Positions 1-48,881 of a stretch of DNA of 48,881 nt are shown piece after piece. The notes under the pieces were generated by a model. The model ran no database searches. It was given only the letters and a program-made list of their open reading frames with translations, and was not told where the DNA came from. This DNA comes from a virus. How positions within the stretch are numbered: position 1 is the first letter of the stretch; every line of letters begins with the position of its first letter. The DNA lies in IMG/VR virus record IMGVR_UViG_3300028571_000040, positions 1 through 48,881 of that record. One strand, given 5' to 3'. The position numbers and the translations under genes were made by a program.

Positions 1-270
1 CTGGAAGGGGCCTATCTGAAAGGGGCCAATCTGGAAGGGGCCAATCTGGAAGGGGCCAATCTGAAAGGGGCCTATCTGGAAGGGGCCAATCTGGAAGGGG
101 CCTATCTGGAAGGGGCCAATCTGGAATGGGCCAATCTGGAAGGGGCCAATCTGAAAGGGGCCAATCTGGAAGGGGCCTATCTGAAAGGGGCCTATCTGGA
201 AGGGGCCAATCTGGAAGGGGCCTATCTGAAAGGGGCCAATCTGAAAGGGGCCTATCTGGAAGGGGTTCCG
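1..270 (+). repeat. Tandem 15-bp pentapeptide-coding repeat, left part (18 units)
   Basis: Eighteen tandem 15-base units, the last degenerate. In the other 17, only three bases vary: unit position 4 (g/a, Glu/Lys), position 7 (g/t, Gly/Trp, once) and position 13 (a/t, Asn/Tyr). No synonymous differences are seen. The array continues at 48660-48881. Confidence 0.97.
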
Positions 271-585
271 GTTATCGAGAATATACACCAAAAGGTATAT
301 GAAGCAGCTTCACAACCATGCGCTCTTGACATGGGCGACTGGCATTCATGCGAAACAACACATTGCCGCGCCGGATGGGTTGTTACATTGGCAGGCGAAG
401 AAGGAAAAAAACTGGAAGATAAAATCGGTACGCCCGCAGCAGCATATGCGATTTACTACGCATCTGATGCTGATATTTCTGAGCCTATTGATTTTTACTG
501 TAATAATGAGAAGGCACTTGCTGACATGAAGCGTTTGTCTGATAAAGAAAAAGCCGCAGCCTACGATTTTGATAGGGAGGGGTAG
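1..585 (+). CDS. Pentapeptide-repeat protein, C-terminal part (continues from the right end of the window)
   Basis: The frame is open from base 1, so the gene enters from outside; its N-terminal part is at 48555-48881. Residues 1-90 are 18 pentapeptide units of the A(N/Y)L(E/K)G type, which normally fold into a right-handed quadrilateral beta-helix. A non-repeat tail of about 105 residues follows, with a Cys/His-rich patch (WHSCETTHCRAGWVV) and a conserved-looking LAGEEG segment. This N-domain, repeat and C-tail architecture recurs in phage proteins I remember, but no biochemical function is known to me. Joined across the ends with a 12-base overlap, the protein would be about 299 residues. 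The next gene starts directly after the TAG stop, which suggests coupled translation. Function is unassigned; the repeat class is certain. Confidence 0.88.
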   Translation: MEGAYLKGANLEGANLEGANLKGAYLEGANLEGAYLEGANLEWANLEGANLKGANLEGAYLKGAYLEGANLEGAYLKGANLKGAYLEGVPVIENIHQKVYEAASQPCALDMGDWHSCETTHCRAGWVVTLAGEEGKKLEDKIGTPAAAYAIYYASDADISEPIDFYCNNEKALADMKRLSDKEKAAAYDFDREG

Positions 586-816
586 ATGCGTCCAGAAGGT
601 AATTACAAAGGAACGTCTGAAGGGTGGATGCCAATATCAGAACACGATGGGTCGAGAAAACTATGTGACTGGGCTTGGTATTATGTTCCCAGTGCATTTG
701 CTGCAATGAATGGCGCTACAGAGTCTTGGTGCTTTGGAACGGGTATGAAGATTGGAGAATTGTTCACTGATATTCTGGGCGGCAATCCATCACACTTTAG
801 ATATACGGAGGAATAA
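586..816 (+). CDS. Small conserved-type phage protein with a DUF551-like GWMPIS start
   Basis: A 76-residue protein whose ATG abuts the TAG of the pentapeptide gene; the ribosome binding site (GGGAGGGG) lies inside that gene's last codons. The segment GWMPISEHDGSR resembles the W-x-P-I-S opening of DUF551-type phage proteins, and WYYVPSAF could be the following strand. No catalytic motif, membrane segment or signal peptide is visible. It belongs to the run of small rightward genes that follow the wrap-around, each coupled to the next. The function is unknown, and the DUF551 relation is a weak inference from the opening motif. Confidence 0.75.
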   Translation: MRPEGNYKGTSEGWMPISEHDGSRKLCDWAWYYVPSAFAAMNGATESWCFGTGMKIGELFTDILGGNPSHFRYTEE

Positions 817-1299
817 ATGACCGAAGAACGCCAAAAGGAAATTACAAGTAGTGTATTTGAAAATATACCGGAATTGTTGTGCTGCCCTAAATGCAGGCGT
901 GATGCATTTATTGAGCAGATAGGAAACAACTTCACAAAAACACGCGGCTTCGATGTTGGATGCAAGCCATGCAGAATAAGAATAAAGAACAGGGTTCAGC
1001 GCCATGACCTTGATCGTTGCAAATGGCTTACGATCAAGGACTGGAACCAGCGGCAAGACCTCACCATCCCGCCCGAAGTGATTGAGATGGTGGACAACGA
1101 TACTGTCCAGAGGGTGTTTTTGTCTGGTGATGAATACTTAACAAGTCTTATTCGCGATCTTAATAGTATCCCGATTAGCTGCATGGTTGATGGCAAAACA
1201 CATTGGCAGGATGGCGGTAAGTTTGATGACAGAGTTTTTGAAGCATCTAGACGCTATGTAACAATAGCAGTAGCACCGTATAGAAAGGAAAAGTTATGA
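817..1299 (+). CDS. Lar-like zinc-ribbon protein
   Basis: A 160-residue protein. Residues about 21-80 hold two Cys pairs (CCPKC and CKPC) followed by an aromatic/Arg ending (WNQRQ), the layout of Lar-type restriction-alleviation zinc ribbons (CPFC, then CxxC, then WNxR). A second segment starts at PPEVIEMVDN and the C-terminus ends APYRKEKL. Both pieces recur in the gene at 1969-2379, which points to shared modules. It has a ribosome binding site (GGAGG) just upstream, and its TGA overlaps the next ATG (ATGA). Lar proteins modulate type I restriction in enterobacterial phages; whether this one does is inference. Confidence 0.7.
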   Translation: MTEERQKEITSSVFENIPELLCCPKCRRDAFIEQIGNNFTKTRGFDVGCKPCRIRIKNRVQRHDLDRCKWLTIKDWNQRQDLTIPPEVIEMVDNDTVQRVFLSGDEYLTSLIRDLNSIPISCMVDGKTHWQDGGKFDDRVFEASRRYVTIAVAPYRKEKL

Positions 1300-1412
1300 T
1301 TACGTACGCATTTATTAAGGTGATGGAATTGTGCTTTAGATGTTTGAAGCCGTACCTTATTATATTGGCAATTATTGCCGACTACACAATTCTTTATTAC
1401 ATATTTAATTAA
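1296..1412 (+). CDS. 38-residue single-span membrane protein
   Basis: A short gene whose ATG overlaps the previous stop (ATGA) and is preceded by AAAGGAAAAG. The product begins MITYAFIKVM and has a hydrophobic stretch, LIILAIIADYTILYYIF, long enough for one transmembrane helix at the C-terminal end. Two Cys (C13, C16) sit just before the span. A clear AAGGAGG for the next gene lies right after its stop. It matches no family I recognise; the coupling and ribosome binding site argue that it is real. Confidence 0.55.
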   Translation: MITYAFIKVMELCFRCLKPYLIILAIIADYTILYYIFN

Positions 1413-1424
1413 GGAGGAAAAGCC

Positions 1425-1979
1425 ATGAGTGATAAGCAATTACTGCCGTGTCCGTTGGCGGCACTACACGCATTCTCAAGATTTGAGATTGGACAAAAAG
1501 ATTGGAACCATGCGGTCATAGATAGCAATGGGTTCAAAGTTCTTTTGGATGATCTGTTGCCGTACCATGGGTTAATCAGAAACATGCTGAACACCCGCGC
1601 AACCCCCACCCCACCCATAACAGACGAAGGGCTTGCGGGTAAAGCCGAAGAGTATGTTTGGAAATACAATGGCCGTGGATTGAGTACATCGGTTGGAGTT
1701 CAAACCCGCAAACTAATGCAGGATGCTTTTATGGACGGATACCGCGCCGCCCTCACCCAACAACCGCAAGCCGTGAGTGGGTGGTTGCCGATTTCTTCGG
1801 CTAATAGGGATGGGACGCGTATCATTGTGAAGGATAAGCTGGGACATATTACCAGCGCTTATTACAACGGAAAAACAACAACTGGATGGTTCAGCGATGA
1901 ACTCGAAATGGAGCCTATTTATGAACTGGTAGAATGGATGCCATTACCACCAACAAAGGACACCACCGATGGAAACTAA
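1425..1979 (+). CDS. DUF551-like protein with a degenerate Lar-type N-terminus
   Basis: A 184-residue protein with a strong AAGGAGG site. The C-terminal third (from GWLPISSANRDGTRIIV to VEWMPLPP) fits the DUF551 pattern: a WxPI opening, a DGTxxIV strand and a WMPLP ending. The N-terminus LLPCPLAALHAF looks like the LLPCPxC start of a Lar zinc ribbon that has lost its second Cys, so it may be a decayed or fused module. The middle (LAGKAEEYVWKY to YRAAL) is a helical segment common in phage accessory proteins. The gene overlaps the next by 11 bases. The function is unknown. Confidence 0.72.
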   Translation: MSDKQLLPCPLAALHAFSRFEIGQKDWNHAVIDSNGFKVLLDDLLPYHGLIRNMLNTRATPTPPITDEGLAGKAEEYVWKYNGRGLSTSVGVQTRKLMQDAFMDGYRAALTQQPQAVSGWLPISSANRDGTRIIVKDKLGHITSAYYNGKTTTGWFSDELEMEPIYELVEWMPLPPTKDTTDGN

Positions 1980-2379
1980 TAAACAGGATTTGATTCCTTG
2001 TCCTTTTTGTAAAGGAAAGATGACACGAGGTCTTGGTGCAAAAACTGGCTGTCAAATGCATGGCGATCCCATACAACACGTACTATTGAAATGCCGCAAT
2101 CAGTCTTGTCCGGTTAAACCAGAGATGCGAGGTGATGATAGATACAGGGGCAGCGAAGAGCCAAAATATGACAAGCAAGTTCGTGATGAATTGGATGATC
2201 GTTGGAATGCTCTGTTATGCACCCAGCCAGCAATACCATCTGAGGTGATTGAGATGGTGGTGGAGGCTCTTGATTCATGCTGTGAAGATTATGGATGGGA
2301 TGAACATGAGAAATTTTATGACGTAGAAAAGGTTAACGAAGCCCTCGCCGCTTTAGCGCCTTATCGGGAGGGGAGGTGA
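1969..2379 (+). CDS. Lar-like zinc-ribbon protein
   Basis: A 136-residue protein. The N-terminus reads LIPCPFCKGKM and a second Cys pair follows (LLKCRNQSC), the classic Lar-type zinc ribbon. The segment PSEVIEMVVEAL and the ending ALAPYREGR match pieces of the 817-1299 protein, although the ribbons between them differ more. The start lies inside the preceding gene and the end overlaps the following ATG (TGATG), so translation is probably coupled. A role in restriction alleviation is known for the Lar family but is only inferred here. Confidence 0.75.
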   Translation: METNKQDLIPCPFCKGKMTRGLGAKTGCQMHGDPIQHVLLKCRNQSCPVKPEMRGDDRYRGSEEPKYDKQVRDELDDRWNALLCTQPAIPSEVIEMVVEALDSCCEDYGWDEHEKFYDVEKVNEALAALAPYREGR

Positions 2380-2585
2380 TGGATAAAAGACAGAAACGAT
2401 TTACAGAAATTGACACGCTAAGCCCTCAGTTAAAAGAAGTGGTGCACGAATGGGGTTATTCACTCGTAAAGGACTTCATGAATTGCGGGACAAAGAATCC
2501 AAAGCATATACGCCATCTTATAGTTCGTGTTATTCAAGAAACCAGAACCGGAGGCGGATCGGTTCAAACTGCTGATAGAGGATAA
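2379..2585 (+). CDS. Small conserved-type phage protein
   Basis: The product is 68 residues. A GTG three bases earlier (2376) is in frame, but the ATG at 2379 sits better behind GGGAGGGGAGG and overlaps the previous TGA as TGATG. The core, VVHEWGYSLVKDFMNCG followed by KNPKHIRHLIVRVI, resembles a short protein often met in proteobacterial phages (VHEYG, then a P-x-x-I-x-H-L-I helix). No function is known to me. It has no membrane segment or catalytic motif. Confidence 0.65.
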   Translation: MDKRQKRFTEIDTLSPQLKEVVHEWGYSLVKDFMNCGTKNPKHIRHLIVRVIQETRTGGGSVQTADRG

Positions 2586-2588
2586 ACT

Positions 2589-2984
2589 ATGATTTATTGT
2601 GTATTTATTATATTATTTTTTGTTATTTTGATAATTATGATTATAGATTTTTATTGGAATTCCAAAAGAAATAATATTAAAAAAGAAATAAAAAATAAAA
2701 AGATTGATATGAATGAAAATATTTTATCAATTACAGAAGATTTGATAAGCTATAAAACATGGGATGCAATACAAGAAAACGTCCTAACTAGATATGCATC
2801 ATTTCAATCTCAAATACCATTAGTTGATAATGAAAAATCATTACAAAAAATTAGAGACATTGATAATGCATTTCAAATTATGATTGATTTAAAAAGAGAT
2901 AAAATTAAATCTGGCCAAGATGAATATATAGATGCAAGAAATAATTTAATAAAATTAACCGATAAATTTTACAAAAGGTTTTAA
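2589..2984 (+). CDS. Membrane-anchored hypothetical protein
   Basis: A 131-residue protein. Residues 2-23 (IYCVFIILFFVILIIMIIDF) form one strong N-terminal transmembrane helix, followed by a basic stretch rich in Lys and Asn, then a predicted helical soluble region of about 95 residues. The gene is much more AT-rich than its neighbours, as is the small gene at 3450, which suggests a separate origin. It has a weak ribosome binding site (AGAGG) and a one-base gap to the resolvase gene. The family is unknown. Confidence 0.65.
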   Translation: MIYCVFIILFFVILIIMIIDFYWNSKRNNIKKEIKNKKIDMNENILSITEDLISYKTWDAIQENVLTRYASFQSQIPLVDNEKSLQKIRDIDNAFQIMIDLKRDKIKSGQDEYIDARNNLIKLTDKFYKRF

Positions 2985-2985
2985 A

Positions 2986-3453
2986 ATGAACATATTAGGA
3001 ATAGATCCGGGCGCAGGCGGTGCATTAGCTTTTTATTGCGGAGATGAATTGCTTATTTACGACATGCCAGTATTTGCCGTTAAAAAAGGAAAGACAATCA
3101 GAAACCGTGTTGATTTTCGCGGCGTTGTTAATTTGATTGATATGTGGAAACCGGACTATGCATTTATTGAGAATGTATCCGCTCAATTCGGCAATGGCGC
3201 GGCGGCAGCGTTTAGCTTTGGCCGGGCATGTGAGGCAGTAGAAAATGCAGTTATAACTTGCGATGTTCCATTTACGATGGTAACGTCTCAATCTTGGAAA
3301 AAGGCATTAGAATGCCCTGCTGAAAAAGATGGATCGAGAATGCGGGCTAATCAGTTAATGCCGTCATTCGCTCATAATTGGCCGCTTAAAAAACACGATG
3401 GTCGCGCAGAGGCCGCAATGATTGCTTACTATGGAATGGAGAAATTGAAATGA
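2986..3453 (+). CDS. RuvC-like Holliday junction resolvase
   Basis: A 155-residue protein with the RNase H-fold resolvase layout. D7 lies in the first strand (ILGIDPGAGGALAF), E62 ends the fourth strand (YAFIENV), and the pair D138/E142 lies in KHDGRAEAAMIA; these match the acidic residues that bind the catalytic metals. The segment GNGAAAAFSFGRACE matches the conserved helix of phage RuvC-like enzymes. Such enzymes resolve branched DNA before packaging or during recombination, which fits its place in the arm with the recombinase and helicase genes. Start and length agree with phage members of the family. The stop overlaps the next ATG (ATGA). Confidence 0.9.
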   Translation: MNILGIDPGAGGALAFYCGDELLIYDMPVFAVKKGKTIRNRVDFRGVVNLIDMWKPDYAFIENVSAQFGNGAAAAFSFGRACEAVENAVITCDVPFTMVTSQSWKKALECPAEKDGSRMRANQLMPSFAHNWPLKKHDGRAEAAMIAYYGMEKLK

Positions 3454-3719
3454 AAAAAGAAAATGATAATTTTGCAAAAAAACAAATTAAACAAACTGTT
3501 GATTTATTAAAAGAAAGAAAAAACAGGCATGTTTTTATATTTATGATATCATTAATTGTAATGACTACATTTATATATATAAAATCTGATAGTTTTTTTA
3601 TTTCATTTTTGATTTCAATGATTTTTTCCGGAGCCATTCTTAAAGCATTAAAAGATGATGCCTTATGTGACGATGTGGAAAAAATTTCAAAAAAATCAAA
3701 GGATGAAAAAAATGTTTAG
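3450..3719 (+). CDS. Two-span membrane protein
   Basis: An 89-residue, very AT-rich gene coupled by ATGA overlap to the resolvase. A basic N-terminus (MKKENDNFAKK) precedes two hydrophobic segments, HVFIFMISLIVMTTFIYI and FFISFLISMIFSGAIL, separated by a short KSDS turn. A charged Lys/Asp-rich tail follows. This is a helical hairpin membrane protein. It could be an accessory lysis or superinfection protein, but nothing in the sequence decides that, and I recognise no family. Confidence 0.65.
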   Translation: MKKENDNFAKKQIKQTVDLLKERKNRHVFIFMISLIVMTTFIYIKSDSFFISFLISMIFSGAILKALKDDALCDDVEKISKKSKDEKNV

Positions 3720-3852
3720 AGTGAATGTAATTATCGGCAATAAAGAAGTATCATTTTCTTTTGATAATGAGAAAAAAGCTATTGAATTTCAGGATAATAT
3801 AAAAAAGACATACCCAGAAGCTGAAACTAAGCTTTTAGGTCATAATCGTTAA
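3712..3852 (+). CDS. 46-residue hypothetical protein
   Basis: The start was chosen at ATG 3712 because AAAGG ends 9 bases before it; in-frame ATGs further upstream lie inside the previous gene without a good site. The product (MFRVNVIIGNKEVSF, with FDNEKKAIEFQDNI after it) reads as a beta hairpin plus a helix. It is the last gene before a non-coding gap of about 100 bases that holds a promoter. No family is recognised. Confidence 0.55.
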   Translation: MFRVNVIIGNKEVSFSFDNEKKAIEFQDNIKKTYPEAETKLLGHNR

Positions 3853-3897
3853 TAATTGTAATTTTATTGCTTTTGTAGTTTTTTGTAGTTTTTTGTA

Positions 3898-3925
3898 TTT
3901 ACAATGCCGATCTATCTGGTATTAT
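3898..3925 (+). promoter_or_regulatory. Promoter, TTTACA-N16-TATTAT
   Basis: TTTACA (3898-3903) and TATTAT (3920-3925) are separated by 16 bases in the non-coding gap before the gene at 3955. The same arrangement, including the ATG right after the -35 box, recurs at 47285-47312. Just upstream, TTTTGTAG repeats occur about three times (3871-3896). Confidence 0.55.
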
Positions 3926-3954
3926 ATTTATAACGAAACGGCAAGGAGTATAAA

Positions 3955-4239
3955 ATGTCTGTTATTTATAGCGTATATGAAATTAAAAACGGCGAAAATT
4001 CAGGTTATTGCGTTACTGAAAATGACGATAGAGCTTCAGCTATTGCATCGGCTCAAGATTATTATTGCGAACGCGCAGAACAAAACGGCGAATATGGTCA
4101 AGGTGAATGCGATGTTATGATCGTTACCTATGATGAAAAAACAAATATTGAAACAGAAGAAGTTATAACTTTAAAATGGTATGCCATGAAAGATGTATAT
4201 GATGGCGGTCGTTATGATTTTTACACGAGCAGGATATAA
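3955..4239 (+). CDS. Hypothetical 94-residue protein
   Basis: A clear AAGGAG site lies 6 bases before the ATG, behind the 3898 promoter. The product is acidic and soluble, starting MSVIYSVYEIKNGENSGYCV. It looks like an alpha/beta protein with no membrane segment and no motif that I can assign. The next gene starts one base after its stop, so the two form a small transcription unit. The family is unknown. Confidence 0.65.
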   Translation: MSVIYSVYEIKNGENSGYCVTENDDRASAIASAQDYYCERAEQNGEYGQGECDVMIVTYDEKTNIETEEVITLKWYAMKDVYDGGRYDFYTSRI

Positions 4240-4240
4240 T

Positions 4241-4462
4241 ATGAACATTCAGCACACTGTATATGTTTACGATTACGATCAAGAATGCACTTTTATTGGT
4301 GTTTTTCGTTCAGAAAAAGATGCATCAGATTATGCGGCTTCAATGGGGAAAACATTAGGCGGCGCAAATTGTTCTTATCAAGAGGGGCTTGGCATTTCTG
4401 TTTATGGTGTTACCCGTCACGATTGGCAATCAAACTGGCGTGATAGTTTTATAACACCGTAA
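4241..4462 (+). CDS. Hypothetical 73-residue protein
   Basis: The start was chosen at ATG 4241, directly after the previous stop, with AGGA about 8 bases upstream. The longer reading from 4193 lies entirely inside the preceding gene. The product (MNIQHTVYVYDYDQECTF, then GVFRSEKDASDYAASMG) has a strand-strand-helix look, as in small phage proteins of the replication arm. No catalytic motif is visible. The function is unknown. Confidence 0.6.
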   Translation: MNIQHTVYVYDYDQECTFIGVFRSEKDASDYAASMGKTLGGANCSYQEGLGISVYGVTRHDWQSNWRDSFITP

Positions 4463-4475
4463 CAACTGTAAAAAA

Positions 4476-4682
4476 ATGACACAATCAAAAACCCATAGCT
4501 TAATATAAAGCATTGCCTATGTCGCAATAGGTTACGGCGTTGCGGTTTTATCTCAAATATTGGTATTCCCCTTATTTGATATCCATGTACCGTTTCATGA
4601 TAACTTAGCCATTGGCGCATTCTTTACCGTTATCAGCTTGGCCAGGTCATATATAATTCGCCGGATTTTTAATAAATTATAA
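4476..4682 (+). pseudogene. DUF7220-like small membrane protein gene with an in-frame TAA
   Basis: The frame starting at ATG 4476 reads MTQSKTHSLI, then TAA at 4506-4508, then continues open for 57 codons. That continuation includes SIAYVAIGYGVAVLSQILVF, FPLFDIHV, NLAIGAFFTVISLARS and IIRRIFN. The layout, with two hydrophobic spans and an FTxxSLxRSYxxRRxFN ending, matches a small phage membrane-protein family I remember (DUF7220-like), where a Glu stands where the TAA is; GAA to TAA is a single-base change. No good ribosome binding site is visible. The simplest reading is a recently broken gene. A sequencing error or readthrough is possible, but the phage uses TAA normally elsewhere. Confidence 0.72.
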
Positions 4683-4744
4683 ACTATTTTATATGTCGTG
4701 TTTTTATGATACCATGCGTATTCAATTAACGTGTGGGAGCGTAA

Positions 4745-5899
4745 ATGAAAAAAATACCGGGAACGCCTGAACAGGCGAAAAAGTATTTACAAAACTATAA
4801 ATCATTATCAAAAGAACAATTGTTAATTCTATATGGAATTAAAGACAGAACGTCAAGAATATGGCGCGTACGATCAGAAGAAATACTAAACAATCAATCA
4901 TCCCCCCTTTCTTATTACACAACCAAAAACATATCAGTATCTATCCCGGACGGGCAAAAGCTTAAAGGCTTATCGACCTATTACGATGCGGAAGGCGCAC
5001 CGCGCGCTCAATGGATAAAAACAACGGCGGATCAGGAAGCCCAACGCATGGCCATGCTGGCCGCTGTGGATGCCCTTAAATCAGAATTGGCACCCTTACC
5101 GCCAGTCGCTCATAAAAACCTATGCAATGATGATCTATTGGCCCTATATACTATAGCTGATTATCATCTCGGTATGTTTGCCCATAAGGAAGAGGGTGGA
5201 GAAGACTGGGATCTGGATATAGCGGAAGATAAACTGAAAAGCCTTATAGATGCATCTATCGCCATGGCACCGGACGCTCATACAGGGCTTTTGTTACAAT
5301 TAGGGGACTTTCTGCATCAGGACTCAATCGTGCCTGTAACCCCTGCCTCTGGCCATGCGCTAGACACCGGAGCACGATATCAAAAGATGATATCAGTAGC
5401 CGTTAAAGGATTGCGCTATGCCATATCCCGAATGCTGGAAAAACATAAGCACGTTCACGTCATCATGGCCGATGCCAACCATGACCCGACTGGTTCCGTA
5501 TGGCTTAGGGAGCTATTCGGATGCCTGTACGAGAATGAAAGCCGGGTGACAATAGACCGGACGGAGCATCCATATTATTGTTATGAGTGGGGCAATACGT
5601 CTATATTTGCGCACCATGGAGATAAACGCAATATGAATAACGTATCCCAAGTATTTGCCGGATTATATCGGGAGGTTTTTGGCCGCACAAAATATAGCTA
5701 TGGTCACTTGGGGCATTTCCATCATTCTGCGGCTAAAGAAGATAGCTTGATGCATGTCCAGATACACCCTACCTTTGCCGCCAAGGATGCCTATGCGGCC
5801 AGATATGGTTATCTATCGCAAAGGAAAGTCAGGACTATTATTTATAGTAAGAAATATGGCGAGGTTGGCAGTCTTGCAATTACGCCAGAAATGGTATAG
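4745..5899 (+). CDS. Calcineurin-like metallophosphoesterase with an N-terminal helix-turn-helix-like region
   Basis: A 384-residue protein. Residues 1-50 look like a helical DNA-binding segment (LSKEQLLILYGIKDRTSRIW). From residue 133 the metallophosphoesterase motifs appear in order: IADYHLG (D139, H141), LGDFLHQ (D188), ADANHDP (N245, H246), FAHHGD (H290) and GHLGHFHH (H324, H326). These are the metal ligands of the family, so the enzyme is probably an active phosphodiesterase or nuclease. Related phage proteins are often left as hypothetical or vaguely annotated. GGGAG precedes the ATG. It is the last rightward gene before the terminator. The DNA-binding label is inference from position and helix pattern. 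Confidence 0.88.
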   Translation: MKKIPGTPEQAKKYLQNYKSLSKEQLLILYGIKDRTSRIWRVRSEEILNNQSSPLSYYTTKNISVSIPDGQKLKGLSTYYDAEGAPRAQWIKTTADQEAQRMAMLAAVDALKSELAPLPPVAHKNLCNDDLLALYTIADYHLGMFAHKEEGGEDWDLDIAEDKLKSLIDASIAMAPDAHTGLLLQLGDFLHQDSIVPVTPASGHALDTGARYQKMISVAVKGLRYAISRMLEKHKHVHVIMADANHDPTGSVWLRELFGCLYENESRVTIDRTEHPYYCYEWGNTSIFAHHGDKRNMNNVSQVFAGLYREVFGRTKYSYGHLGHFHHSAAKEDSLMHVQIHPTFAAKDAYAARYGYLSQRKVRTIIYSKKYGEVGSLAITPEMV

Positions 5900-5932
5900 A
5901 TTTTAATTATCAGTGTGTAGATGTATAAACTT

Positions 5933-5963
5933 TCCCGTGGCGTAAAAACCACGGGATTTTTTT
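5933..5963 (+). terminator. Intrinsic terminator ending the rightward arm
   Basis: TCCCGTGG (5933-5940) pairs perfectly with CCACGGGA (5949-5956) around an 8-base loop, followed by seven Ts. It lies 33 bases after the metallophosphoesterase stop, where the two arms meet. On the minus strand no T-run follows the stem. Confidence 0.92.
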
Positions 5964-6135
5964 ATGCGTCATCATTTAAATAAAATGAAGTTCCGTTTTT
6001 CTCTATCTTATAGCTAATATGAAGCTCCGTTATTTTATAATTTCGGGCGAGTTCAAGCAGCGCGAATATGGCATTATAAACTTTTTCGCTACTTGCTTTT
6101 TGTTTTGGCTGGAGCTTTATAATCTTTAATTTCAT
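5962..6135 (-). CDS. 57-residue hypothetical protein at the end of the leftward arm
   Basis: An open frame starting MKLKIIKLQPKQKASSEKVY, with a regular helix (AIFALLELARNYKI) and strands (ELHISYKIEKNGTSFYL). It starts inside the gene at 6089-6232 in another frame, and its stop lies at the T-run of the facing terminator. No clear Shine-Dalgarno is seen, so expression would depend on coupling. The protein-like composition favours a real gene, but no family is recognised. Confidence 0.5.
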   Translation of the reverse strand: MKLKIIKLQPKQKASSEKVYNAIFALLELARNYKITELHISYKIEKNGTSFYLNDDA

Positions 6136-6232
6136 ATACGGCTATTGGTTTTAAATCGTTATAGATAATCATCAGCTTTACGCCGTTTGATTTCATGGTA
6201 ATGGAATGAATGCGCGGCCTACTGGTTTTCAT
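6089..6232 (-). CDS. 47-residue hypothetical protein downstream of the spanins
   Basis: The start was chosen at 6232 because GAGG lies 7 bases upstream within the end of the Rz1 gene; an internal ATG at 6196 is in frame. The product begins MKTSRPRIHSITMKSNGVKL, then MIIYNDLKPIAVYEIKD. It is basic and soluble with two short strands. It overlaps Rz1 by 14 bases and the next gene by 47. No family is recognised. Confidence 0.5.
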   Translation of the reverse strand: MKTSRPRIHSITMKSNGVKLMIIYNDLKPIAVYEIKDYKAPAKTKSK

Positions 6233-6404
6233 TCCAAGCCTCGTTATGAATGACAATCTGCTGTTTAGTGCTGCGGGTTAATAAGTCATCACGGCTAGGA
6301 TATAGAGGCTTGACCCAAGCGCAATTAGTCCCTGTACCATGGCTGCAAGCGCTTATCAAGATCAGGATCGGCAAGGCCAGTAATGTCTTTTTGTATCTTA
6401 TCAT
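6219..6404 (-). CDS. Rz1: Outer-membrane spanin lipoprotein (Rz1-like)
   Basis: A 61-residue product. The N-terminus MIRYKKTLLALPILILISAC is a lipoprotein signal with the acceptor Cys at position 20 (lipobox ISAC). The mature part contains LYPSRDDLL followed by KQQIVIHNEAW, the P-x-S-x-x-D-x-L and Q-I-x-x-H-N-x-x-W signature I know from phage o-spanins. The gene begins inside Rz in another frame and extends past its end, the usual overlapping Rz/Rz1 arrangement. The o-spanin pairs with the i-spanin across the periplasm and disrupts the outer membrane at lysis. This implies a Gram-negative host. Confidence 0.88.
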   Translation of the reverse strand: MIRYKKTLLALPILILISACSHGTGTNCAWVKPLYPSRDDLLTRSTKQQIVIHNEAWNENQ

Positions 6405-6576
6405 ATGTATCACGTCCTTTTTTATCGGCTTGTAACTTTTCAAGTTTACATTGTTCACTGGCTTTTGCAAAGCCGGATTTATAAGCCTTGTTATTTGACC
6501 ATGAATTGTACGCGATGCATACAATAAGGATCAAAGCAGGCAGTAAATATTTCCAGTTTTTAATTATAAATGTCAT
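6325..6576 (-). CDS. Rz: Inner-membrane spanin (Rz-like)
   Basis: An 83-residue protein with one N-terminal membrane anchor (YLLPALILIVCIAYNSW) followed by a charged helical periplasmic domain (AYKSGFAKASEQCKLEKLQ) with coiled-coil character, as expected for an i-spanin. It is shorter than lambda Rz but typical of compact phage spanins. It overlaps the endolysin stop (ATGA) and contains the start of the Rz1 gene. It acts in the last step of lysis by linking inner and outer membranes. Confidence 0.82.
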   Translation of the reverse strand: MTFIIKNWKYLLPALILIVCIAYNSWSNNKAYKSGFAKASEQCKLEKLQADKKGRDTYDKIQKDITGLADPDLDKRLQPWYRD

Positions 6577-6962
6577 TTATACACCTTCCTGCTTAATTCA
6601 AAATGAGGGCCGTCACGGAATGTTTTCCAGTCACCGCCCCATTCTATCTGATAACCAAGTGCCTCTGCTGATTTTTTCATGGCAACTGCAATCTTTTTAT
6701 AGTTTTCAAAATCCCAGTTTATTTTGCCGTCAACAATAGCCGCAAGATCAACTGCATGACCTGTTAAATGACGGCTATTCATTGTTTTTGATTTACCGGC
6801 GTTAAATAGCTCTTTTTGACGAGTTACGGACCGTAATCCTTCGATAACCTTAAAATCTATTTCAGTTATACGGATTGCATATTTGACAATATCGACTAGA
6901 TCAGAATGAACACCATATAGATTTTTTAGACTGGCTTCACTAAGTTTGAATTTATCGGACAT
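6573..6962 (-). CDS. Endolysin, M15-type peptidase (VanY / L-Ala-D-Glu endopeptidase family)
   Basis: The start was set at 6962 because GGAGAG lies 6 bases before that ATG; a longer reading to 6998 lacks a site. The product is 129 residues. Zinc ligands of the M15 family are visible: H65 and D72 in SRHLTGHAVDLA, and H120 in DGPHFEL. The preceding IEGLRSVTRQKELFNAG matches the family's substrate-cleft strand. It should cleave peptide cross-links or stems of peptidoglycan. It has no signal peptide, so it needs a holin for access. It sits between the holin candidate and the spanins in a standard lysis cassette. Confidence 0.92.
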   Translation of the reverse strand: MSDKFKLSEASLKNLYGVHSDLVDIVKYAIRITEIDFKVIEGLRSVTRQKELFNAGKSKTMNSRHLTGHAVDLAAIVDGKINWDFENYKKIAVAMKKSAEALGYQIEWGGDWKTFRDGPHFELSRKVYK

Positions 6963-7069
6963 AGTAAACTCTCCATACTCTTGACATTGTGCGGCCAACT
7001 ATAGGGACATTTTTATATAACACGATCCAGTCGGCATATAATATTTCTTTAGTAAACCAGTGCTTTATG

Positions 7070-7243
7070 TCAGTTTCTAGCATCAACTGATTTTTTATTT
7101 TTAGTAGTTAATGATTTTTTTATGTGTCCGTTGCTTTTATCTATAGCCATACAAAGTTTTTCCGTTGCATTGGAATTATTATTTCCGGCGCATACTAAAA
7201 GTTTTAAAATATCTTCAAATTTTCTATCTATATCAATGAACAT
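7070..7243 (-). CDS. 57-residue hypothetical protein in the lysis cassette
   Basis: It starts MFIDIDRKFEDILKLLVCAG and ends with a Lys-rich tail. It overlaps the holin-candidate gene by 11 bases and has GAGG 9 bases before its ATG, so translation should be coupled. No membrane span is seen. Its position between holin candidate and endolysin suggests a lysis accessory role, but that is only context. About 107 bases without a recognisable gene follow before the endolysin start. Confidence 0.55.
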   Translation of the reverse strand: MFIDIDRKFEDILKLLVCAGNNNSNATEKLCMAIDKSNGHIKKSLTTKNKKSVDARN

Positions 7244-7460
7244 CTAATTTACCCTCAACTCTTTCCATTATTTTAGAGTTATTATTTAAGGCATTAATAA
7301 CTTCAGAGCTTTGTTTACTAAACACATCAAGATTTTTATCTACAAGCTTTTCGTACTTTTCTTGTGATTTTATATTATCCTGCCTGAATTGTACGGCAAA
7401 ATAAAAAAGGACAGCCGCGACTGGTACACCTTTTAATATTTCGATTAGCGCAGCTTCCAT
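7233..7460 (-). CDS. Holin candidate, one N-terminal span plus coiled coil
   Basis: A 75-residue protein. Residues 1-24 (ALIEILKGVPVAAVLFYFAV) form one transmembrane helix; the rest is a heptad-like helix rich in Lys, Asn and Val. The layout resembles BhlA/UviB-type phage holin-like proteins, which also begin with an E-A-A/I segment before the span. It lies just upstream of the endolysin. It is the only clear membrane protein before the spanins, so holin is the likely role, but the assignment rests on topology and position. Confidence 0.6.
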   Translation of the reverse strand: MEAALIEILKGVPVAAVLFYFAVQFRQDNIKSQEKYEKLVDKNLDVFSKQSSEVINALNNNSKIMERVEGKLDVH

Positions 7461-7470
7461 TAATTCTCAC

Positions 7471-7836
7471 TTATTTTTGAGTTGGCTTTTCTGGGATTTC
7501 ATTTTGAGATACCCCCCTTGCAATATTTCTCAATTCAGATCTGTAGATTTTCCATTGACTGGCAATATCTCCGGGCTGCGCGTTTGATAAATAGCTACCG
7601 TCTGTAAATTCATAATCAGCGGTTGCCATGTAATCACACTCTGATAAAAGCTTGGTTGCTTTGTTTGCTCTTTTTTTCTGTGTAATTATGATTTCGGCCT
7701 GAATAGACAATTCATTTATCTCTTGCTCTGTTGGCTTTGCAATATTATCGTCTACCCAATCAAGGCTTTCATATGTTTCGCCAACGCTATATTTTGCGCC
7801 GGGAAAACAGTTTATTAAAATATCTGATATGTGCAT
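7471..7836 (-). CDS. Tail fibre assembly chaperone-like protein
   Basis: The start was set at 7836 (MHISDILINCFPGAKYSVGE) because GGAG lies 7 bases upstream; the longer reading to 7878 lies in the fibre gene. The product is 121 residues. The C-terminal half, ANKATKLLSECDY followed by SQWKIYRSELRNIARG, matches the pattern of small phage tail assembly chaperones encoded next to fibre genes (a D-Y turn, then W-x-x-Y-R-x-x-L-R). It probably helps the adjacent fibre fold or trimerise. The exact family assignment is inference. Confidence 0.68.
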   Translation of the reverse strand: MHISDILINCFPGAKYSVGETYESLDWVDDNIAKPTEQEINELSIQAEIIITQKKRANKATKLLSECDYMATADYEFTDGSYLSNAQPGDIASQWKIYRSELRNIARGVSQNEIPEKPTQK

Positions 7837-7837
7837 G

Positions 7838-8971
7838 TTAAGCTCCAATTTCTTCAACAATAATTGTAGATGCAGCACGCGCTGTCAATGCTGTATCAGT
7901 ATCTCCGTTTTCGCGGTTTACACGACCATTAACGGACCACATCTGTACGGCATAGGTGGTAGAAGATGTAGTTGAAGGGCTATCTACAAAAGACATGATC
8001 ATACTTTGTTGTCCGTCAGAAGCGATGCCACTGTCATTAGACAATGCAGAAGTTGCCTGTGAACGTGCGCTTGCAGCATCCCCAACGCATATTGGCGTTC
8101 CTCCGCGCGTCAATCTTAAATGAAGCGGCGTGGCGGCGCTAAGGCATCCTACGTTAACACTGCAAATAATTTTAACCCTAGACGATGTGGCAGATGGTGT
8201 AATTGAAACAGATAGTCCGGTGACATCAACCCATGCGCTTGCGGTCGTGCTAAAAGTGTCTGTTTTTACAGTCTGTAATACCTGAAGGGTTTTGCCTGCT
8301 GTTACATTAAGCGTTGTGCCAGTCATAGATACATTAGTACCCATTGTGATTGCAGCTAAATTTCCAGTTGATCCTCTACCAAGTAATTGAGAAGCTGCCA
8401 AAGCCAAATCAGTAGGGTTTGCAGATCCAGAAGTCGCGTTAACCTTAACAGTGTTAGCCGCCATATTTGCAAGCTTGGCGTTTGTTATCGAATCATCGGC
8501 AACACCAGAAGAGCTAGAAACTCTAAATTCATCAGAGGCTAGGTTATAATACGCAGAATATACTATTCCTGTCTGTAAAGCTCCGGATGCTAGTGCTGTT
8601 CCAGCTGCATCTTTTAAGTTCCTGGTTCCAATTGTTGATATATTGATTGTAGACGCGCCAGTGTTAGCGTTATCAGGAATAAAACGAACCTGCATGCCGT
8701 CAAAATATGCCTCTGGCTGCACCCAGTCACCAACACGGCTTAGAACATAGGCGTTTGCAGTCCCGCCATCTTCATAGAAATCAGCAGACTGCGCGGCCAT
8801 GGTCATTGACCGTGCCAATTGTTCCACGTCTGGATCTGCGGCTGTTTCTGCTGATGGATCGAGCGTCTGGCCGGATGCCAGAACCGCGTTTTCATTTTCC
8901 TGCATAAGGCTGTTAAAACCGTTAGCAGCGAGGGTTGAAGTCAAGTCAGTTTTATTACTTATATTTTTCAT
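7838..8971 (-). CDS. Tail fibre protein, paralogous N-terminus with a beta-sandwich tip
   Basis: A 377-residue protein with GGGAAA before the ATG. Residues 1-155 are colinear with the N-terminus of the next fibre (9017-10003): shared segments include ANGFNS, ENENAV, ASGQTLD, QSADFY, VRFIP and YYNLA.DEFR. The middle ([30 protein letters not shown]) is a fibre shaft sequence common in phages. The last 130 residues ([20 protein letters not shown] and on, with [12 protein letters not shown]) look like a jelly-roll receptor-binding tip. It is followed by its likely chaperone gene. The paralogy suggests a common baseplate attachment domain with different tips. Confidence 0.82.
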
Positions 8972-9016
8972 TTTTATTTCCCTGTAATAGGATAATATCC
9001 GATTTTTTGACCGTTG

Positions 9017-10003
9017 TTAAGTTTTAATAATATAGTTAGTTACTAATGAAGGCTGGACGTTTCTATGGGGTTGTCCGCCGCCTGCGCTTTGACTGGTCAT
9101 ATTCGCTGCACCGCCGCCCGAACCTACATTCGCCAATGCAGGCCATGAGTTTGAACCGCCCTCATCAACTAGGGTTGCTTCAAAGTTGTTTTGGTGAGTG
9201 TGAGCTGGCAATTCGTTTGTAACCAGCGTATGAGACTGTGACCCGCCGTTAGCCCCAAGCACAGTAGCGATAAAACCGCTAATGGCGTTTGTAATACGGT
9301 TAGCCGCAGTGCCGCCCATATCGTCTTTACCAACCGCAACACGTCCTCTTAAATCAGGCACGTTAAATGTACTGGAACCGTCGCCATTACCGTAGGCAGT
9401 GCCAATAATTCCGAACAGGGTTGCGAATGTCGTACGGCTTACGGCGCTGCCATCGCATAGCAAGAAACCAGCAGGGGCCGTTGTGCCAGCAAAGGCAAAA
9501 ATAGATCCTGTAGGAACAGGCGTAACCGATGCGGCGGATATACCCGCATAAATGCGGAATTCGTCCGCAGCTAGGTTGTAATATGCCTCAACAAGCCTAG
9601 TGCTGGATAAATCGCCGGATACCAGATTAGACCCGTCATTGTTTTTCAGGTTTTTAACGCCTAAAGATATTACGTTAATTGTGCATGATGTCGTATTGGC
9701 ATTCGCGGGAATAAAACGCACGCGCATCCCAGAAAAATAAGCGGTTGGTTGCACCCACGATCCGACCACATTTAACACATAGGCATTCGCCACGCCACCG
9801 TCCGCATAAAAATCAGCAGATTGAGTGCATATGGTCATGGCCCGCGCAAGCTGCTGCGTATCTGGATCGGGAGTTGTTTCGCTTGTCGCGTCTAGCGTTT
9901 GACCGGAAGCAGTTACGGCGTTTTCATTTTCTTCTGCGTGGCTATTAAAACCATTGGCCGGAAGGGTGCTTATGTCGTCTACTTTATTGGCTAGGTTTTT
10001 CAT
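9017..10003 (-). CDS. Tail fibre protein with phage tail-collar domain
   Basis: A 328-residue protein with GGAGAAAT before the ATG. Its first 155 residues parallel the fibre at 7838-8971. From residue 160, VPTGSIFAFAGTTAPAGFLL, then CDGSAVSRTTFATLF and FNVPDLRGRVAVGKD, is the tail-collar domain found in many receptor-binding fibres. ELPAHTH and the ending PSLVTNYIIK are the usual C-terminal elements. It directly follows the gp48-like gene, the standard site for Mu-type tail fibres. It likely forms a trimer at the baseplate that contacts the host surface. Confidence 0.88.
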   Translation of the reverse strand: MKNLANKVDDISTLPANGFNSHAEENENAVTASGQTLDATSETTPDPDTQQLARAMTICTQSADFYADGGVANAYVLNVVGSWVQPTAYFSGMRVRFIPANANTTSCTINVISLGVKNLKNNDGSNLVSGDLSSTRLVEAYYNLAADEFRIYAGISAASVTPVPTGSIFAFAGTTAPAGFLLCDGSAVSRTTFATLFGIIGTAYGNGDGSSTFNVPDLRGRVAVGKDDMGGTAANRITNAISGFIATVLGANGGSQSHTLVTNELPAHTHQNNFEATLVDEGGSNSWPALANVGSGGGAANMTSQSAGGGQPHRNVQPSLVTNYIIKT

Positions 10004-10021
10004 TTATTTCTCCATTTTATA

Positions 10022-10639
10022 TTATAACAACGCGCCATAGCGGAATATAATTTCGCAGTTTGCGGGGGCAAGCTTTCTAAACAAACATTCAATAATGCCC
10101 GTTAATCCAGCCGTAAAAGGTATAGGAACAGGCAAAGCAAAAACCTCGCGCCTATCAGCAAGATCTACAAATATCGTATGAGATGCTGCCTTTTTATCTG
10201 CAAAAAATCTAATCGGGAATGTCATAGGGAATACCCCATTTTCCATTCCGTTTGTTACAATAGCCGTAAAGCCTAGCGTATTTGCCAGCCGGACAAAATC
10301 ATTGGCAGTCTGTATCCCACTAAATTCTGTCAGCTTTAAAAGAACAAGGCGGCGCGCAGTTTCTAAGTCCTCACCGCTTTTAAAGCAATCATCAGGTATG
10401 CCTACGCTTTGTTCCCATTCGCGCAATAGCTTTTCTGTTTGCCGAGCGTCAAGTTCATTTATCGCATCTTCGATAAGCAGAGATAATCTAAAATATTCAA
10501 ACGCAAGTCCTATAATAAGCTTGCCTATAGTGCTATCTGAATTGCTCTTATTCGCCCATGCGTAACCGTCTGGCAAATGTGATGCCAATATTTGCGCTTG
10601 TGTCTCTACGGTTCTAGGTGAAAAGTCTATGCTTGTCAT
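10022..10639 (-). CDS. Mu gp48-like (YmfQ) tail protein
   Basis: A 205-residue protein. The N-terminus places RTVETQAQILASHLPDGYAW and LLREWEQSVGIPDDC as in DUF2313/YmfQ proteins: a P-x-G-x-A-W turn, a helical bundle (DAINELDARQTEKLLREW) and the E-x-x-x-G-I-P-D-D motif. The gene overlaps gp47 by 4 bases. In Mu-like phages this protein links the baseplate wedge to the tail fibre, which fits its place just before the fibre genes. Confidence 0.88.
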   Translation of the reverse strand: MTSIDFSPRTVETQAQILASHLPDGYAWANKSNSDSTIGKLIIGLAFEYFRLSLLIEDAINELDARQTEKLLREWEQSVGIPDDCFKSGEDLETARRLVLLKLTEFSGIQTANDFVRLANTLGFTAIVTNGMENGVFPMTFPIRFFADKKAASHTIFVDLADRREVFALPVPIPFTAGLTGIIECLFRKLAPANCEIIFRYGALL

Positions 10640-11940
10640 GTAAATGATACCGTCCCCAGTCTGCCAATTTCACCAGATCCGATTGTAATATTGGCGCTTG
10701 GCGTTGTTAGTGTAAAGCTATCAAGGAATTCACCTGTTTCAGTGTCCTGCGTTTCAATGATAGCCGCACGATATTTATCGGTTGTTATAGTTGTTTCGAA
10801 TTTAATTGTGTCCTGATAAAATGCTTCAAGGTTGGCTATAATAGCCGCTCTCATAGTTGGCGTATCTGGAGATATTGCCGAAAACGTGAAATTTGTCACA
10901 ACGGGAGTTGGTGCCAATACATAGACGTTTGAAGGGTCACTTGTGGCCGGTAATAGCGTCAAGATTGAATCTCGAACCTTAGTAATTTCCGTCGCGCTAG
11001 GAATGGGGTTTATGTCGTTATCACGCAAGAAATAAATAGTTACATCACCAACAGAAGGCGTAACGATTTTAATAAAAACACGAGTTACGCCGGAAATTTC
11101 AAGGGCTTTTTTCTCAATGGCCGCAGGGTTAAAGTTAGCCACAGGATTAGCCCGCGCGCGCAAAATACGTTCACGAAACGCATCTTCTGTTTCCTCATCC
11201 GCACCGCCAGTTAGTCCGTCAAGTCGCACATAGGCTAGGCTGTTAACGCCTGTCAATGTTTCTGAAATAGTTAATACTCCACCACTATCTAGATTAGATG
11301 ATTGTCCAGCGTCCACGCTTTCAACTGTTGCTATAGCGCCGGTAAATGAACCTGATATGGTGCCTGTTGCGGGCGTTGCGGGCGTTCCTGAAACTGTATA
11401 AGAAAACGTGTCCGCATCAATAACAGTCACAACAAAAGAGCCGTTATATTCTGTCTCTACAGCGCCGCTTATATTAATAGTCATTCCCGTTGCCAGATTA
11501 TGGCCTGCTCTTGTTGCGGTTGCAGTCGATCCGCTGCGTGTGATAGTTGTGATTACAAATGTGTTTAAAACAAGGCTAACGCCAAGCTGCACTTCGAATT
11601 GTAAACCTTCTGCATTGGTAAATAGCGTATTAGTTGGGACCACAGAGCCGGCAATGCCTGTAATTACAATCTGGCCTGATGATACGGTCGCAGGCAATTG
11701 TGAAAGTCCCTGATATTGCCCCCATCTCCCTAGATATATTCCCGTCGCAGTTTGAGGAAATGCCTGATCTAAAACTTGTTGCAAAAGTAATTGTAAATCG
11801 TAAATACGGCCGGATAATGAATCGGCAATGGCGCGCAAGAAAGAACCCACAATAGTAGGATCGGAACCGGGCAAATAGTTGCGAATATCAGACCGTACAC
11901 GCTCTATAATAGTCCGTAAGCTGTCAAAATTAAGAGCCAT
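10636..11940 (-). CDS. Baseplate J / Mu gp47-like wedge protein with an inserted beta-domain
   Basis: A 434-residue protein. The N-terminus (DSLRTIIERVRSDIRNYLPG, then FLRAIADSLSG) and the core (GLTGGADEETEDAFRERIL, NPAAIEKKALEISGVTRVF) match the baseplate J/gp47 family that forms the wedge of contractile tails. Residues about 130-195 form an extra module (ITRSGSTATATRAGHNLATG, YNGSFVVTVIDADTFSYTV) of Ig-like or beta-sandwich type that the basic family lacks. A related module occurs in the tail protein at 19671-20750. It overlaps gp46 by 11 bases. Confidence 0.92.
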   Translation of the reverse strand: MALNFDSLRTIIERVRSDIRNYLPGSDPTIVGSFLRAIADSLSGRIYDLQLLLQQVLDQAFPQTATGIYLGRWGQYQGLSQLPATVSSGQIVITGIAGSVVPTNTLFTNAEGLQFEVQLGVSLVLNTFVITTITRSGSTATATRAGHNLATGMTINISGAVETEYNGSFVVTVIDADTFSYTVSGTPATPATGTISGSFTGAIATVESVDAGQSSNLDSGGVLTISETLTGVNSLAYVRLDGLTGGADEETEDAFRERILRARANPVANFNPAAIEKKALEISGVTRVFIKIVTPSVGDVTIYFLRDNDINPIPSATEITKVRDSILTLLPATSDPSNVYVLAPTPVVTNFTFSAISPDTPTMRAAIIANLEAFYQDTIKFETTITTDKYRAAIIETQDTETGEFLDSFTLTTPSANITIGSGEIGRLGTVSFT

Positions 11941-12388
11941 TCGCAGTATTCTCCCATAACTTAACGTATCTTGTTTCTGTCTGTCCGGTTAAAGACGTTA
12001 TTACTATTGTTAGCGCTATACCATAGCTAGGTACAATTTCGCCGGAAACATCGATAGACTGCGCCATGCCCTGCACGACAAGCCATTCCAGACATTGACG
12101 GGCAAAGTCCACGGCGGCATTTAAAACATTTTGGGTAAGCCGCTCTTGATAGACAAGCCATAGCAATGATCCCATCTCGTAACCTTCAATAGGCGGGGCG
12201 ACATTGCCAAGCCAGCCACGGCGGTTTTGTGGGACGGCGACTTGTGTTTGTGAAGCTCTTGCATCACTAAAAAGGGAAACAATAAGGGCGGTATCAAAAC
12301 TATCCGTTCCTTTTAGATCGCCATTCGTATCTAAAATAACATCATAAATTCCAGTAGTTGCGTTTTGAACAAGTGCCACATCCTGCAT
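11930..12388 (-). CDS. Mu gp46-like baseplate protein
   Basis: A 152-residue protein. The segments LFSDARASQTQVAVPQNRRG and WLGN followed by GSLLWLVYQERLTQNVLNAA are the hallmark of the GP46 family: an R-R-G-W-x-G-N motif, then an S-x-L-W-L helix. It is a baseplate wedge component homologous in role to T4 gp25. It lies between the spike gene (gp45) and the gp47 gene, as in Mu. No strong ribosome binding site is visible before the ATG, and a 40-base gap precedes it. Confidence 0.9.
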   Translation of the reverse strand: MQDVALVQNATTGIYDVILDTNGDLKGTDSFDTALIVSLFSDARASQTQVAVPQNRRGWLGNVAPPIEGYEMGSLLWLVYQERLTQNVLNAAVDFARQCLEWLVVQGMAQSIDVSGEIVPSYGIALTIVITSLTGQTETRYVKLWENTANGS

Positions 12389-12428
12389 GGGTTTTATCTT
12401 AACACATTTTTAGCTTTTTTCCAGCATC

Positions 12429-13025
12429 TTAAACAGGTACTCCCGTATTTGCACCGCCAGCCAATACCCCGCCGTGAACGTGTGTATTGAATGACTTGCC
12501 GTTGCTGATATGATCCTGCGCTGTACTCGTGCCAGTCATCGATATATTCCCATTTATCTGTAAATTACCATTAACAACGCCGCCGCCGGATGCATTGATT
12601 GTTACAGACGGCGCTGTCAATTCAATCTCTGTCCCGGCGGTTATGGTTACGCTCATGGCTGCGTTTACGGTGACATTAGCATCCGGGCAGTTAATAACGA
12701 TATTGCCATCCTCATCAAATTTAATAGATGCCTGCGTTAAATAATTACCAATTTGCAATTCGCCCGGCTTAAGGTTTTTAAACCGCATTTTCATATAATC
12801 AAAAATGCCCAGCTTTGTGCCTTCCCGGCCCTGTACCTGAAAAAGCAAGCCGATTGATTTAACAGGCGGGTTGCTGCATATGCCATATGGTGAAAGGCGT
12901 GTGACAGACGTTGGCTTGCCGTTATAGCTGGCCTGCGTTTTAGGGTAATCTTCTCCATCGCTACTTGCCTGCGTTATGACCGCCATTTTTATCAGATTTA
13001 TAAGCTTATTCATTGGTTTGCTCAC
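12429..13025 (-). CDS. Mu gp45-like baseplate spike (baseplate assembly protein V family)
   Basis: A 198-residue protein. The start is given at GTG 13025; an ATG at 13013 is the alternative. The N-terminal OB-like domain (ISLIRLSPYG-type: VTRLSPYGICSNPPVKSIGL) is followed by beta-helical repeats (INCPDANVTVNAAMSVTITA) and the tip sequence KSFNTHVHGGVLAGGANTG. The H-x-H pair in the tip matches the metal-binding apex of P2 gpV and Mu gp45 spikes. It forms a trimeric membrane-piercing needle at the end of the tail tube. It overlaps the hub gene by 20 bases. Confidence 0.9.
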   Translation of the reverse strand: MSKPMNKLINLIKMAVITQASSDGEDYPKTQASYNGKPTSVTRLSPYGICSNPPVKSIGLLFQVQGREGTKLGIFDYMKMRFKNLKPGELQIGNYLTQASIKFDEDGNIVINCPDANVTVNAAMSVTITAGTEIELTAPSVTINASGGGVVNGNLQINGNISMTGTSTAQDHISNGKSFNTHVHGGVLAGGANTGVPV

Positions 13026-14166
13026 TTAATGCCAGATACTCTTCTACGCTTGTAACGCCAATAAATCCGCCAATATTATTATCGCTCACAAAACTATCCG
13101 CTGTATTTTCCCGTGAAGCTTCTGCCTGATCCCGAAGGGCTTGCAGCGTGTAAGCATCTTGATAGGTAAATTCAAGCTCTGTATTAGAGCCGTTGTTAAG
13201 GTCATAGCTCATGGTTATTGTATGTAAAAGCATTTGCGCAGATATCTGGCAAAAATCATCATTAATTTCTGCCAGCCTGTTAATCTCATACGGACTGCCA
13301 TTGATCGTATGGCCATGAACAACGCATTTGTAATTCAAGCTATTAGCGCGGTTTATATTGGCCTCGAATTGCGCCCGGTTAAATGATCCAATATTTGTTT
13401 CATCTTCCTCTGTGATAAAATCCAGATTGCGCGAAGGCCGTATTTCATTATCAGTGGATGATCCTATGGATGATACGATTTGTTCCTCATCCGCACTGGA
13501 TTCAATCGGGTTTTCCTGTGAATGTGCGGTATATGTGTAAAATCTTTTTGTATAATCAATATCTAGTGATGATGATAAAATGTTATTACCGCTATTATTT
13601 TGCAATCTCTGTAAGTTTAACTGCAAAAAAGCATTCTGCGCCCGTAAAAATACCAGATCACCATCGCCGTTTGTGGTTAAAAGAAACTTTTGACGGGCCG
13701 CATATTTGTTTAGAAAGTCGAATATAGTTTCACCAACTTCTGCACTGACAACAGTGCCAGACGTAAAATCATCTATTGTCCCGGCTTCATTTACAATCCG
13801 TATATAGTTCATATTACCATTGTCTAATACACGGCGGGCAAGCGTCGCAAACGGCAAAGGCCCGATAAACTCACGGACTTTCTGGACAGTTGAGTCGCCT
13901 ATGTCGCATGTACGATCCCGGCCAGATATATTTATTATATGCTCTGTTGGCCCTTGATTAACAGTAAGCCGCTCGATATATCCATTTAATACACGCACGC
14001 CATCGGCTAAAACCTCGATACGATCCCCTATTTTAACAGGCAAAATATTAAACCTAGTCGCCGTTGTTTCGCACTCAAAAAAACCGCAAAGCTCTTTTAG
14101 CGTCCGGCGGAATGATATGCTTATTGCCTGATTATATTCGATACCATTGACGCGCAGGGTTAGCAT
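13006..14166 (-). CDS. Mu gp44-like baseplate hub protein
   Basis: A 386-residue protein. The N-terminus, LRVNGIEYNQAISISFRRTL, and the strand RIEVLADGVRVLNGYIERL are typical of the gp44/gpD/gp27 hub family (a tube-like beta-barrel domain). GRDRTCDIGDSTV marks the second domain, and DFLNKYAARQKFLLTTNGDG the third. The hub anchors the spike and closes the tube. The gene is coupled to the neighbouring gp43-like gene with a one-base stop/start overlap. Confidence 0.88.
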   Translation of the reverse strand: MLTLRVNGIEYNQAISISFRRTLKELCGFFECETTATRFNILPVKIGDRIEVLADGVRVLNGYIERLTVNQGPTEHIINISGRDRTCDIGDSTVQKVREFIGPLPFATLARRVLDNGNMNYIRIVNEAGTIDDFTSGTVVSAEVGETIFDFLNKYAARQKFLLTTNGDGDLVFLRAQNAFLQLNLQRLQNNSGNNILSSSLDIDYTKRFYTYTAHSQENPIESSADEEQIVSSIGSSTDNEIRPSRNLDFITEEDETNIGSFNRAQFEANINRANSLNYKCVVHGHTINGSPYEINRLAEINDDFCQISAQMLLHTITMSYDLNNGSNTELEFTYQDAYTLQALRDQAEASRENTADSFVSDNNIGGFIGVTSVEEYLALSEQTNE

Positions 14167-15479
14167 TAATCACTGACCCCCTTGATCGGCTCCGTAATGA
14201 TAGAAACACTTACATTCTGATTAAGGTTTTTAATAACATCTATATTATCTATTGATCCGTAATATTGATATGTTACAAGAGCCAAGCTTGTTTGTGATGG
14301 ATTAATATCGACAATACGCCATACGTTTTGAAGCTTTTCATCCATAACTTGCAATGTATTTGTACGGATTAAAGACAATGCCGAACGTACGTCAGGATCA
14401 CGGCCTAGCGTTCCTTCTTCTGCATTCTCGATAAGAGCGCTATATCTTTCATTTAGATTATCACGGACAAATAAAAGATCATTCTCTGTTCTGTAATTAG
14501 CATATGCCGCCGCCTCAAAAAAGCTTATAAGCGCATTAATACGGCAATGATCCTCTATAACTCCTAGATTAGCTTCAAGATCAATACGCTTTGCAGTTGT
14601 CAATGGCTTTTTAACACGGCCAGAGTTATAATAACACAAGGACTGCCAAGCCGCTATAAGCTGAGCCGGGTTATCCGCCGTTGCCAATGCCGACCGATAA
14701 AGTGTTCGTGATGATGATGCATAGCCAGATCCAATACGAACCGCTGTTCCAGACGTGTTATCTATCCGTCGTACGGTATCGAACAAATCGCCAAGCCGTC
14801 CGATATTCAAAGCGTCTACGCCACCTATACCGCCCGCAAATAGGTTGCTCGTTTCCGATACAAAGCCCTGCGCCAGTCCTATAAATCCGCTTGCCGTGTT
14901 AACACTTTCATTGTAAACCGCCCGTAATTCAATGGCAGTCTTAACCGCCGCCGTTATCTGGTTATATGATGATTTTGCCGCACGTAATACGTCATTAAAT
15001 CTTGTATCCCGATATATACGAATAAGGCTATTATCAATGCTATCGAATGATATGCCCGCCAGCCGCGATACCTTGCGGATTGTCGCACCAATATCAGACA
15101 ATGAGATATTAGGCTCCGTCCGGCTAAACGTGATATCAAACTTAAATTCACCAACGCTTGTGTCGTCGCTGGATGACGTGTAATCAAGCGCAACGCACGT
15201 AATACGGCCAAGGGAAGGATGGACAAGAATGCCTGTGCCTTGTTGCTCTAGTGCCTGCTCCAGCCTTATACGGCGTTCTATAGCGTCAAGACCATGAACA
15301 ACCGCCGTGATAGAAAATTCAGGGGCTGCGGCACCTAGCTGCTCAACAAAGCGCTTACGATTGGTTCCGGGATAATCTTTAACAGCGGATTTAATCCCGC
15401 TTTTCTTGCTTTCAGACGGCACAAGAAACGAGATACCCCGATATGATGCAGGCTGTAATTTACTGATAACGCCACTCAT
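14166..15479 (-). CDS. Mu gp43-like DNA circularisation / tail protein
   Basis: A 437-residue protein. The N-terminus, LQPASYRGISFLVPSESKKS, then LEQALEQQGTGILVHPSLG, matches the DNA circularisation N-terminal domain of Mu gpN and its relatives: a S-Y-R-G-x-x-F opening and a G-x-G-x-L-V-H-P strand. Despite the family name, it is a tail/baseplate component between tape measure and hub. The central region is helical. The gene overlaps the tape-measure stop (ATGA). Confidence 0.88.
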   Translation of the reverse strand: MSGVISKLQPASYRGISFLVPSESKKSGIKSAVKDYPGTNRKRFVEQLGAAAPEFSITAVVHGLDAIERRIRLEQALEQQGTGILVHPSLGRITCVALDYTSSSDDTSVGEFKFDITFSRTEPNISLSDIGATIRKVSRLAGISFDSIDNSLIRIYRDTRFNDVLRAAKSSYNQITAAVKTAIELRAVYNESVNTASGFIGLAQGFVSETSNLFAGGIGGVDALNIGRLGDLFDTVRRIDNTSGTAVRIGSGYASSSRTLYRSALATADNPAQLIAAWQSLCYYNSGRVKKPLTTAKRIDLEANLGVIEDHCRINALISFFEAAAYANYRTENDLLFVRDNLNERYSALIENAEEGTLGRDPDVRSALSLIRTNTLQVMDEKLQNVWRIVDINPSQTSLALVTYQYYGSIDNIDVIKNLNQNVSVSIITEPIKGVSD

Positions 15480-16876
15480 CGCGCACCCGCCAGATTACTG
15501 AATGTCCGTCCGGGAGCTGTCATATCTAAACTGTAACTATCTACAGAAGATCCTTTTTCAGCACTGACGCGAATATTTCCACTTAAATCAAGCGCCATGC
15601 CAGAATTTCGCTTGTCATTGGCTATCATGTTACTTGTGTTGTATTCTACGGTTTGATTAACCTGCTTTTTAAATGCAGAATTAACATCACCACCTAGACC
15701 AATTAACGGGATTTTTTTAATTTTTTCAACAATTTTGCCAACTAAATCATATAAATTTGAAAAAACATCACATACTTTTTCCCAATTTTTTACAATCAAA
15801 ACAGTACTGGAAAAAAATACAATAGCAGATGTCAAAGCTACCAAAGGATTCGCCGCTATAAAAAGCATAATTGCTGCAAGTCCTTTAAACGATAAAATCA
15901 GCAAAGGTATTATACTTAATAAAGATGAAAGGCCTATCAACAAAGGTCCTATCAAAATTCCGCCAATAACAGCATAAGCTATAAATTTCTGCATTTTAGG
16001 GCTTAAATTAGAAAATGCATTGGCAAGCTTAACTATAACATTAGTAATAGAAAGCATAACCTCAATAAGGCCGCTATTGGCCAGCGCAATTTGTGCATAA
16101 AATACCGCATTGGTAAATCTGTTTAAATTAGATTGTGTTGATTGCGTGCTTTTTTGATACGACTTGGCAAGTTCTGCCTCTACACCATATGCCATAGCGG
16201 GTATTAATTCGGTAGCAATTATTTTCCCATTTTCAACAAGCTTTAAAAATTCAGGCGCTGTTTTTCCCATTGACTTCGCAGCAATGGCAATAGCACCGGG
16301 CAAGTGATCGCCAAGCTGCTGACTTAGCTCTTCCATTGAAACTCTATATCGGCTTGACATTTGAGTTAAAGCATAAAATATTCTTTCCATTCTATCTGGG
16401 GAAAGTTTTAAAGAAACAGCTACTTTAGAAAAGCTTCTAAAAATATCTTCTGTTTGCTTAATATTAAATCCGGACCGAGTTGCAGCAGTCGCCCATGATG
16501 CAAACCCTTCCGCTGCACTTTCAAAGCTAAGACCCATTTCATCCGCTTCTTTTCGCAGTCTTTCTATCTGCGCCGCACCTAATTCAGCAGTGCCTACGGC
16601 TGCGTTCATTTTCATGGTTAACGCCTCCATACGCATTGATGCACCAACCGACTGTTTAGCAAGCAATAGCATAGGCGCGCCAACGTAAAGCGAAAGAGAA
16701 CGGCCAGCATTCATAGCCCCGTCCCTAACGCCTTCTAGGCTTTTATCAAGCTTGCGGATTTTATCATTGGCTTTTTCGATTTTAGCGCCAAAATCAAGGG
16801 CGCTATTACTCATTTTCGCCAGAGGGCCGGAAAACTTATCTACGACTTTATATATATAGCTGATATCAAAAGCCAT
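15476..16876 (-). CDS. Tail tape-measure protein
   Basis: A 466-residue protein. It has a coiled-coil N-terminus (FGAKIEKANDKIRKLDKSL) and the TP901-type tape-measure core (ERLRKEADEMGLSFESAAEG, SMEELSQQLGDHLPGAIAIA). Hydrophobic membrane-like segments follow at about 310-360 (IAYAVIGGILIGPLLIGLSS). The length is short for the family; by the usual 1.5 Angstrom per residue rule the tail would be about 70 nm. The ATG overlaps the stop of the frameshifted chaperone (TAATG), the usual place. Confidence 0.92.
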   Translation of the reverse strand: MAFDISYIYKVVDKFSGPLAKMSNSALDFGAKIEKANDKIRKLDKSLEGVRDGAMNAGRSLSLYVGAPMLLLAKQSVGASMRMEALTMKMNAAVGTAELGAAQIERLRKEADEMGLSFESAAEGFASWATAATRSGFNIKQTEDIFRSFSKVAVSLKLSPDRMERIFYALTQMSSRYRVSMEELSQQLGDHLPGAIAIAAKSMGKTAPEFLKLVENGKIIATELIPAMAYGVEAELAKSYQKSTQSTQSNLNRFTNAVFYAQIALANSGLIEVMLSITNVIVKLANAFSNLSPKMQKFIAYAVIGGILIGPLLIGLSSLLSIIPLLILSFKGLAAIMLFIAANPLVALTSAIVFFSSTVLIVKNWEKVCDVFSNLYDLVGKIVEKIKKIPLIGLGGDVNSAFKKQVNQTVEYNTSNMIANDKRNSGMALDLSGNIRVSAEKGSSVDSYSLDMTAPGRTFSNLAGAR

Positions 16877-17486
16877 TAACCGCCCTTATTCATTTCCCGT
16901 TTGACAGCCTCATTTATCTTTTTTGTTTCATCCAGCAAAGCCATAATCTCATCGGCTGGCATTGCCTTCAGGCTGTCATATTGTAATCCACCCTCTGCCC
17001 ATTTCACGAGGCTACATATTAGGCCGTAATAGGCGCTTCTGTCTCTAAAATGATTGAGGGCATGGTAAAAAAAGCAATATAGTCAAAGCACATATTTTGC
17101 ACATCCTGCAATGAGAATTTATTAATATGAGACTTTAACAATTTAACTTCGCCTTGGCTGGTATGGATAACCGAAACATTGGAAATACATCCATAAAAAG
17201 CTTCAAAAAGCTGATCAACAGGGACGCTGGATGCCATGATAAGCTTACGCAGATCACTGCCTTTGATGTCTTCCTGTTTCTGGCTTTCCGCTTCTTTTTT
17301 AACATCTTCTCGCTGGTATTTGGCGGATTCAAACAAGGCGCGTGTAACGAATTGCTCTAATTGCCAAGCGGCTTTGGCTTCATTAAGAGAAGGCGCATTC
17401 AATGTTACTTGATACGCTTTCTCGAATTGACCGCTAACCGTAATATCAATCGGGCATACTAATTTGTATTCTAATTCCTTCTTCAT
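16876..17486 (-). CDS. Tail assembly chaperone, -1 frameshift product (E'-like)
   Basis: The long chaperone reads the frame of 17019-17486 for 140 codons up to the slippery run at 17067-17073, then continues in the -1 frame for 63 codons to a TAA at 16876-16878. The extension includes FRDRSAYYGLICSLVKWAEG, then LQYDSLKAMPADEIMALLDE and KREMNKGG, typical of E'-type extensions (a W-A-E-G-G segment, then helical). The extension has no start with a ribosome binding site of its own, is stop-free, and ends exactly at the tape-measure ATG. The product would be 203 residues. This matches the conserved tail chaperone pair ahead of the tape measure in tailed phages. Confidence 0.85.
17019..17486 (-). 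CDS. Tail assembly chaperone, unshifted product (Mu gp41 / E-like)
   Basis: A 155-residue protein with an AGGT site. The opening LEYKLVCPIDITVSGQFEKA (a beta strand pair) and SLNEAKAAWQ fit the gp41/gpE-type tail assembly proteins. It is followed by a helical DLRKLIMASSVPVDQLFEAF segment. The unshifted frame stops at 17019, 15 codons after the slip site. The chaperone coats the tape measure before tail-tube assembly; the ratio of short to long form is normally set by frameshifting. Confidence 0.86.
   Translation of the reverse strand: MKKELEYKLVCPIDITVSGQFEKAYQVTLNAPSLNEAKAAWQLEQFVTRALFESAKYQREDVKKEAESQKQEDIKGSDLRKLIMASSVPVDQLFEAFYGCISNVSVIHTSQGEVKLLKSHINKFSLQDVQNMCFDYIAFFTMPSIILETEAPITA
17067..17073 (-). 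other. Slippery heptamer for -1 programmed frameshifting
   Basis: On the coding strand the run is GC T TTT TTT ACC: an uninterrupted T7 in the X-XXY-YYZ register, at the point where the E frame and the E' frame overlap. A -1 slip places the ribosome in the only open frame, which runs to the tape-measure start. Confidence 0.85.
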
Positions 17487-17499
17487 TTTTTACCTTCTA

Positions 17500-17895
17500 T
17501 TAAAATGCGGCATTTCCTTTGAATTCAATATCAATCTGCGCATCGGCACCGCGCGGGCGGTCAGGTTCTGTCACAATAACCATTCCAGAATATGCCTCAA
17601 CCAGATCGGTATTGTTTTCGGATGCCCGGATCGTGTTGCCAATACCGTTGCGGGATGTTGACAGCCAGCTATCCAGCAAAGCCAGATTGTCAGCAGTTGA
17701 GATAATCGAAAATTTAACCATGCTGATTTTGCTTTCAGCATTTTCAGTCACGACTGTTTCGATTGAATTACCACCAGCAGATTGCGCCCGGATATTCATG
17801 TCACCTACACCGCGCTTGCTGGCATAGCTGTTAGGTACGATGGAAATAACTACATCGTTAACTTCAATTGATGGATTTGATAAGCCTAAAGACAT
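17500..17895 (-). CDS. Tail tube protein
   Basis: A 131-residue protein with a perfect GGAGG 9 bases before the ATG, fitting high expression. The sequence is beta-rich (VNDVVISIVPNSYASKRG, VVTENAESKISMVKFSII, VEAYSGMVIVT). The size and position directly after the sheath and before the chaperone match the Mu gpM / P2 FII-type tail tube. The inference comes mainly from order and fold pattern; the family's short motifs are not strongly conserved. Confidence 0.8.
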   Translation of the reverse strand: MSLGLSNPSIEVNDVVISIVPNSYASKRGVGDMNIRAQSAGGNSIETVVTENAESKISMVKFSIISTADNLALLDSWLSTSRNGIGNTIRASENNTDLVEAYSGMVIVTEPDRPRGADAQIDIEFKGNAAF

Positions 17896-17899
17896 TTAA

Positions 17900-19432
17900 T
17901 TAACCTCCGAAATTGACTTGAATTGTACCGAGAATAGCGCGCAACTGGCTAACCAGAAGCGGTGCAGCCGTGATAGAAGCTGATCCAGCCGCCAGATCAA
18001 CAGTGACAACCAGATTATCAAGGAAGTCTTTTTCAGCTGCTTGGCCTGCCTGCACCAAAGTATCAACCGCAAGCTTGCGATATACTTCAAGGCAGAAAGC
18101 ACGGATTGAATTGACATTTGCCATGTCCCGGCCACTGATAAGGTCACCATTTGTCAAACGGGTTTGAGCATAACGACGCTTAAGGTTTTCAAAAAACACT
18201 TCACGGATAACACTTGCGGTATCGACAGTATTTAGAAACTTAAAGCTTGTATCCGGGTTGCCTGCGCTATCTGTTTTATATGTGGTAACAAATTCGCCAA
18301 GAATAGACCCGTTAAATGCCCGGTTAGGACCGATAAGAGAAATGGCATTCGCCGTCAGCTCGTCCTGATCGTCTTGAGAAAACTCATCTTGTGCCAAAGG
18401 TACAGGAAGATTAGGCATAGATGTATTAAAATATGGCAGGGAAGCCAAAGCAGGTCCACCGAATTGATCTTTTGTTGCCAGTGTTGTCAGGTATTGAGAC
18501 AAAGCCGCACCGTCTGTAAACCGCAGGGAACGAATAGCCGCAAATTGAGCCGCTGTAACGTCTGGCATTTCACGAAGGGCAGAACCTTTAAGCGCCGTAC
18601 GGGAAACCGCTTTGTCACCAATAATGACAATGGATTGAGAATTGAAGTTAGCATATGATTTAAGGTTCGCCAAAGTATCAACCTTGGTTTGAACGCCAAC
18701 GCCATCCAAAACGATATTTTCAGCATTGAACCGCGCATCCAGTAATGTATCAAGAACAGAGATGGAATAAGCGCAAGGCCATACGATTGTCTGATAACGG
18801 CGTGAACCGATAACATCCAGAACGGTTGTCAGTGTAGGGTCATTCGCACCGGATGCCCATGCGGTAATAGAAGCGGAGATACCGGGAACCGCGCCTTCAA
18901 CAAAAACACTCCATGTATTAGCCAGAGTGCCATCGTTTGCAGCGGTAAACGTAACCGTACCGGATGAAGCGCCAGTTGTAAAAGGTGCTTCTGTTAAAAG
19001 GTCAAAAGCCGCATCCACGGACGCACCAACCGCAGTGGCAGTAGCGCCGGAGGCGATATCAATCTTTACACGGTAATTTTTATCGGATGCAGCTGATACA
19101 TAAATGGAACCTGATGCAGTTGCAGTGCCAGAGAAAACAACCTGAGCCGTTGCCTGAACACCGGTGCCGCTATCATCAAGCGCGATAACGTCAAGTTGTG
19201 ACTTTTTGTTGATTGCTTTAAAGCTACGGACCATTTGCGCGGCGTGAGATCTAGCTCCGAAAAGAGCGTTAATTTCATTTGTTGCACTTGATACGTCTTC
19301 ATTAAGAGCGCCTGCGGTAGCAGATCCAGCGGAAGTTTTTTGACCGACGATCAAAACTTTTTGCTCTTGCACTGTGGCAAGGTCAGCTGCTCCGATAATT
19401 TGTAATGTTACGGTTGGTTTAGAAATAGGCAT
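17900..19432 (-). CDS. Tail sheath protein (Mu gpL-like)
   Basis: A 510-residue protein. The N-terminus PTVTLQIIGAADLATVQEQK followed by VLIVGQKTSAGSA is the gpL-type opening. Domain features include the F-G-A-R-S-H-A-A-x-M-V segment (INALFGARSHAAQMVRSF), YQTIVWPCAY and SRTALKGSALREMPDV. The C-terminal sheath domain contains RRYAQTRLTNGDLISGRD and the ending LLVSQLRAILGTIQVNF. It forms the contractile sheath, so the phage is a myovirus. GGGAGATGAATA precedes the ATG, which overlaps the previous stop (TAATG). Confidence 0.94.
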   Translation of the reverse strand: MPISKPTVTLQIIGAADLATVQEQKVLIVGQKTSAGSATAGALNEDVSSATNEINALFGARSHAAQMVRSFKAINKKSQLDVIALDDSGTGVQATAQVVFSGTATASGSIYVSAASDKNYRVKIDIASGATATAVGASVDAAFDLLTEAPFTTGASSGTVTFTAANDGTLANTWSVFVEGAVPGISASITAWASGANDPTLTTVLDVIGSRRYQTIVWPCAYSISVLDTLLDARFNAENIVLDGVGVQTKVDTLANLKSYANFNSQSIVIIGDKAVSRTALKGSALREMPDVTAAQFAAIRSLRFTDGAALSQYLTTLATKDQFGGPALASLPYFNTSMPNLPVPLAQDEFSQDDQDELTANAISLIGPNRAFNGSILGEFVTTYKTDSAGNPDTSFKFLNTVDTASVIREVFFENLKRRYAQTRLTNGDLISGRDMANVNSIRAFCLEVYRKLAVDTLVQAGQAAEKDFLDNLVVTVDLAAGSASITAAPLLVSQLRAILGTIQVNFGG

Positions 19433-19665
19433 TATTCATCTCCCTTGATATTCTTTTTGGGTTTTTCGTCTTTTACAATTTCAACGCAGTTGTCAATTTC
19501 AGCATCGATCATACGATCACGCCAATAGCGCTCAATGGCTAGGCCATTAATATCGACTTTGACTTCTACGATTTTACCTTCCGGGATACCACGGAGAGAT
19601 TGATTTAATTTTAGTTTAACCAGTCGTTCTTTACGATCCATTTTATTTTCTAGCCTGTTCAACAT
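19432..19665 (-). CDS. Mu gp38-like small protein (DUF2635-like)
   Basis: A 77-residue protein. The C-terminal part (ERYWRDRMIDAEIDNCVEIV) matches the DUF2635/gp38 pattern, where Y-W-x-R-R-x-x-D-x-x-V follows a short proline/glycine strand (RGIPEGKIVEVKV). The ATG at 19665 lacks a good site; ATG 19641 (MDRKERLVKL) is a possible start. It always sits just before the sheath gene in Mu-like tails. Its role is unknown to me. Confidence 0.7.
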   Translation of the reverse strand: MLNRLENKMDRKERLVKLKLNQSLRGIPEGKIVEVKVDINGLAIERYWRDRMIDAEIDNCVEIVKDEKPKKNIKGDE

Positions 19666-19670
19666 CGCTT

Positions 19671-20750
19671 TTATTCAAACTCCACAAGGTCAAGGTTAAT
19701 ATCGGACGTTATTTCGCTATTGCCTACACCTATAACATTCTCAATATCACGAAATGCCCTCGTTGCCGACGGTAAAACTTGATCCGTATCCGTTAAGTCC
19801 ATTACGACTTCAAACTCATACGAGTACACCAAGAACGCCCTATTATATGCTGTAACGCTATGCCTTGCAAGTATTGTCTTAAACTCTGCGGCAGTTGTTA
19901 GACCTGTGCTAAATTTTGTCCCGTATAGCGTTCTGCACATGGGCAATAGCAAGTCATGCCTGCATATGTCTAACGCTGTTTCTGCCGCCATTTGTTCATC
20001 AGTAGGCGCAACAATGTAAACAGTGAAGCCGTCAATGATACGCATCCGCATATCGTCACCATTGGCACGTGTTGCAATAGCATCACTAAATGACGTGCGG
20101 TCCTTTGAAACGTCCGCATCTACAGGCTCAACAAACATCCAAAAGCGCGTTTCAATGTTTTTCGTATATTGCTCTAATGCCCGTTCGATATCGACGGTTG
20201 AAGCCACCCGGACATTAGATGCAACCTTGCCATTTAAAGGCAGATATGCGCCATTAACAAAACTTCCCGTAATCGTGAATGTCGTGGGGCTATTAACCGT
20301 AACCAGATACGATCCATTTATTCCATCTACACGAACCTCCAGCAGATATTCATTGCCATTCAGAGAAGGCGCGGCCCCGGCCTGCTGGATAACAAACTGG
20401 CGGCGGTTATTGCTGGACTTTAAAACCTTTGACCCGTTCCATGCGCTATTGGTAAAGCCGCCAAGGGTTATATTGGCATGTTCAGGCCAGCCAAACGTGA
20501 TGTCATGGTCCGTTGTAGTCGTAAACGTGTAATTCGTTCCCGATACCGTAAAACTATCTATAGGCGTTTTAACACCAACGCCCGACATATTGACAAGCTG
20601 CCCGGTTTTCAATCCATGGGCCGTTGTTGTCGTAACCAAAGCAGAACCCGCACTGGCCGCGATACTGGCAATATTGACCTGATCGTGAAAATAATTGGTA
20701 TAGCCCGGTAAAACAGCCCGTATCTGATTAACGACTTCCGCTATTTTCAT
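19671..20750 (-). CDS. Mu gp37-like tail protein (tail terminator position) with inserted beta-domains
   Basis: A 359-residue protein, about twice the length expected for this position. The gp37-type core appears at both ends: MKIAEVVNQIRAVLPGY, then VDIERALEQYTKNIETRFWM and FVYSYEFEVVMDLTDTDQ with SATRAFRDIENV. Between residues about 25 and 175 there are two beta modules (SALVTTTTAHGLKTGQLVNM, and VDGINGSYLVTVNSPTTFTI) like those that decorate other virion proteins. The module type matches the insert in the gp47-like protein. It is probably the tail terminator or neck component; the name is inferred from position. Confidence 0.72.
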   Translation of the reverse strand: MKIAEVVNQIRAVLPGYTNYFHDQVNIASIAASAGSALVTTTTAHGLKTGQLVNMSGVGVKTPIDSFTVSGTNYTFTTTTDHDITFGWPEHANITLGGFTNSAWNGSKVLKSSNNRRQFVIQQAGAAPSLNGNEYLLEVRVDGINGSYLVTVNSPTTFTITGSFVNGAYLPLNGKVASNVRVASTVDIERALEQYTKNIETRFWMFVEPVDADVSKDRTSFSDAIATRANGDDMRMRIIDGFTVYIVAPTDEQMAAETALDICRHDLLLPMCRTLYGTKFSTGLTTAAEFKTILARHSVTAYNRAFLVYSYEFEVVMDLTDTDQVLPSATRAFRDIENVIGVGNSEITSDINLDLVEFE

Positions 20751-21187
20751 TTCATGGCCTTTTCGTTTGTTGATACATAAATGGCCTTAACAAACTTGGT
20801 CATATAATCATCGGATAAGCGGCGCAAGTGCGGCCTTGCCTTCATGCGGCTTGTGCCCATATTGAGCCACTTGGCATATTTAACGCCAACACCAAATTCT
20901 AATTCTTGATAACCGCGAACGGTGTAATCTATCGATCTTTTATAAGCGCCTGATCTATTGGCAGGGTCCTGCCCGGCTGCGGATGCACGGTATTTGATAC
21001 CGTTATATGTGTAATATTTACCAAGCTTGCCAGAATTATTAATGCGCCGCTTTCCTGTTGTCTTTATTTTCTTGCCCATATCAAACATCGCATCGCGCAA
21101 TGCAGACATATGCGTTTTTGATAGTTTACTTATTTTGAAAGTTACATGGCGATTTTTAGGGTCCGCCTTAACAATAATAGTTGTCAC
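20747..21187 (-). CDS. HK97 gp10-like / neck protein
   Basis: A 146-residue basic protein. The C-terminal motif YAKWLNMGTSRMKARPHLRR (an E/N-x-G-T-x-x-x-x-A-R-P-F/H-L-R pattern) is the signature of HK97 gp10-type tail-completion proteins. An N-terminal helical region (MSALRDAMFDMGKKIKTTG) also fits. It lies between the head-tail adaptor and the gp37-like gene, the conserved order. It overlaps the adjacent genes by 4 bases on each side. Confidence 0.82.
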   Translation of the reverse strand: MTTIIVKADPKNRHVTFKISKLSKTHMSALRDAMFDMGKKIKTTGKRRINNSGKLGKYYTYNGIKYRASAAGQDPANRSGAYKRSIDYTVRGYQELEFGVGVKYAKWLNMGTSRMKARPHLRRLSDDYMTKFVKAIYVSTNEKAMK

Positions 21188-21588
21188 TGGTTAACCTCCA
21201 GATCATCATCACCTTCAAGCTTGGCGAATAGAATAAGATACTCGTTTCTCATCTCGGTATCGTCAACCTCGATTATCCGGTAAAGGTCATCATTAAAGGT
21301 TATGCGTGTTTGCTCCGTAACATCCGTACGCCAGCGAATAGAAAAGGCATGTGTCGCACTGGCCCGTGTTTCTGTATTCTCACGCAGCTCAACACCTCCG
21401 AAAAGCCGTTGGCCCCGGTTTGTCTCAACCTTTGCCCATACCTCTCTTATTGTCTCATATGATTGCGTAAAGCCTACGCTGTTAAATCCGGGGGCAGTAA
21501 TAGTCCGGCGCTGCAATAAAATGCGATCACGCATATCACCGATAGGCTGTTTGCGTAATTTCCTGCGCTCTATTACCCTGCTAGGCAT
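21184..21588 (-). CDS. Head-tail joining protein (SPP1 gp16-like / Phage_H_T_join)
   Basis: A 134-residue protein. The strand ILLQRRTITAPGFNSVGFTQ and the W-A-x-V-E segment (IREVWAKVETNRGQRLF), followed by SIRWRTDVTEQTRI and YRIIEVDDTE, give the usual order of the head closure family: a basic N-terminus, W-A-x-V, then I-R-x-R/W...I...D/E. It forms the ring between connector and tail. The order connector, closure, gp10-like, terminator is standard. Confidence 0.86.
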   Translation of the reverse strand: MPSRVIERRKLRKQPIGDMRDRILLQRRTITAPGFNSVGFTQSYETIREVWAKVETNRGQRLFGGVELRENTETRASATHAFSIRWRTDVTEQTRITFNDDLYRIIEVDDTEMRNEYLILFAKLEGDDDLEVNQ

Positions 21589-22132
21589 ATCCGGCTATAT
21601 TCCTGTATCTGTGATACATTTGCTTAACTTCAGGTGGCAAGCTGATCCCGCCTTCTGCTATAACATCGCCACGGTTTTCATACATAAAACCAATATGCGC
21701 CAATATAGCATTTTTTAAACCAGCCGGCGGTGTTTCTGGATATCCAGCAACAAATTGCACCTTAAAACCATACGTAACATCAATATCAATATCCGGTATA
21801 GATTTCATACGGATATAATCATAGGATGATCTTTTAACACGCTCAAAATCAGTGAATGCCGTAAAAACGCCATCTTTTGAATATTGAACACTCGTGACAG
21901 ATTGAACCGGGCTTTTCTTTAAATAAACACAATATGGATCGGAAAAGTAACCGTCAAAAGTCTTGATAGAAAATTCACGGTTACAATATTTTTCACCAAA
22001 ATCAATGGCCGCATCAATCATGCCCTGAATGAGGCCATCATCCACGGAGTTATCAACCCGTAAATAATTCTTAACCTCGGATAGTTCCAAAGGATAAGGG
22101 CCTTCATTCGTGACAATCTCAAAAAAATCCAT
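21581..22132 (-). CDS. Head-tail connector (gp6-like)
   Basis: A 183-residue protein. The opening P-L-E-L-S-E-V-K-N-Y-L-R-V-D segment, then DDGLIQGMIDAAIDFGEKYC, matches the HK97 gp6-like connector (L-x-x-V-K-x-x-L-R-V, D...I...I..A). FVAGYPETPPAGLKNAIL is the second family hallmark (a G-Y-x-x-x-P-x-x-L-K-x-A-I turn). It would form a dodecameric ring under the portal. It is coupled with a one-base overlap to the gene at 22132. Confidence 0.88.
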   Translation of the reverse strand: MDFFEIVTNEGPYPLELSEVKNYLRVDNSVDDGLIQGMIDAAIDFGEKYCNREFSIKTFDGYFSDPYCVYLKKSPVQSVTSVQYSKDGVFTAFTDFERVKRSSYDYIRMKSIPDIDIDVTYGFKVQFVAGYPETPPAGLKNAILAHIGFMYENRGDVIAEGGISLPPEVKQMYHRYRNIAGYA

Positions 22133-22488
22133 TAATCAACCTTTTTAGGCGGGCGACCACGACGACGGAATGCACCGTCTGGAATTTCGTTTTCCTCTAA
22201 AACTTCTGTATTATGATCCGGGAATTCGCTATCAACCAAAACTTCCGGCTCTTTTTCCTGAACAAAAGATGATCCCACAGGCTTAAATGAAACTTCTTTT
22301 TTAACTTCATTTAGTATTACATATTCTGCAATATTGTTATTCACAAGCTCATCCGCATATTGCTTTTTTGCTTCAAATTCAGACTTGGAAAAATCCCATA
22401 CGGAACCGGCAACAACATCGACAACGCCATCACAACCGCCGCGAAGGCCCACTGTTCCGGTGATTTTAAATTTAATTGCTAAAGACAT
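22132..22488 (-). CDS. Hypothetical protein with an AT-hook-like C-terminus
   Basis: A 118-residue protein with AGAGGATATAAAA before the ATG. The N-terminal half (GGCDGVVDVVAGSVWDFSKS) is a small beta domain, then an acidic linker (EKEPEVLVDSEF) leads to GAFRRRGRPPKK at the C-terminus. R-G-R-P with flanking basic residues is an AT-hook minor-groove binding motif. It is the first gene after the terminator that separates the capsid genes from the connectors. The family is unknown; a DNA-contacting head component is a guess. Confidence 0.65.
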   Translation of the reverse strand: MSLAIKFKITGTVGLRGGCDGVVDVVAGSVWDFSKSEFEAKKQYADELVNNNIAEYVILNEVKKEVSFKPVGSSFVQEKEPEVLVDSEFPDHNTEVLEENEIPDGAFRRRGRPPKKVD

Positions 22489-22502
22489 TTTTATATCCTC
22501 TT

Positions 22503-22546
22503 AAAAAAAAGTGGCACGCGGGAGAAGGAAAACAACCGCGTGCCAC
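22503..22546 (-). terminator. Strong intrinsic terminator after the capsid genes
   Basis: On the minus strand GTGGCACGCGG (22546-22536) pairs perfectly over 11 bp with CCGCGTGCCAC (22521-22511) around a 14-base loop, followed by eight Ts. It lies inside the structural arm, after the decoration-like gene, so it should make capsid transcripts more abundant than connector and tail transcripts unless it is antiterminated. Confidence 0.92.
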
Positions 22547-22562
22547 CATTATTACACGCTAA

Positions 22563-22970
22563 TTACTGATTAGCAACAGGCGCGTGCAGCGGAGTACCCA
22601 GAACAGCTACTGCGGAGAAAACGCCGCCTGTAGTTGCGCCAGTCTGATCAATAACGATACGTGCATAACGCTTTTTACCGATATAGCCAATACGCTTGAC
22701 AGCATTGTCATCTGTCGCGGCAAAAGAAGCAGAACCCAAGACAGATTCAGCAGCGCAATCTGTGAAGTCGCCGCTGGTTGTCGTATCGGACTCTTGTACT
22801 TTGATAACATAAGCGCCGTCTGTGATTGTCGCAGAGCTAATAATGAATTCCAAGGATTCAAATCCAGCCGTATCAATCGCATCGCCGTTTGTGTCGGTTG
22901 TTACAGTAACAGTGCCTGTCGCCAGAGCACGAACTACTTTAACATTATTGTGAAGGTCAAAAACACCCAT
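22563..22970 (-). CDS. Capsid-associated protein, decoration-like
   Basis: The start was set at 22970 (MGVFDLHNNVKVVRALATG) because GGAG lies 10 bases upstream; the longer reading to 23015 has no site. The product is 135 residues and beta-rich, with FESLEFIISSATITDGAYVI, KVQESDTT, KRIGYIGKKRYARIVI and VLGTPLHAP. This pattern is common in phage genes directly downstream of HK97-type capsid genes. It is likely a surface or decoration protein made in large amounts, since it lies before the strong terminator. The role is inferred from position. Confidence 0.78.
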   Translation of the reverse strand: MGVFDLHNNVKVVRALATGTVTVTTDTNGDAIDTAGFESLEFIISSATITDGAYVIKVQESDTTTSGDFTDCAAESVLGSASFAATDDNAVKRIGYIGKKRYARIVIDQTGATTGGVFSAVAVLGTPLHAPVANQ

Positions 22971-23036
22971 TTTAATAGTCTCCTGATTAATTGTTATAAA
23001 GTAGCAGGGCGACAATCCGCCCTGCTATTTGTTTGA

Positions 23037-24239
23037 TTAGGCCTTGATCTTGAGAAGCGTAAACGCCTCATCCTGAACAACCTGACCATGGTTCCAGCGG
23101 TTGAATGTGAGTTCAACAATCGCATTCTTCTTGCGAGTGTATTCATCACGTACCATGCTCATACCTGTACGATCAATGATCGTGTAGCCGCGCAAGAAGT
23201 CACCGTAAACAACGGACAGATTACCAGCCGCAATGTTAGGCATATCTTGCATAACAACGTATGGATCACCTGCCAGAGTGTTTGGAACATTCGGGCCAAT
23301 GCCAACTTGCCACAGATAGTGGTCATTGGTTGTGCCTTTCAATGTACGCAAGGTTGCCAGTGTCGAACGATTAAATCCGAAAATAGGATCATAACCGACT
23401 TTCAGGCGGCCTGTCATTCTCAACAGATCATCAGCAGCGATAACGCCAGAACCGGCAGTATCAACAGCGGCGGCAACCAGTGCAGCGTTTGTCAGGAAAC
23501 CTTCTGGCTGTTTAGCGCCTGTACCCAGTACGAAGCGGTTGCCTTCGCGTTGTGCGAATGCTTCTGCAACGTCTTGAGCGATTTCGCTTTCGATGTCGAA
23601 CGCGCTATCCATCAGCATATCAACTGTGAAAGGAACAGTAACCGTCAAACGGTATGCTGTCAGTGTTTCACTGCCATATGTAGAGTTGCTCTCATCAGAC
23701 TCGGCTGTTTCACCTTCGTAGTTAGCCGTAGGAATAGTTTTACGGCTAGGAATTTCCAGTGTTTTCTTGCTGGTCGTGCGAACACGGGCAACAGAACGAA
23801 CAGGGGAAATTTCGGTGATTTTTTTCAGGATAATATTATCCATTTCAGTTGGAACCAAATAACCGCCTTGCGTGTCATTGTCTGTACGCAGGATTGCTTT
23901 TTGTTCGGCAGAAACAGCATCACGGCCACCTTTTACCAGCAGGTTAAGAGCTTTATACTCTTCGCTTTGCTTGTAATCTTGAGCGCCAGAAACCGCAGAT
24001 TTACGGGCCAGTTCTTTTTCAAGATTGCCGATTGTTTCGTTCAGATCTTCGCGGGCCTTGCGTTCCGCTGCGATTTGATTAACCAGATCTTGGTTTTTCT
24101 TTTCGTCTGCCTCAAGGCGCTTTTCAACTTTCGCAGAAAATTCCTTGAATTCAGTGCTATCATGACCGAATTTCTCGGCCTTAACGCGCAGATCGTCAAC
24201 AATCTGCTTTACTTCTGTGATTGGATTATGATCGGACAT
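23037..24239 (-). CDS. Major capsid protein, HK97 family
   Basis: A 400-residue protein with GGAG 8 bases upstream. Residues 1-100 are a coiled-coil delta domain (RKAREDLNETIGNLEKELAR), which acts as internal scaffold and is probably removed by the protease. The HK97 fold follows: GGYLVPTEMDNIILKKI (N-arm), PVRSVARV, FTVDMLMDSAFDIESEIAQD (E-loop to spine helix), QREGNRFVLGTGAKQPEGFL (the G-x-x-x-P-x-G-I/F hallmark) and PVVMQDMP-type residues (DPYVVMQDMPNIAAG). The C-terminus RWNHGQVVQDEAFTLLKIKA is the usual end. Confidence 0.95.
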   Translation of the reverse strand: MSDHNPITEVKQIVDDLRVKAEKFGHDSTEFKEFSAKVEKRLEADEKKNQDLVNQIAAERKAREDLNETIGNLEKELARKSAVSGAQDYKQSEEYKALNLLVKGGRDAVSAEQKAILRTDNDTQGGYLVPTEMDNIILKKITEISPVRSVARVRTTSKKTLEIPSRKTIPTANYEGETAESDESNSTYGSETLTAYRLTVTVPFTVDMLMDSAFDIESEIAQDVAEAFAQREGNRFVLGTGAKQPEGFLTNAALVAAAVDTAGSGVIAADDLLRMTGRLKVGYDPIFGFNRSTLATLRTLKGTTNDHYLWQVGIGPNVPNTLAGDPYVVMQDMPNIAAGNLSVVYGDFLRGYTIIDRTGMSMVRDEYTRKKNAIVELTFNRWNHGQVVQDEAFTLLKIKA

Positions 24240-24242
24240 TGC

Positions 24243-25325
24243 TTAAACTCCTAAGCTGTTGTTCAGGTTTGTTAAAGATTGAAGTAGTTGCTTCATTTCT
24301 TCAGCTTCACGCTGTGTCCGATCATCATCTCGATGACCTGCCATTTTAAGACTACTAATAATAAGCTTTGCTGTTTTTTGCGAAAACACCACGCCGTCGC
24401 GCAGCAAAACTTCAAGATCACGCTCCGATAATGATTTAAAATCATCCAAACGGAACGAGCTTGATTCTTGGAATGGGCTTTCCATGCCCATCTTATCGTA
24501 ATAGCGATTGATATTGCGGATAACCGCAGGCATATCGCTTTCAGGTATATCAACACCGCCACGTGCGCCACGAACGGCGGCGGCTGCGGCGAAAATACCA
24601 CGTGGAATGGCGCGTAACTGGCCGTTTACAACGTCGGCAATTGGTAACTTGTATGATCCGTAATTATCGGGGCTTTCATCATCATACCAAAGGAAGGCTT
24701 TTCGATATTCAGAATTAGGCGTATCGCCTGCCTCGGTAAATTCCTTCACACGGGCGCGGGCTGCATCGCCATCCCATGCCATGTCATTGTCAGCTAAAGG
24801 AAGGTTCTGGAATGGGACAGCGGACTTGGCTTCTGTGATAATAGCTTCTGAATTCATAGGAATAGATACAAGCGACACTTCAAAAAGCTCAATTTTTTTG
24901 AGCCTGCGAATGTCTTTATCCCATTCATAATCTTGCGTGAAATAGCCGATAGACATACTGCCTACGCTGCCTATTTTCATTTGTGGCATAACGCGATCAC
25001 GGACCATCGCGTCTGCTTTTGGCATACGGCCTTCTACATACAGGCCCTTGCTATCCTCACGCATAACATCATAAACGCCAAGCGGAAGAGACATATCATG
25101 ATGCCACAAAACAGGAAGCTTTTTACCTTTGGCACTTAGCTTGTCAAGGCATTCTTTAAATGCGCCAGATACAACCATATCACCGCCATGATCGACGTTG
25201 CCGAAAGTCGAAGCATAACCTTTAAATGAATAATATTCGCCGTCCTCGCTGTATTCCTTAACTTCAAAAGGAACCTCGATATATCTGGCTTTTTTACCTA
25301 TCCCCACGCTTATTTTTTTTGTCAT
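24243..25325 (-). CDS. HK97-type prohead maturation protease with C-terminal extension
   Basis: A 360-residue protein. The protease domain (1-165) shows FKGYASTFGNVDHGGDMVVS, the active-site His region VLWHHD (H75/H76), the Ser region GSVGSMSIGY (S125 the likely nucleophile) and KIELFEVSLVSIPMN, as in the U35/S78 families. Residues 200-290 (AFLWYDDESPDNYGSYKLPI, then IPRGIFAAAAAVRGARGG) form a second domain frequent in phage protease fusions. It should cleave the delta domain of the capsid protein encoded next. Confidence 0.92.
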   Translation of the reverse strand: MTKKISVGIGKKARYIEVPFEVKEYSEDGEYYSFKGYASTFGNVDHGGDMVVSGAFKECLDKLSAKGKKLPVLWHHDMSLPLGVYDVMREDSKGLYVEGRMPKADAMVRDRVMPQMKIGSVGSMSIGYFTQDYEWDKDIRRLKKIELFEVSLVSIPMNSEAIITEAKSAVPFQNLPLADNDMAWDGDAARARVKEFTEAGDTPNSEYRKAFLWYDDESPDNYGSYKLPIADVVNGQLRAIPRGIFAAAAAVRGARGGVDIPESDMPAVIRNINRYYDKMGMESPFQESSSFRLDDFKSLSERDLEVLLRDGVVFSQKTAKLIISSLKMAGHRDDDRTQREAEEMKQLLQSLTNLNNSLGV

Positions 25326-25356
25326 TAATTAATGAACCTTTTTACGCGCCTAAAGT

Positions 25357-25385
25357 ATCTTAACCTAATTTTAATTAAATCACAA
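25357..25385 (-). promoter_or_regulatory. Possible promoter before the protease-capsid genes
   Basis: On the minus strand TTGTGA (25385-25380) and TAAGAT (25362-25357) are separated by 17 bases. They lie in an 87-base AT-rich gap between the gpF-like gene and the protease. Both boxes match consensus at 4 of 6 positions, so the call is tentative. Confidence 0.35.
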
Positions 25386-25412
25386 TATCATTTTAGATTT
25401 TAATTAACATCA

Positions 25413-26270
25413 TTATAGAAAGTAAATTTCAGCAGAACATCGGCAATTCCATACCTCCGCACCGGATGCGCCAAGGCTTAAATCGCCCGGATACCTCATG
25501 CGATACCCACCAACTATAAACGGCTCATCAAGATCAACCGTTTGACCATTGGCAGAAACGTGCGTAGGTCGAACGCGCCCATCTCCGACATTGAACCATG
25601 TTTTTTCGGCTTTTTTTTTAGTCGGCAATGTCGCTATAGGAACGTCATTTAAAGTATATGGCTTCTGCCCAGCCATGGCCTCGGCTGTTATAAGCTTGGT
25701 ACTCTCCGCAGCGCTTTGTGTCTCGAATGTGGCGATAACCGGGATACGGGAAGAAAACGAACGATCCAGAAAAACCGCCGCTGTTAATGCTACCGTTAAA
25801 TTGTCGATAGGCTCATTGTTTTCTGCCAGCTCATTGCGTGCGCGGTTTATGCTATTGTTTATCTCGCGGTTTGTCGTGTCCAGCATGATATCTGCCTGCG
25901 GTTTTAGGCGCATATCTATCCATGCCAGCAGGCCAAGAGCTATTAAATCCTCTGTTAATTGCTCATCATCCTGATACTGCTTTTTTTCCAGAAAATACGA
26001 AAAGCTTTTAACACCGTTGCGATCCGGGACGGAATTTTTAAACGCCTTTTGCGTACGCTTATATTGATCCCTAACAAGTGCCTCTAATTTGCTTCGATAT
26101 TGATCAAGGCTTATGATCCGGCCCGTCGTGCTATATACCCGCACAAAGTCATTGCGGATTTCACGAAAAAACGGGACAAGTTTGGGAATAAAAACTGCCT
26201 CAAGCCTATGCTTTTCCTTTAGCTCTTTTTTGCTATAGGCAGCGCCTTTAGTATTCAATGTTTTCATCAT
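25413..26270 (-). CDS. Head morphogenesis protein, Mu gpF-like C-terminus
   Basis: The ATG at 26270 was chosen; a TTG at 26273 is in frame. The product is 285 residues. The C-terminal domain matches the Mu F / SPP1 gp7 family: TWFNVGDGRVRPTHVSANGQ, then IVGGYRMRYPGD and EVWNCRC, giving the R-x-x-H-x-x-x-N-G, Y-P-G-D and N-C-R-C hallmarks. The N-terminal part is helical (LVRDQYKRTQKAFK). The gene overlaps the portal gene by 23 bases. It is a minor head protein carried in the capsid. Confidence 0.88.
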   Translation of the reverse strand: MMKTLNTKGAAYSKKELKEKHRLEAVFIPKLVPFFREIRNDFVRVYSTTGRIISLDQYRSKLEALVRDQYKRTQKAFKNSVPDRNGVKSFSYFLEKKQYQDDEQLTEDLIALGLLAWIDMRLKPQADIMLDTTNREINNSINRARNELAENNEPIDNLTVALTAAVFLDRSFSSRIPVIATFETQSAAESTKLITAEAMAGQKPYTLNDVPIATLPTKKKAEKTWFNVGDGRVRPTHVSANGQTVDLDEPFIVGGYRMRYPGDLSLGASGAEVWNCRCSAEIYFL

Positions 26271-27552
26271 CAACCGCTGTTACAGGGTCATTTTGAAATA
26301 AATCACGTCCGGCCGGAACAAGCGTTGCGGCTTGATAGAATATATCGCCGCCTTCGATAGGCTCACGGTCAGGTAAGTTTTCACGAAGCTCATTAACCGT
26401 CTCGATATTGATCTCACGACGCAGCTTAATCTCCGCCAGCATACGGGAACGAAGGGCGACGATATCTTCCGGGTTGTATGTAATCCGTACAATGTTATCG
26501 TCCTGAACACGAAGCTTGAAAAACTTGGTAAGGCCAGAAAATATAATCTCGGCATTAGGCAGAATAGCGCGGTCATATAAATCCAAAATAGCGCGCTCAA
26601 AATTGCTATATGTCTGGCTATCGGCATTGACAATAGGAAGCGGAATTTTATAGCGCATGTAAATAGATTGCGTTGCGATACGATCCAGACCGCTAAAATC
26701 CATATCCTTGCTGGTTAGGCCCATCTCTTTTATTTCCATGTCCTCTGATGAAAACACGGCTATATTTCCGGCGTTATTGGACCCGGCAAATTGGTTATAA
26801 ATAGCCTGCTTGCGGATGTCGTGATCCTCTTGGCTCATCGTATCTTTAAACACGAACGCCAGACTGATACGACCGCCGTTCTGGATAACCTTCAAATTAT
26901 GATTACGGCCTAGAATTTGCTGCCGCGTTTCGATTGCGGCGGCCTCTAGCGGGCTATCAGGCGTTGTTTGATCCGTCCGGCTGGAAAAGCCCATGACATG
27001 AAACAATTCACGCAGATTTCCGTCAAGAAAACGGGAAAATTTGCCTTTTTCGCGGTTATATGTGCCAAGCCCCATGCCCTGCGATACACTGAATAGACGT
27101 GGGTATCCGTCTATAGCGTCCTGCATGGGCGATATTAGAAATGGATTAATGGCAAACAATGTGCGCGGCAATCGGTTTAAAGAACCTTCCGCATAGATAA
27201 AGCATTCATGCGTTAATAGCCAATGACGGGCAAGCTGTCCTATAAATGAGCGGTAATCCTCAAAATCGTTTGGGCTTTCCAGCAAGGTTAAAATAGGATG
27301 CTCTGAAATTAGTGACCCGTCTTTTAATTCAATGACAGGCTTAATCATTTCTATTTCGTCTGCGATAACGTCAATGGCAGTGGCTACGGCGGATGAATTA
27401 CGATAGAAGTTCATGGCATCGCCTGCATTGATACGGCTGCCATATCCACCTAAAGCATATTCAAGAAATGACCCAGCGGGAAGGTTAATAATATCCGCGC
27501 CGGATTTTATTTCGGGTTTTAGTTTTTGCTTTTTAAAATTGAAAAATTTCAT
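26248..27552 (-). CDS. Portal protein, HK97 family
   Basis: A 434-residue protein. The clip and stem features are ALGGYGSRINAGDAMNFYRN and SSAVATAIDVIADEIEMIKP at the N-terminus, HPILTLLESPNDFEDYRSFI, then TDQTTPDSPLEAAAIETRQQ (the S-P-L pattern) and NAGNIAVFSSEDMEIKEMGL. DFSGLDRIATQSIYMRYKIP matches the F-x-x-x-R-x-x-x-x-x-I-x-x-x-f-x-I-P block of HK97 portals. It forms the dodecameric DNA gate at one capsid vertex. Unusually, it is separated from the terminase genes by a 5-kb fibre-type block. Confidence 0.93.
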   Translation of the reverse strand: MKFFNFKKQKLKPEIKSGADIINLPAGSFLEYALGGYGSRINAGDAMNFYRNSSAVATAIDVIADEIEMIKPVIELKDGSLISEHPILTLLESPNDFEDYRSFIGQLARHWLLTHECFIYAEGSLNRLPRTLFAINPFLISPMQDAIDGYPRLFSVSQGMGLGTYNREKGKFSRFLDGNLRELFHVMGFSSRTDQTTPDSPLEAAAIETRQQILGRNHNLKVIQNGGRISLAFVFKDTMSQEDHDIRKQAIYNQFAGSNNAGNIAVFSSEDMEIKEMGLTSKDMDFSGLDRIATQSIYMRYKIPLPIVNADSQTYSNFERAILDLYDRAILPNAEIIFSGLTKFFKLRVQDDNIVRITYNPEDIVALRSRMLAEIKLRREINIETVNELRENLPDREPIEGGDIFYQAATLVPAGRDLFQNDPVTAVDDENIEY

Positions 27553-27602
27553 TTAACCCGCCGTTTTTTATACATTAAAGCATTTTCTTTTATTTTAAAA
27601 GT

Positions 27603-27758
27603 TTATTTATTTTCATTTACTGGCGTATTGGATTTTTCCGCAATGATCTGGTTTAAAACGCTAAGGTTTTTTTGCGTTGCATCAAGAGTAACAAGCTGGT
27701 CATAGGCCAGTGCTTTTAATTGCTCGATTGTCATTTCCTTCAATTGTTCAATAGTCAT
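27603..27758 (-). CDS. 51-residue protein with a duplicated N-terminal motif
   Basis: GGAG lies 6 bases before the ATG. The N-terminus MTIEQLKEMTIEQLKALAYD has two near-identical seven-residue steps (MTIEQLK), followed by a helix (QLVTLDATQKNLSVLNQIIA). The whole chain looks like one long coiled-coil helix. Similar short proteins with this start occur in phages next to tail fibre genes. The function is unknown; it may be a small chaperone or trimerisation peptide. Confidence 0.65.
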   Translation of the reverse strand: MTIEQLKEMTIEQLKALAYDQLVTLDATQKNLSVLNQIIAEKSNTPVNENK

Positions 27759-27759
27759 A

Positions 27760-28035
27760 TTATTCTCCATATCCTGCTAGGTTTAGTTTATCTGCGGCAA
27801 TAAAGGCCACGCGGTTTTCGTTAAGCCAGTCTTGCAATTGTTCCGTTGTGAATTTCGTTTCAGACGGTTCGGAAAAATGCTCGACATGCGCCCATTCAAC
27901 AAAGGCCCGGTCCTGATCCAGCAGCTCATATGTGAAGCTAATACGCATACGGTATTGACCTTCGTAATCTGTGTTAGCAATAATAGCCTCTGAATGAACG
28001 TAAGCGTATGCGATTGTTTTGGTAATTGTTTTCAT
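27760..28035 (-). CDS. Hypothetical 91-residue protein next to the fibre block
   Basis: A beta strand-rich N-terminal half (TKTIAYAYVHSEAIIANTDY, then YRMRISFTYELLDQ) is followed by a helix (TTEQLQDWLNENRVAFIAAD). The gene lies between the 983-residue fibre gene and the coiled-coil peptide gene with almost no spacing. AGGATAT lies near the start. No family is recognised. Position suggests an accessory of the fibre block. Confidence 0.62.
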   Translation of the reverse strand: MKTITKTIAYAYVHSEAIIANTDYEGQYRMRISFTYELLDQDRAFVEWAHVEHFSEPSETKFTTEQLQDWLNENRVAFIAADKLNLAGYGE

Positions 28036-28044
28036 TGTATATCC

Positions 28045-30996
28045 TTAAGCGTTTGCAATAATTGTTACTGTGCCACTTGATCCACGGAATTTCAAGGCCC
28101 CGCCTTCGACATAAAGAACTCCGCCGCCTGTGGGGTTTGTACTTGGTACCGTTCCCGCATTGGCTATGCCGATAACGCCCACGCCGCTGCCGAATTGGTC
28201 CGGTGTACGAATTCCTAGGTTTCCATTAGATGTAATTCTTAATCTTTCGGTTCCTGTACTTGTTACAGATCCGCCACCAGTTACGCCAGTTTTAAAAATT
28301 AATCCAGCAGTGTCTGTGCCAAAATGGAACCCATCAACATTGGCACCCAAATATCCGGATGCTACAGCTGTAGAAGTAATGCGTATTTGTGAATCAATAT
28401 TGTTTGTGGTTCCTTGAACAGTTAGTCTGTGGCTTGGGCTTGTCGCGCCTATTCCAAAGTTTCCATTTTCTGCAAGGCGCATTCTTTCAGTGTTGCCACC
28501 AGATGAAAACTTAATAATACCGCCTGCACCGTCGGACATAATGGTAAGAGCGCCTGTATTGCTATATAACAGCCCCTCATCCGCACCCCATGCACCGTAA
28601 GGCGTAAAGCCCGTGGATGATGTGGATATGGTTGTTTGACCAGTTATGCCTAAAGAGTTTCGCACAGATATGCCAGCAGAAGCCGCCGCACTTGTTGAGT
28701 TGTTCTGTATTTGATAATTAAATGTGGAGTTATCGTTTTTGGTTGATGTTACAAGTCCGGTGCCTACTGGATTAAGGGCAATGCCCGAGTTTGTTCCCGC
28801 AGTCTGTATTGTAAGTGATCCTACGGAAGAAATAGCAAATGCAGCATAATTTGAAGCATCGAAACCGACCCGCAATTGCTCGGTTGTTGAGATAACTTGA
28901 AGCCGTGCGGAAGCTGTATTTGTGCCTATGCTGATATTATTTAGGTTATCTATTCTTAATGCCGCTGTCCCGGATGTTCCCTGCCGCCAATACATGGCGT
29001 TTGAACTATCAACACCGTTCTCCCATACTTGAGTACCGCTTTTGGCAAAAACCTGAACAACGTCATTTGCTGTGGTATTGAGCCGCCATACGCGGTCATT
29101 TGTGCTTAATACTCTGGCTTTTTCAGTTAATGCACCGCCGTTTACAGCCGTCCAGAAAAGAATATCAGAAGGAACTGTTCCTCCCGCTTGAGCTGTCGAA
29201 AGAACCTCAATGCGCGCACCTTCTTGAGCCGCGCCGCTGGTTGGTTGAGAAAAACGAAAAGATAATCGACCGCCTAATACGCCAGCAGATCTACCTACTC
29301 CTGCTGCGTGTAGATTGTCAAAGTAAAGCGTTCCGCCATTTTGATTAACTGTTCCGCTATTGGTTTTTCGAATGTATAAATCTTGCGCGCCAGTCGTTGT
29401 AGATGTCAGGTCAAGGCGGCCTTGCGGGGCTTCTGTACCGATACCCATGCCAGTTGAAATTATTCTGGCCCATGACGTTCCAGTTACGCTTGATCCTTTG
29501 AAATTTATGCCTTGATTGGTCCACAATACAGTATCGGTGCTATCAATACCTAACCCATAATTTCCATTGTATAATGTTATGCTGGCAACATTAGTGGCAA
29601 GCGGTCTTATGCTTATACTGTCATTGAAGGTAAAAGATGCGCCAGCACCCACCGCGTCGAACGTAACCCCGCCAGTTGATCCAACGGTCGTACTGTAATA
29701 ATTGCTATCATTGAAACCAACGCGAATTTGTTCCGTGGAATTTATAACGTGCAGCTTTGCGCTAGGGCTTGATCCTGTAGTGCCGCCTCCTATTTTTACA
29801 TTAGCGCCACCAGAATTGATATAGATGTCTGCCCATGCGTTTAGAGCAGCGTTATGGCCACCAAACTGCGCTACTCCGTTTAATTCTCCCATCAAAAATA
29901 CGTTTGCAGATCCGCCTGCAACAATTCGACCGGACCATGAAGATGGTGTACTTGCCCCACCTTTAACCTGAAGCTTGGCACCTCCGAACGCTGTTACATC
30001 TGTATTGGTTCCAATAAGGAAGTTTCCATTCGGGGTCATTCTCATGCCCTCGACGCTTCCGTTATATCTAAATATTAAATTACCGCCAGAAATCGGACTG
30101 CTTAAGTACAAATTATCGTCAGTAAAAAGCTCAAGTATATTGCCCGCATATGCACCGAGTGAGTTGGTTACAGATATTGCGCGGCCTCTTTCAATAATAA
30201 TATTTCCACTTGCTATATGCAGTCTGTCCAGAGGGGAGTTTGTACCAACACCAAGTCGATTGTTAGCATCATCCCAAAAGAAGTTAGTGTTATCCTGCGA
30301 CAACAAGCCGCCAGTGCCTGCGAATAAAATAGATCCTGCATTCATAGTTGAGAATACGGTGCCACCATAGAAAGTTGCCCCGGAACCCCCGCCTGCTCCA
30401 AAAAGCGCCACGTCAGTACCATTATTGGATTCGATTAAAACACCGCCGAAACCGTTGGCGCTTACATTGGTTGTGATTAATTTTTGAGTTGTGCCTAAGT
30501 TGAGATCAGACGTAGCGCCTGTATATGGAACGTATCCTGCTAATGCCGATGATGTTATATATCCAACGTCGTTTGTGAATATAGAGATGTTTTGCCCTGT
30601 GAGCGCAGATATGGCATCACTAGAAAAAGTAGAAAGGCTTAGATCACCGCGAAAATATTGAAGGGTTGTACCTGTTGTTATTGTATTTTGTTTGGCATTA
30701 AGCGCGGTTTGCGTGGCCGTTGATATGGGCTTGTTAAGATCAGACGTATTATCGACATTTCCAAGGCCAACGGTTGACTTTGTGATTGTGACCCATGATG
30801 TGTCAAAATTTGTATTGCTATTTTTTTGCAGGAATTGCCCGGTTGTGCCGCCGGTTGCAATGCCAACGCCGGGGGGGCCTTGAACGCCTACAGATATGAC
30901 ATGCGGGTTTTCATTTTGAATGACAATAGAACCGCCGCCCTCGATTGATATCGTATTCTGATATTCAAGAATTTGTACGATATGGCGTTCGGTCAT
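28045..30996 (-). CDS. Long tail-fibre / shaft protein
   Basis: A 983-residue protein, the largest in the leftward arm. Near the N-terminus the collagen-like GVQGPPGVGI is followed by STVGLGNVDNTSDLNKPIST and QTALNAKQ, shaft motifs of many phage fibres. The rest carries repeated G-I-G-T-x-x-P-x-x-x-L-x-V units (LGVGTNSPLDRLHI, MGIGTEAPQGRLDL, NFGIGATSPSHRLTV). An internal duplication also starts at STTEQIRVGFNDSNYY and STTEQLRVGFDASNYA. The end, NPTGGGVLYVEGGALKFRGS, is a common fibre terminus. It is probably trimeric. Its location between terminase and portal is unusual. Confidence 0.85.
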   Translation of the reverse strand: MTERHIVQILEYQNTISIEGGGSIVIQNENPHVISVGVQGPPGVGIATGGTTGQFLQKNSNTNFDTSWVTITKSTVGLGNVDNTSDLNKPISTATQTALNAKQNTITTGTTLQYFRGDLSLSTFSSDAISALTGQNISIFTNDVGYITSSALAGYVPYTGATSDLNLGTTQKLITTNVSANGFGGVLIESNNGTDVALFGAGGGSGATFYGGTVFSTMNAGSILFAGTGGLLSQDNTNFFWDDANNRLGVGTNSPLDRLHIASGNIIIERGRAISVTNSLGAYAGNILELFTDDNLYLSSPISGGNLIFRYNGSVEGMRMTPNGNFLIGTNTDVTAFGGAKLQVKGGASTPSSWSGRIVAGGSANVFLMGELNGVAQFGGHNAALNAWADIYINSGGANVKIGGGTTGSSPSAKLHVINSTEQIRVGFNDSNYYSTTVGSTGGVTFDAVGAGASFTFNDSISIRPLATNVASITLYNGNYGLGIDSTDTVLWTNQGINFKGSSVTGTSWARIISTGMGIGTEAPQGRLDLTSTTTGAQDLYIRKTNSGTVNQNGGTLYFDNLHAAGVGRSAGVLGGRLSFRFSQPTSGAAQEGARIEVLSTAQAGGTVPSDILFWTAVNGGALTEKARVLSTNDRVWRLNTTANDVVQVFAKSGTQVWENGVDSSNAMYWRQGTSGTAALRIDNLNNISIGTNTASARLQVISTTEQLRVGFDASNYAAFAISSVGSLTIQTAGTNSGIALNPVGTGLVTSTKNDNSTFNYQIQNNSTSAAASAGISVRNSLGITGQTTISTSSTGFTPYGAWGADEGLLYSNTGALTIMSDGAGGIIKFSSGGNTERMRLAENGNFGIGATSPSHRLTVQGTTNNIDSQIRITSTAVASGYLGANVDGFHFGTDTAGLIFKTGVTGGGSVTSTGTERLRITSNGNLGIRTPDQFGSGVGVIGIANAGTVPSTNPTGGGVLYVEGGALKFRGSSGTVTIIANA

Positions 30997-31343
30997 TATA
31001 AGACCTCATTGGATATGGTGATAGTACCGCCAAGGAAAGGCATATCAATGCCGCCACTGATAAGGATGAGGCTATAGACAAGCGCGTCTTGCTCTATAGG
31101 AAGGATATCTTCTTTTGGTATTTCGATTAGAATGGTGCCTGCTGTACCGCCGAGCGTGATACCGTCGCCGGAGGATAGTGATAGGATAACGTCAGCGGAT
31201 GCGTAGTTCTTTTTGGCTTTGAGCGATGCACCGTACCCGGTCAGGTCGATAGGCGTTCCGCTTGCGTCTGTATATGTGATCAAGCGCGAGAAGTCAGCGT
31301 TTTTGTATAGCGTGAAATTATATGGGCCAAGGTCAGCGGTCAT
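30996..31343 (-). CDS. Small beta-rich baseplate/fibre-associated protein
   Basis: A 115-residue protein. The segments LYKNADFSRLITYTDASGTP and IDLTGYGASLKAK, followed by LSLSSGDGITLGGTAGTILI, match a recurrent phage module (a P-I-D-L-T-G strand turn, then a G-I-x-L-x-G-x-x-G-x-I repeat) similar to the N-terminal beta-sandwich of BppU-like upper-baseplate proteins. It is encoded directly before the long fibre (one-base overlap), so it may connect that fibre to the virion. The role is inference. Confidence 0.68.
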   Translation of the reverse strand: MTADLGPYNFTLYKNADFSRLITYTDASGTPIDLTGYGASLKAKKNYASADVILSLSSGDGITLGGTAGTILIEIPKEDILPIEQDALVYSLILISGGIDMPFLGGTITISNEVL

Positions 31344-32203
31344 GCGTATGTAGCTCCATGTCGCGCATTAAGATTATCAATGATAAGGCCAGCTTTTGTA
31401 TTATCTAAAAGTTCATTTCCGAATGCAAAACTTTTCGTTCGATAATTTATATTTGTATATCCTGAAGGATTGCCGCCAGCGCCTTGGGCCGCGCCTAGAT
31501 AAAAATTACTGCTTGCCACAGCATCACCAACGGGAACCCATGTGCCAGTCACAGACGTTCTTGAATTTGACCATACTCTGATATTATTTGATGAAAGAGT
31601 AGGATTGCAAGATACAATCAATATATTATATTGCGTTCTCGGAAAAGCTGGAATAGCAGGAGATACTTGAGAAGATCCATCCCATACTTGAAGCTGACCA
31701 CTTGTGTTCATGTAAATAGTCAATCCTCTTATGCCTGTTGTGTTTACCCCGCCAAGGAAATTATCAACTCCCCACGATGCTAGATAATGCACCATACAAA
31801 ACCACCATGGGCCGCCAGATACTTTTCTATGTGCGTTTAATAGAGTCGTCGGTTGTGATTGATTTTTGAATTTAAATATAGCACCTTCTTGCGCGTTATT
31901 AAAATAGGCGGACTGACTTCCTGCGGTTCCTGTAAAAACTGGATCGTATGGCGGTGAAGGCTCAACACCATCGGAATTACCAAGCCATAGATCCCAAGCA
32001 GTGCTAGGTGTTCCGTCTGCTGGTGATGATAATAAATTTGACCACGTTTGTCCTGTTCCGGGGTAGCTTGCCAATTGAGTAGCATCGATATCGCAGCAGG
32101 CAGAAGACAAAACACCGTCAAGATAGGGTGATACAGATTGGTTGCCAGATAATTTAATACCCGGCTTAAAACCAACAGGCCCTGACCGTGTTTTAAAAAA
32201 CAT
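31340..32203 (-). CDS. Lectin-like (LamG / concanavalin-type) virion protein
   Basis: A 287-residue protein. The sequence is typical of a jelly-roll carbohydrate-binding domain: CDIDATQLASYPGTGQTWSN (a C-x-D-A-x-x-x-x-S-Y-x-G-x-G-x-x-W opening), YFNNAQEGAIFKFKN, PWWFCMVHYLASWG and GLTIYMNTSGQLQVW. Such domains in phages often bind surface glycans or decorate the capsid. It lies in the fibre block between the small beta-rich proteins. The family match is by fold pattern; the ligand is unknown. Confidence 0.68.
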   Translation of the reverse strand: MFFKTRSGPVGFKPGIKLSGNQSVSPYLDGVLSSACCDIDATQLASYPGTGQTWSNLLSSPADGTPSTAWDLWLGNSDGVEPSPPYDPVFTGTAGSQSAYFNNAQEGAIFKFKNQSQPTTLLNAHRKVSGGPWWFCMVHYLASWGVDNFLGGVNTTGIRGLTIYMNTSGQLQVWDGSSQVSPAIPAFPRTQYNILIVSCNPTLSSNNIRVWSNSRTSVTGTWVPVGDAVASSNFYLGAAQGAGGNPSGYTNINYRTKSFAFGNELLDNTKAGLIIDNLNARHGATYA

Positions 32204-32478
32204 TAATAGTTTAACCAGTATTTAAGGTTTGGAGACGTTGCACCTGCGAGTGTAAGCCTGATTTTAGGGCCGCCAGAGATCATGAAATTAAACTGGCCGT
32301 TAGCTGACAATTGCGTTGTCACGTCGGACGGTATCCACGTCGTGCCGTTATCGTATGTAGTTTCGACGCTAAGTGTTCCGCTGCCCCATGTACCTGAAGC
32401 GGCCACGGTTGCGAATGTGACGTAATCGACAACTGCGCTGCTGCCATTATTTGTGAATGTACCTGAAATTTGAGACAA
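32203..32478 (-). CDS. Small beta-sandwich protein of the fibre block
   Basis: A 91-residue protein, nearly all beta: SGTFTNNGSSAVVDYVTFAT, WGSGTLSVETTYDNGTTWIP and NFMISGGPKIRLTLAGATSP. The G-x-G-T-L-x-x-E-x-S-x-D-x-G-x-T-W pattern is common in phage decoration or baseplate proteins. The start is preceded by AGGGGG, rather far from the ATG. The gene is coupled to the lectin-like gene. The 72-base gap upstream is AT-rich. No specific family is assigned. Confidence 0.62.
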   Translation of the reverse strand: MSQISGTFTNNGSSAVVDYVTFATVAASGTWGSGTLSVETTYDNGTTWIPSDVTTQLSANGQFNFMISGGPKIRLTLAGATSPNLKYWLNY

Positions 32479-32550
32479 GAAAACCCCCTGTTATAATATT
32501 TTTTTCAATGTTAACTTTTTTTTAGTAATTAATCAAGGATGGTTTTGACT

Positions 32551-32715
32551 TTATGCGCAGCCTTGGCATTTGCACTTATGACCATCGGGCTTTTGTTTGA
32601 GTTCATAGCCGCGAATGTTAAGGGCGAATATGACATCTAGGACGGTTTGCAGGTCATGACCGGATAGGGCGGATATGGATTGTAGATCGGACGGCTTGAT
32701 ATTTTCTTTAGACAT
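32551..32715 (-). CDS. 54-residue Cys-rich protein next to the large terminase
   Basis: A short gene overlapping the terminase stop by 8 bases, with GGGAGC before its ATG. The N-terminal part is helical (DLQSISALSGHDLQTVLDVI). The C-terminus, GHKCKCQGCA, has three Cys and one His close together and could bind a metal. The coupling to terminase suggests co-expression. It matches no family I can name. Confidence 0.55.
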   Translation of the reverse strand: MSKENIKPSDLQSISALSGHDLQTVLDVIFALNIRGYELKQKPDGHKCKCQGCA

Positions 32716-34246
32716 AAAAGCTCCCTGTTTTTTTCTGTAAGTTTTCTGTTATAGCATCGCACATGGGGTCTATCTGGTCATCATGTGCGTGGGTATTGTC
32801 GGCACTGAATGCCTCGCATTCCGCGATAAAGTCACTAACGAAGTCTGCATTGCGGGGCAGATAGACATATCCGGCCTCGATATAGCTTAGGATATCCATG
32901 ACGCGGGTTAGCTTGTCGGTATTGCGCTGGATGGCTTTGATGGGGATGGATGCATCGCGCTTGATGTCCTGTATGAGGCCAGTGCCGGAAGCTTTATCTT
33001 CTATGCCAGCGATGCGCAGGCGGCCAGCGCCTTCTGATTTGATGGCCGCGTGTTTGTTCCAGAAGTCCACGAAGCGCTTTTTAAGGTCGGGCGCTTCCCA
33101 TTTACCGCGCACAAGATCGATGAGATATGCGCCGCCGTCCTCACCAAAGCCCCAGCATTCAAAAACTGAATAGTCATTACGCTCTTTTGTTTTTTGCGCC
33201 GTATCGCCGTATATGGCGCGGTGCTTCATTTTGGGCAGCAGATCATAGCGTTTAAAGTTTTCGCCCTTGATGATATTGCCGCCCATGGCCGTGGGGTTTT
33301 GCATGTATTGTGAGGCGAATACAAAGCGACTGACGCTTGCCCCGTCTTTATCGGACAATGATCCACTTTCCATCTTTAGGAGCTGATCCAGCGGCTCTTT
33401 AAACGGCCAGTAGCTGAAGCGGCCTTTATCGTCCTGATCGCTGCTATCGACCATATCGATTATATCTTGATCCAGCCCGATTGATTTTAGATAATCCATG
33501 GTGACAAGAGCCGGGATATTAAGAAACGTCCAATCGCCGTCAAGATTGCCGTCTTTAATGAATGCGGTGCAATCATCTTCTGCCAGCCGCTGCATGATAA
33601 CGATAACCGGGGTATCTGGCCGGGCTTTACGTGATTTGACGGTCGATACCAAGCGGCGATTAGCTTTTTGCTTTGCCGCCTTTTGGAATGCCTCGTCTGC
33701 CTTCAAGGGATCATCTATGATAAGAGCGCCATTGAAGCCGTCAAACATGCGCCCTGCCCGAAAGCCTGTAATCTGGCCGCCAAGTGATACCGCATAAACA
33801 CCGCCAGCCGTTTTATCATCTAGCATGACATTCCATCGCTTTTGAGCGGATGAGTCGGTCGCTATTTTAGTTGGCCATAGCTCTTGATATTCATCCATGG
33901 AAACAATATCACGCGCCTTTTTGGAATTAAGCAGTGCCAGATCGTCGGAAGCCGATATATGTAGAAACCGTGAATGAGGATTGATAGCCAGCCCACGGGC
34001 CATGAAATTGACAACGGCCAAGTCCGTCTTACCGGAGCCGGGCGAGATATTGATTAACAGGTTTTTGATTTCGCCGTCTATTATCTTTTGCAGATAACGT
34101 GATATGACAATCTGATGCCAGTTGATAATAAACTTACCGCCCTCACGAAGCTTGAAAAAATACCGCGTAAAGAATAAATGATCTTCCTCACATTTCAGCT
34201 TGATAATGGCCTTTTTTAGCGCGGCCTGATGATCCGCGTCGGACAT
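32708..34246 (-). CDS. terL: Terminase large subunit
   Basis: A 512-residue protein. The ATPase domain has Walker A NISPGSGKT (S68-T74), Walker B ALIIDD (174-179) and the coupling motif region IVIMQRLAEDD. The nuclease domain has YGDTAQ (D348) and the late acidic cluster AHDDQID. The RNase H-like fold and motif spacing match phage large terminases of the Terminase_6 / gp17 type. It packages DNA into the prohead through the portal. It follows the small subunit closely, with 3 bases between stop and start. Confidence 0.95.
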   Translation of the reverse strand: MSDADHQAALKKAIIKLKCEEDHLFFTRYFFKLREGGKFIINWHQIVISRYLQKIIDGEIKNLLINISPGSGKTDLAVVNFMARGLAINPHSRFLHISASDDLALLNSKKARDIVSMDEYQELWPTKIATDSSAQKRWNVMLDDKTAGGVYAVSLGGQITGFRAGRMFDGFNGALIIDDPLKADEAFQKAAKQKANRRLVSTVKSRKARPDTPVIVIMQRLAEDDCTAFIKDGNLDGDWTFLNIPALVTMDYLKSIGLDQDIIDMVDSSDQDDKGRFSYWPFKEPLDQLLKMESGSLSDKDGASVSRFVFASQYMQNPTAMGGNIIKGENFKRYDLLPKMKHRAIYGDTAQKTKERNDYSVFECWGFGEDGGAYLIDLVRGKWEAPDLKKRFVDFWNKHAAIKSEGAGRLRIAGIEDKASGTGLIQDIKRDASIPIKAIQRNTDKLTRVMDILSYIEAGYVYLPRNADFVSDFIAECEAFSADNTHAHDDQIDPMCDAITENLQKKTGSFYV

Positions 34247-34249
34247 TGA

Positions 34250-34687
34250 TTAAATCTCTTCCTCAATTTCGGACAGAGCTTTCTTGACGGCTGTCTGGTC
34301 GATAGTAGTTGTATGAATGCGGACGGGTTTATCATCATCGCCGCCCTCAATAACTTTCTTTTCGGAGTATCTTTTATTTTCCTTACCCATTTGCCATTTT
34401 TGAGTATCAATAATAATACGGGCGACGTGCGGATCGACTTTACCGTCTTTTGTTTCTTTTAAAAGACTATCCATTTCCTCGAATCGCATGTCGGCTCTAC
34501 TTGAACGCGCGCGCGTGTAAATTTCGTCTTTTTCTGGGTATTTATTTAAATAAGCAAAGAATCGCCTAAAGTCGTAATTAATTTTTTCACAAGCTGAAAT
34601 GACGGATGCTTTTTCAGTTGAGATTAATTCGCATACGATATTGAAGCTGATTTCATCATTCTCTGTAAAGTTTTTATATCCGGGCAT
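34250..34687 (-). CDS. terS: Terminase small subunit
   Basis: A 145-residue protein. The helical N-terminus with an HTH-like region (STEKASVISACEKINYDFRR) is followed by EIYTRARSSRADMRFEEMDS and HVARIIIDTQKWQMGKENKR, the conserved TerS block (A-R-x-x-R-A, then a D-x-x-K-W-x-x-x-K motif). The last 30 residues are a likely TerL-interacting tail. It recognises the packaging site and is the first gene of the leftward arm, 37 bases after a good promoter start region. Confidence 0.9.
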   Translation of the reverse strand: MPGYKNFTENDEISFNIVCELISTEKASVISACEKINYDFRRFFAYLNKYPEKDEIYTRARSSRADMRFEEMDSLLKETKDGKVDPHVARIIIDTQKWQMGKENKRYSEKKVIEGGDDDKPVRIHTTTIDQTAVKKALSEIEEEI

Positions 34688-34730
34688 AATTAACTTTTTC
34701 GCAAAATGAACGCATTACCATGTAACCGTG

Positions 34731-34759
34731 AGTATGATTAAAAAAGTTTTATTCGTCAA
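34731..34759 (-). promoter_or_regulatory. Leftward (late) promoter before the terminase genes
   Basis: On the minus strand TTGACG (34759-34754) and CATACT (34736-34731) have an exact 17-base spacer. Transcription would begin around 34724, about 37 bases before the small terminase start. The -35 box matches 5 of 6 consensus positions. Confidence 0.6.
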
Positions 34760-34768
34760 GAATTATTT

Positions 34769-34834
34769 TTGCCTAGGCGTTACGTTCTCAAGCAGATTTT
34801 CATAAAAAAAATTTACATCATAACCCCTAGGCAA
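34769..34834. repeat. Inverted repeat TTGCCTAGG / CCTAGGCAA
   Basis: TTGCCTAGG at 34769-34777 and its reverse complement at 34826-34834 are separated by 48 bases. CCTAGG itself is a palindrome and occurs a third time at about 35052. The sites lie just upstream of the leftward promoter and could be regulator or terminase binding sites. Confidence 0.6.
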
Positions 34835-34861
34835 GGTTGTTTATGACATTTTGTTGATGAG

Positions 34862-34886
34862 GTGTCAATAGGTGTATTTTTGACAC
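34862..34886. promoter_or_regulatory. Operator-like inverted repeat containing two outward -35 boxes
   Basis: GTGTCAA (34862-34868) and TTGACAC (34880-34886) form a perfect 7-bp dyad with an 11-base spacer. Each arm contains TTGACA on one strand, pointing outward. The right arm is the -35 box of the promoter at 34880. The left arm has a weak -10 (CATAAA) 17 bases away on the minus strand. Confidence 0.5.
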
Positions 34887-34908
34887 TGTTTTTATGACAA
34901 CCAATAAT
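34880..34908 (+). promoter_or_regulatory. Rightward promoter TTGACA-N17-AATAAT
   Basis: Perfect -35 TTGACA (34880-34885), 17-base spacer, and AATAAT (34903-34908), 5 of 6 to consensus. It points toward the rightward arm, whose first gene starts about 400 bases downstream, so a long leader or additional promoters are implied. Confidence 0.5.
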
Positions 34909-35314
34909 TAATGGATTATTTTAGGGTAGTGGTACCTATACCCATCCATACCCCAACTCTCCCCTTAAGAAGTAGTAAATAGTATAAAATGTATACATGT
35001 ATATATATATAAATAGATAAATAAAAAGATTAGAGACTATGGAAATACCTACCTAGGTTTTCTGCGGGTTTGAGGCCATTTTCAAACTTTTGTATGTAAA
35101 ATGCATTTATCGGGATTATCCGATTTATTGACCTTTTGTGAAATATTATTACAAGATTATAGCAATGCAATTAATGACCACAAAAAAAAAGTGGATAGAA
35201 CAATCCATTTAAATAGACTATTATCATAAAATAAAAATTGATTTTATGATTTTTATGTTATATAAAAAATAGTGTAAAATATAATTTAATCTAATTAACA
35301 AAGGAAAAAATAAA

Positions 35315-35743
35315 ATGACCATTGAAATTACTTATAAAAATCCAATTGATGTATTAAAAAATAAAGATTACAAAAATATGAAAATAGATGAGCAATTTGT
35401 TTTGCACATTTCGGATATGAATGGAAATATCGTGGAAACTATTTTACAAAACGCAAAAAATAGCGGTGTTTTTCTGGTCTATAAATATGTGGATAACTCT
35501 ATTTTCTTTTATTGTTATGACCGTCAAAATAAAGTTTTGCGGGATGGATTAGATGAAAAGATATTAAATCACATAGCAACAAAGGACGGTATGAGCGTAA
35601 AAGATATCGCCTTGGGATTAAATATCCCGGCTGGTACGGTGGAAAATGCGCTTCAATATTTAAAAGAAAATGACCGCGTGATAGAGCATCCGGTTTTTAA
35701 TGGCCGTAAGGGCAGGCCCAAAAAAATGTATTTCGTTAAATAA
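35315..35743 (+). CDS. Winged-helix DNA-binding protein, first gene of the rightward arm
   Basis: A 142-residue protein with AAAGGA before the ATG. The C-terminal half (DEKILNHIATKDGMSVKDIA, GLNIPAGTVENALQYLKEND, then GRKGRPKKMYFVK) reads as a helix-turn-helix with a recognition helix at PAGTVENALQYL and a basic wing. The N-terminal half is beta-rich without a recognised fold. As first gene after the control region, it could be the regulator acting on the inverted repeats there, but this is inference. The wing ending in G-R-P-K-K-x-Y is similar to the end of the primase-helicase at 36818-39064. Confidence 0.72.
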   Translation: MTIEITYKNPIDVLKNKDYKNMKIDEQFVLHISDMNGNIVETILQNAKNSGVFLVYKYVDNSIFFYCYDRQNKVLRDGLDEKILNHIATKDGMSVKDIALGLNIPAGTVENALQYLKENDRVIEHPVFNGRKGRPKKMYFVK

Positions 35744-35825
35744 AAAAGCAATAATATTGCGCGTTTTCAGTTTGTAAAAAATAATAAAAATTTGTAATGT
35801 GTTTGTAACGAGAAGGGGAACACCA

Positions 35826-36062
35826 ATGACTGACCTTATATATATTAAAGACAAAATGTTTACCAAGTTTATAGCTAATACGGCGGAAGGTGAATATGTC
35901 TGGCGCGAGATAGCCGCCCAGATGTGCAGTGACGTTGCGGCGGTCCTGAATGTGGATGCCAAGCGCGTTATCGCCCAGATCCGGGCGGCGGGCTATACGG
36001 TCCGTAAGGCCCCTAAGTGTGATATGAGCATTGATGAAATTTATAATGAGTTAAATAATTAA
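35826..36062 (+). CDS. Hypothetical 78-residue protein, HTH-like
   Basis: The start was set at ATG 35826, behind AAGGGG. The product contains GEYVWREIAAQMCSDVAAVL followed by VDAKRVIAQIRAAGYTVRKA; the helix-turn-helix spacing and a basic second helix suggest a DNA-binding role. The preceding 80 bases are non-coding with a short GCAATA dyad. No family is recognised. Confidence 0.62.
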   Translation: MTDLIYIKDKMFTKFIANTAEGEYVWREIAAQMCSDVAAVLNVDAKRVIAQIRAAGYTVRKAPKCDMSIDEIYNELNN

Positions 36063-36079
36063 AGAAAAGGAAAATTAAA

Positions 36080-36241
36080 ATGAAAGAAGCGTTGGTTATT
36101 TTAAATACTAAAAACGGATATATATGTTCATCATTTGATCATCGATACAAAATCACAGATAGTAATAAAATTATGTGTTTTGAAAGTATTGATAGTTTAA
36201 AACAATATATAGAAAACTATTTTAAAAACGAGAAGGAATAA
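36080..36241 (+). CDS. 53-residue hypothetical protein
   Basis: It has AAAAGGAAAA upstream of the ATG, and a 17-base gap from the previous stop. The product starts MKEALVILNTKNGYICSSFD and ends with a helix (SLKQYIENYFKNEKE). It is alpha/beta, AT-rich and soluble. Its last codons carry the AAGGA site of the next small gene. No function is recognised. Confidence 0.55.
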   Translation: MKEALVILNTKNGYICSSFDHRYKITDSNKIMCFESIDSLKQYIENYFKNEKE

Positions 36242-36243
36242 AG

Positions 36244-36390
36244 ATGTCTAAAATTAAAAAATTAACAAAAAAATTCATGAAAACTTTTGCTAATGCAGAA
36301 ACCGGCGAACAGCTACGGGGCCAGCTAGAGGGGTGCAGCAAGTCAGATAAATATTTAAAGCCAGAAGACAGATCATATACAAAATGTTAG
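36244..36390 (+). CDS. 48-residue hypothetical protein, possibly the front of a broken gene
   Basis: AAGGA lies 8 bases before the ATG. It begins MSKIKKLTKKFMKTFANAET, then GEQLRGQLEGCSKS, and stops at 36390. From about 36347 another frame is open: it reads ARRQIIYKMLENAGPMTVDQ, then LQPLVPKL, to a TAG at 36463. That sequence looks like the start of a winged-helix domain (a helix, then P-M-T-V-D-Q-L). The whole stretch 36244-36463 may therefore be a frameshifted remnant of a longer regulator; this is inference. Confidence 0.4.
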   Translation: MSKIKKLTKKFMKTFANAETGEQLRGQLEGCSKSDKYLKPEDRSYTKC

Positions 36391-36489
36391 AAAATGCAGG
36401 ACCGATGACCGTTGATCAACTTCAGCCGTTGGTGCCAAAATTAACTCCTTTTGTGTTAGCGTAGGTTTAACTTTTTTCTTAGGTTTCTT

Positions 36490-36684
36490 TTGGAACGATC
36501 GGCGCAGCTTTTAATTGATAAAACGAATGAGTTTATTGCTTATCTGTCTGTTAAAGAACCATGCGAGATTGAGCATTTACGTTCTTTTGATACGCATGAG
36601 GCGATTGCTTTGGAGCCGGGTAACTATGAAATACGCAGGCAGCGTGACTATATGCCGCAGGGTTTTCGTCGGGCGGCTGATTGA
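36490..36684 (+). CDS. Small conserved-type phage protein, TTG start
   Basis: A 64-residue product from TTG 36490 with AGG 6 bases upstream. The ending THEAIALEPGNYEIRRQRDY followed by MPQGFRRAAD closely follows a C-terminal motif I know from phage proteins of unknown function: an H-x-x-I-x-L-x-P-G-x-Y-x-V-x-R-Q-R-E-Y pattern, ending R-x-V/A-A-D. The N-terminal helix (LLIDKTNEFIAYLSVKEP) is shorter than in those. It may be a truncated member. Confidence 0.58.
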   Translation: MERSAQLLIDKTNEFIAYLSVKEPCEIEHLRSFDTHEAIALEPGNYEIRRQRDYMPQGFRRAAD

Positions 36685-36753
36685 TTAATTTAACGATATC
36701 GCAAATAAAAATAGCCTATTTACAATCATAAAAAAATAAGCAACACTTTTAAT

Positions 36754-36785
36754 GCCGCCTCGATTGTCCCCATGATCGGGGCGGC
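36754..36785 (+). promoter_or_regulatory. Hairpin in the leader of the primase-helicase gene
   Basis: GCCGCCTCGAT (36754-36764) pairs with ATCGGGGCGGC (36775-36785), 11 bp with one G-U, around a 10-base loop. It is GC-rich in an AT-rich gap of 133 bases. No T-run follows, so it is not a standard terminator. It ends 32 bases before the TTG start and could control translation. Confidence 0.5.
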
Positions 36786-36817
36786 TCTTAAAAAATGGGG
36801 AAACGTGGGGAATAATA

Positions 36818-39064
36818 TTGTCTGTTGATTTGACTCCTTTTAAAGCTAAAATTGAGGCCGCTATGCAATATAGCGGTTCCATATGCGCCGATCCACGCAG
36901 CGAGTTCATGGACGCGCTACGCAAGGCCGGATTTAAGCCAGATCGCGAAATCATCCTTGGGCGTATTATCCGTATAGACGGGCAAGAAGATAAGCGCGGC
37001 CAGAAATCCGGATGGTATGTTTATTATGAATTTCCAGATTCTTATGGCGAGGGATACGCGATCGGCGTGGCATCTTTCGGTGACTGGAAGACTGGATTTG
37101 AATGCTTAGATTGGTGCAGCAAAAACAGCAAATATGTAACACCAGAAGATAGAGCCTATATTAATAATAGCAGATCCATTATCAAAAAGAATTATGATGA
37201 AGAAACTGATAGACTAAATAAAGAACGAGCTATTCATGCATTTGATAAATGGAATAAATCTTCTGCCCTTTCGAATCATCCATATTTGACAAGGAAGAAA
37301 ATAGTACCGGCACCGGGAATGAGAATTGACAAAGACGGCAGCATTATCGTGCCAATGATTGATGCATCAAAGTCTATTTCATGTCTTCAGAACATATGGG
37401 ACAATGGAAAAAAGAAATTTATGTACGGATGCAAGGCGAAAGGATCATATTTCTTTATCGATGGCGAAACGGATATCGTTTATATCGCGGAAGGTGCGGC
37501 AACATCTATTAGCGTATGGATGGCGACTGGCAAAAAGACTTATGCGGCGCTATCATCGAGCAACATATATGAAACGGCCAGCATCGCCAAGGGACATCAT
37601 CCTGATAGCCGCCTGATTATTGCTGGCGATGACGATATCAACACCACGGGCAATCCGGGGCGCACGAAAACGGAGCAGGCGGCCAGCGGACTTGGCATCG
37701 AATGCGTGTTTCCTGACGGCGGCGTAAAAGACTTTAACGATATGCATGTAGCTAGCGGACTTGATAGCGTTCGTATGCTTTTAAACATGGAAAACAGGCC
37801 ATATAAAGCTAAAAAGAAATCATCTATAAGTTTTGGCCGCCCGGCGGGCGTATTAGGTGAGATCATAGATTATTACAATGCGACAAGCGGAAATGACCAG
37901 CCGGGCTTTGCCGCTCAGTCTGCTTTATGCGTTTGCGCGGCTGTTTGCAGTCGTAATTATAAAACACAATTTGAAAGCCGGTCTAATATGTTTTTTATAA
38001 ATATCGGCTTGTCTGGTACTGGTAAAGAACATGCGAAAACCGTTGTCGAAAAGATACTTGATGCATCTGGCCTTGATAAATTGATCGTTGGTGAAGGTTA
38101 TACGTCGTCCACGGCTGTTATTAGTGCGCTGGAACAATCGCCGCGCCATGTATGTATCATTGATGAGTTTGGCAAGTATTTGAAAGCCGCTAGATCGAAT
38201 AGCAATGGTATGATGGCGGCGGCCAATGCGACATTGACAAAGGCATGGGGATCAGCAGGCGGTAAGCTGCGTCATATGAATTACGCCAATATAGACAAAA
38301 AGAAAAACACATTCGCCCCGGTTGTTAATCCTGCTGTTACACTTATGGCCATGACTACGCCGGATGATTTTTTTGAAAATATCGGGATAGCCGAGATTAA
38401 AGATGGTTATCTTAACCGTTTCTTAATTCATATATCCGATGCTACCCGCGATGTTTACAAATATAAAGAAGCCATGCCTGTTCCTGAAAGTATTATTTCA
38501 TGGGTAAAATGCATAGAAGCGCGTCATGGCAACAAATCGGATGACCCCACGCAAGAGCCTAAAATGCAGGTTATAGGTTACACGGCACAGGCGATGGAAA
38601 TACAGAAGGCATTCGATCAAGAGCGCGTTAGTTTAGCCAATAGCCTTGATACGTACCGCATATCAGATCTTGTCATGCGTATGAATGAGATATCCGGGCG
38701 CGTGGCTTTGATACATGCGTTATCTCGTGACCCTATGACCAATGAGATAACAGAACAAGACGTTTCATGGGCTGTTTCTTATGTCCGTCAATGCTTTGAT
38801 TTACTGGTAAGCCGTAGCAAAAAACATATGTCGGCAAGTGAATTTGAAAGCGATAAACTTAAATGTCTGGATGAGCTGCGTCGAATTGGTGAGCATGGAA
38901 TAAGTGAAAGCGAGATGCAGAAACGCAAGCCATTTTCACAATATAAAAACAAGGACCTTAAAGAGATCATGGAATCTCTTGTCAAAGGTGAATTGGCGTT
39001 TACGGGTGTACGTAAAACGGGCGGCAAGGGGCGGCCTGTCAATGTTTATATAGCAAAGGAGTGA
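36818..39064 (+). CDS. Toprim primase-helicase fusion
   Basis: A 748-residue protein beginning at TTG 36818, with GTGGGG 7 bases before. Residues about 215-330 are a Toprim domain: VYIAEGAATSISVWMATG (E225), AGDDD (271-273) and KDFNDMH. Residues about 390-600 are a P-loop ATPase: NIGLSGTGKEH (397-404, with E in place of the usual T/S after Lys) and CIIDEFGKYL as Walker B. The C-terminus is a winged helix (ISESEMQKRKPFSQYKNKDL) ending KGRPVNVYIAKE. It is probably the replicative primase/helicase of the phage. No N-terminal zinc finger is seen. Confidence 0.85.
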   Translation: MSVDLTPFKAKIEAAMQYSGSICADPRSEFMDALRKAGFKPDREIILGRIIRIDGQEDKRGQKSGWYVYYEFPDSYGEGYAIGVASFGDWKTGFECLDWCSKNSKYVTPEDRAYINNSRSIIKKNYDEETDRLNKERAIHAFDKWNKSSALSNHPYLTRKKIVPAPGMRIDKDGSIIVPMIDASKSISCLQNIWDNGKKKFMYGCKAKGSYFFIDGETDIVYIAEGAATSISVWMATGKKTYAALSSSNIYETASIAKGHHPDSRLIIAGDDDINTTGNPGRTKTEQAASGLGIECVFPDGGVKDFNDMHVASGLDSVRMLLNMENRPYKAKKKSSISFGRPAGVLGEIIDYYNATSGNDQPGFAAQSALCVCAAVCSRNYKTQFESRSNMFFINIGLSGTGKEHAKTVVEKILDASGLDKLIVGEGYTSSTAVISALEQSPRHVCIIDEFGKYLKAARSNSNGMMAAANATLTKAWGSAGGKLRHMNYANIDKKKNTFAPVVNPAVTLMAMTTPDDFFENIGIAEIKDGYLNRFLIHISDATRDVYKYKEAMPVPESIISWVKCIEARHGNKSDDPTQEPKMQVIGYTAQAMEIQKAFDQERVSLANSLDTYRISDLVMRMNEISGRVALIHALSRDPMTNEITEQDVSWAVSYVRQCFDLLVSRSKKHMSASEFESDKLKCLDELRRIGEHGISESEMQKRKPFSQYKNKDLKEIMESLVKGELAFTGVRKTGGKGRPVNVYIAKE

Positions 39065-39067
39065 TGA

Positions 39068-39445
39068 ATGGAATGGATTGAACACGATGGTAAAAACGCT
39101 ATTTGCCCTGTTGATAATGAAACAGATATTCGCGTTCGTTATCGTTTTGGACGTGAAAGAGACGAAGGTTTTCCTGAATTTTTAAGATGGAAACATGATG
39201 GTACTGAAAGTGATATTATTGCTTATCATGTATATAAAAAAGACGAAGTTAATAGTCCTAATCATTATACAAAAGGCGAAGTTGAATGTATTGAAGCTAT
39301 TCGGGCCGCATTAACGCCAGAAGAGTTTGAAGGATATTTAAAAGGAAATGTTTTTAAATATATTTGGCGCGAAAAATACAAAGGCGGCAAACAGTCACTT
39401 GAAAAAGCGCAATGGTATTTAAATAAATTGGTAGAGGTTTGGTAA
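39068..39445 (+). CDS. DUF3310-domain protein
   Basis: A 125-residue protein. The C-terminal half fits DUF3310: VNSPNHYTKGEVECIEAIRA, then GYLKGNVFKYIWREKYKGGK and LEKAQWYLNKLVE, i.e. the P-x-H-Y, E-x-I-x-x-I, G-N-x-x-K-Y-x-x-R and K-A-x-W-Y-L blocks. This family occurs near replication genes in many phages and is thought to relate to nucleotide or nucleic acid metabolism, but is not well characterised. The N-terminal 70 residues are extra and without a match. The gene follows the primase gene by 3 bases. Confidence 0.85.
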   Translation: MEWIEHDGKNAICPVDNETDIRVRYRFGRERDEGFPEFLRWKHDGTESDIIAYHVYKKDEVNSPNHYTKGEVECIEAIRAALTPEEFEGYLKGNVFKYIWREKYKGGKQSLEKAQWYLNKLVEVW

Positions 39446-39446
39446 C

Positions 39447-39662
39447 ATGAGTAATTTCAAAATAAAGGCAAAGCATAAAAACTCAGGTGCTATTCATGAT
39501 ATATGGGTCATTGATAATTATTTTAGGGGCAGTGAATATGGTTACGTTCCTAATGTAAAAGGCCATGTGGCCATGACGGAAAAACAGTTTTACAATAAAT
39601 ACGAAGTGGAGGATAAAAATGATAAAAATAATTTTACTGACAATCTTTGGTTCGGCAATTAA
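39447..39662 (+). CDS. Hypothetical 71-residue protein
   Basis: It starts one base after the DUF3310 gene, behind a weak site (TAGAGG at 39432). The sequence MSNFKIKAKHKNSGAIHDIW, then VIDNYFRGSEYGYVP, looks like a small beta-barrel; K-A-x-x-K-x-S-G-x-x-x-x-I is a common pattern in small phage proteins. It overlaps the following membrane protein by 44 bases. No function is assigned. Confidence 0.6.
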   Translation: MSNFKIKAKHKNSGAIHDIWVIDNYFRGSEYGYVPNVKGHVAMTEKQFYNKYEVEDKNDKNNFTDNLWFGN

Positions 39663-40230
39663 TAGATGGCGGGGCAGTGATGATAAATCACGTAAATATG
39701 CGCCTCATCCTATCCCGCAAATATTGCTATCATTTCCGTTTGCATATGCATCTTATGCCGTATCATGGCAGGCGGCGGCTATTGTTCTGGTATTGACAGT
39801 CATTGCTTTTGTTTTAGGTCATGGTCAATATTTCCCGCAAATGATGGCTAAAAAAATAAAGCCGGAAAGAATTGATTTTCTGGTTAAGCTATTTTTTAGC
39901 GACGATCCTAGAACAAAGGATTTCCCGATGAATTTGCAAAAAACAAAGCAGAATGAAAGAGCTTATTATGATCGGCTTATAAATGATTATGGACGTGATA
40001 AACTTTCATGGCGTTGCTTTACAGGCATGGCATTGACAGGGCTTGCGGTCACATTGCCAGCAGGCGTAGTAACATTTAATCCTTTATTGGCAATATCCGG
40101 TATACTAAAAGCGCCAAGCTATGTCATTGCCATGAAAATAAAGCCGGATGACGGTGATAAGGCTATTGAATATGCTGAATATATAACAGGCGCTATTTTA
40201 TATTTCATTCTTGCCTTGTATATATTTTAA
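39619..40230 (+). CDS. Multi-span membrane protein
   Basis: A 203-residue protein with GGAGG 11 bases before the ATG, inside the previous gene. Hydrophobic segments are visible at about residues 1-12, 34-67 (ILLSFPFAYASYAVSWQAAA, then VLVLTVIAFVLG), 130-160 (GMALTGLAVTLPAGVVTF) and 186-203 (ITGAILYFILALYIF). Between them lies a soluble loop with KTKQNERAYYDRLINDYGRD. Such integral membrane proteins occur in phage early arms, but no family is recognised. A bidirectional terminator follows. Confidence 0.65.
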   Translation: MIKIILLTIFGSAINRWRGSDDKSRKYAPHPIPQILLSFPFAYASYAVSWQAAAIVLVLTVIAFVLGHGQYFPQMMAKKIKPERIDFLVKLFFSDDPRTKDFPMNLQKTKQNERAYYDRLINDYGRDKLSWRCFTGMALTGLAVTLPAGVVTFNPLLAISGILKAPSYVIAMKIKPDDGDKAIEYAEYITGAILYFILALYIF

Positions 40231-40235
40231 ATAAG

Positions 40236-40270
40236 AAAAAGCCGCCAATGAATAACAAAGGCGGTTTTTT
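40236..40270. terminator. Bidirectional intrinsic terminator
   Basis: AAAAAGCCGCC (40236-40246) pairs with GGCGGTTTTTT (40260-40270) around a 13-base loop. It has a T-run on both strands and lies between the rightward membrane-protein gene and the two facing leftward genes. Confidence 0.85.
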
Positions 40271-40330
40271 CAGTTGAAGTGTCCAAAAATCAACAATGAC
40301 TTATATATATCATACCATCATAAAGTCAAT

Positions 40331-40522
40331 CTAAAAAGGTATATCGTCTGGGTGCAATAATAATGATGCTTTTTTCAGCTCATAATTACGGCACATCAAT
40401 TCACAAAATGTAAACCATTGTTCTTTTGTTAGCTTTGATAGATCATAGACTTTTATTTCGTCCAAATATTCACCGCCCATACGCCCGGCATATTCGATAG
40501 ATGTTCTTTCATGTAAAAGCAT
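40331..40522 (-). CDS. Small hypothetical protein, leftward within the rightward arm
   Basis: A 63-residue protein with AAGGA 8 bases before the ATG, the site lying in the last codons of the HTH gene upstream. The product (RTSIEYAGRMGGEYLDEIKV, then KEQWFTFCELMCRNYELKKA) ends with HPDDIPF, a C-terminal tail seen in several small phage proteins. It forms a two-gene leftward operon with the excisionase-like gene. The function is unknown. Confidence 0.65.
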   Translation of the reverse strand: MLLHERTSIEYAGRMGGEYLDEIKVYDLSKLTKEQWFTFCELMCRNYELKKASLLLHPDDIPF

Positions 40523-40525
40523 TGT

Positions 40526-40705
40526 TTAATCCTTACACTTTTTAAGTTCGTTTTCAAATTTTTCAACCTCTTTAATGGGGTATTTTACACCGCCAAGCTT
40601 ATAATATTTAGGCCCCTTGCCTTGGCACCGCCATTTATTAAGCAAATCAATTGAAACGCCCCAGCGTTTAGCAAGTTCTTCTTTTGTCAAGTAATCTTTT
40701 TTCAT
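40526..40705 (-). CDS. Excisionase / AlpA-type HTH protein
   Basis: A 59-residue protein. The sequence YLTKEELAKRWGVSIDLLNK, then WRCQGKGPKYYKLGG and VKYPIKEVEKFE, matches the HTH_17 / MerR-like excisionase family: a L-T-x-x-E-L-A-x-x-W-x-V-S helix-turn-helix, R-x-x-G-x-G-P-x-x-x-K-L-G, then V-x-Y-x-x-x-x-V-x-x-F. AAGG lies before the ATG. It faces divergently from the gene at 40825 across a promoter region, so it probably regulates one or both. There is no integrase to pair with, so it is likelier a regulator than an excisionase. Confidence 0.83.
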   Translation of the reverse strand: MKKDYLTKEELAKRWGVSIDLLNKWRCQGKGPKYYKLGGVKYPIKEVEKFENELKKCKD

Positions 40706-40760
40706 TTTTAAACCTTTTATAAAAAAATGTACATTTAAGTAATAAATTATATTTTTATGA

Positions 40761-40787
40761 TTGACAAGATAAAAATGACGCTATAAA
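40761..40787 (+). promoter_or_regulatory. Rightward promoter TTGACA-N15-TATAAA
   Basis: Perfect TTGACA (40761-40766) and TATAAA (40782-40787), with a short 15-base spacer, lie 38 bases before the gene at 40825 in the divergent gap. The short spacing suggests a need for activation, for example by the neighbouring HTH protein. Confidence 0.45.
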
Positions 40788-40824
40788 ACATTTATATTAT
40801 GAATGCAATAGAGAAGGAAAACGC

Positions 40825-40974
40825 ATGAATAATCTAGTATATAATGGCAGTCTTGCCTTATTCTTTTTGATTGGCGCTGTTGCTGGTCATTTTCACGGTA
40901 AATCTATCGTATATGAAGGCATGTTTAAAAACTTTGCCATTATGACCGATATCAACACACCACGGAGTAAATAA
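40825..40974 (+). CDS. 49-residue single-span membrane protein
   Basis: GAAGGA lies 6-8 bases before the ATG. The product (MNNLVYNGSLALFFLIGAVA, then GHFHGKSIVYEGMFKNFAIM) has one hydrophobic span at residues 8-22 and a His pair just after it. It is the first gene of the recombination operon and is followed one base later by the next start. No family is recognised. Confidence 0.6.
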   Translation: MNNLVYNGSLALFFLIGAVAGHFHGKSIVYEGMFKNFAIMTDINTPRSK

Positions 40975-40975
40975 C

Positions 40976-41410
40976 ATGGATATTGAAACGCTATTGTTAA
41001 AGATTGAAAGCATTGAGTCTGATATCAAGGTAAAAGAAGAATTGCACCTTAACGCATTAAAAGAAGAGCTTGCAGATTCGTATTCTCTTTTGCAAAATCT
41101 AATCAAGGATGATGTGCAGGATCAGTTATCTAAAAATGATTACGGATGTGGTACGGCTCACATATATAAGGGCAAGTATGACATTGAAGTTGTAATCAAT
41201 AAAAAGGTGGAATACGATCAGGAGTTTCTTGCTGGTATTTATGACAACATTCAACAATCCGGCGAAAATCCGACTGATTATATGAAAGTCACCTATGGCG
41301 TAGAGGAAAACAAATTCAAGTCATGGCCTGAACGCATTAAAAATGCATTCATTTCGGGCCGTACCGTTACGCCGCAAAAAGCTAAAATTAAAATAAAAAG
41401 GATCGTGTAA
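40976..41410 (+). CDS. Hypothetical protein upstream of the Sak4 recombinase
   Basis: A 144-residue protein. The first 50 residues form a coiled-coil helix (LLKIESIESDIKVKEELHLN, then ALKEELADSYSLLQNLI). The C-terminal half (YDIEVVINKKVEYDQEFLAG, then MKVTYGVEENKFKSWPERIK) has a conserved look; the Y-x-V-x-E-x-K-x-x-x-W pattern occurs in phage proteins encoded directly before Sak4-type ATPases. It may be a partner or host nuclease inhibitor-like protein, but this is only context. Confidence 0.65.
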   Translation: MDIETLLLKIESIESDIKVKEELHLNALKEELADSYSLLQNLIKDDVQDQLSKNDYGCGTAHIYKGKYDIEVVINKKVEYDQEFLAGIYDNIQQSGENPTDYMKVTYGVEENKFKSWPERIKNAFISGRTVTPQKAKIKIKRIV

Positions 41411-42091
41411 ATGTCATATAGAAACATTAAAGATGCGTCAAACCAAAAAAAAGACTATCTGATTTTTGGATCAACAAAGACGGGAAAGACGCTGCTATCT
41501 TCAACACTTCCGGCCAGCGAGGTTGTTCTGGTAAACACTGAAAACAATCTTGACAGCTTGTATGGCGTTGATATGTACGTATTTGACTGCTTCAAATATT
41601 CTGATTTTGTCTTTATCACGGACGAGATCATTAATAAGAAAATCACGCCGAAATGGTTTTATCTCGATAGCATTACAGACCTTATGACGAAGGTATTCAG
41701 TGAAGAAAAGAAAAAAACCAAGGATGGTCGTCAGGTTTATTCCGCACTTGAAGACAAATATAATGACGTTATCCTGCGCATTAAAACCATGCCCTGCAAC
41801 GTTGTTGTTGTTGGCCGGATGACAAAGATCAAAGACGAGATTACGGGCGGTATGATTTTCGGCGCAGCGATGCCATGGGCAAAGCTTGAAAATGATTTGC
41901 CGTTTAACTTCTCTGCGGTTCTTGCCACAAGATCATCACGTGGTGATGCTGGCAAAAATCACTATGCCATTCAATGTCACCCATGCTCACAGTATCAGGT
42001 GGGTGTACGGACACAATTCGGAAAGGAAAACCCCCTTTCCCAATACGAAGAGCCTAATCTAATGGCAATTCATAATAAAATCACTGCTTAA
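41411..42091 (+). CDS. Sak4-type RecA-like single-strand annealing ATPase
   Basis: A 226-residue protein with AAAAGGA 8 bases before the ATG. Walker A is GSTKTGKT (20-27). WFYLDSITDL fits Walker B, and VVVVGRMTKIKDEITGGMIF with GAAMPWAKLENDLPF are the later RecA-core strands seen in AAA_24 / Sak4 recombinases. Phage Sak4 proteins promote single-strand annealing and work with an SSB. The next gene encodes an SSB-like protein, and a nuclease follows, giving a complete recombination cassette. Confidence 0.85.
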   Translation: MSYRNIKDASNQKKDYLIFGSTKTGKTLLSSTLPASEVVLVNTENNLDSLYGVDMYVFDCFKYSDFVFITDEIINKKITPKWFYLDSITDLMTKVFSEEKKKTKDGRQVYSALEDKYNDVILRIKTMPCNVVVVGRMTKIKDEITGGMIFGAAMPWAKLENDLPFNFSAVLATRSSRGDAGKNHYAIQCHPCSQYQVGVRTQFGKENPLSQYEEPNLMAIHNKITA

Positions 42092-42118
42092 CACATAACA
42101 ATCTAAAGGAGAATAAAC

Positions 42119-42715
42119 ATGGTTGCACTGCCAAAATCTATTAACGCTATACAAGAAGTAATAAAGCCAAGCAATAAAGTTAACATTCCAGATGGTCATT
42201 ATCATGCGGTAATTGTTGATAGCGGCATGGAAAAGTCCCCATATGGATTTGATAAACCAGATGGGGTATTTATTAAGACCGTTATTACTCAAGGACAATA
42301 TGCACATACTGAATTTAAGACACATCTGGCTATTTTTGATGAAGCATCCCTAAATCCAAATAATCCGGAATGGACCGCTTCTAAATCTGCATATGGCGTG
42401 ATATCCCAAATTCTTTTGGCCTTGGGTATTCCAGAGGTTCCAGAGGGATTTGAAACAAGCGGCCTTCACAATAAACCAATAATTATTTCGACAAAAACGA
42501 AGAAAGGCAAAGATAAAGAAACAGGAAATCACAAGCCAGAGTGGGATGAATCATCTATCCATGAGTTTTTATCCGTTTCATCCGTCGGCGTAACGCAAGG
42601 ACATCCGACATTTGCATCGGCCACCGCTCCCGCAAAAGCATCACCGTTTGCCGCGCAGCCGCAACCACGACCAACCGCACCTGTAGCGCCGTCATCAGCG
42701 CCTTGGGCTTCTTAA
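42119..42715 (+). CDS. DUF669 / SSB-like protein
   Basis: A 198-residue protein with AAAGGAG before the ATG. The core shows an OB-like pattern: NIPDGHYHAVIVDSGMEKSP, GVFIKTVITQGQYAHTEFKT and YGVISQILLALGIPEVPEGF. This fits phage DUF669-type single-strand binding proteins, which accompany Sak-type recombinases. The C-terminal 40 residues are a Pro/Ala-rich flexible tail ending SSAPWAS. There is no acidic tip as in bacterial SSBs. Assignment is by pattern and context. Confidence 0.72.
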   Translation: MVALPKSINAIQEVIKPSNKVNIPDGHYHAVIVDSGMEKSPYGFDKPDGVFIKTVITQGQYAHTEFKTHLAIFDEASLNPNNPEWTASKSAYGVISQILLALGIPEVPEGFETSGLHNKPIIISTKTKKGKDKETGNHKPEWDESSIHEFLSVSSVGVTQGHPTFASATAPAKASPFAAQPQPRPTAPVAPSSAPWAS

Positions 42716-42773
42716 ATTTATAAATATAGGCGGGGCGCAATGCCTCGCCTATTATAAAACAATGGGGAAAATA

Positions 42774-43502
42774 ATGGTATTAATACCAAAGCCGCCTGAT
42801 TTTACTTTGCAGGCAATCAAGCAAAAAACAGAACATGAATGGAATTCATCCGTGAACAAGCGCGGGCGTATCATGGGCCATATGATAGGCACAGAATGCG
42901 CTAGAGCGTTATATTACGCTATTCACAATGAACAATCACGATATGTCACATATGACAAGGCGTGGCGTTTTGAGGATTCCATGCGTAATACAAAAACCAT
43001 GGCCAATAGACTTGGATTATCTGGCATTGAAGTTTATGAATTAAATAGCGAAGGCAAAAGACATTCATATTCATTTTTTGACAGTAAATTACAGGATCAT
43101 TGCGATGGTGTATTGATCGGTCTAAAGCAGGCGACTTCAACAAAGCATATATGGCAAAATAAAACCATAGATGAAAGCGATTTGAAAAAATTCAGAAAGC
43201 TAAAAGATCAATATGATATTAAATTAGTTTTGAAAAAGTTTAATGAAAAGTTTTATGCCCGTGCCCAGCTTCTTATGCATTACTTGCAGATTGATCGGCA
43301 TTATATGACGCTATGCATTTCAGGTGCGGTGGATGTCGATGCCTGTCGTACGGAATACGATCCAGATTTTTGTGAAATGCAGATTGACAGGATACGCCGC
43401 ATATTAGAAACTACAACGGAACCAGTACGCATTAATGACAGGCCAGATTTTTGGTTATGCCGTATGTGTGAATTTAAAGGAAAATGCCACAACAATGCCT
43501 AA
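42774..43502 (+). CDS. PD-(D/E)XK nuclease (RecB/Cas4-like) with a changed catalytic Glu
   Basis: The start was set at ATG 42774 because GGGGA precedes it by 6-7 bases; ATG 42762 is the alternative. The product has ECARALYYAI at the front, LQDHCDGVLIGL (D115 in the 42762 numbering), then HIWQNKT and CRMCEFKGKCHNN at the end, a RecB-like architecture with an Fe-S-type Cys cluster. In related phage nucleases the third motif reads E-x-K-T; here it is Q132-N-K134. The family processes DNA ends in recombination together with Sak4. The Glu to Gln change may reduce or abolish cleavage. Confidence 0.82.
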   Translation: MVLIPKPPDFTLQAIKQKTEHEWNSSVNKRGRIMGHMIGTECARALYYAIHNEQSRYVTYDKAWRFEDSMRNTKTMANRLGLSGIEVYELNSEGKRHSYSFFDSKLQDHCDGVLIGLKQATSTKHIWQNKTIDESDLKKFRKLKDQYDIKLVLKKFNEKFYARAQLLMHYLQIDRHYMTLCISGAVDVDACRTEYDPDFCEMQIDRIRRILETTTEPVRINDRPDFWLCRMCEFKGKCHNNA

Positions 43503-46500
43503 AGAGCCACGGCCATATCAAACCGCATCGGTTCAATCCCTTTTCGACTGGCTTTTTACTAAGCCGTCGAAAGGGAACCCTTTAATTGTAAGCCCGGTAG
43601 GCAGTGGTAAAGCTCTAATTAATGCAATGGTCATTAATGAAATTCACAAGCTATACCCGCGCACGCGCATTTTATGTGTTACCCACGTTAAAGAACTGCT
43701 AACGCAAAACGCGGATGAATTGCGAGATTTCTATCCCGATGCTGATTACGGTTTTTATTGCGCCAGCCTTGGCATTAAGCGATTACACAATGATATCACG
43801 TTTGCCAGCATTCAAAGTATTTATAACAAAGCTCATAACCTAAACCGCGCGCCGGAAGTTATATTAATAGATGAGTGCTTTGCTGGAGATACATTAATAA
43901 ACACTAATAGCGGCCCGAAAAGAATTGACAAGGTGAGTCCGGGCGACATAGTGTATAATGCGACTGGAATGGGCGAAGTATTGGCTGTTTCAAAAAAACA
44001 AACAAATGTTATATATAGGATAAAATTAAATGACGGATCAGAAATCAGATGCACTGGAAACCATCCTATACTATCAGAACACGGATGGACTACAGCTCGA
44101 GAACTGGGGCCGGGGCAGCAGCTTTTTAGCATACAAAATATGCCTGAATTGTGGGAAAAACTTTCATCCGTTCAGAACGATGGTGAAAAGTCGAGGGAAA
44201 ATGATGGAAAAGCCACAATCGAGAAAAGCATTTTCAAAACAAAGGTTTTGTTCGATATCTTGCTCGAAGAAGATGGAAAATGCAATGTGGATTCCCGGCG
44301 CAAAAGAGAAAATGTCGAAAACATTAAAAAAAATAGGGCACAAGCCATTAATTCATGGTGGCAATGGTCGAGGGCCTACAAATCAACAGAAAAAAATGAT
44401 GGAAATTCTTGGGAAAGAGTGGGTTGCAGAGTTACCAATAAAAACATTGGCAGGTCACAGGAACGGAATATACCCCAATGCATACAAGGTGGACTTGGGA
44501 AATCAAAAGTTAATGTTAGCTATAGAGATAGATGGAATGAGCCACAGCGGGAAACGGAAAATTTTGGATCAAAAGAAAGACAATCGTCTTTTGTTGTTAG
44601 GGTGGAAAGTGTTGAGATTGAAGAATGCAGAGGTGGAGAATATATATACAATCTACAAGTCTCAGGGCACCCTTCCTACTTTGCTAACGGAATTCTTGTC
44701 CATAACTGTCATTTAATTTCACACGACGAAAACACACAATACCGCAAGTTTATAGATGAATGCAAAAAACTAAACCCTAATCTTGTTGTTATAGGATTAA
44801 CCGGAACGCCATTTCGCGCCGATAGCGGCCTTATTTACGAGGGCGAAGGCGCACTGTTTGACGGCATATGCTATGAGATTGAAATTAGCTGGATGATTGA
44901 TCAGGGCTATCTTGTTAAGCCCGTAACACCGCCCGTAAAAACTATTATGAATGTTGACGGTGTTAAAACGTCAAAGGGCGATTATATATTGCGACAGCTT
45001 GAAAAAGCCGTTGACGTTGACGAGATAACGCAGGCTTGCGTTGCCGAGATCATGGAATTAACGCAAGACCGTAACAAGGTTTTGATATTCACGGCAGGCG
45101 TTGAACATTGCACACACGTCCGCGACGCGATACGCGCATATGGTGTTACTTGCGAGATGGTGACGGGCGATACGCCGAAAACTGAACGCGATGAAATACT
45201 GCGACGATATGCGGCTGGAGAATTTAAGTATTTAGTCAACGTTGCGGTTTTGTGTTTAGATGAAAAAACTGAAATTCTCACTAGCGATGGATTTGTAGGA
45301 ATTGATGATATGACATATGATCATAAAATTGCTGCATGGAAAGAAGATGGTGGAGTTGAATTCACAAAGCCAGAAAATATAGTTAGAAGAGAAAGATTTG
45401 ATGATGAGGAAATGGTTTCATCTGAAAATGGCATATCTGCCAATATTAGAGTTACATCTAATCATAGAATGGTTATTAGGTGTGGCGGTCAAGATAAAAA
45501 TATAAAAGTAGTACCTGCAATTAATCTTGAAGGTATTTCTTGCTCTATACCAGCTTATGGCGATTGCGAGCCAGAAAAGATATATATTGAAACTCCAAAA
45601 AGGAAACAAAATGAGGATCAGCAAATTAGATCAACTTCATTTTCTTTAAGAAAAAGAGGATATTTAAAAAAAGATTCTTTAGAAATGTCTATAAAACAAG
45701 TGAAAAAACTTAGATCTATGAAACATGCTTCACCGCATGAACTAACGATAGATGAATGTAAGTTAATTGGTTTTTGGCTTGGAGATGGATCAAAATCTTG
45801 CGGAAGAGTAGTTATATCACAATCTATGAGATATAAAGACAATGTAGAGTGGTTTGACGGTATTTTAAAATCCACTGGAATACACCATTCAAGAAATATA
45901 AGAAAGAAAAAAGGCAAATTAACTAATGATGTTGTTTTATGGTCTCTTGCGAGAGGAACTGGTGGATACAATCAATCTGTAGAAAAGGGGTATTTTTATA
46001 TAGAGCCTTATTTAGAAAAAGACGGAACATTTTTATTTAAACATTTAAATAAAAATCAGTTACTTGCACTATTAGAAGGATTTTGGAGAGCTGATGGCAG
46101 ACATCATTCTAAGAAAAAAGTTAATAGAATAACTGGGTGCCAATATAAATTATATGATATTTTGCAATCAGTTTGTGTTGTCAGAGGTATATCAGCTTCT
46201 ATATCTAAACCAATAAAGCCAAGAAAATATAATCATAATATACAATGGTCATTTTCTTGGGGTGGAAGAAAAAACTGGAGCTACACAAAAAAATCTATAG
46301 TTAAAGAAAAATCATGGAAAAAAGAAAGAGTGTGGTGCGTTACATCGTCAACTTCTTTTTTGATATGCAGAAGAAACGGAAAAGTTTTTGTAACTGGAAA
46401 TACCACTGGCTACAACGTACCAAGCATTGACTGCATTGTTTTGATGCGTCCTATGAAGAGTCCGGTGCTTTACATTCAAACTCTCGGCAGAGGTATAAGA

Positions 46501-47241
46501 ACCGTATATGCCGATGGATATGATTTAACGACGCAGCAGGGGCGACTTGATGCTATTGCAAATAGTATCAAACCTGATTGTCGTGTTCTTGATTTTGGCG
46601 GCGTTGTTAAGTATCTGGGGCCGATAGATGCGATTAAAATAACGCGCAAGAATAGCGGTAAAAAAGATAAGGACGCGCCGCCGGGCGATGCTATTATGAA
46701 ACGCTGCCCGGCATGTGGTTTTGAATGCTTTGCAGCGCAGCGTTATTGTTATAATTGCTCATATAATTTCTTGCAAGAAAGCTTAAGCCCGACGGCGGAT
46801 AAAGGAAGTTATTTGCTTAGTGCAGATGAGCCGCCGCGAATTGTTTCTGTATTATCTATGACTGTTTCGAGGCATATAAAAAAACATAAAGAAGGTGATC
46901 CTATTCCTAAGCCAACTATGAAAGTAACATACGGAACTTTTGAAGGTTCGTATTCTGATTTTATATGCTTTGAGCATCATGGATATCCGAGAGATAAGGC
47001 CGTTTCATGGTTTAGGCAGAATTTGCCCAGTCATGTTATTCCTAAAGACGTTAAAGAGGGGCTTTTATATAAAGATTTTTACCGGATACCTAGCGATATA
47101 GAGATCAAAAGAGAAGGTAAATACTGGCGGGTTTCAAAGGTTTTTTATAAAGAAAAAGATACACATAAAGAACAAGCAATTGAAATAATTAAAGATTATG
47201 CCGTCGATGATAAAAATGAATTAATTGAAATACCTTGGTAA
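43495..47241 (+). CDS. SF2 DNA helicase (DECH box) interrupted by two inteins
   Basis: The start was set at ATG 43495 (MPKEPRPYQTASVQSLFDWL), overlapping the nuclease stop. Without inteins the protein would be 588 residues. Motifs: I PVGSGKA (Ala where Ser/Thr is usual), Ia LCVTHVKELL, Ib ASIQSI, II IDE-CH, III GLTGTPFR, IV VLIFTAG, V VAVL-TTGYNVPSID, VI YIQTLGRGIR; then a zinc ribbon (CPACGFECF, CYNCSY). Intein 1 splits DE/CH and intein 2 splits VL/TT. Splicing is needed to rebuild both motifs. It lies directly after Sak4, SSB and nuclease genes, so it likely serves replication or recombination. The exteins match each other in composition; intein 2 is more AT-rich. Confidence 0.9.
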   Translation: MPKEPRPYQTASVQSLFDWLFTKPSKGNPLIVSPVGSGKALINAMVINEIHKLYPRTRILCVTHVKELLTQNADELRDFYPDADYGFYCASLGIKRLHNDITFASIQSIYNKAHNLNRAPEVILIDECFAGDTLINTNSGPKRIDKVSPGDIVYNATGMGEVLAVSKKQTNVIYRIKLNDGSEIRCTGNHPILSEHGWTTARELGPGQQLFSIQNMPELWEKLSSVQNDGEKSRENDGKATIEKSIFKTKVLFDILLEEDGKCNVDSRRKRENVENIKKNRAQAINSWWQWSRAYKSTEKNDGNSWERVGCRVTNKNIGRSQERNIPQCIQGGLGKSKVNVSYRDRWNEPQRETENFGSKERQSSFVVRVESVEIEECRGGEYIYNLQVSGHPSYFANGILVHNCHLISHDENTQYRKFIDECKKLNPNLVVIGLTGTPFRADSGLIYEGEGALFDGICYEIEISWMIDQGYLVKPVTPPVKTIMNVDGVKTSKGDYILRQLEKAVDVDEITQACVAEIMELTQDRNKVLIFTAGVEHCTHVRDAIRAYGVTCEMVTGDTPKTERDEILRRYAAGEFKYLVNVAVLCLDEKTEILTSDGFVGIDDMTYDHKIAAWKEDGGVEFTKPENIVRRERFDDEEMVSSENGISANIRVTSNHRMVIRCGGQDKNIKVVPAINLEGISCSIPAYGDCEPEKIYIETPKRKQNEDQQIRSTSFSLRKRGYLKKDSLEMSIKQVKKLRSMKHASPHELTIDECKLIGFWLGDGSKSCGRVVISQSMRYKDNVEWFDGILKSTGIHHSRNIRKKKGKLTNDVVLWSLARGTGGYNQSVEKGYFYIEPYLEKDGTFLFKHLNKNQLLALLEGFWRADGRHHSKKKVNRITGCQYKLYDILQSVCVVRGISASISKPIKPRKYNHNIQWSFSWGGRKNWSYTKKSIVKEKSWKKERVWCVTSSTSFLICRRNGKVFVTGNTTGYNVPSIDCIVLMRPMKSPVLYIQTLGRGIRTVYADGYDLTTQQGRLDAIANSIKPDCRVLDFGGVVKYLGPIDAIKITRKNSGKKDKDAPPGDAIMKRCPACGFECFAAQRYCYNCSYNFLQESLSPTADKGSYLLSADEPPRIVSVLSMTVSRHIKKHKEGDPIPKPTMKVTYGTFEGSYSDFICFEHHGYPRDKAVSWFRQNLPSHVIPKDVKEGLLYKDFYRIPSDIEIKREGKYWRVSKVFYKEKDTHKEQAIEIIKDYAVDDKNELIEIPW
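43876..44706 (+). mobile_element. Intein 1 in helicase motif II (277 residues)
   Basis: It starts with C1 in CFAGDTLINTNSGPKRI and ends YIYNLQVSGHPSYF, ANGILVHN, followed by extein Cys. N-terminal block A, block B (CTGNHPIL), and C-terminal blocks F and G with H276-N277 are all canonical, so it should splice. Between residue 88 and about 238 there is no in-frame endonuclease: the sequence is rich in Ser, Arg, Asn, Lys, Glu and Gly with few hydrophobics (for example SWWQWSRAYKSTEKNDG). The same DNA in another frame encodes a nuclease (44030-44716). Insertion between Glu and Cys of the DECH box disables the helicase until it is spliced. Confidence 0.93.
44030..44716 (+). CDS. Out-of-frame Vsr/DUF559-like endonuclease nested in intein 1
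   Basis: A 228-residue open frame, +1 relative to the helicase, with TAGGA 9 bases before ATG 44030. From residue 36 it reads as a nuclease: a zinc finger (KICLNCGKNF, C38/C41; RFCSISCSKK, C74/C78), a basic linker (KEKMSKTLKKIGHKPLIHGG), then AYKVDLGN, LMLAIEIDGMSHSG (E166, D168, H172), DQKKDNRLLLLGWKVLRLKN (D180, D184). This matches Vsr-like/DUF559 (EDxHD-type) nucleases, some known as phage homing enzymes linked to split inteins. Its last 40 residues overlap intein blocks F and G, and its TAA lies in the extein. The first 35 residues are a shadow of the intein. Expression is inferred. Confidence 0.8.
   Translation: MTDQKSDALETILYYQNTDGLQLENWGRGSSFLAYKICLNCGKNFHPFRTMVKSRGKMMEKPQSRKAFSKQRFCSISCSKKMENAMWIPGAKEKMSKTLKKIGHKPLIHGGNGRGPTNQQKKMMEILGKEWVAELPIKTLAGHRNGIYPNAYKVDLGNQKLMLAIEIDGMSHSGKRKILDQKKDNRLLLLGWKVLRLKNAEVENIYTIYKSQGTLPTLLTEFLSITVI
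45253..46401 (+). mobile_element. Intein 2 in helicase motif V, with LAGLIDADG endonuclease (383 residues)
   Basis: It starts CLDEKTEILTSDGFVGIDDM, with block B at VTSNHRM, and ends WCVTSSTSFLICRRNG, KVFVTGN, followed by extein Thr. The penultimate residue is Gly rather than His, a variation known in other phage inteins. Between them lie two LAGLIDADG dodecapeptides, LIGFWLGDGS (171-180) and LLEGFWRADG (273-282), so the homing enzyme is in frame and looks intact. The DNA is clearly more AT-rich than the flanking extein, in line with recent acquisition. It sits between VAVL and TTGYNVP of motif V. Confidence 0.93.
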
Positions 47242-47284
47242 ATATTGTCAAGTTAAAAATTGTATATTTTAGTAAAAAAATACC

Positions 47285-47312
47285 TGTACAATGATTTTAG
47301 ATCGTTTATTAT
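47285..47312 (+). promoter_or_regulatory. Promoter TGTACA-N16-TATTAT
   Basis: TGTACA (47285-47290) and TATTAT (47307-47312), with a 16-base spacer beginning ATG, lie in the gap between the helicase and the gene at 47334. It shares the layout T-T/G-TACAATG, N13, TATTAT with the promoter at 3898-3925. Confidence 0.5.
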
Positions 47313-47333
47313 TTTCTAAGAAAGGAACAAAAG

Positions 47334-47531
47334 ATGACTGATTTTAATTTTGAATTAATTACTAGAAAATGGCAGCCTTACTTTGTGGGGACTACATTAG
47401 AAGCTCATGATATTAATAATTATAAAACATTAAGAATAGCTATGAGTTTATATGATAACCGCAAAGTTTTATTATCGCAGCGCCGTATTGGTAAAACAGA
47501 TATTTTTGAATATCTAATAAAAAGGAGATAA
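47334..47531 (+). CDS. Hypothetical 65-residue protein
   Basis: AAAGGA lies 7 bases before the ATG, behind the promoter at 47285. The product (MTDFNFELITRKWQPYFVGT, then LRIAMSLYDNRKVLLSQRRI) is basic towards its C-terminus and probably alpha/beta. It is the first gene of a new transcription unit that runs through the window end. No family is recognised. Confidence 0.62.
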   Translation: MTDFNFELITRKWQPYFVGTTLEAHDINNYKTLRIAMSLYDNRKVLLSQRRIGKTDIFEYLIKRR

Positions 47532-47533
47532 GA

Positions 47534-47701
47534 ATGAAACACACTGGTAAACAATTTATTGATATGACTAAAAATGATGATAATGTTAATAATCAGATTT
47601 TAAATGAACTGCGCGATTTGAATATTCTTGTTATGGGATTGGCGCATCAATTATCAGAGATTAAAAATAAAGGCAAAAAAAATGCAAAGCAACCAGCATA
47701 A
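47534..47701 (+). CDS. 55-residue hypothetical helical protein
   Basis: It starts two bases after the previous stop, with AAAGGAG 7 bases before the ATG. The product MKHTGKQFIDMTKNDDNVNN continues QILNELRDLNILVMGLAHQL, an amphipathic helix with heptad spacing, and ends in a Lys-rich tail. It overlaps the next gene by 20 bases. Nothing more can be said about function. Confidence 0.58.
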   Translation: MKHTGKQFIDMTKNDDNVNNQILNELRDLNILVMGLAHQLSEIKNKGKKNAKQPA

Positions 47702-47822
47702 AGTTAGCATTAGAGCTTTTTTATTAATATCATTTATTGTTTTTAGCTTTCCGATATGGATTAAATGGCTATTAGGATGGATGGTTTTTGGCGGCGAATA
47801 TATAGAAGGAATTATTAAATAA
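47682..47822 (+). CDS. 46-residue membrane protein
   Basis: The start was set at ATG 47682, the first in frame within the end of the preceding gene, with AGG about 10 bases upstream. The product has hydrophobic segments AFLLISFIVFSFPIWI and WLLGWMVFGG that could form one long or two short spans. The stop overlaps the next ATG (TAATG). The family is unknown. Confidence 0.55.
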   Translation: MQSNQHKVSIRAFLLISFIVFSFPIWIKWLLGWMVFGGEYIEGIIK

Positions 47823-48163
47823 TGACAAAATCACCGATTGAAGAAATGAAGGAATACGTAGCTCACTTTCTTGATTTCAAGGCAAGAAATTTATCAAGTC
47901 CGTTTGATTACCACACGGCTATAGAGGATGTCATAGACCACCTCCACGCCACGGGGCGGTTGAGTTTGTGGAAAACTGATACTCCACCAAAAGACGGGAC
48001 TGTATTTATTGCTGACGATGAGTATGACGAGCTTTATAGGGCAAAATATTTTCCAGATCATTACTCTGGACAGCCAAAGTTTTGTGAGCATACCGATGAT
48101 GACAATGAGTTGATTATAAAAAGATGGATGCCACTACCAAAACAGGAGAACGGGGATGAGTAG
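47822..48163 (+). CDS. DUF551-like protein
   Basis: A 113-residue protein. The C-terminal half (LWKTDTPPKDGTVFIADDEY and KRWMPLPKQ) shows the DUF551-type pattern of W-x-x-x-x-x-P-x-D-G-x-x-x-x-x, ending W-M-P-L-P, as in the protein at 1425-1979. The N-terminal half is helical (KEYVAHFLDFKARN, then VIDHLHATGRL). It overlaps the next gene by 8 bases. These small modular proteins cluster on both sides of the window ends. The function is unknown. Confidence 0.7.
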   Translation: MTKSPIEEMKEYVAHFLDFKARNLSSPFDYHTAIEDVIDHLHATGRLSLWKTDTPPKDGTVFIADDEYDELYRAKYFPDHYSGQPKFCEHTDDDNELIIKRWMPLPKQENGDE

Positions 48164-48410
48164 TTTTGTAGAAATGTTATGCGCTGGACCGAAGGGGTTA
48201 AATTCCACATATCGACCAGAAGCAGGAACAGTTTGCCTAATATCTGGCCCTAATTGTGATAACGACGAAGGATATGTATTCTCAGAGTTCACAGTATTGT
48301 GGAGCAATGATATTTTTGTTCTGTACGGTAACGAAGGCTTCTGGCCTAACCTATATAAATGGGATCATGTTATCGCGAAGGAGATTACCTTATTGAAGCC
48401 CTCCGCATAG
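48156..48410 (+). CDS. Hypothetical 84-residue protein
   Basis: It overlaps the previous stop and has AGGAG 10 bases before the ATG. The sequence KGLNSTYRPEAGTVCLISGP continues NCDNDEGYVFSEFTVLWSND and FWPNLYKWDHVIAKE, a compact beta-type protein. The G-P-N-x-D-x-D-x-G-Y pattern resembles a common small phage protein found next to DUF551 genes. It overlaps the following gene by 52 bases in another frame. The function is unknown. Confidence 0.6.
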   Translation: MSSFVEMLCAGPKGLNSTYRPEAGTVCLISGPNCDNDEGYVFSEFTVLWSNDIFVLYGNEGFWPNLYKWDHVIAKEITLLKPSA

Positions 48411-48562
48411 CCGCAGCAATCGAGGCTGGTACGCATAAGATTGTGCCTGTGGAGCCTACGGAAGCGATGGTAGAAGCTTGGTTCCTTGACGGGAGTTACA
48501 AAGCCATGCTCTCCGCCTACGATTTTAACACTGAAAACACAAAGGAAAACAACAATGATTAA
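48359..48562 (+). CDS. Small phage accessory protein (PVEPTEAM motif)
   Basis: A 67-residue frame; ATG 48359 is the first start but has no site. GGAG at 48379 suggests that translation may begin nearer ATT 48391 or by coupling. The core ALRIAAAIEAGTHKIVPVEP followed by TEAMVEAWFLDGSYKAMLSA matches a P-V-E-P-T-x-x-M-x-x-A segment found in many small phage proteins, sometimes fused to Lar or DUF551 modules. The stop overlaps the pentapeptide gene start (ATGATTAA). Confidence 0.6.
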   Translation: MGSCYREGDYLIEALRIAAAIEAGTHKIVPVEPTEAMVEAWFLDGSYKAMLSAYDFNTENTKENNND

Positions 48563-48881
48563 ATTTGAAGTATTTAACCGATTTACACTTAAGCTGCAAT
48601 TCACCGCAGAGATTAATGTAGAAGAAACCGCAAGCCTTTCTATAAAGCGCGGTGCCGCTCTGGAATGGGCCTATCTGGAAGGGGCCAATCTGGAAGGGGC
48701 CAATCTGAAAGGGGCCAATCTGAAAGGGGCCAATCTGAAAGGGGCCAATCTGGAATGGGCCTATCTGGAAGGGGCCAATCTGGAAGGGGCCAATCTGAAA
48801 GGGGCCAATCTGAAAGGGGCCTATCTGGAATGGGCCAATCTGGAAGGGGCCAATCTGGAAGGGGCCAATCTGGAAGGGGCC
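48555..48881 (+). CDS. Pentapeptide-repeat protein, N-terminal part (continues at base 1)
   Basis: AAAGGAAA lies before ATG 48555. The first 35 residues (MIKFEVFNRFTLKLQFTAEI, then NVEETASLSIKRGAALEWA) are a short N-terminal domain I know from phage pentapeptide proteins (V-x-N-R-x-x-x-x-x-Q-F-T-A-E-I, then a helix). From 48660 the A(N/Y)L(E/K)G units run to the window end: 14 full units plus four codons. The end is in frame with base 1. Overlapping the identical terminal 12 bases restores the five-residue register. Confidence 0.9.
   Translation, partial: MIKFEVFNRFTLKLQFTAEINVEETASLSIKRGAALEWAYLEGANLEGANLKGANLKGANLKGANLEWAYLEGANLEGANLKGANLKGAYLEWANLEGANLEGANLEGA
48660..48881 (+). repeat. 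Tandem 15-bp pentapeptide-coding repeat, right part (14.8 units)
   Basis: Same 15-base unit as at 1-270, with variation at the same three bases only (g/a, g/t, a/t at unit positions 4, 7 and 13). The array is cut by the window end after CTGGAAGGGGCC, which is identical to the first 12 bases of the window. Confidence 0.97.

Follow-up and report, generated by a model that had tools for sequence, protein, structure and literature searches.

Intein 1, the first of two inteins in a phage helicase gene, is very probably a dual-coded mobile intein, in which one stretch of DNA is read twice, in the helicase frame for the splicing domain and in the +1 frame for a homing endonuclease. Judged by the sequences of its relatives, the out-of-frame endonuclease is a conserved, selected and family-wide architecture. 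This architecture was overlooked in the preliminary description of the window (the whole stretch of 48,881 nucleotides of viral DNA analyzed here). That description had reported the two inteins with their coordinates, junctions, endonuclease types and reading frames, all of which proved correct by ORF, junction and Pfam evidence, and had placed them at two different catalytic motifs. Intein 1 indeed lies in motif II and intein 2 in motif V.

The host gene (43495-47241) encodes a RadD/YejH-like superfamily II helicase, as indicated by ResIII and Helicase_C domains (Pfam) and by tblastn matches to phage helicases; this gene and all the features described below are on the + strand. The helicase frame is uninterrupted from 43435 to 47241, with a likely start at ATG 43495, and the exteins correspond to 43495-43875, 44707-45252 and 46402-47241. 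The gene matches the phrog_16 DNA helicase (1.6e-81) and RadD (9.5e-66, under the curated RadD cutoff). When the exteins are joined, the sequence can be aligned with phage helicases that have no intein: tblastn finds matches in 3578 phage records, and in 384 of them one place spans at least 80% of the query. A DNA-level search for phage relatives of the locus found no close one.

Intein 1 (43876-44706, 277 aa) begins with C1, ends in VHN, is followed by Cys and interrupts motif II between DE and CH. It consists of a HINT N-part (approximately 43876-44145), a disordered linker and a HINT C-part (approximately 44596-44706). Read alone, it matches Intein_splicing (Pfam, 2.4e-15). In the AlphaFold model, residues 1-90 and 241-277 form a HINT fold with high confidence, while confidence is low between them (block means approximately 47-76), and the best solved structural match in Foldseek is the gp41-1 intein (6qaz), so that Pfam, model and Foldseek all indicate a HINT fold. 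A profile search with intein 1 also returns inteins and intein-like domains. An alignment of 42 relatives of intein 1 shows no variation at C1, the block B His (H63) or the terminal Asn (N277), and the penultimate His is kept in at least 90%. By sequence and predicted structure, the host frame of intein 1 is a HINT splicing domain plus a disordered linker only. Both inteins of the helicase have a nucleophile at residue 1, a C-terminal Asn and Cys, Ser or Thr at +1, and we infer that both undergo protein splicing.

The second frame of intein 1 contains an EDxHD/Vsr-like endonuclease ORF (44030-44716, 228 aa, +1 relative to the helicase frame). Its DUF559 domain (approximately 44480-44641, Pfam 9.5e-8) follows zinc-finger cysteines (CxxC); in the available part of PMC9403480, DUF559 is placed in the EDxHD homing endonuclease family. 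The endonuclease model resembles the catalytic domain of I-Bth0305I (3r3p; Z 10.1, Foldseek probability 1.00, E 5.5e-3) and Vsr (1cw0; Z 9.3), the pTM values of the endonuclease and intein 1 models being modest (0.61 and 0.58, respectively). A PDB search with the single endonuclease sequence gave unconvincing matches only, and a PDB profile search with the endonuclease alignment gave 3hrl and, weakly, 3r3p. Residues E166, D168, H172 and D180 are invariant, and the catalytic E, D, G and H are kept in 80 of 80 loci; together with the DUF559/Vsr-like fold, these conserved E, D, H and D residues identify the product as an EDxHD/Vsr-like enzyme. A candidate start (44017-44032) comprises AGGA at 44017-44020 and, after 9 nt, the ATG at 44030. 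The stop codon TAA (44714-44716) is located 10 nt beyond the end of intein 1, where it is supplied by conserved helicase codons (Cys-His-Leu). We infer that the endonuclease is expressed, cuts DNA and mediates homing.

The same arrangement recurs in a large family. In a tblastn search with the endonuclease, 40 of 50,697 phage records match; nine of these 40 were examined, and in all nine the DE|C site is occupied by an intein whose +1 frame encodes the endonuclease, which is annotated as a gene of its own in none of them. Nine endonucleases were then aligned to find further relatives, of which the 80 best viral ones (out of 227) and the 80 best from genomes (out of at least 166) were used. Custom HMMs, one each for the endonuclease and for the N- and C-parts of the intein, identified an endonuclease at 170 loci. 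Intein halves flank it on both sides at 112 of the 170, where it is always in the +1 register (112/112) and never in frame. This search was blind to the host frame; therefore, in-frame members could have been found. Host-frame stops are absent from 108 of the 112 flanked loci and number at least 15 in each of the other four. The 58 unflanked loci, which were dropped, comprise three cut by contig ends (L056, L104 and L105) and 55 short, weak DUF559 matches (L118-L172). Extra matches in L079, L082, L083 and L088 are fragments of loci already counted, and L114 and L117 were excluded from the pairwise and ORF-edge counts. No relative was returned when the viral_contigs collection was scanned with the single sequence of either the window endonuclease or intein 2. 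In the plasmid collection, the search gave half-length matches to only six records, and DUF559 protein is the annotation of five of these. Eight further records matched by intein 1 were examined. One holds the split intein of phage Amona, described below. Of the other seven, none is contiguous with a recognizable out-of-frame endonuclease; by eye, the endonuclease is in frame or not obvious, or the halves are separated. Thus, the hidden-endonuclease arrangement is not universal. In Streptococcus phage vB_SagM-GXN1 (L174:2501-4211), the intein N-half appears by eye to be fused in frame to a Vsr-like stretch, the C-half being in another frame.

Selection on the two frames was assessed in 82 non-redundant contiguous inteins, using synonymous shuffling of the endonuclease as the null model. 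For the window endonuclease, 9.3 host-frame stops are expected and none is observed, which places the second-frame arrangement far beyond chance; in the overlaps of all 82 inteins, there are 0 host-frame stops versus 665 expected. In the +1 register, a host-frame stop can arise only where a T-ending endonuclease codon precedes AA, AG or GA. Among pyrimidine-ending codons that precede AA, AG or GA, C is used 1120 times and T never, compared with 2076 C and 2853 T in other contexts, and in the four split inteins the same critical context contains 65 T and 30 C. Four independent close pairs differ by 65 substitutions, of which 51 fall at endonuclease third positions, and amino-acid changes number 14 in the endonuclease frame versus 54 in the host frame; therefore, the constrained protein is the endonuclease. 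The endonuclease frame is also the more similar across 80 loci, with a median pairwise identity of 0.379 versus 0.185 for the host frame. These codon and substitution patterns demonstrate purifying selection on the +1 frame and selection against host-frame stops. In the +1 register, no dipeptide makes a host-frame stop unavoidable. In the +2 register, a host-frame stop is forced wherever Met precedes Ile, Met, Thr, Asn or Lys, and such a pair is present in 72 of the 82 endonucleases. The +1 register is thus a permissive one, because every possible host-frame stop can be silently removed by a T to C change. Common descent may also be the reason for the shared register.

The above counts bear on the possibility that the second frame is open by chance, or that it is what remains of an in-frame endonuclease after frameshift mutations displaced it. 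Many intein endonucleases decay, and decay is seen in one relative, L208, which has a fragmentary endonuclease and intein halves in different frames. However, the +1 register in all 112 flanked loci, the constraint on the endonuclease frame and the avoidance of host-frame stops refute this explanation at the level of the family, and we regard it as extremely improbable. A different alternative concerns translation: programmed +1 frameshifting of helicase ribosomes could produce a fusion of helicase N-part, intein N-part and endonuclease with no internal initiation. The constant +1 register and the fact that the N-part is translated first would both be compatible with this. On the other hand, Shine-Dalgarno (SD)-like sequences are found ahead of starts near the first CxxC. 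A start codon is at most 14 codons from the first CxxC in 64 of 80 loci, with a median SD energy of -6.2 versus -3.05 in the control (p 3e-8); a looser SD test gives a moderate result (-6 or below in 54 of 82, or 66%, versus 47% in the control, p 2.6e-4). GAGGT lies within the host-frame Asp-Glu-Val codons of several relatives, 5-8 nt 5′ of the endonuclease ATG. In the window and several close relatives the endonuclease start is further upstream, approximately 154-160 nt into the intein, and in the window another start has a stronger computed SD than the conserved ATG at 44030. The endonuclease ORF has its left edge within the intein in 80 of 80 loci; its stop is within the intein in 75 of 82 and beyond the intein end in seven, the window included. 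In CP-T1, a +1-frame stop lies two codons ahead of the endonuclease ATG, leaving almost no room for a frameshift. Moreover, a frameshifted fusion would contain no C-part and would be unable to splice, and no conserved slippery sequence was noticed, although this was not searched for systematically. Frameshifting is therefore an unlikely explanation, if less so than chance or decay.

The preferred reading, a dual-coded intein with internal initiation, implies the following scheme. Ribosomes in the helicase frame would produce a splicing domain split by a dispensable linker, which would be nothing but the shadow translation of another gene, and ribosomes initiating within intein 1 would produce a zinc-finger EDxHD/Vsr-like homing endonuclease from the +1 frame. 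The endonuclease is predicted to cut the conserved motif II (DExH) DNA of inteinless helicase genes, and repair after cutting would copy intein and endonuclease together. Selection holds the helicase frame open through silent T to C changes before AA, AG or GA.

Intein 2 (45253-46401, 383 aa) begins with C1, ends in TGN, is followed by Thr and is inserted inside motif V (VAVL|TTGYNVP). It is an ordinary LAGLIDADG intein, with the LAGLIDADG_3 domain (9e-6, over the Pfam cutoff) within the intein frame. An intein at the same site in Salinibacter M31CC-1 is 38.6% identical to it over the full length, and intein 2 probably arrived separately from intein 1. The preliminary description had called for a search for alleles of the two sites, and relatives were found with neither, either or both sites filled. 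Both are empty in the helicases of Pantoea Vid5 and Variovorax VPv64; contig L205 contains only the DECH intein, its extein being 37% identical and its motif V intact; and Salinibacter M31CC-1 contains only the motif V intein. Within the intein 1 family, 59 of 86 non-redundant loci have the insertion at DE|CH, and in most of the remainder it is at or near motif II. Endonucleases approximately 60% alike are found in pairs of exteins that cannot be aligned (L026/L106) or that are 22-30% alike (L027/L028 and L048/L066), and the host contigs are titled from several phyla. These comparisons demonstrate spread of the intein 1 family among unrelated helicases.

It had been suggested that the two inteins, through splicing order or splicing failure, regulate the helicase during infection. 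Both sites are essential motifs, and two inteins in the DnaB helicase of M. smegmatis differ in their stress response, according to the accessible part of PMC6195587. However, we found no sign of conditional splicing. The patchy filling of the sites and the movement among unrelated helicases fit mobile elements instead, so that the suggestion is unsupported and regulation is very improbable here. Conserved motifs are the usual targets of inteins, since they offer conserved target DNA and since losing an intein imprecisely there is lethal. The rarity ascribed to double inteins was also overstated: a second intein N-part lies upstream in the same helicase ORF of L040 (2449-5346), near the Walker A region; a second intein-like insert, recognized by eye, is upstream in the host ORF of L199 (1488-4787), also near the Walker A region; and M. 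smegmatis DnaB is a helicase with two inteins (PMC6195587, in the same part).

Each of the closest known systems shares some features with intein 1 and differs in others. Like canonical inteins such as PI-MtuI and PI-SceI, intein 1 has a HINT fold, the junction residues and an endonuclease coded in the middle of the element. In canonical inteins, however, the endonuclease is a domain of the intein polypeptide, whereas that of intein 1, being in the +1 frame, would be a separate protein and not part of the excised intein. The catalytic fold is shared with I-Bth0305I, which is intron-encoded (PDB molecule name 'Mobile intron protein'); in contrast, the intein 1 enzyme has N-terminal zinc-finger cysteines and resides in an intein. 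Split inteins in fractured genes, reportedly described in 2009 by Dassa in a study that PMC3229294 cites, carry a Vsr-like endonuclease between the halves. The intein 1 family also has the endonuclease between the halves and includes a split clade, and the structural similarity of intein 1 to gp41-1 is a further resemblance, but the window and 108 of 112 flanked loci are contiguous, with one host frame open through the overlap; intein 1 itself, with no stop in the host frame of the window, is not split. The ShiLan-type insertion, as described in the available portion of PMC11855218, has an out-of-frame HNH endonuclease and no splicing domain and is thought to be retained in the protein. It resembles intein 1 in having the endonuclease in another frame with the host frame kept open, but intein 1 has a full HINT domain. 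In a full-text literature search, no description of splicing-type inteins with an out-of-frame endonuclease was found; actinobacteriophage inteins are the subject of a preprint (10.1101/2025.01.02.630785), cited regarding overlapping frames in that portion of PMC11855218, which may describe related cases.

One clade of the family has become split. In L022, L039, L065 and L099, the N-half ORF ends just past block B, the endonuclease ORF overlaps the N-half ORF, and the C-half ORF starts within the 3′ end of the endonuclease. These four relatives have 15-30 host-frame stops and form one supported clade (100/98) beside contiguous members, in a tree whose bootstrap is unsettled. A scan seeded with split members returned 28 loci with an endonuclease match, several of the contigs repeating the first scan: 17 are contiguous (0 stops), 10 are split (15-35 stops) and one is the decayed L208. 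The N- and C-halves share one frame in all 10 split loci, as expected from contiguous ancestors; the 10 belong to one clade and are thus not independent. A parallel is seen in Xanthomonas phage FoX3 (L012:3001-3942), where the DE|C site holds a contiguous intein whose +2 frame encodes a LAGLIDADG_2 domain (1e-21). The FoX3 helicase intein is similar to intein 1 in its site, its contiguous HINT domain and its out-of-frame endonuclease, but differs in endonuclease family (LAGLIDADG_2) and register (+2). The openness of its host frame is by itself weakly significant (2.6 stops expected, P0 0.024), and a scan of viral_contigs with the FoX3 LAGLIDADG found one 100% identical copy only. In Pectobacterium phage Amona (L176:2075-5185), the helicase intein is split, a LAGLIDADG ORF at +2 overlaps both halves, and the halves share one frame. 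Taken together, these observations lead us to a broader proposal, which we hold tentatively and consider slightly less probable than its opposite. Dual-coded inteins may be a distinct and widespread class of mobile elements, residing in +1 because host-frame stops can always be silently erased there. A host-frame stop would turn such an element into a split intein, and the class would be a source of fractured-gene split inteins, among them perhaps the fast gp41-1 type. The transition would have been repeated independently by a LAGLIDADG lineage (FoX3 and Amona, both +2).

Intein 1 would be a mobile protein element in which two frames of one stretch of DNA perform unrelated jobs. The 1120 C versus 0 T at the critical codons is a very clean signature of overlapping-gene selection, and the family supplies many diverse, long, same-strand gene overlaps for the study of dual coding. 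It also suggests a concrete and testable route from contiguous to split inteins, and indicates that annotated phage helicases contain homing endonucleases not yet counted.

Two other observations concern the window. The Walker A motif of the helicase (43600-43614) reads GSGKA, in comparison with GKS in Vid5, VPv64 and L205, and this loss of Ser/Thr might weaken ATP hydrolysis. Finally, the 3′ end of the window (48486-48881) falls within a run of pentapeptide-like repeats (GANLEGANLKGA).

Follow-up and report, generated by a model that had tools for sequence, protein, structure and literature searches.

The question raised by this phage locus is whether one stretch of DNA can code for a contiguous intein in the frame of its host gene and, at the same time, for a separate homing endonuclease in another frame. 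The window, i.e. the whole stretch of 48,881 nt analyzed here, is DNA of a contractile-tailed phage carrying terminase, tail sheath and tape measure genes. Its relevant features are listed below (slashes in motifs mark intein borders), and the natural start of the helicase may be a later ATG at position 43498 (MPKEPRPY...).

43435-47241, plus strand: open reading frame (ORF) of an SF2 (DECH) phage helicase with two apparent inteins, frame 0 (ORF list; Pfam ResIII and Helicase_C; phrog_16 DNA helicase, E 1.6e-81)
43876-44706, plus strand: first intein, 277 aa, Cys1...HN/Cys, in helicase motif II DE/CH (Pfam, NCBIfam, AF2 HINT fold)
43876-44154, plus strand: N-terminal splicing half of the intein, blocks A and B (N-half HMM, E 5e-27; NCBIfam intein_Nterm)
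44016-44020, plus strand: TAGGA, Shine-Dalgarno-like, 9 nt before the nested ATG (sequence; Shine-Dalgarno-like sites recur in the 33-member clade of the window)
44030-44716, plus strand: overprinted nuclease gene, 228 codons, ATG start, +1 to the helicase ORF (ORF list, profile matches, substitution pattern, AF2)
44141-44263, plus strand: zinc finger of the nuclease, C38xxC41...C74xxxC78 (cysteines near-invariant in 47 homologues; weak zf-FCS match)
44284-44538, plus strand: frame-0 linker, intein residues 137-221, stop-free and predicted to be disordered (AF2 pLDDT <50; flip of substitution periodicity)
44474-44629, plus strand: nuclease core P149..Y152..D155..E166xD168G..H172..D180..GW..R196..N199 (invariant or near-invariant columns; DUF559; I-Bth0305I fold)
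44545-44706, plus strand: C-terminal splicing half of the intein, blocks F and G, the same DNA coding for the nuclease C-terminus (C-half HMM, E 1e-22; NCBIfam intein_Cterm)

Judging from sequence comparisons and structural models, we assign a probability of roughly 0.9 to the reading that a functional contiguous intein contains an overprinted +1 gene, from which internal initiation yields a separate homing endonuclease; splicing, expression and cleavage are the inferred parts. According to this reading, ribosomes starting at the helicase ATG would pass in frame 0 through the disordered, stop-free linker and yield a helicase-intein precursor, which should splice. Other ribosomes would start at the internal Shine-Dalgarno/ATG and produce a separate zinc-finger nuclease of the DUF559/I-Bth0305I type. 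This enzyme would cut intein-free helicase genes, and repair would copy the element across.

Identity of the overprinted nuclease

A first-pass annotation, made from the letters of the window, had proposed a Vsr/DUF559-like enzyme in this place. The 228-codon ORF, its +1 phase relative to the helicase ORF, TAGGA 9 bases before its ATG, and the zinc finger and core motifs (C38xxC41, C74xxxC78, EIDGMSH..DQKKDNRL..GWKVLR) were all found exactly as described there. As for the type of enzyme, the DUF559 assignment held in the profile search. Pfam DUF559 (PF04480) matched the window nuclease with E=9.5e-8 (32.3 bits vs a gathering score of 20.6), and 46 of the 47 nuclease homologues matched it at E <=0.001. 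The Vsr assignment held less well, since the window nuclease did not match Vsr proper (TIGR00632) and the homologue L003 reached 15.3 bits vs a cut-off of 97.85. A profile search matched the catalytic domain to I-Bth0305I at 3e-4, and Foldseek with the AF2 model of the nuclease (mean pLDDT 85.7; three rows from annotated phage records were left out of the AF2 alignment) ranked the I-Bth0305I catalytic domain first among PDB structures (E 6.6e-3, probability 1.00). As candidates for the namesake E, D, H and D residues, positions D155, E166, D168, H172 and D180 vary little or not at all among the 47 homologues. By profile and predicted fold, the putative enzyme is closest to DUF559 and I-Bth0305I (EDxHD).

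I-Bth0305I (structure 3R3P; PMC3943268) belongs to the EDxHD homing endonucleases and is encoded in a phage group I intron. The two enzymes have related catalytic domains, and in both the nuclease is joined to separate DNA-binding elements. However, the window nuclease is overprinted in an intein rather than intron-encoded, and it carries an N-terminal zinc finger.

The first-pass annotation had also claimed that about 120 bases in blocks F and G code for two proteins. This overlap was found (44545-44709), but its size had been underestimated: the nuclease frame additionally covers block B (44030-44154), so that about 290 bases are shared with the splicing blocks. The nuclease stop codon lies 10 nt past the intein end and thus the last nuclease codons depend on the target gene.

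Related inteins

For the survey, we used four scan seeds (the nuclease, the whole intein frame, the N-half alone and the C-half alone) and took the best 80 matches per scan. All counts therefore describe motif-seeded samples and do not measure how frequent the layout is among all inteins. At least 415 loci with both splicing halves were obtained, which formed at least 214 clusters at 80% nt. Here, we found a contiguous intein with the nuclease in at least 204 of the 214 clusters, always in the +1 frame. Four clusters (L018, L035, L061, L095; best 80 per scan) have a split intein with the nuclease between its halves, also +1, and the remaining six (same sampling) do not have this nuclease in that position: three mini-inteins, the Salmonella phage S16 uvsW, a Streptococcus phage locus and L402. 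The suggestion that an enzyme of the split-intein type has been overprinted in a contiguous intein is supported by these at least 204 contiguous clusters together with the same nuclease family in the four split loci.

Of the 204 contiguous clusters (best 80 per scan), 192 have the nuclease as one full-length ORF. The other 12 gave partial coverage of the nuclease profile, several with short gaps, which look like deletion remnants. The first-pass annotation had named two findings that would speak against it, a +1 protein without nuclease profile match and frequent +1 stops in homologous inteins. The profile match proved significant, and a nuclease frame broken by a stop was observed in none of the 204 clusters (best 80 per scan). 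The intein-seeded scans, which guard against ascertainment by the nuclease seed, returned no contiguous intein with a stop-broken or other-frame nuclease and three nuclease-free mini-inteins (best 80 per scan). Mini-inteins without nuclease occupy the same site in L472, L339 and L352, and C-terminal nuclease pieces alone were kept in L361, L374, L387, L400, L444, L462 and L113.

Most inteins of this set are inserted at DE/CH, with the variants DE/CQ and DE/S. When phage records were searched by tblastn, intein-frame and nuclease-frame queries matched the same Vibrio phage genes one base apart. The nuclease lies +1 to a single annotated helicase-type CDS in Pseudomonas phage MR14, in the Vibrio phages CP-T1, 159E43-1b, 103E44.1, 1.194.O, 1.088.O and K391, and in Corynebacterium phage phi673. 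Genome annotation misses the overprinted gene: in 40 nuclease-matched phage records, the host CDS (helicase, sometimes hypothetical or coil-containing protein) is all that is annotated there. A scan of viral_contigs with a single nuclease sequence gave no match and an alignment query was needed; a search of plasmids with the nuclease was also negative.

Mobility

An empty site (DE/CHHVLRDNKW) was found in the Vibrio phages 1.251.O and 1.024.O, and phage 1.194.O carries the intein there (extein identity 83-85%). In three pairs of loci, the differences in the intein and in its two flanks were as follows: 0/828, 28/381 and 155/1413 (L431/L434); 0/840, 69/617 and 35/1226 (L291/L295); 11/828, 62/357 and 164/936 (L249/L250). 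In each pair, the inteins resemble each other much more closely than the exteins do, and the flanking difference closest to an intein border is 4 to 45 nt away from it. Mobility is indicated by the empty sites and by the occurrence of identical inteins in helicases that have diverged, and these comparisons establish computationally that the intein-nuclease unit moves horizontally. Homing, i.e. cleavage of the empty allele and copying by repair, would explain both the empty sites and the identity tracts that are limited to the intein.

Once fixed, a homing endonuclease should decay. The wide conservation and rare loss of the nuclease in our set (motif-seeded, best 80 per scan) might therefore mean that it is real and expressed but no longer homing, and was retained for a different function, for example in phage competition or regulation. 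However, its patchy presence, the closely related empty sites, the mini-inteins, the likely deletion remnants and the intein-limited identity tracts look like an active homing cycle. We consider such a different role improbable, although motif-seeded sampling may hide decayed copies.

Start of the nuclease gene

In the window, an in-frame TAA (44027-44029) adjoins the nested ATG and the nuclease frame opens at that ATG, so that only a slip at this very point would allow the nuclease to begin further upstream. In the 33-member clade of the window the nested ATG recurs near intein+157, typically over the frame-0 motif L-S-N/D-G, and GGAG/GAGG-like bases often stand before it. Of the 204 contiguous clusters (motif-seeded, best 80 per scan), 122 have an ATG with a 4-base Shine-Dalgarno-like match and 28 an ATG without any; such 4-base motifs are short enough to occur by chance too. 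The nuclease stop lies inside the intein in 186 of the 204 clusters (best 80 per scan), most often 8 nt before the intein end, and thus the gene is usually contained within the mobile unit. The Shine-Dalgarno-like site, the in-frame stop before the ATG and the purifying selection on that frame point to a nuclease that is made as a separate protein.

Alternatively, the nuclease might be made without an internal start, by +1 ribosomal frameshifting, as a fusion of the N-intein with the nuclease. The two frames do overlap in the N-half, and in some homologues (e.g., L279, L409) the +1 frame is open upstream of the ATG. However, the TAA abutting the ATG in the window argues against such a fusion, and about 20 of the 33 clade members open their +1 frame at the ATG or not more than 9 nt upstream of it, which leaves almost no room for a slip. 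Considering also the Shine-Dalgarno-like bases before a recurrent ATG, we find frameshifting hard to believe, and internal initiation remains the preferred reading.

The intein frame

The first-pass annotation had described intact splicing blocks, and this was confirmed by profile searches: the intein frame of the window matched Pfam Intein_splicing at 2e-15, and both NCBIfam intein_Nterm and intein_Cterm exceeded their cut-offs. The window intein has the features of class 1 HINT domains, i.e. both splicing regions, Cys1, the block B T..H, the terminal His-Asn and a Cys at +1. In the AF2 model, the splicing halves reached pLDDT values of 94-98 and the linker (residues 137-221) stayed below 50; the best PDB match of the predicted fold was the gp41-1 intein. 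Cys1, the block B T..H and the terminal HN/C are conserved among the related inteins. From this intact HINT domain we infer that the intein splices.

The closest published case that we found is the ShiLan domain (PMC11855218), where an HNH gene lies out of frame in a methylase insertion that has no detectable splicing domain. There, as in the window, a mobile insertion is stop-free in the host frame and another frame of the same DNA encodes an endonuclease. However, ShiLan involves an HNH enzyme in the third frame, a GTG start without ribosome binding site and a methylase host, whereas the window family involves a HINT domain, a DUF559/I-Bth0305I-type enzyme in +1, an ATG mostly with Shine-Dalgarno-like bases, and an insertion in helicase motif II. 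Since the window has a splicing domain, its in-frame product differs in this respect from one of the ShiLan type. A rival view, modeled on the proposal made for ShiLan, is that frame 0 codes for no functional intein and that the host protein just tolerates it; the predicted disorder of the linker would fit. Against this stand the two splicing regions above the NCBIfam cut-offs, the conserved Cys1, block B T..H and terminal HN/C, the confident HINT fold matching gp41-1 and the insertion site itself, because an unspliced insert in motif II should be harmful. We regard this explanation as very unlikely and favor an apparently splicing-competent intein.

Selection on both frames

To obtain the stop codons expected by chance, synonymous nuclease codons were resampled from the helicase codon usage of each locus. 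For 82 distinct contiguous inteins (13,547 nuclease codons), 710 frame-0 stops were expected and none was seen. For the window alone, the host frame had 0 stops vs about 10.3 expected, and in the converse test the nuclease frame had 0 vs 4.5. In the four split loci, 94 frame-0 stops were observed vs about 86 expected, and thus stop avoidance is tied to contiguity. Chance openness was rejected on the basis of this resampling and of the same layout in at least 204 distinct contiguous inteins.

The substitution periodicity was determined for 28 independent pairs. In the exteins, the third positions of frame 0 vary most (.337). In the insert, the first positions of frame 0, which are the third positions of the nuclease, change fastest (.244 vs.112 and.082), and the third positions of frame 0 are the slowest (.082). 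In the C-half the rates are.130/.069/.120 and both frames look constrained. This flip indicates that in the middle the nuclease is the maintained protein and frame 0 is mainly kept open, and that the splicing blocks are shared. Together with the disordered linker, it agrees with the earlier proposal that frame 0 is only kept stop-free across the nuclease. Taken together, these computations demonstrate dual coding, a conserved phase and constraint on both frames.

That the +1 frame is open by chance or represents a frameshift fossil (a formerly in-frame nuclease recently thrown out of frame and decaying, or assembly indels) can practically be dismissed, even though the nuclease occupies the usual place of an in-frame HEN domain between blocks B and F, since the phase is the same in at least 204 distinct contiguous inteins, the ORFs are intact and single with no stop-broken copy among 204 clusters (best 80 per scan), nuclease third positions change fastest and host-frame stops number 0 vs 710 expected.

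The geometry of the two frames offers a reason for the survival of overprinting in +1. In this phase, a frame-0 stop requires a T at the nuclease wobble position, and since every NNT codon has an NNC synonym, no frame-0 stop is unavoidable for any +1 protein. If these nucleases were encoded in +2, one or more frame-0 stops would be unavoidable for 90% of them (mean 2.06). This synonymous freedom is a sufficient reason for the phase to survive but no proof of cause, since common descent would give one phase too.

Split inteins and known arrangements

The nuclease of the split locus L018 is 42% identical to that of the window over 144 aa. In a quick nuclease tree rooted on free DUF559 proteins, the four split loci form one clade (SH-aLRT 98) nested within the contiguous ones, corresponding to one change of state; the outgroup covers about 38% of the columns, many forks are weak and the split loci were not sampled systematically. 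This topology suggests that the split arrangement of the fractured-gene type arose from an overprinted ancestor. In a wider scenario, which we would neither favor nor reject, +1 overprinting may be the old and dominant life mode of phage DExH-helicase inteins, favored since synonymous T-to-C changes alone avoid host-frame stops, and may give rise to natural split inteins when this avoidance lapses.

According to PMC12350094, which cites Dassa et al. 2009, fractured genes contain split inteins whose halves flank an EDxHD/Vsr-like homing endonuclease. L018, L035, L061 and L095 resemble this description in having a HINT intein with a related nuclease between the splicing halves. The window and at least 203 other clusters differ from it: they are contiguous, and frame 0 crosses the nuclease gene without a stop. 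In the window, host gene and intein are one open frame and not two ORFs.

In canonical bifunctional inteins, a LAGLIDADG or HNH domain lies in frame between blocks B and F. The endonuclease of the window takes the same place in a contiguous intein, but it is encoded in another frame and would form a protein of its own rather than a domain of the precursor. With in-frame fusion and the free gene between split halves as the other two, this would be a third mode of linking a homing enzyme to an intein, and it would keep two functions in one DNA stretch without joining the proteins. The roughly 200 distinct same-strand overlapping genes, each of roughly 200 codons, are suited to studying how two frames share constraint. 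They also offer a testable route from contiguous inteins to split ones such as gp41-1; split inteins of this kind are in biotechnology use.

Within the reach of our literature search, which took in neither Gorbalenya 1998 nor a preprint on actinobacteriophage inteins (bioRxiv 2025.01.02.630785), an out-of-frame DUF559/EDxHD enzyme was not described for any intein. PMC11855218 cites these two sources for overlapping frames, and the preprint may describe such frames in inteins. Since Corynebacterium phage phi673 is the sole actinobacteriophage with this nuclease among the annotated phage records, broad coverage of the present family there is unlikely.

Other observations

The S16 uvsW locus (L326, 2311-5037) was rejected as an example of the same case: its intein is split, the halves flank gp114.1, a TnsA-like/NUMOD3 enzyme, and this gene overlaps both halves in the +2 phase, i.e. 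a different enzyme in a similar layout. In L402 (3117-5614), a split intein interrupts a radical-SAM-like host gene, and its C-half forms an in-frame fusion with a different nuclease, which overlaps the end of the N-half ORF. Vibrio phage K459 (L481, 1143-4522) has a short intein at the same helicase site (protein of 694 aa vs 545 without the intein) and a CDS annotated as endonuclease directly downstream; here, a nuclease may have moved out of the intein.

The second insert in the helicase of the window (45253-46401, plus strand) begins with Cys, ends with VTGN/T and matches LAGLIDADG_3 in frame; it is apparently a conventional bifunctional intein. At the end of the window (48665-48881, plus strand), a tandem repeat codes for a pentapeptide-repeat-like protein (GANLEGANLKGANL) and runs off the window end.
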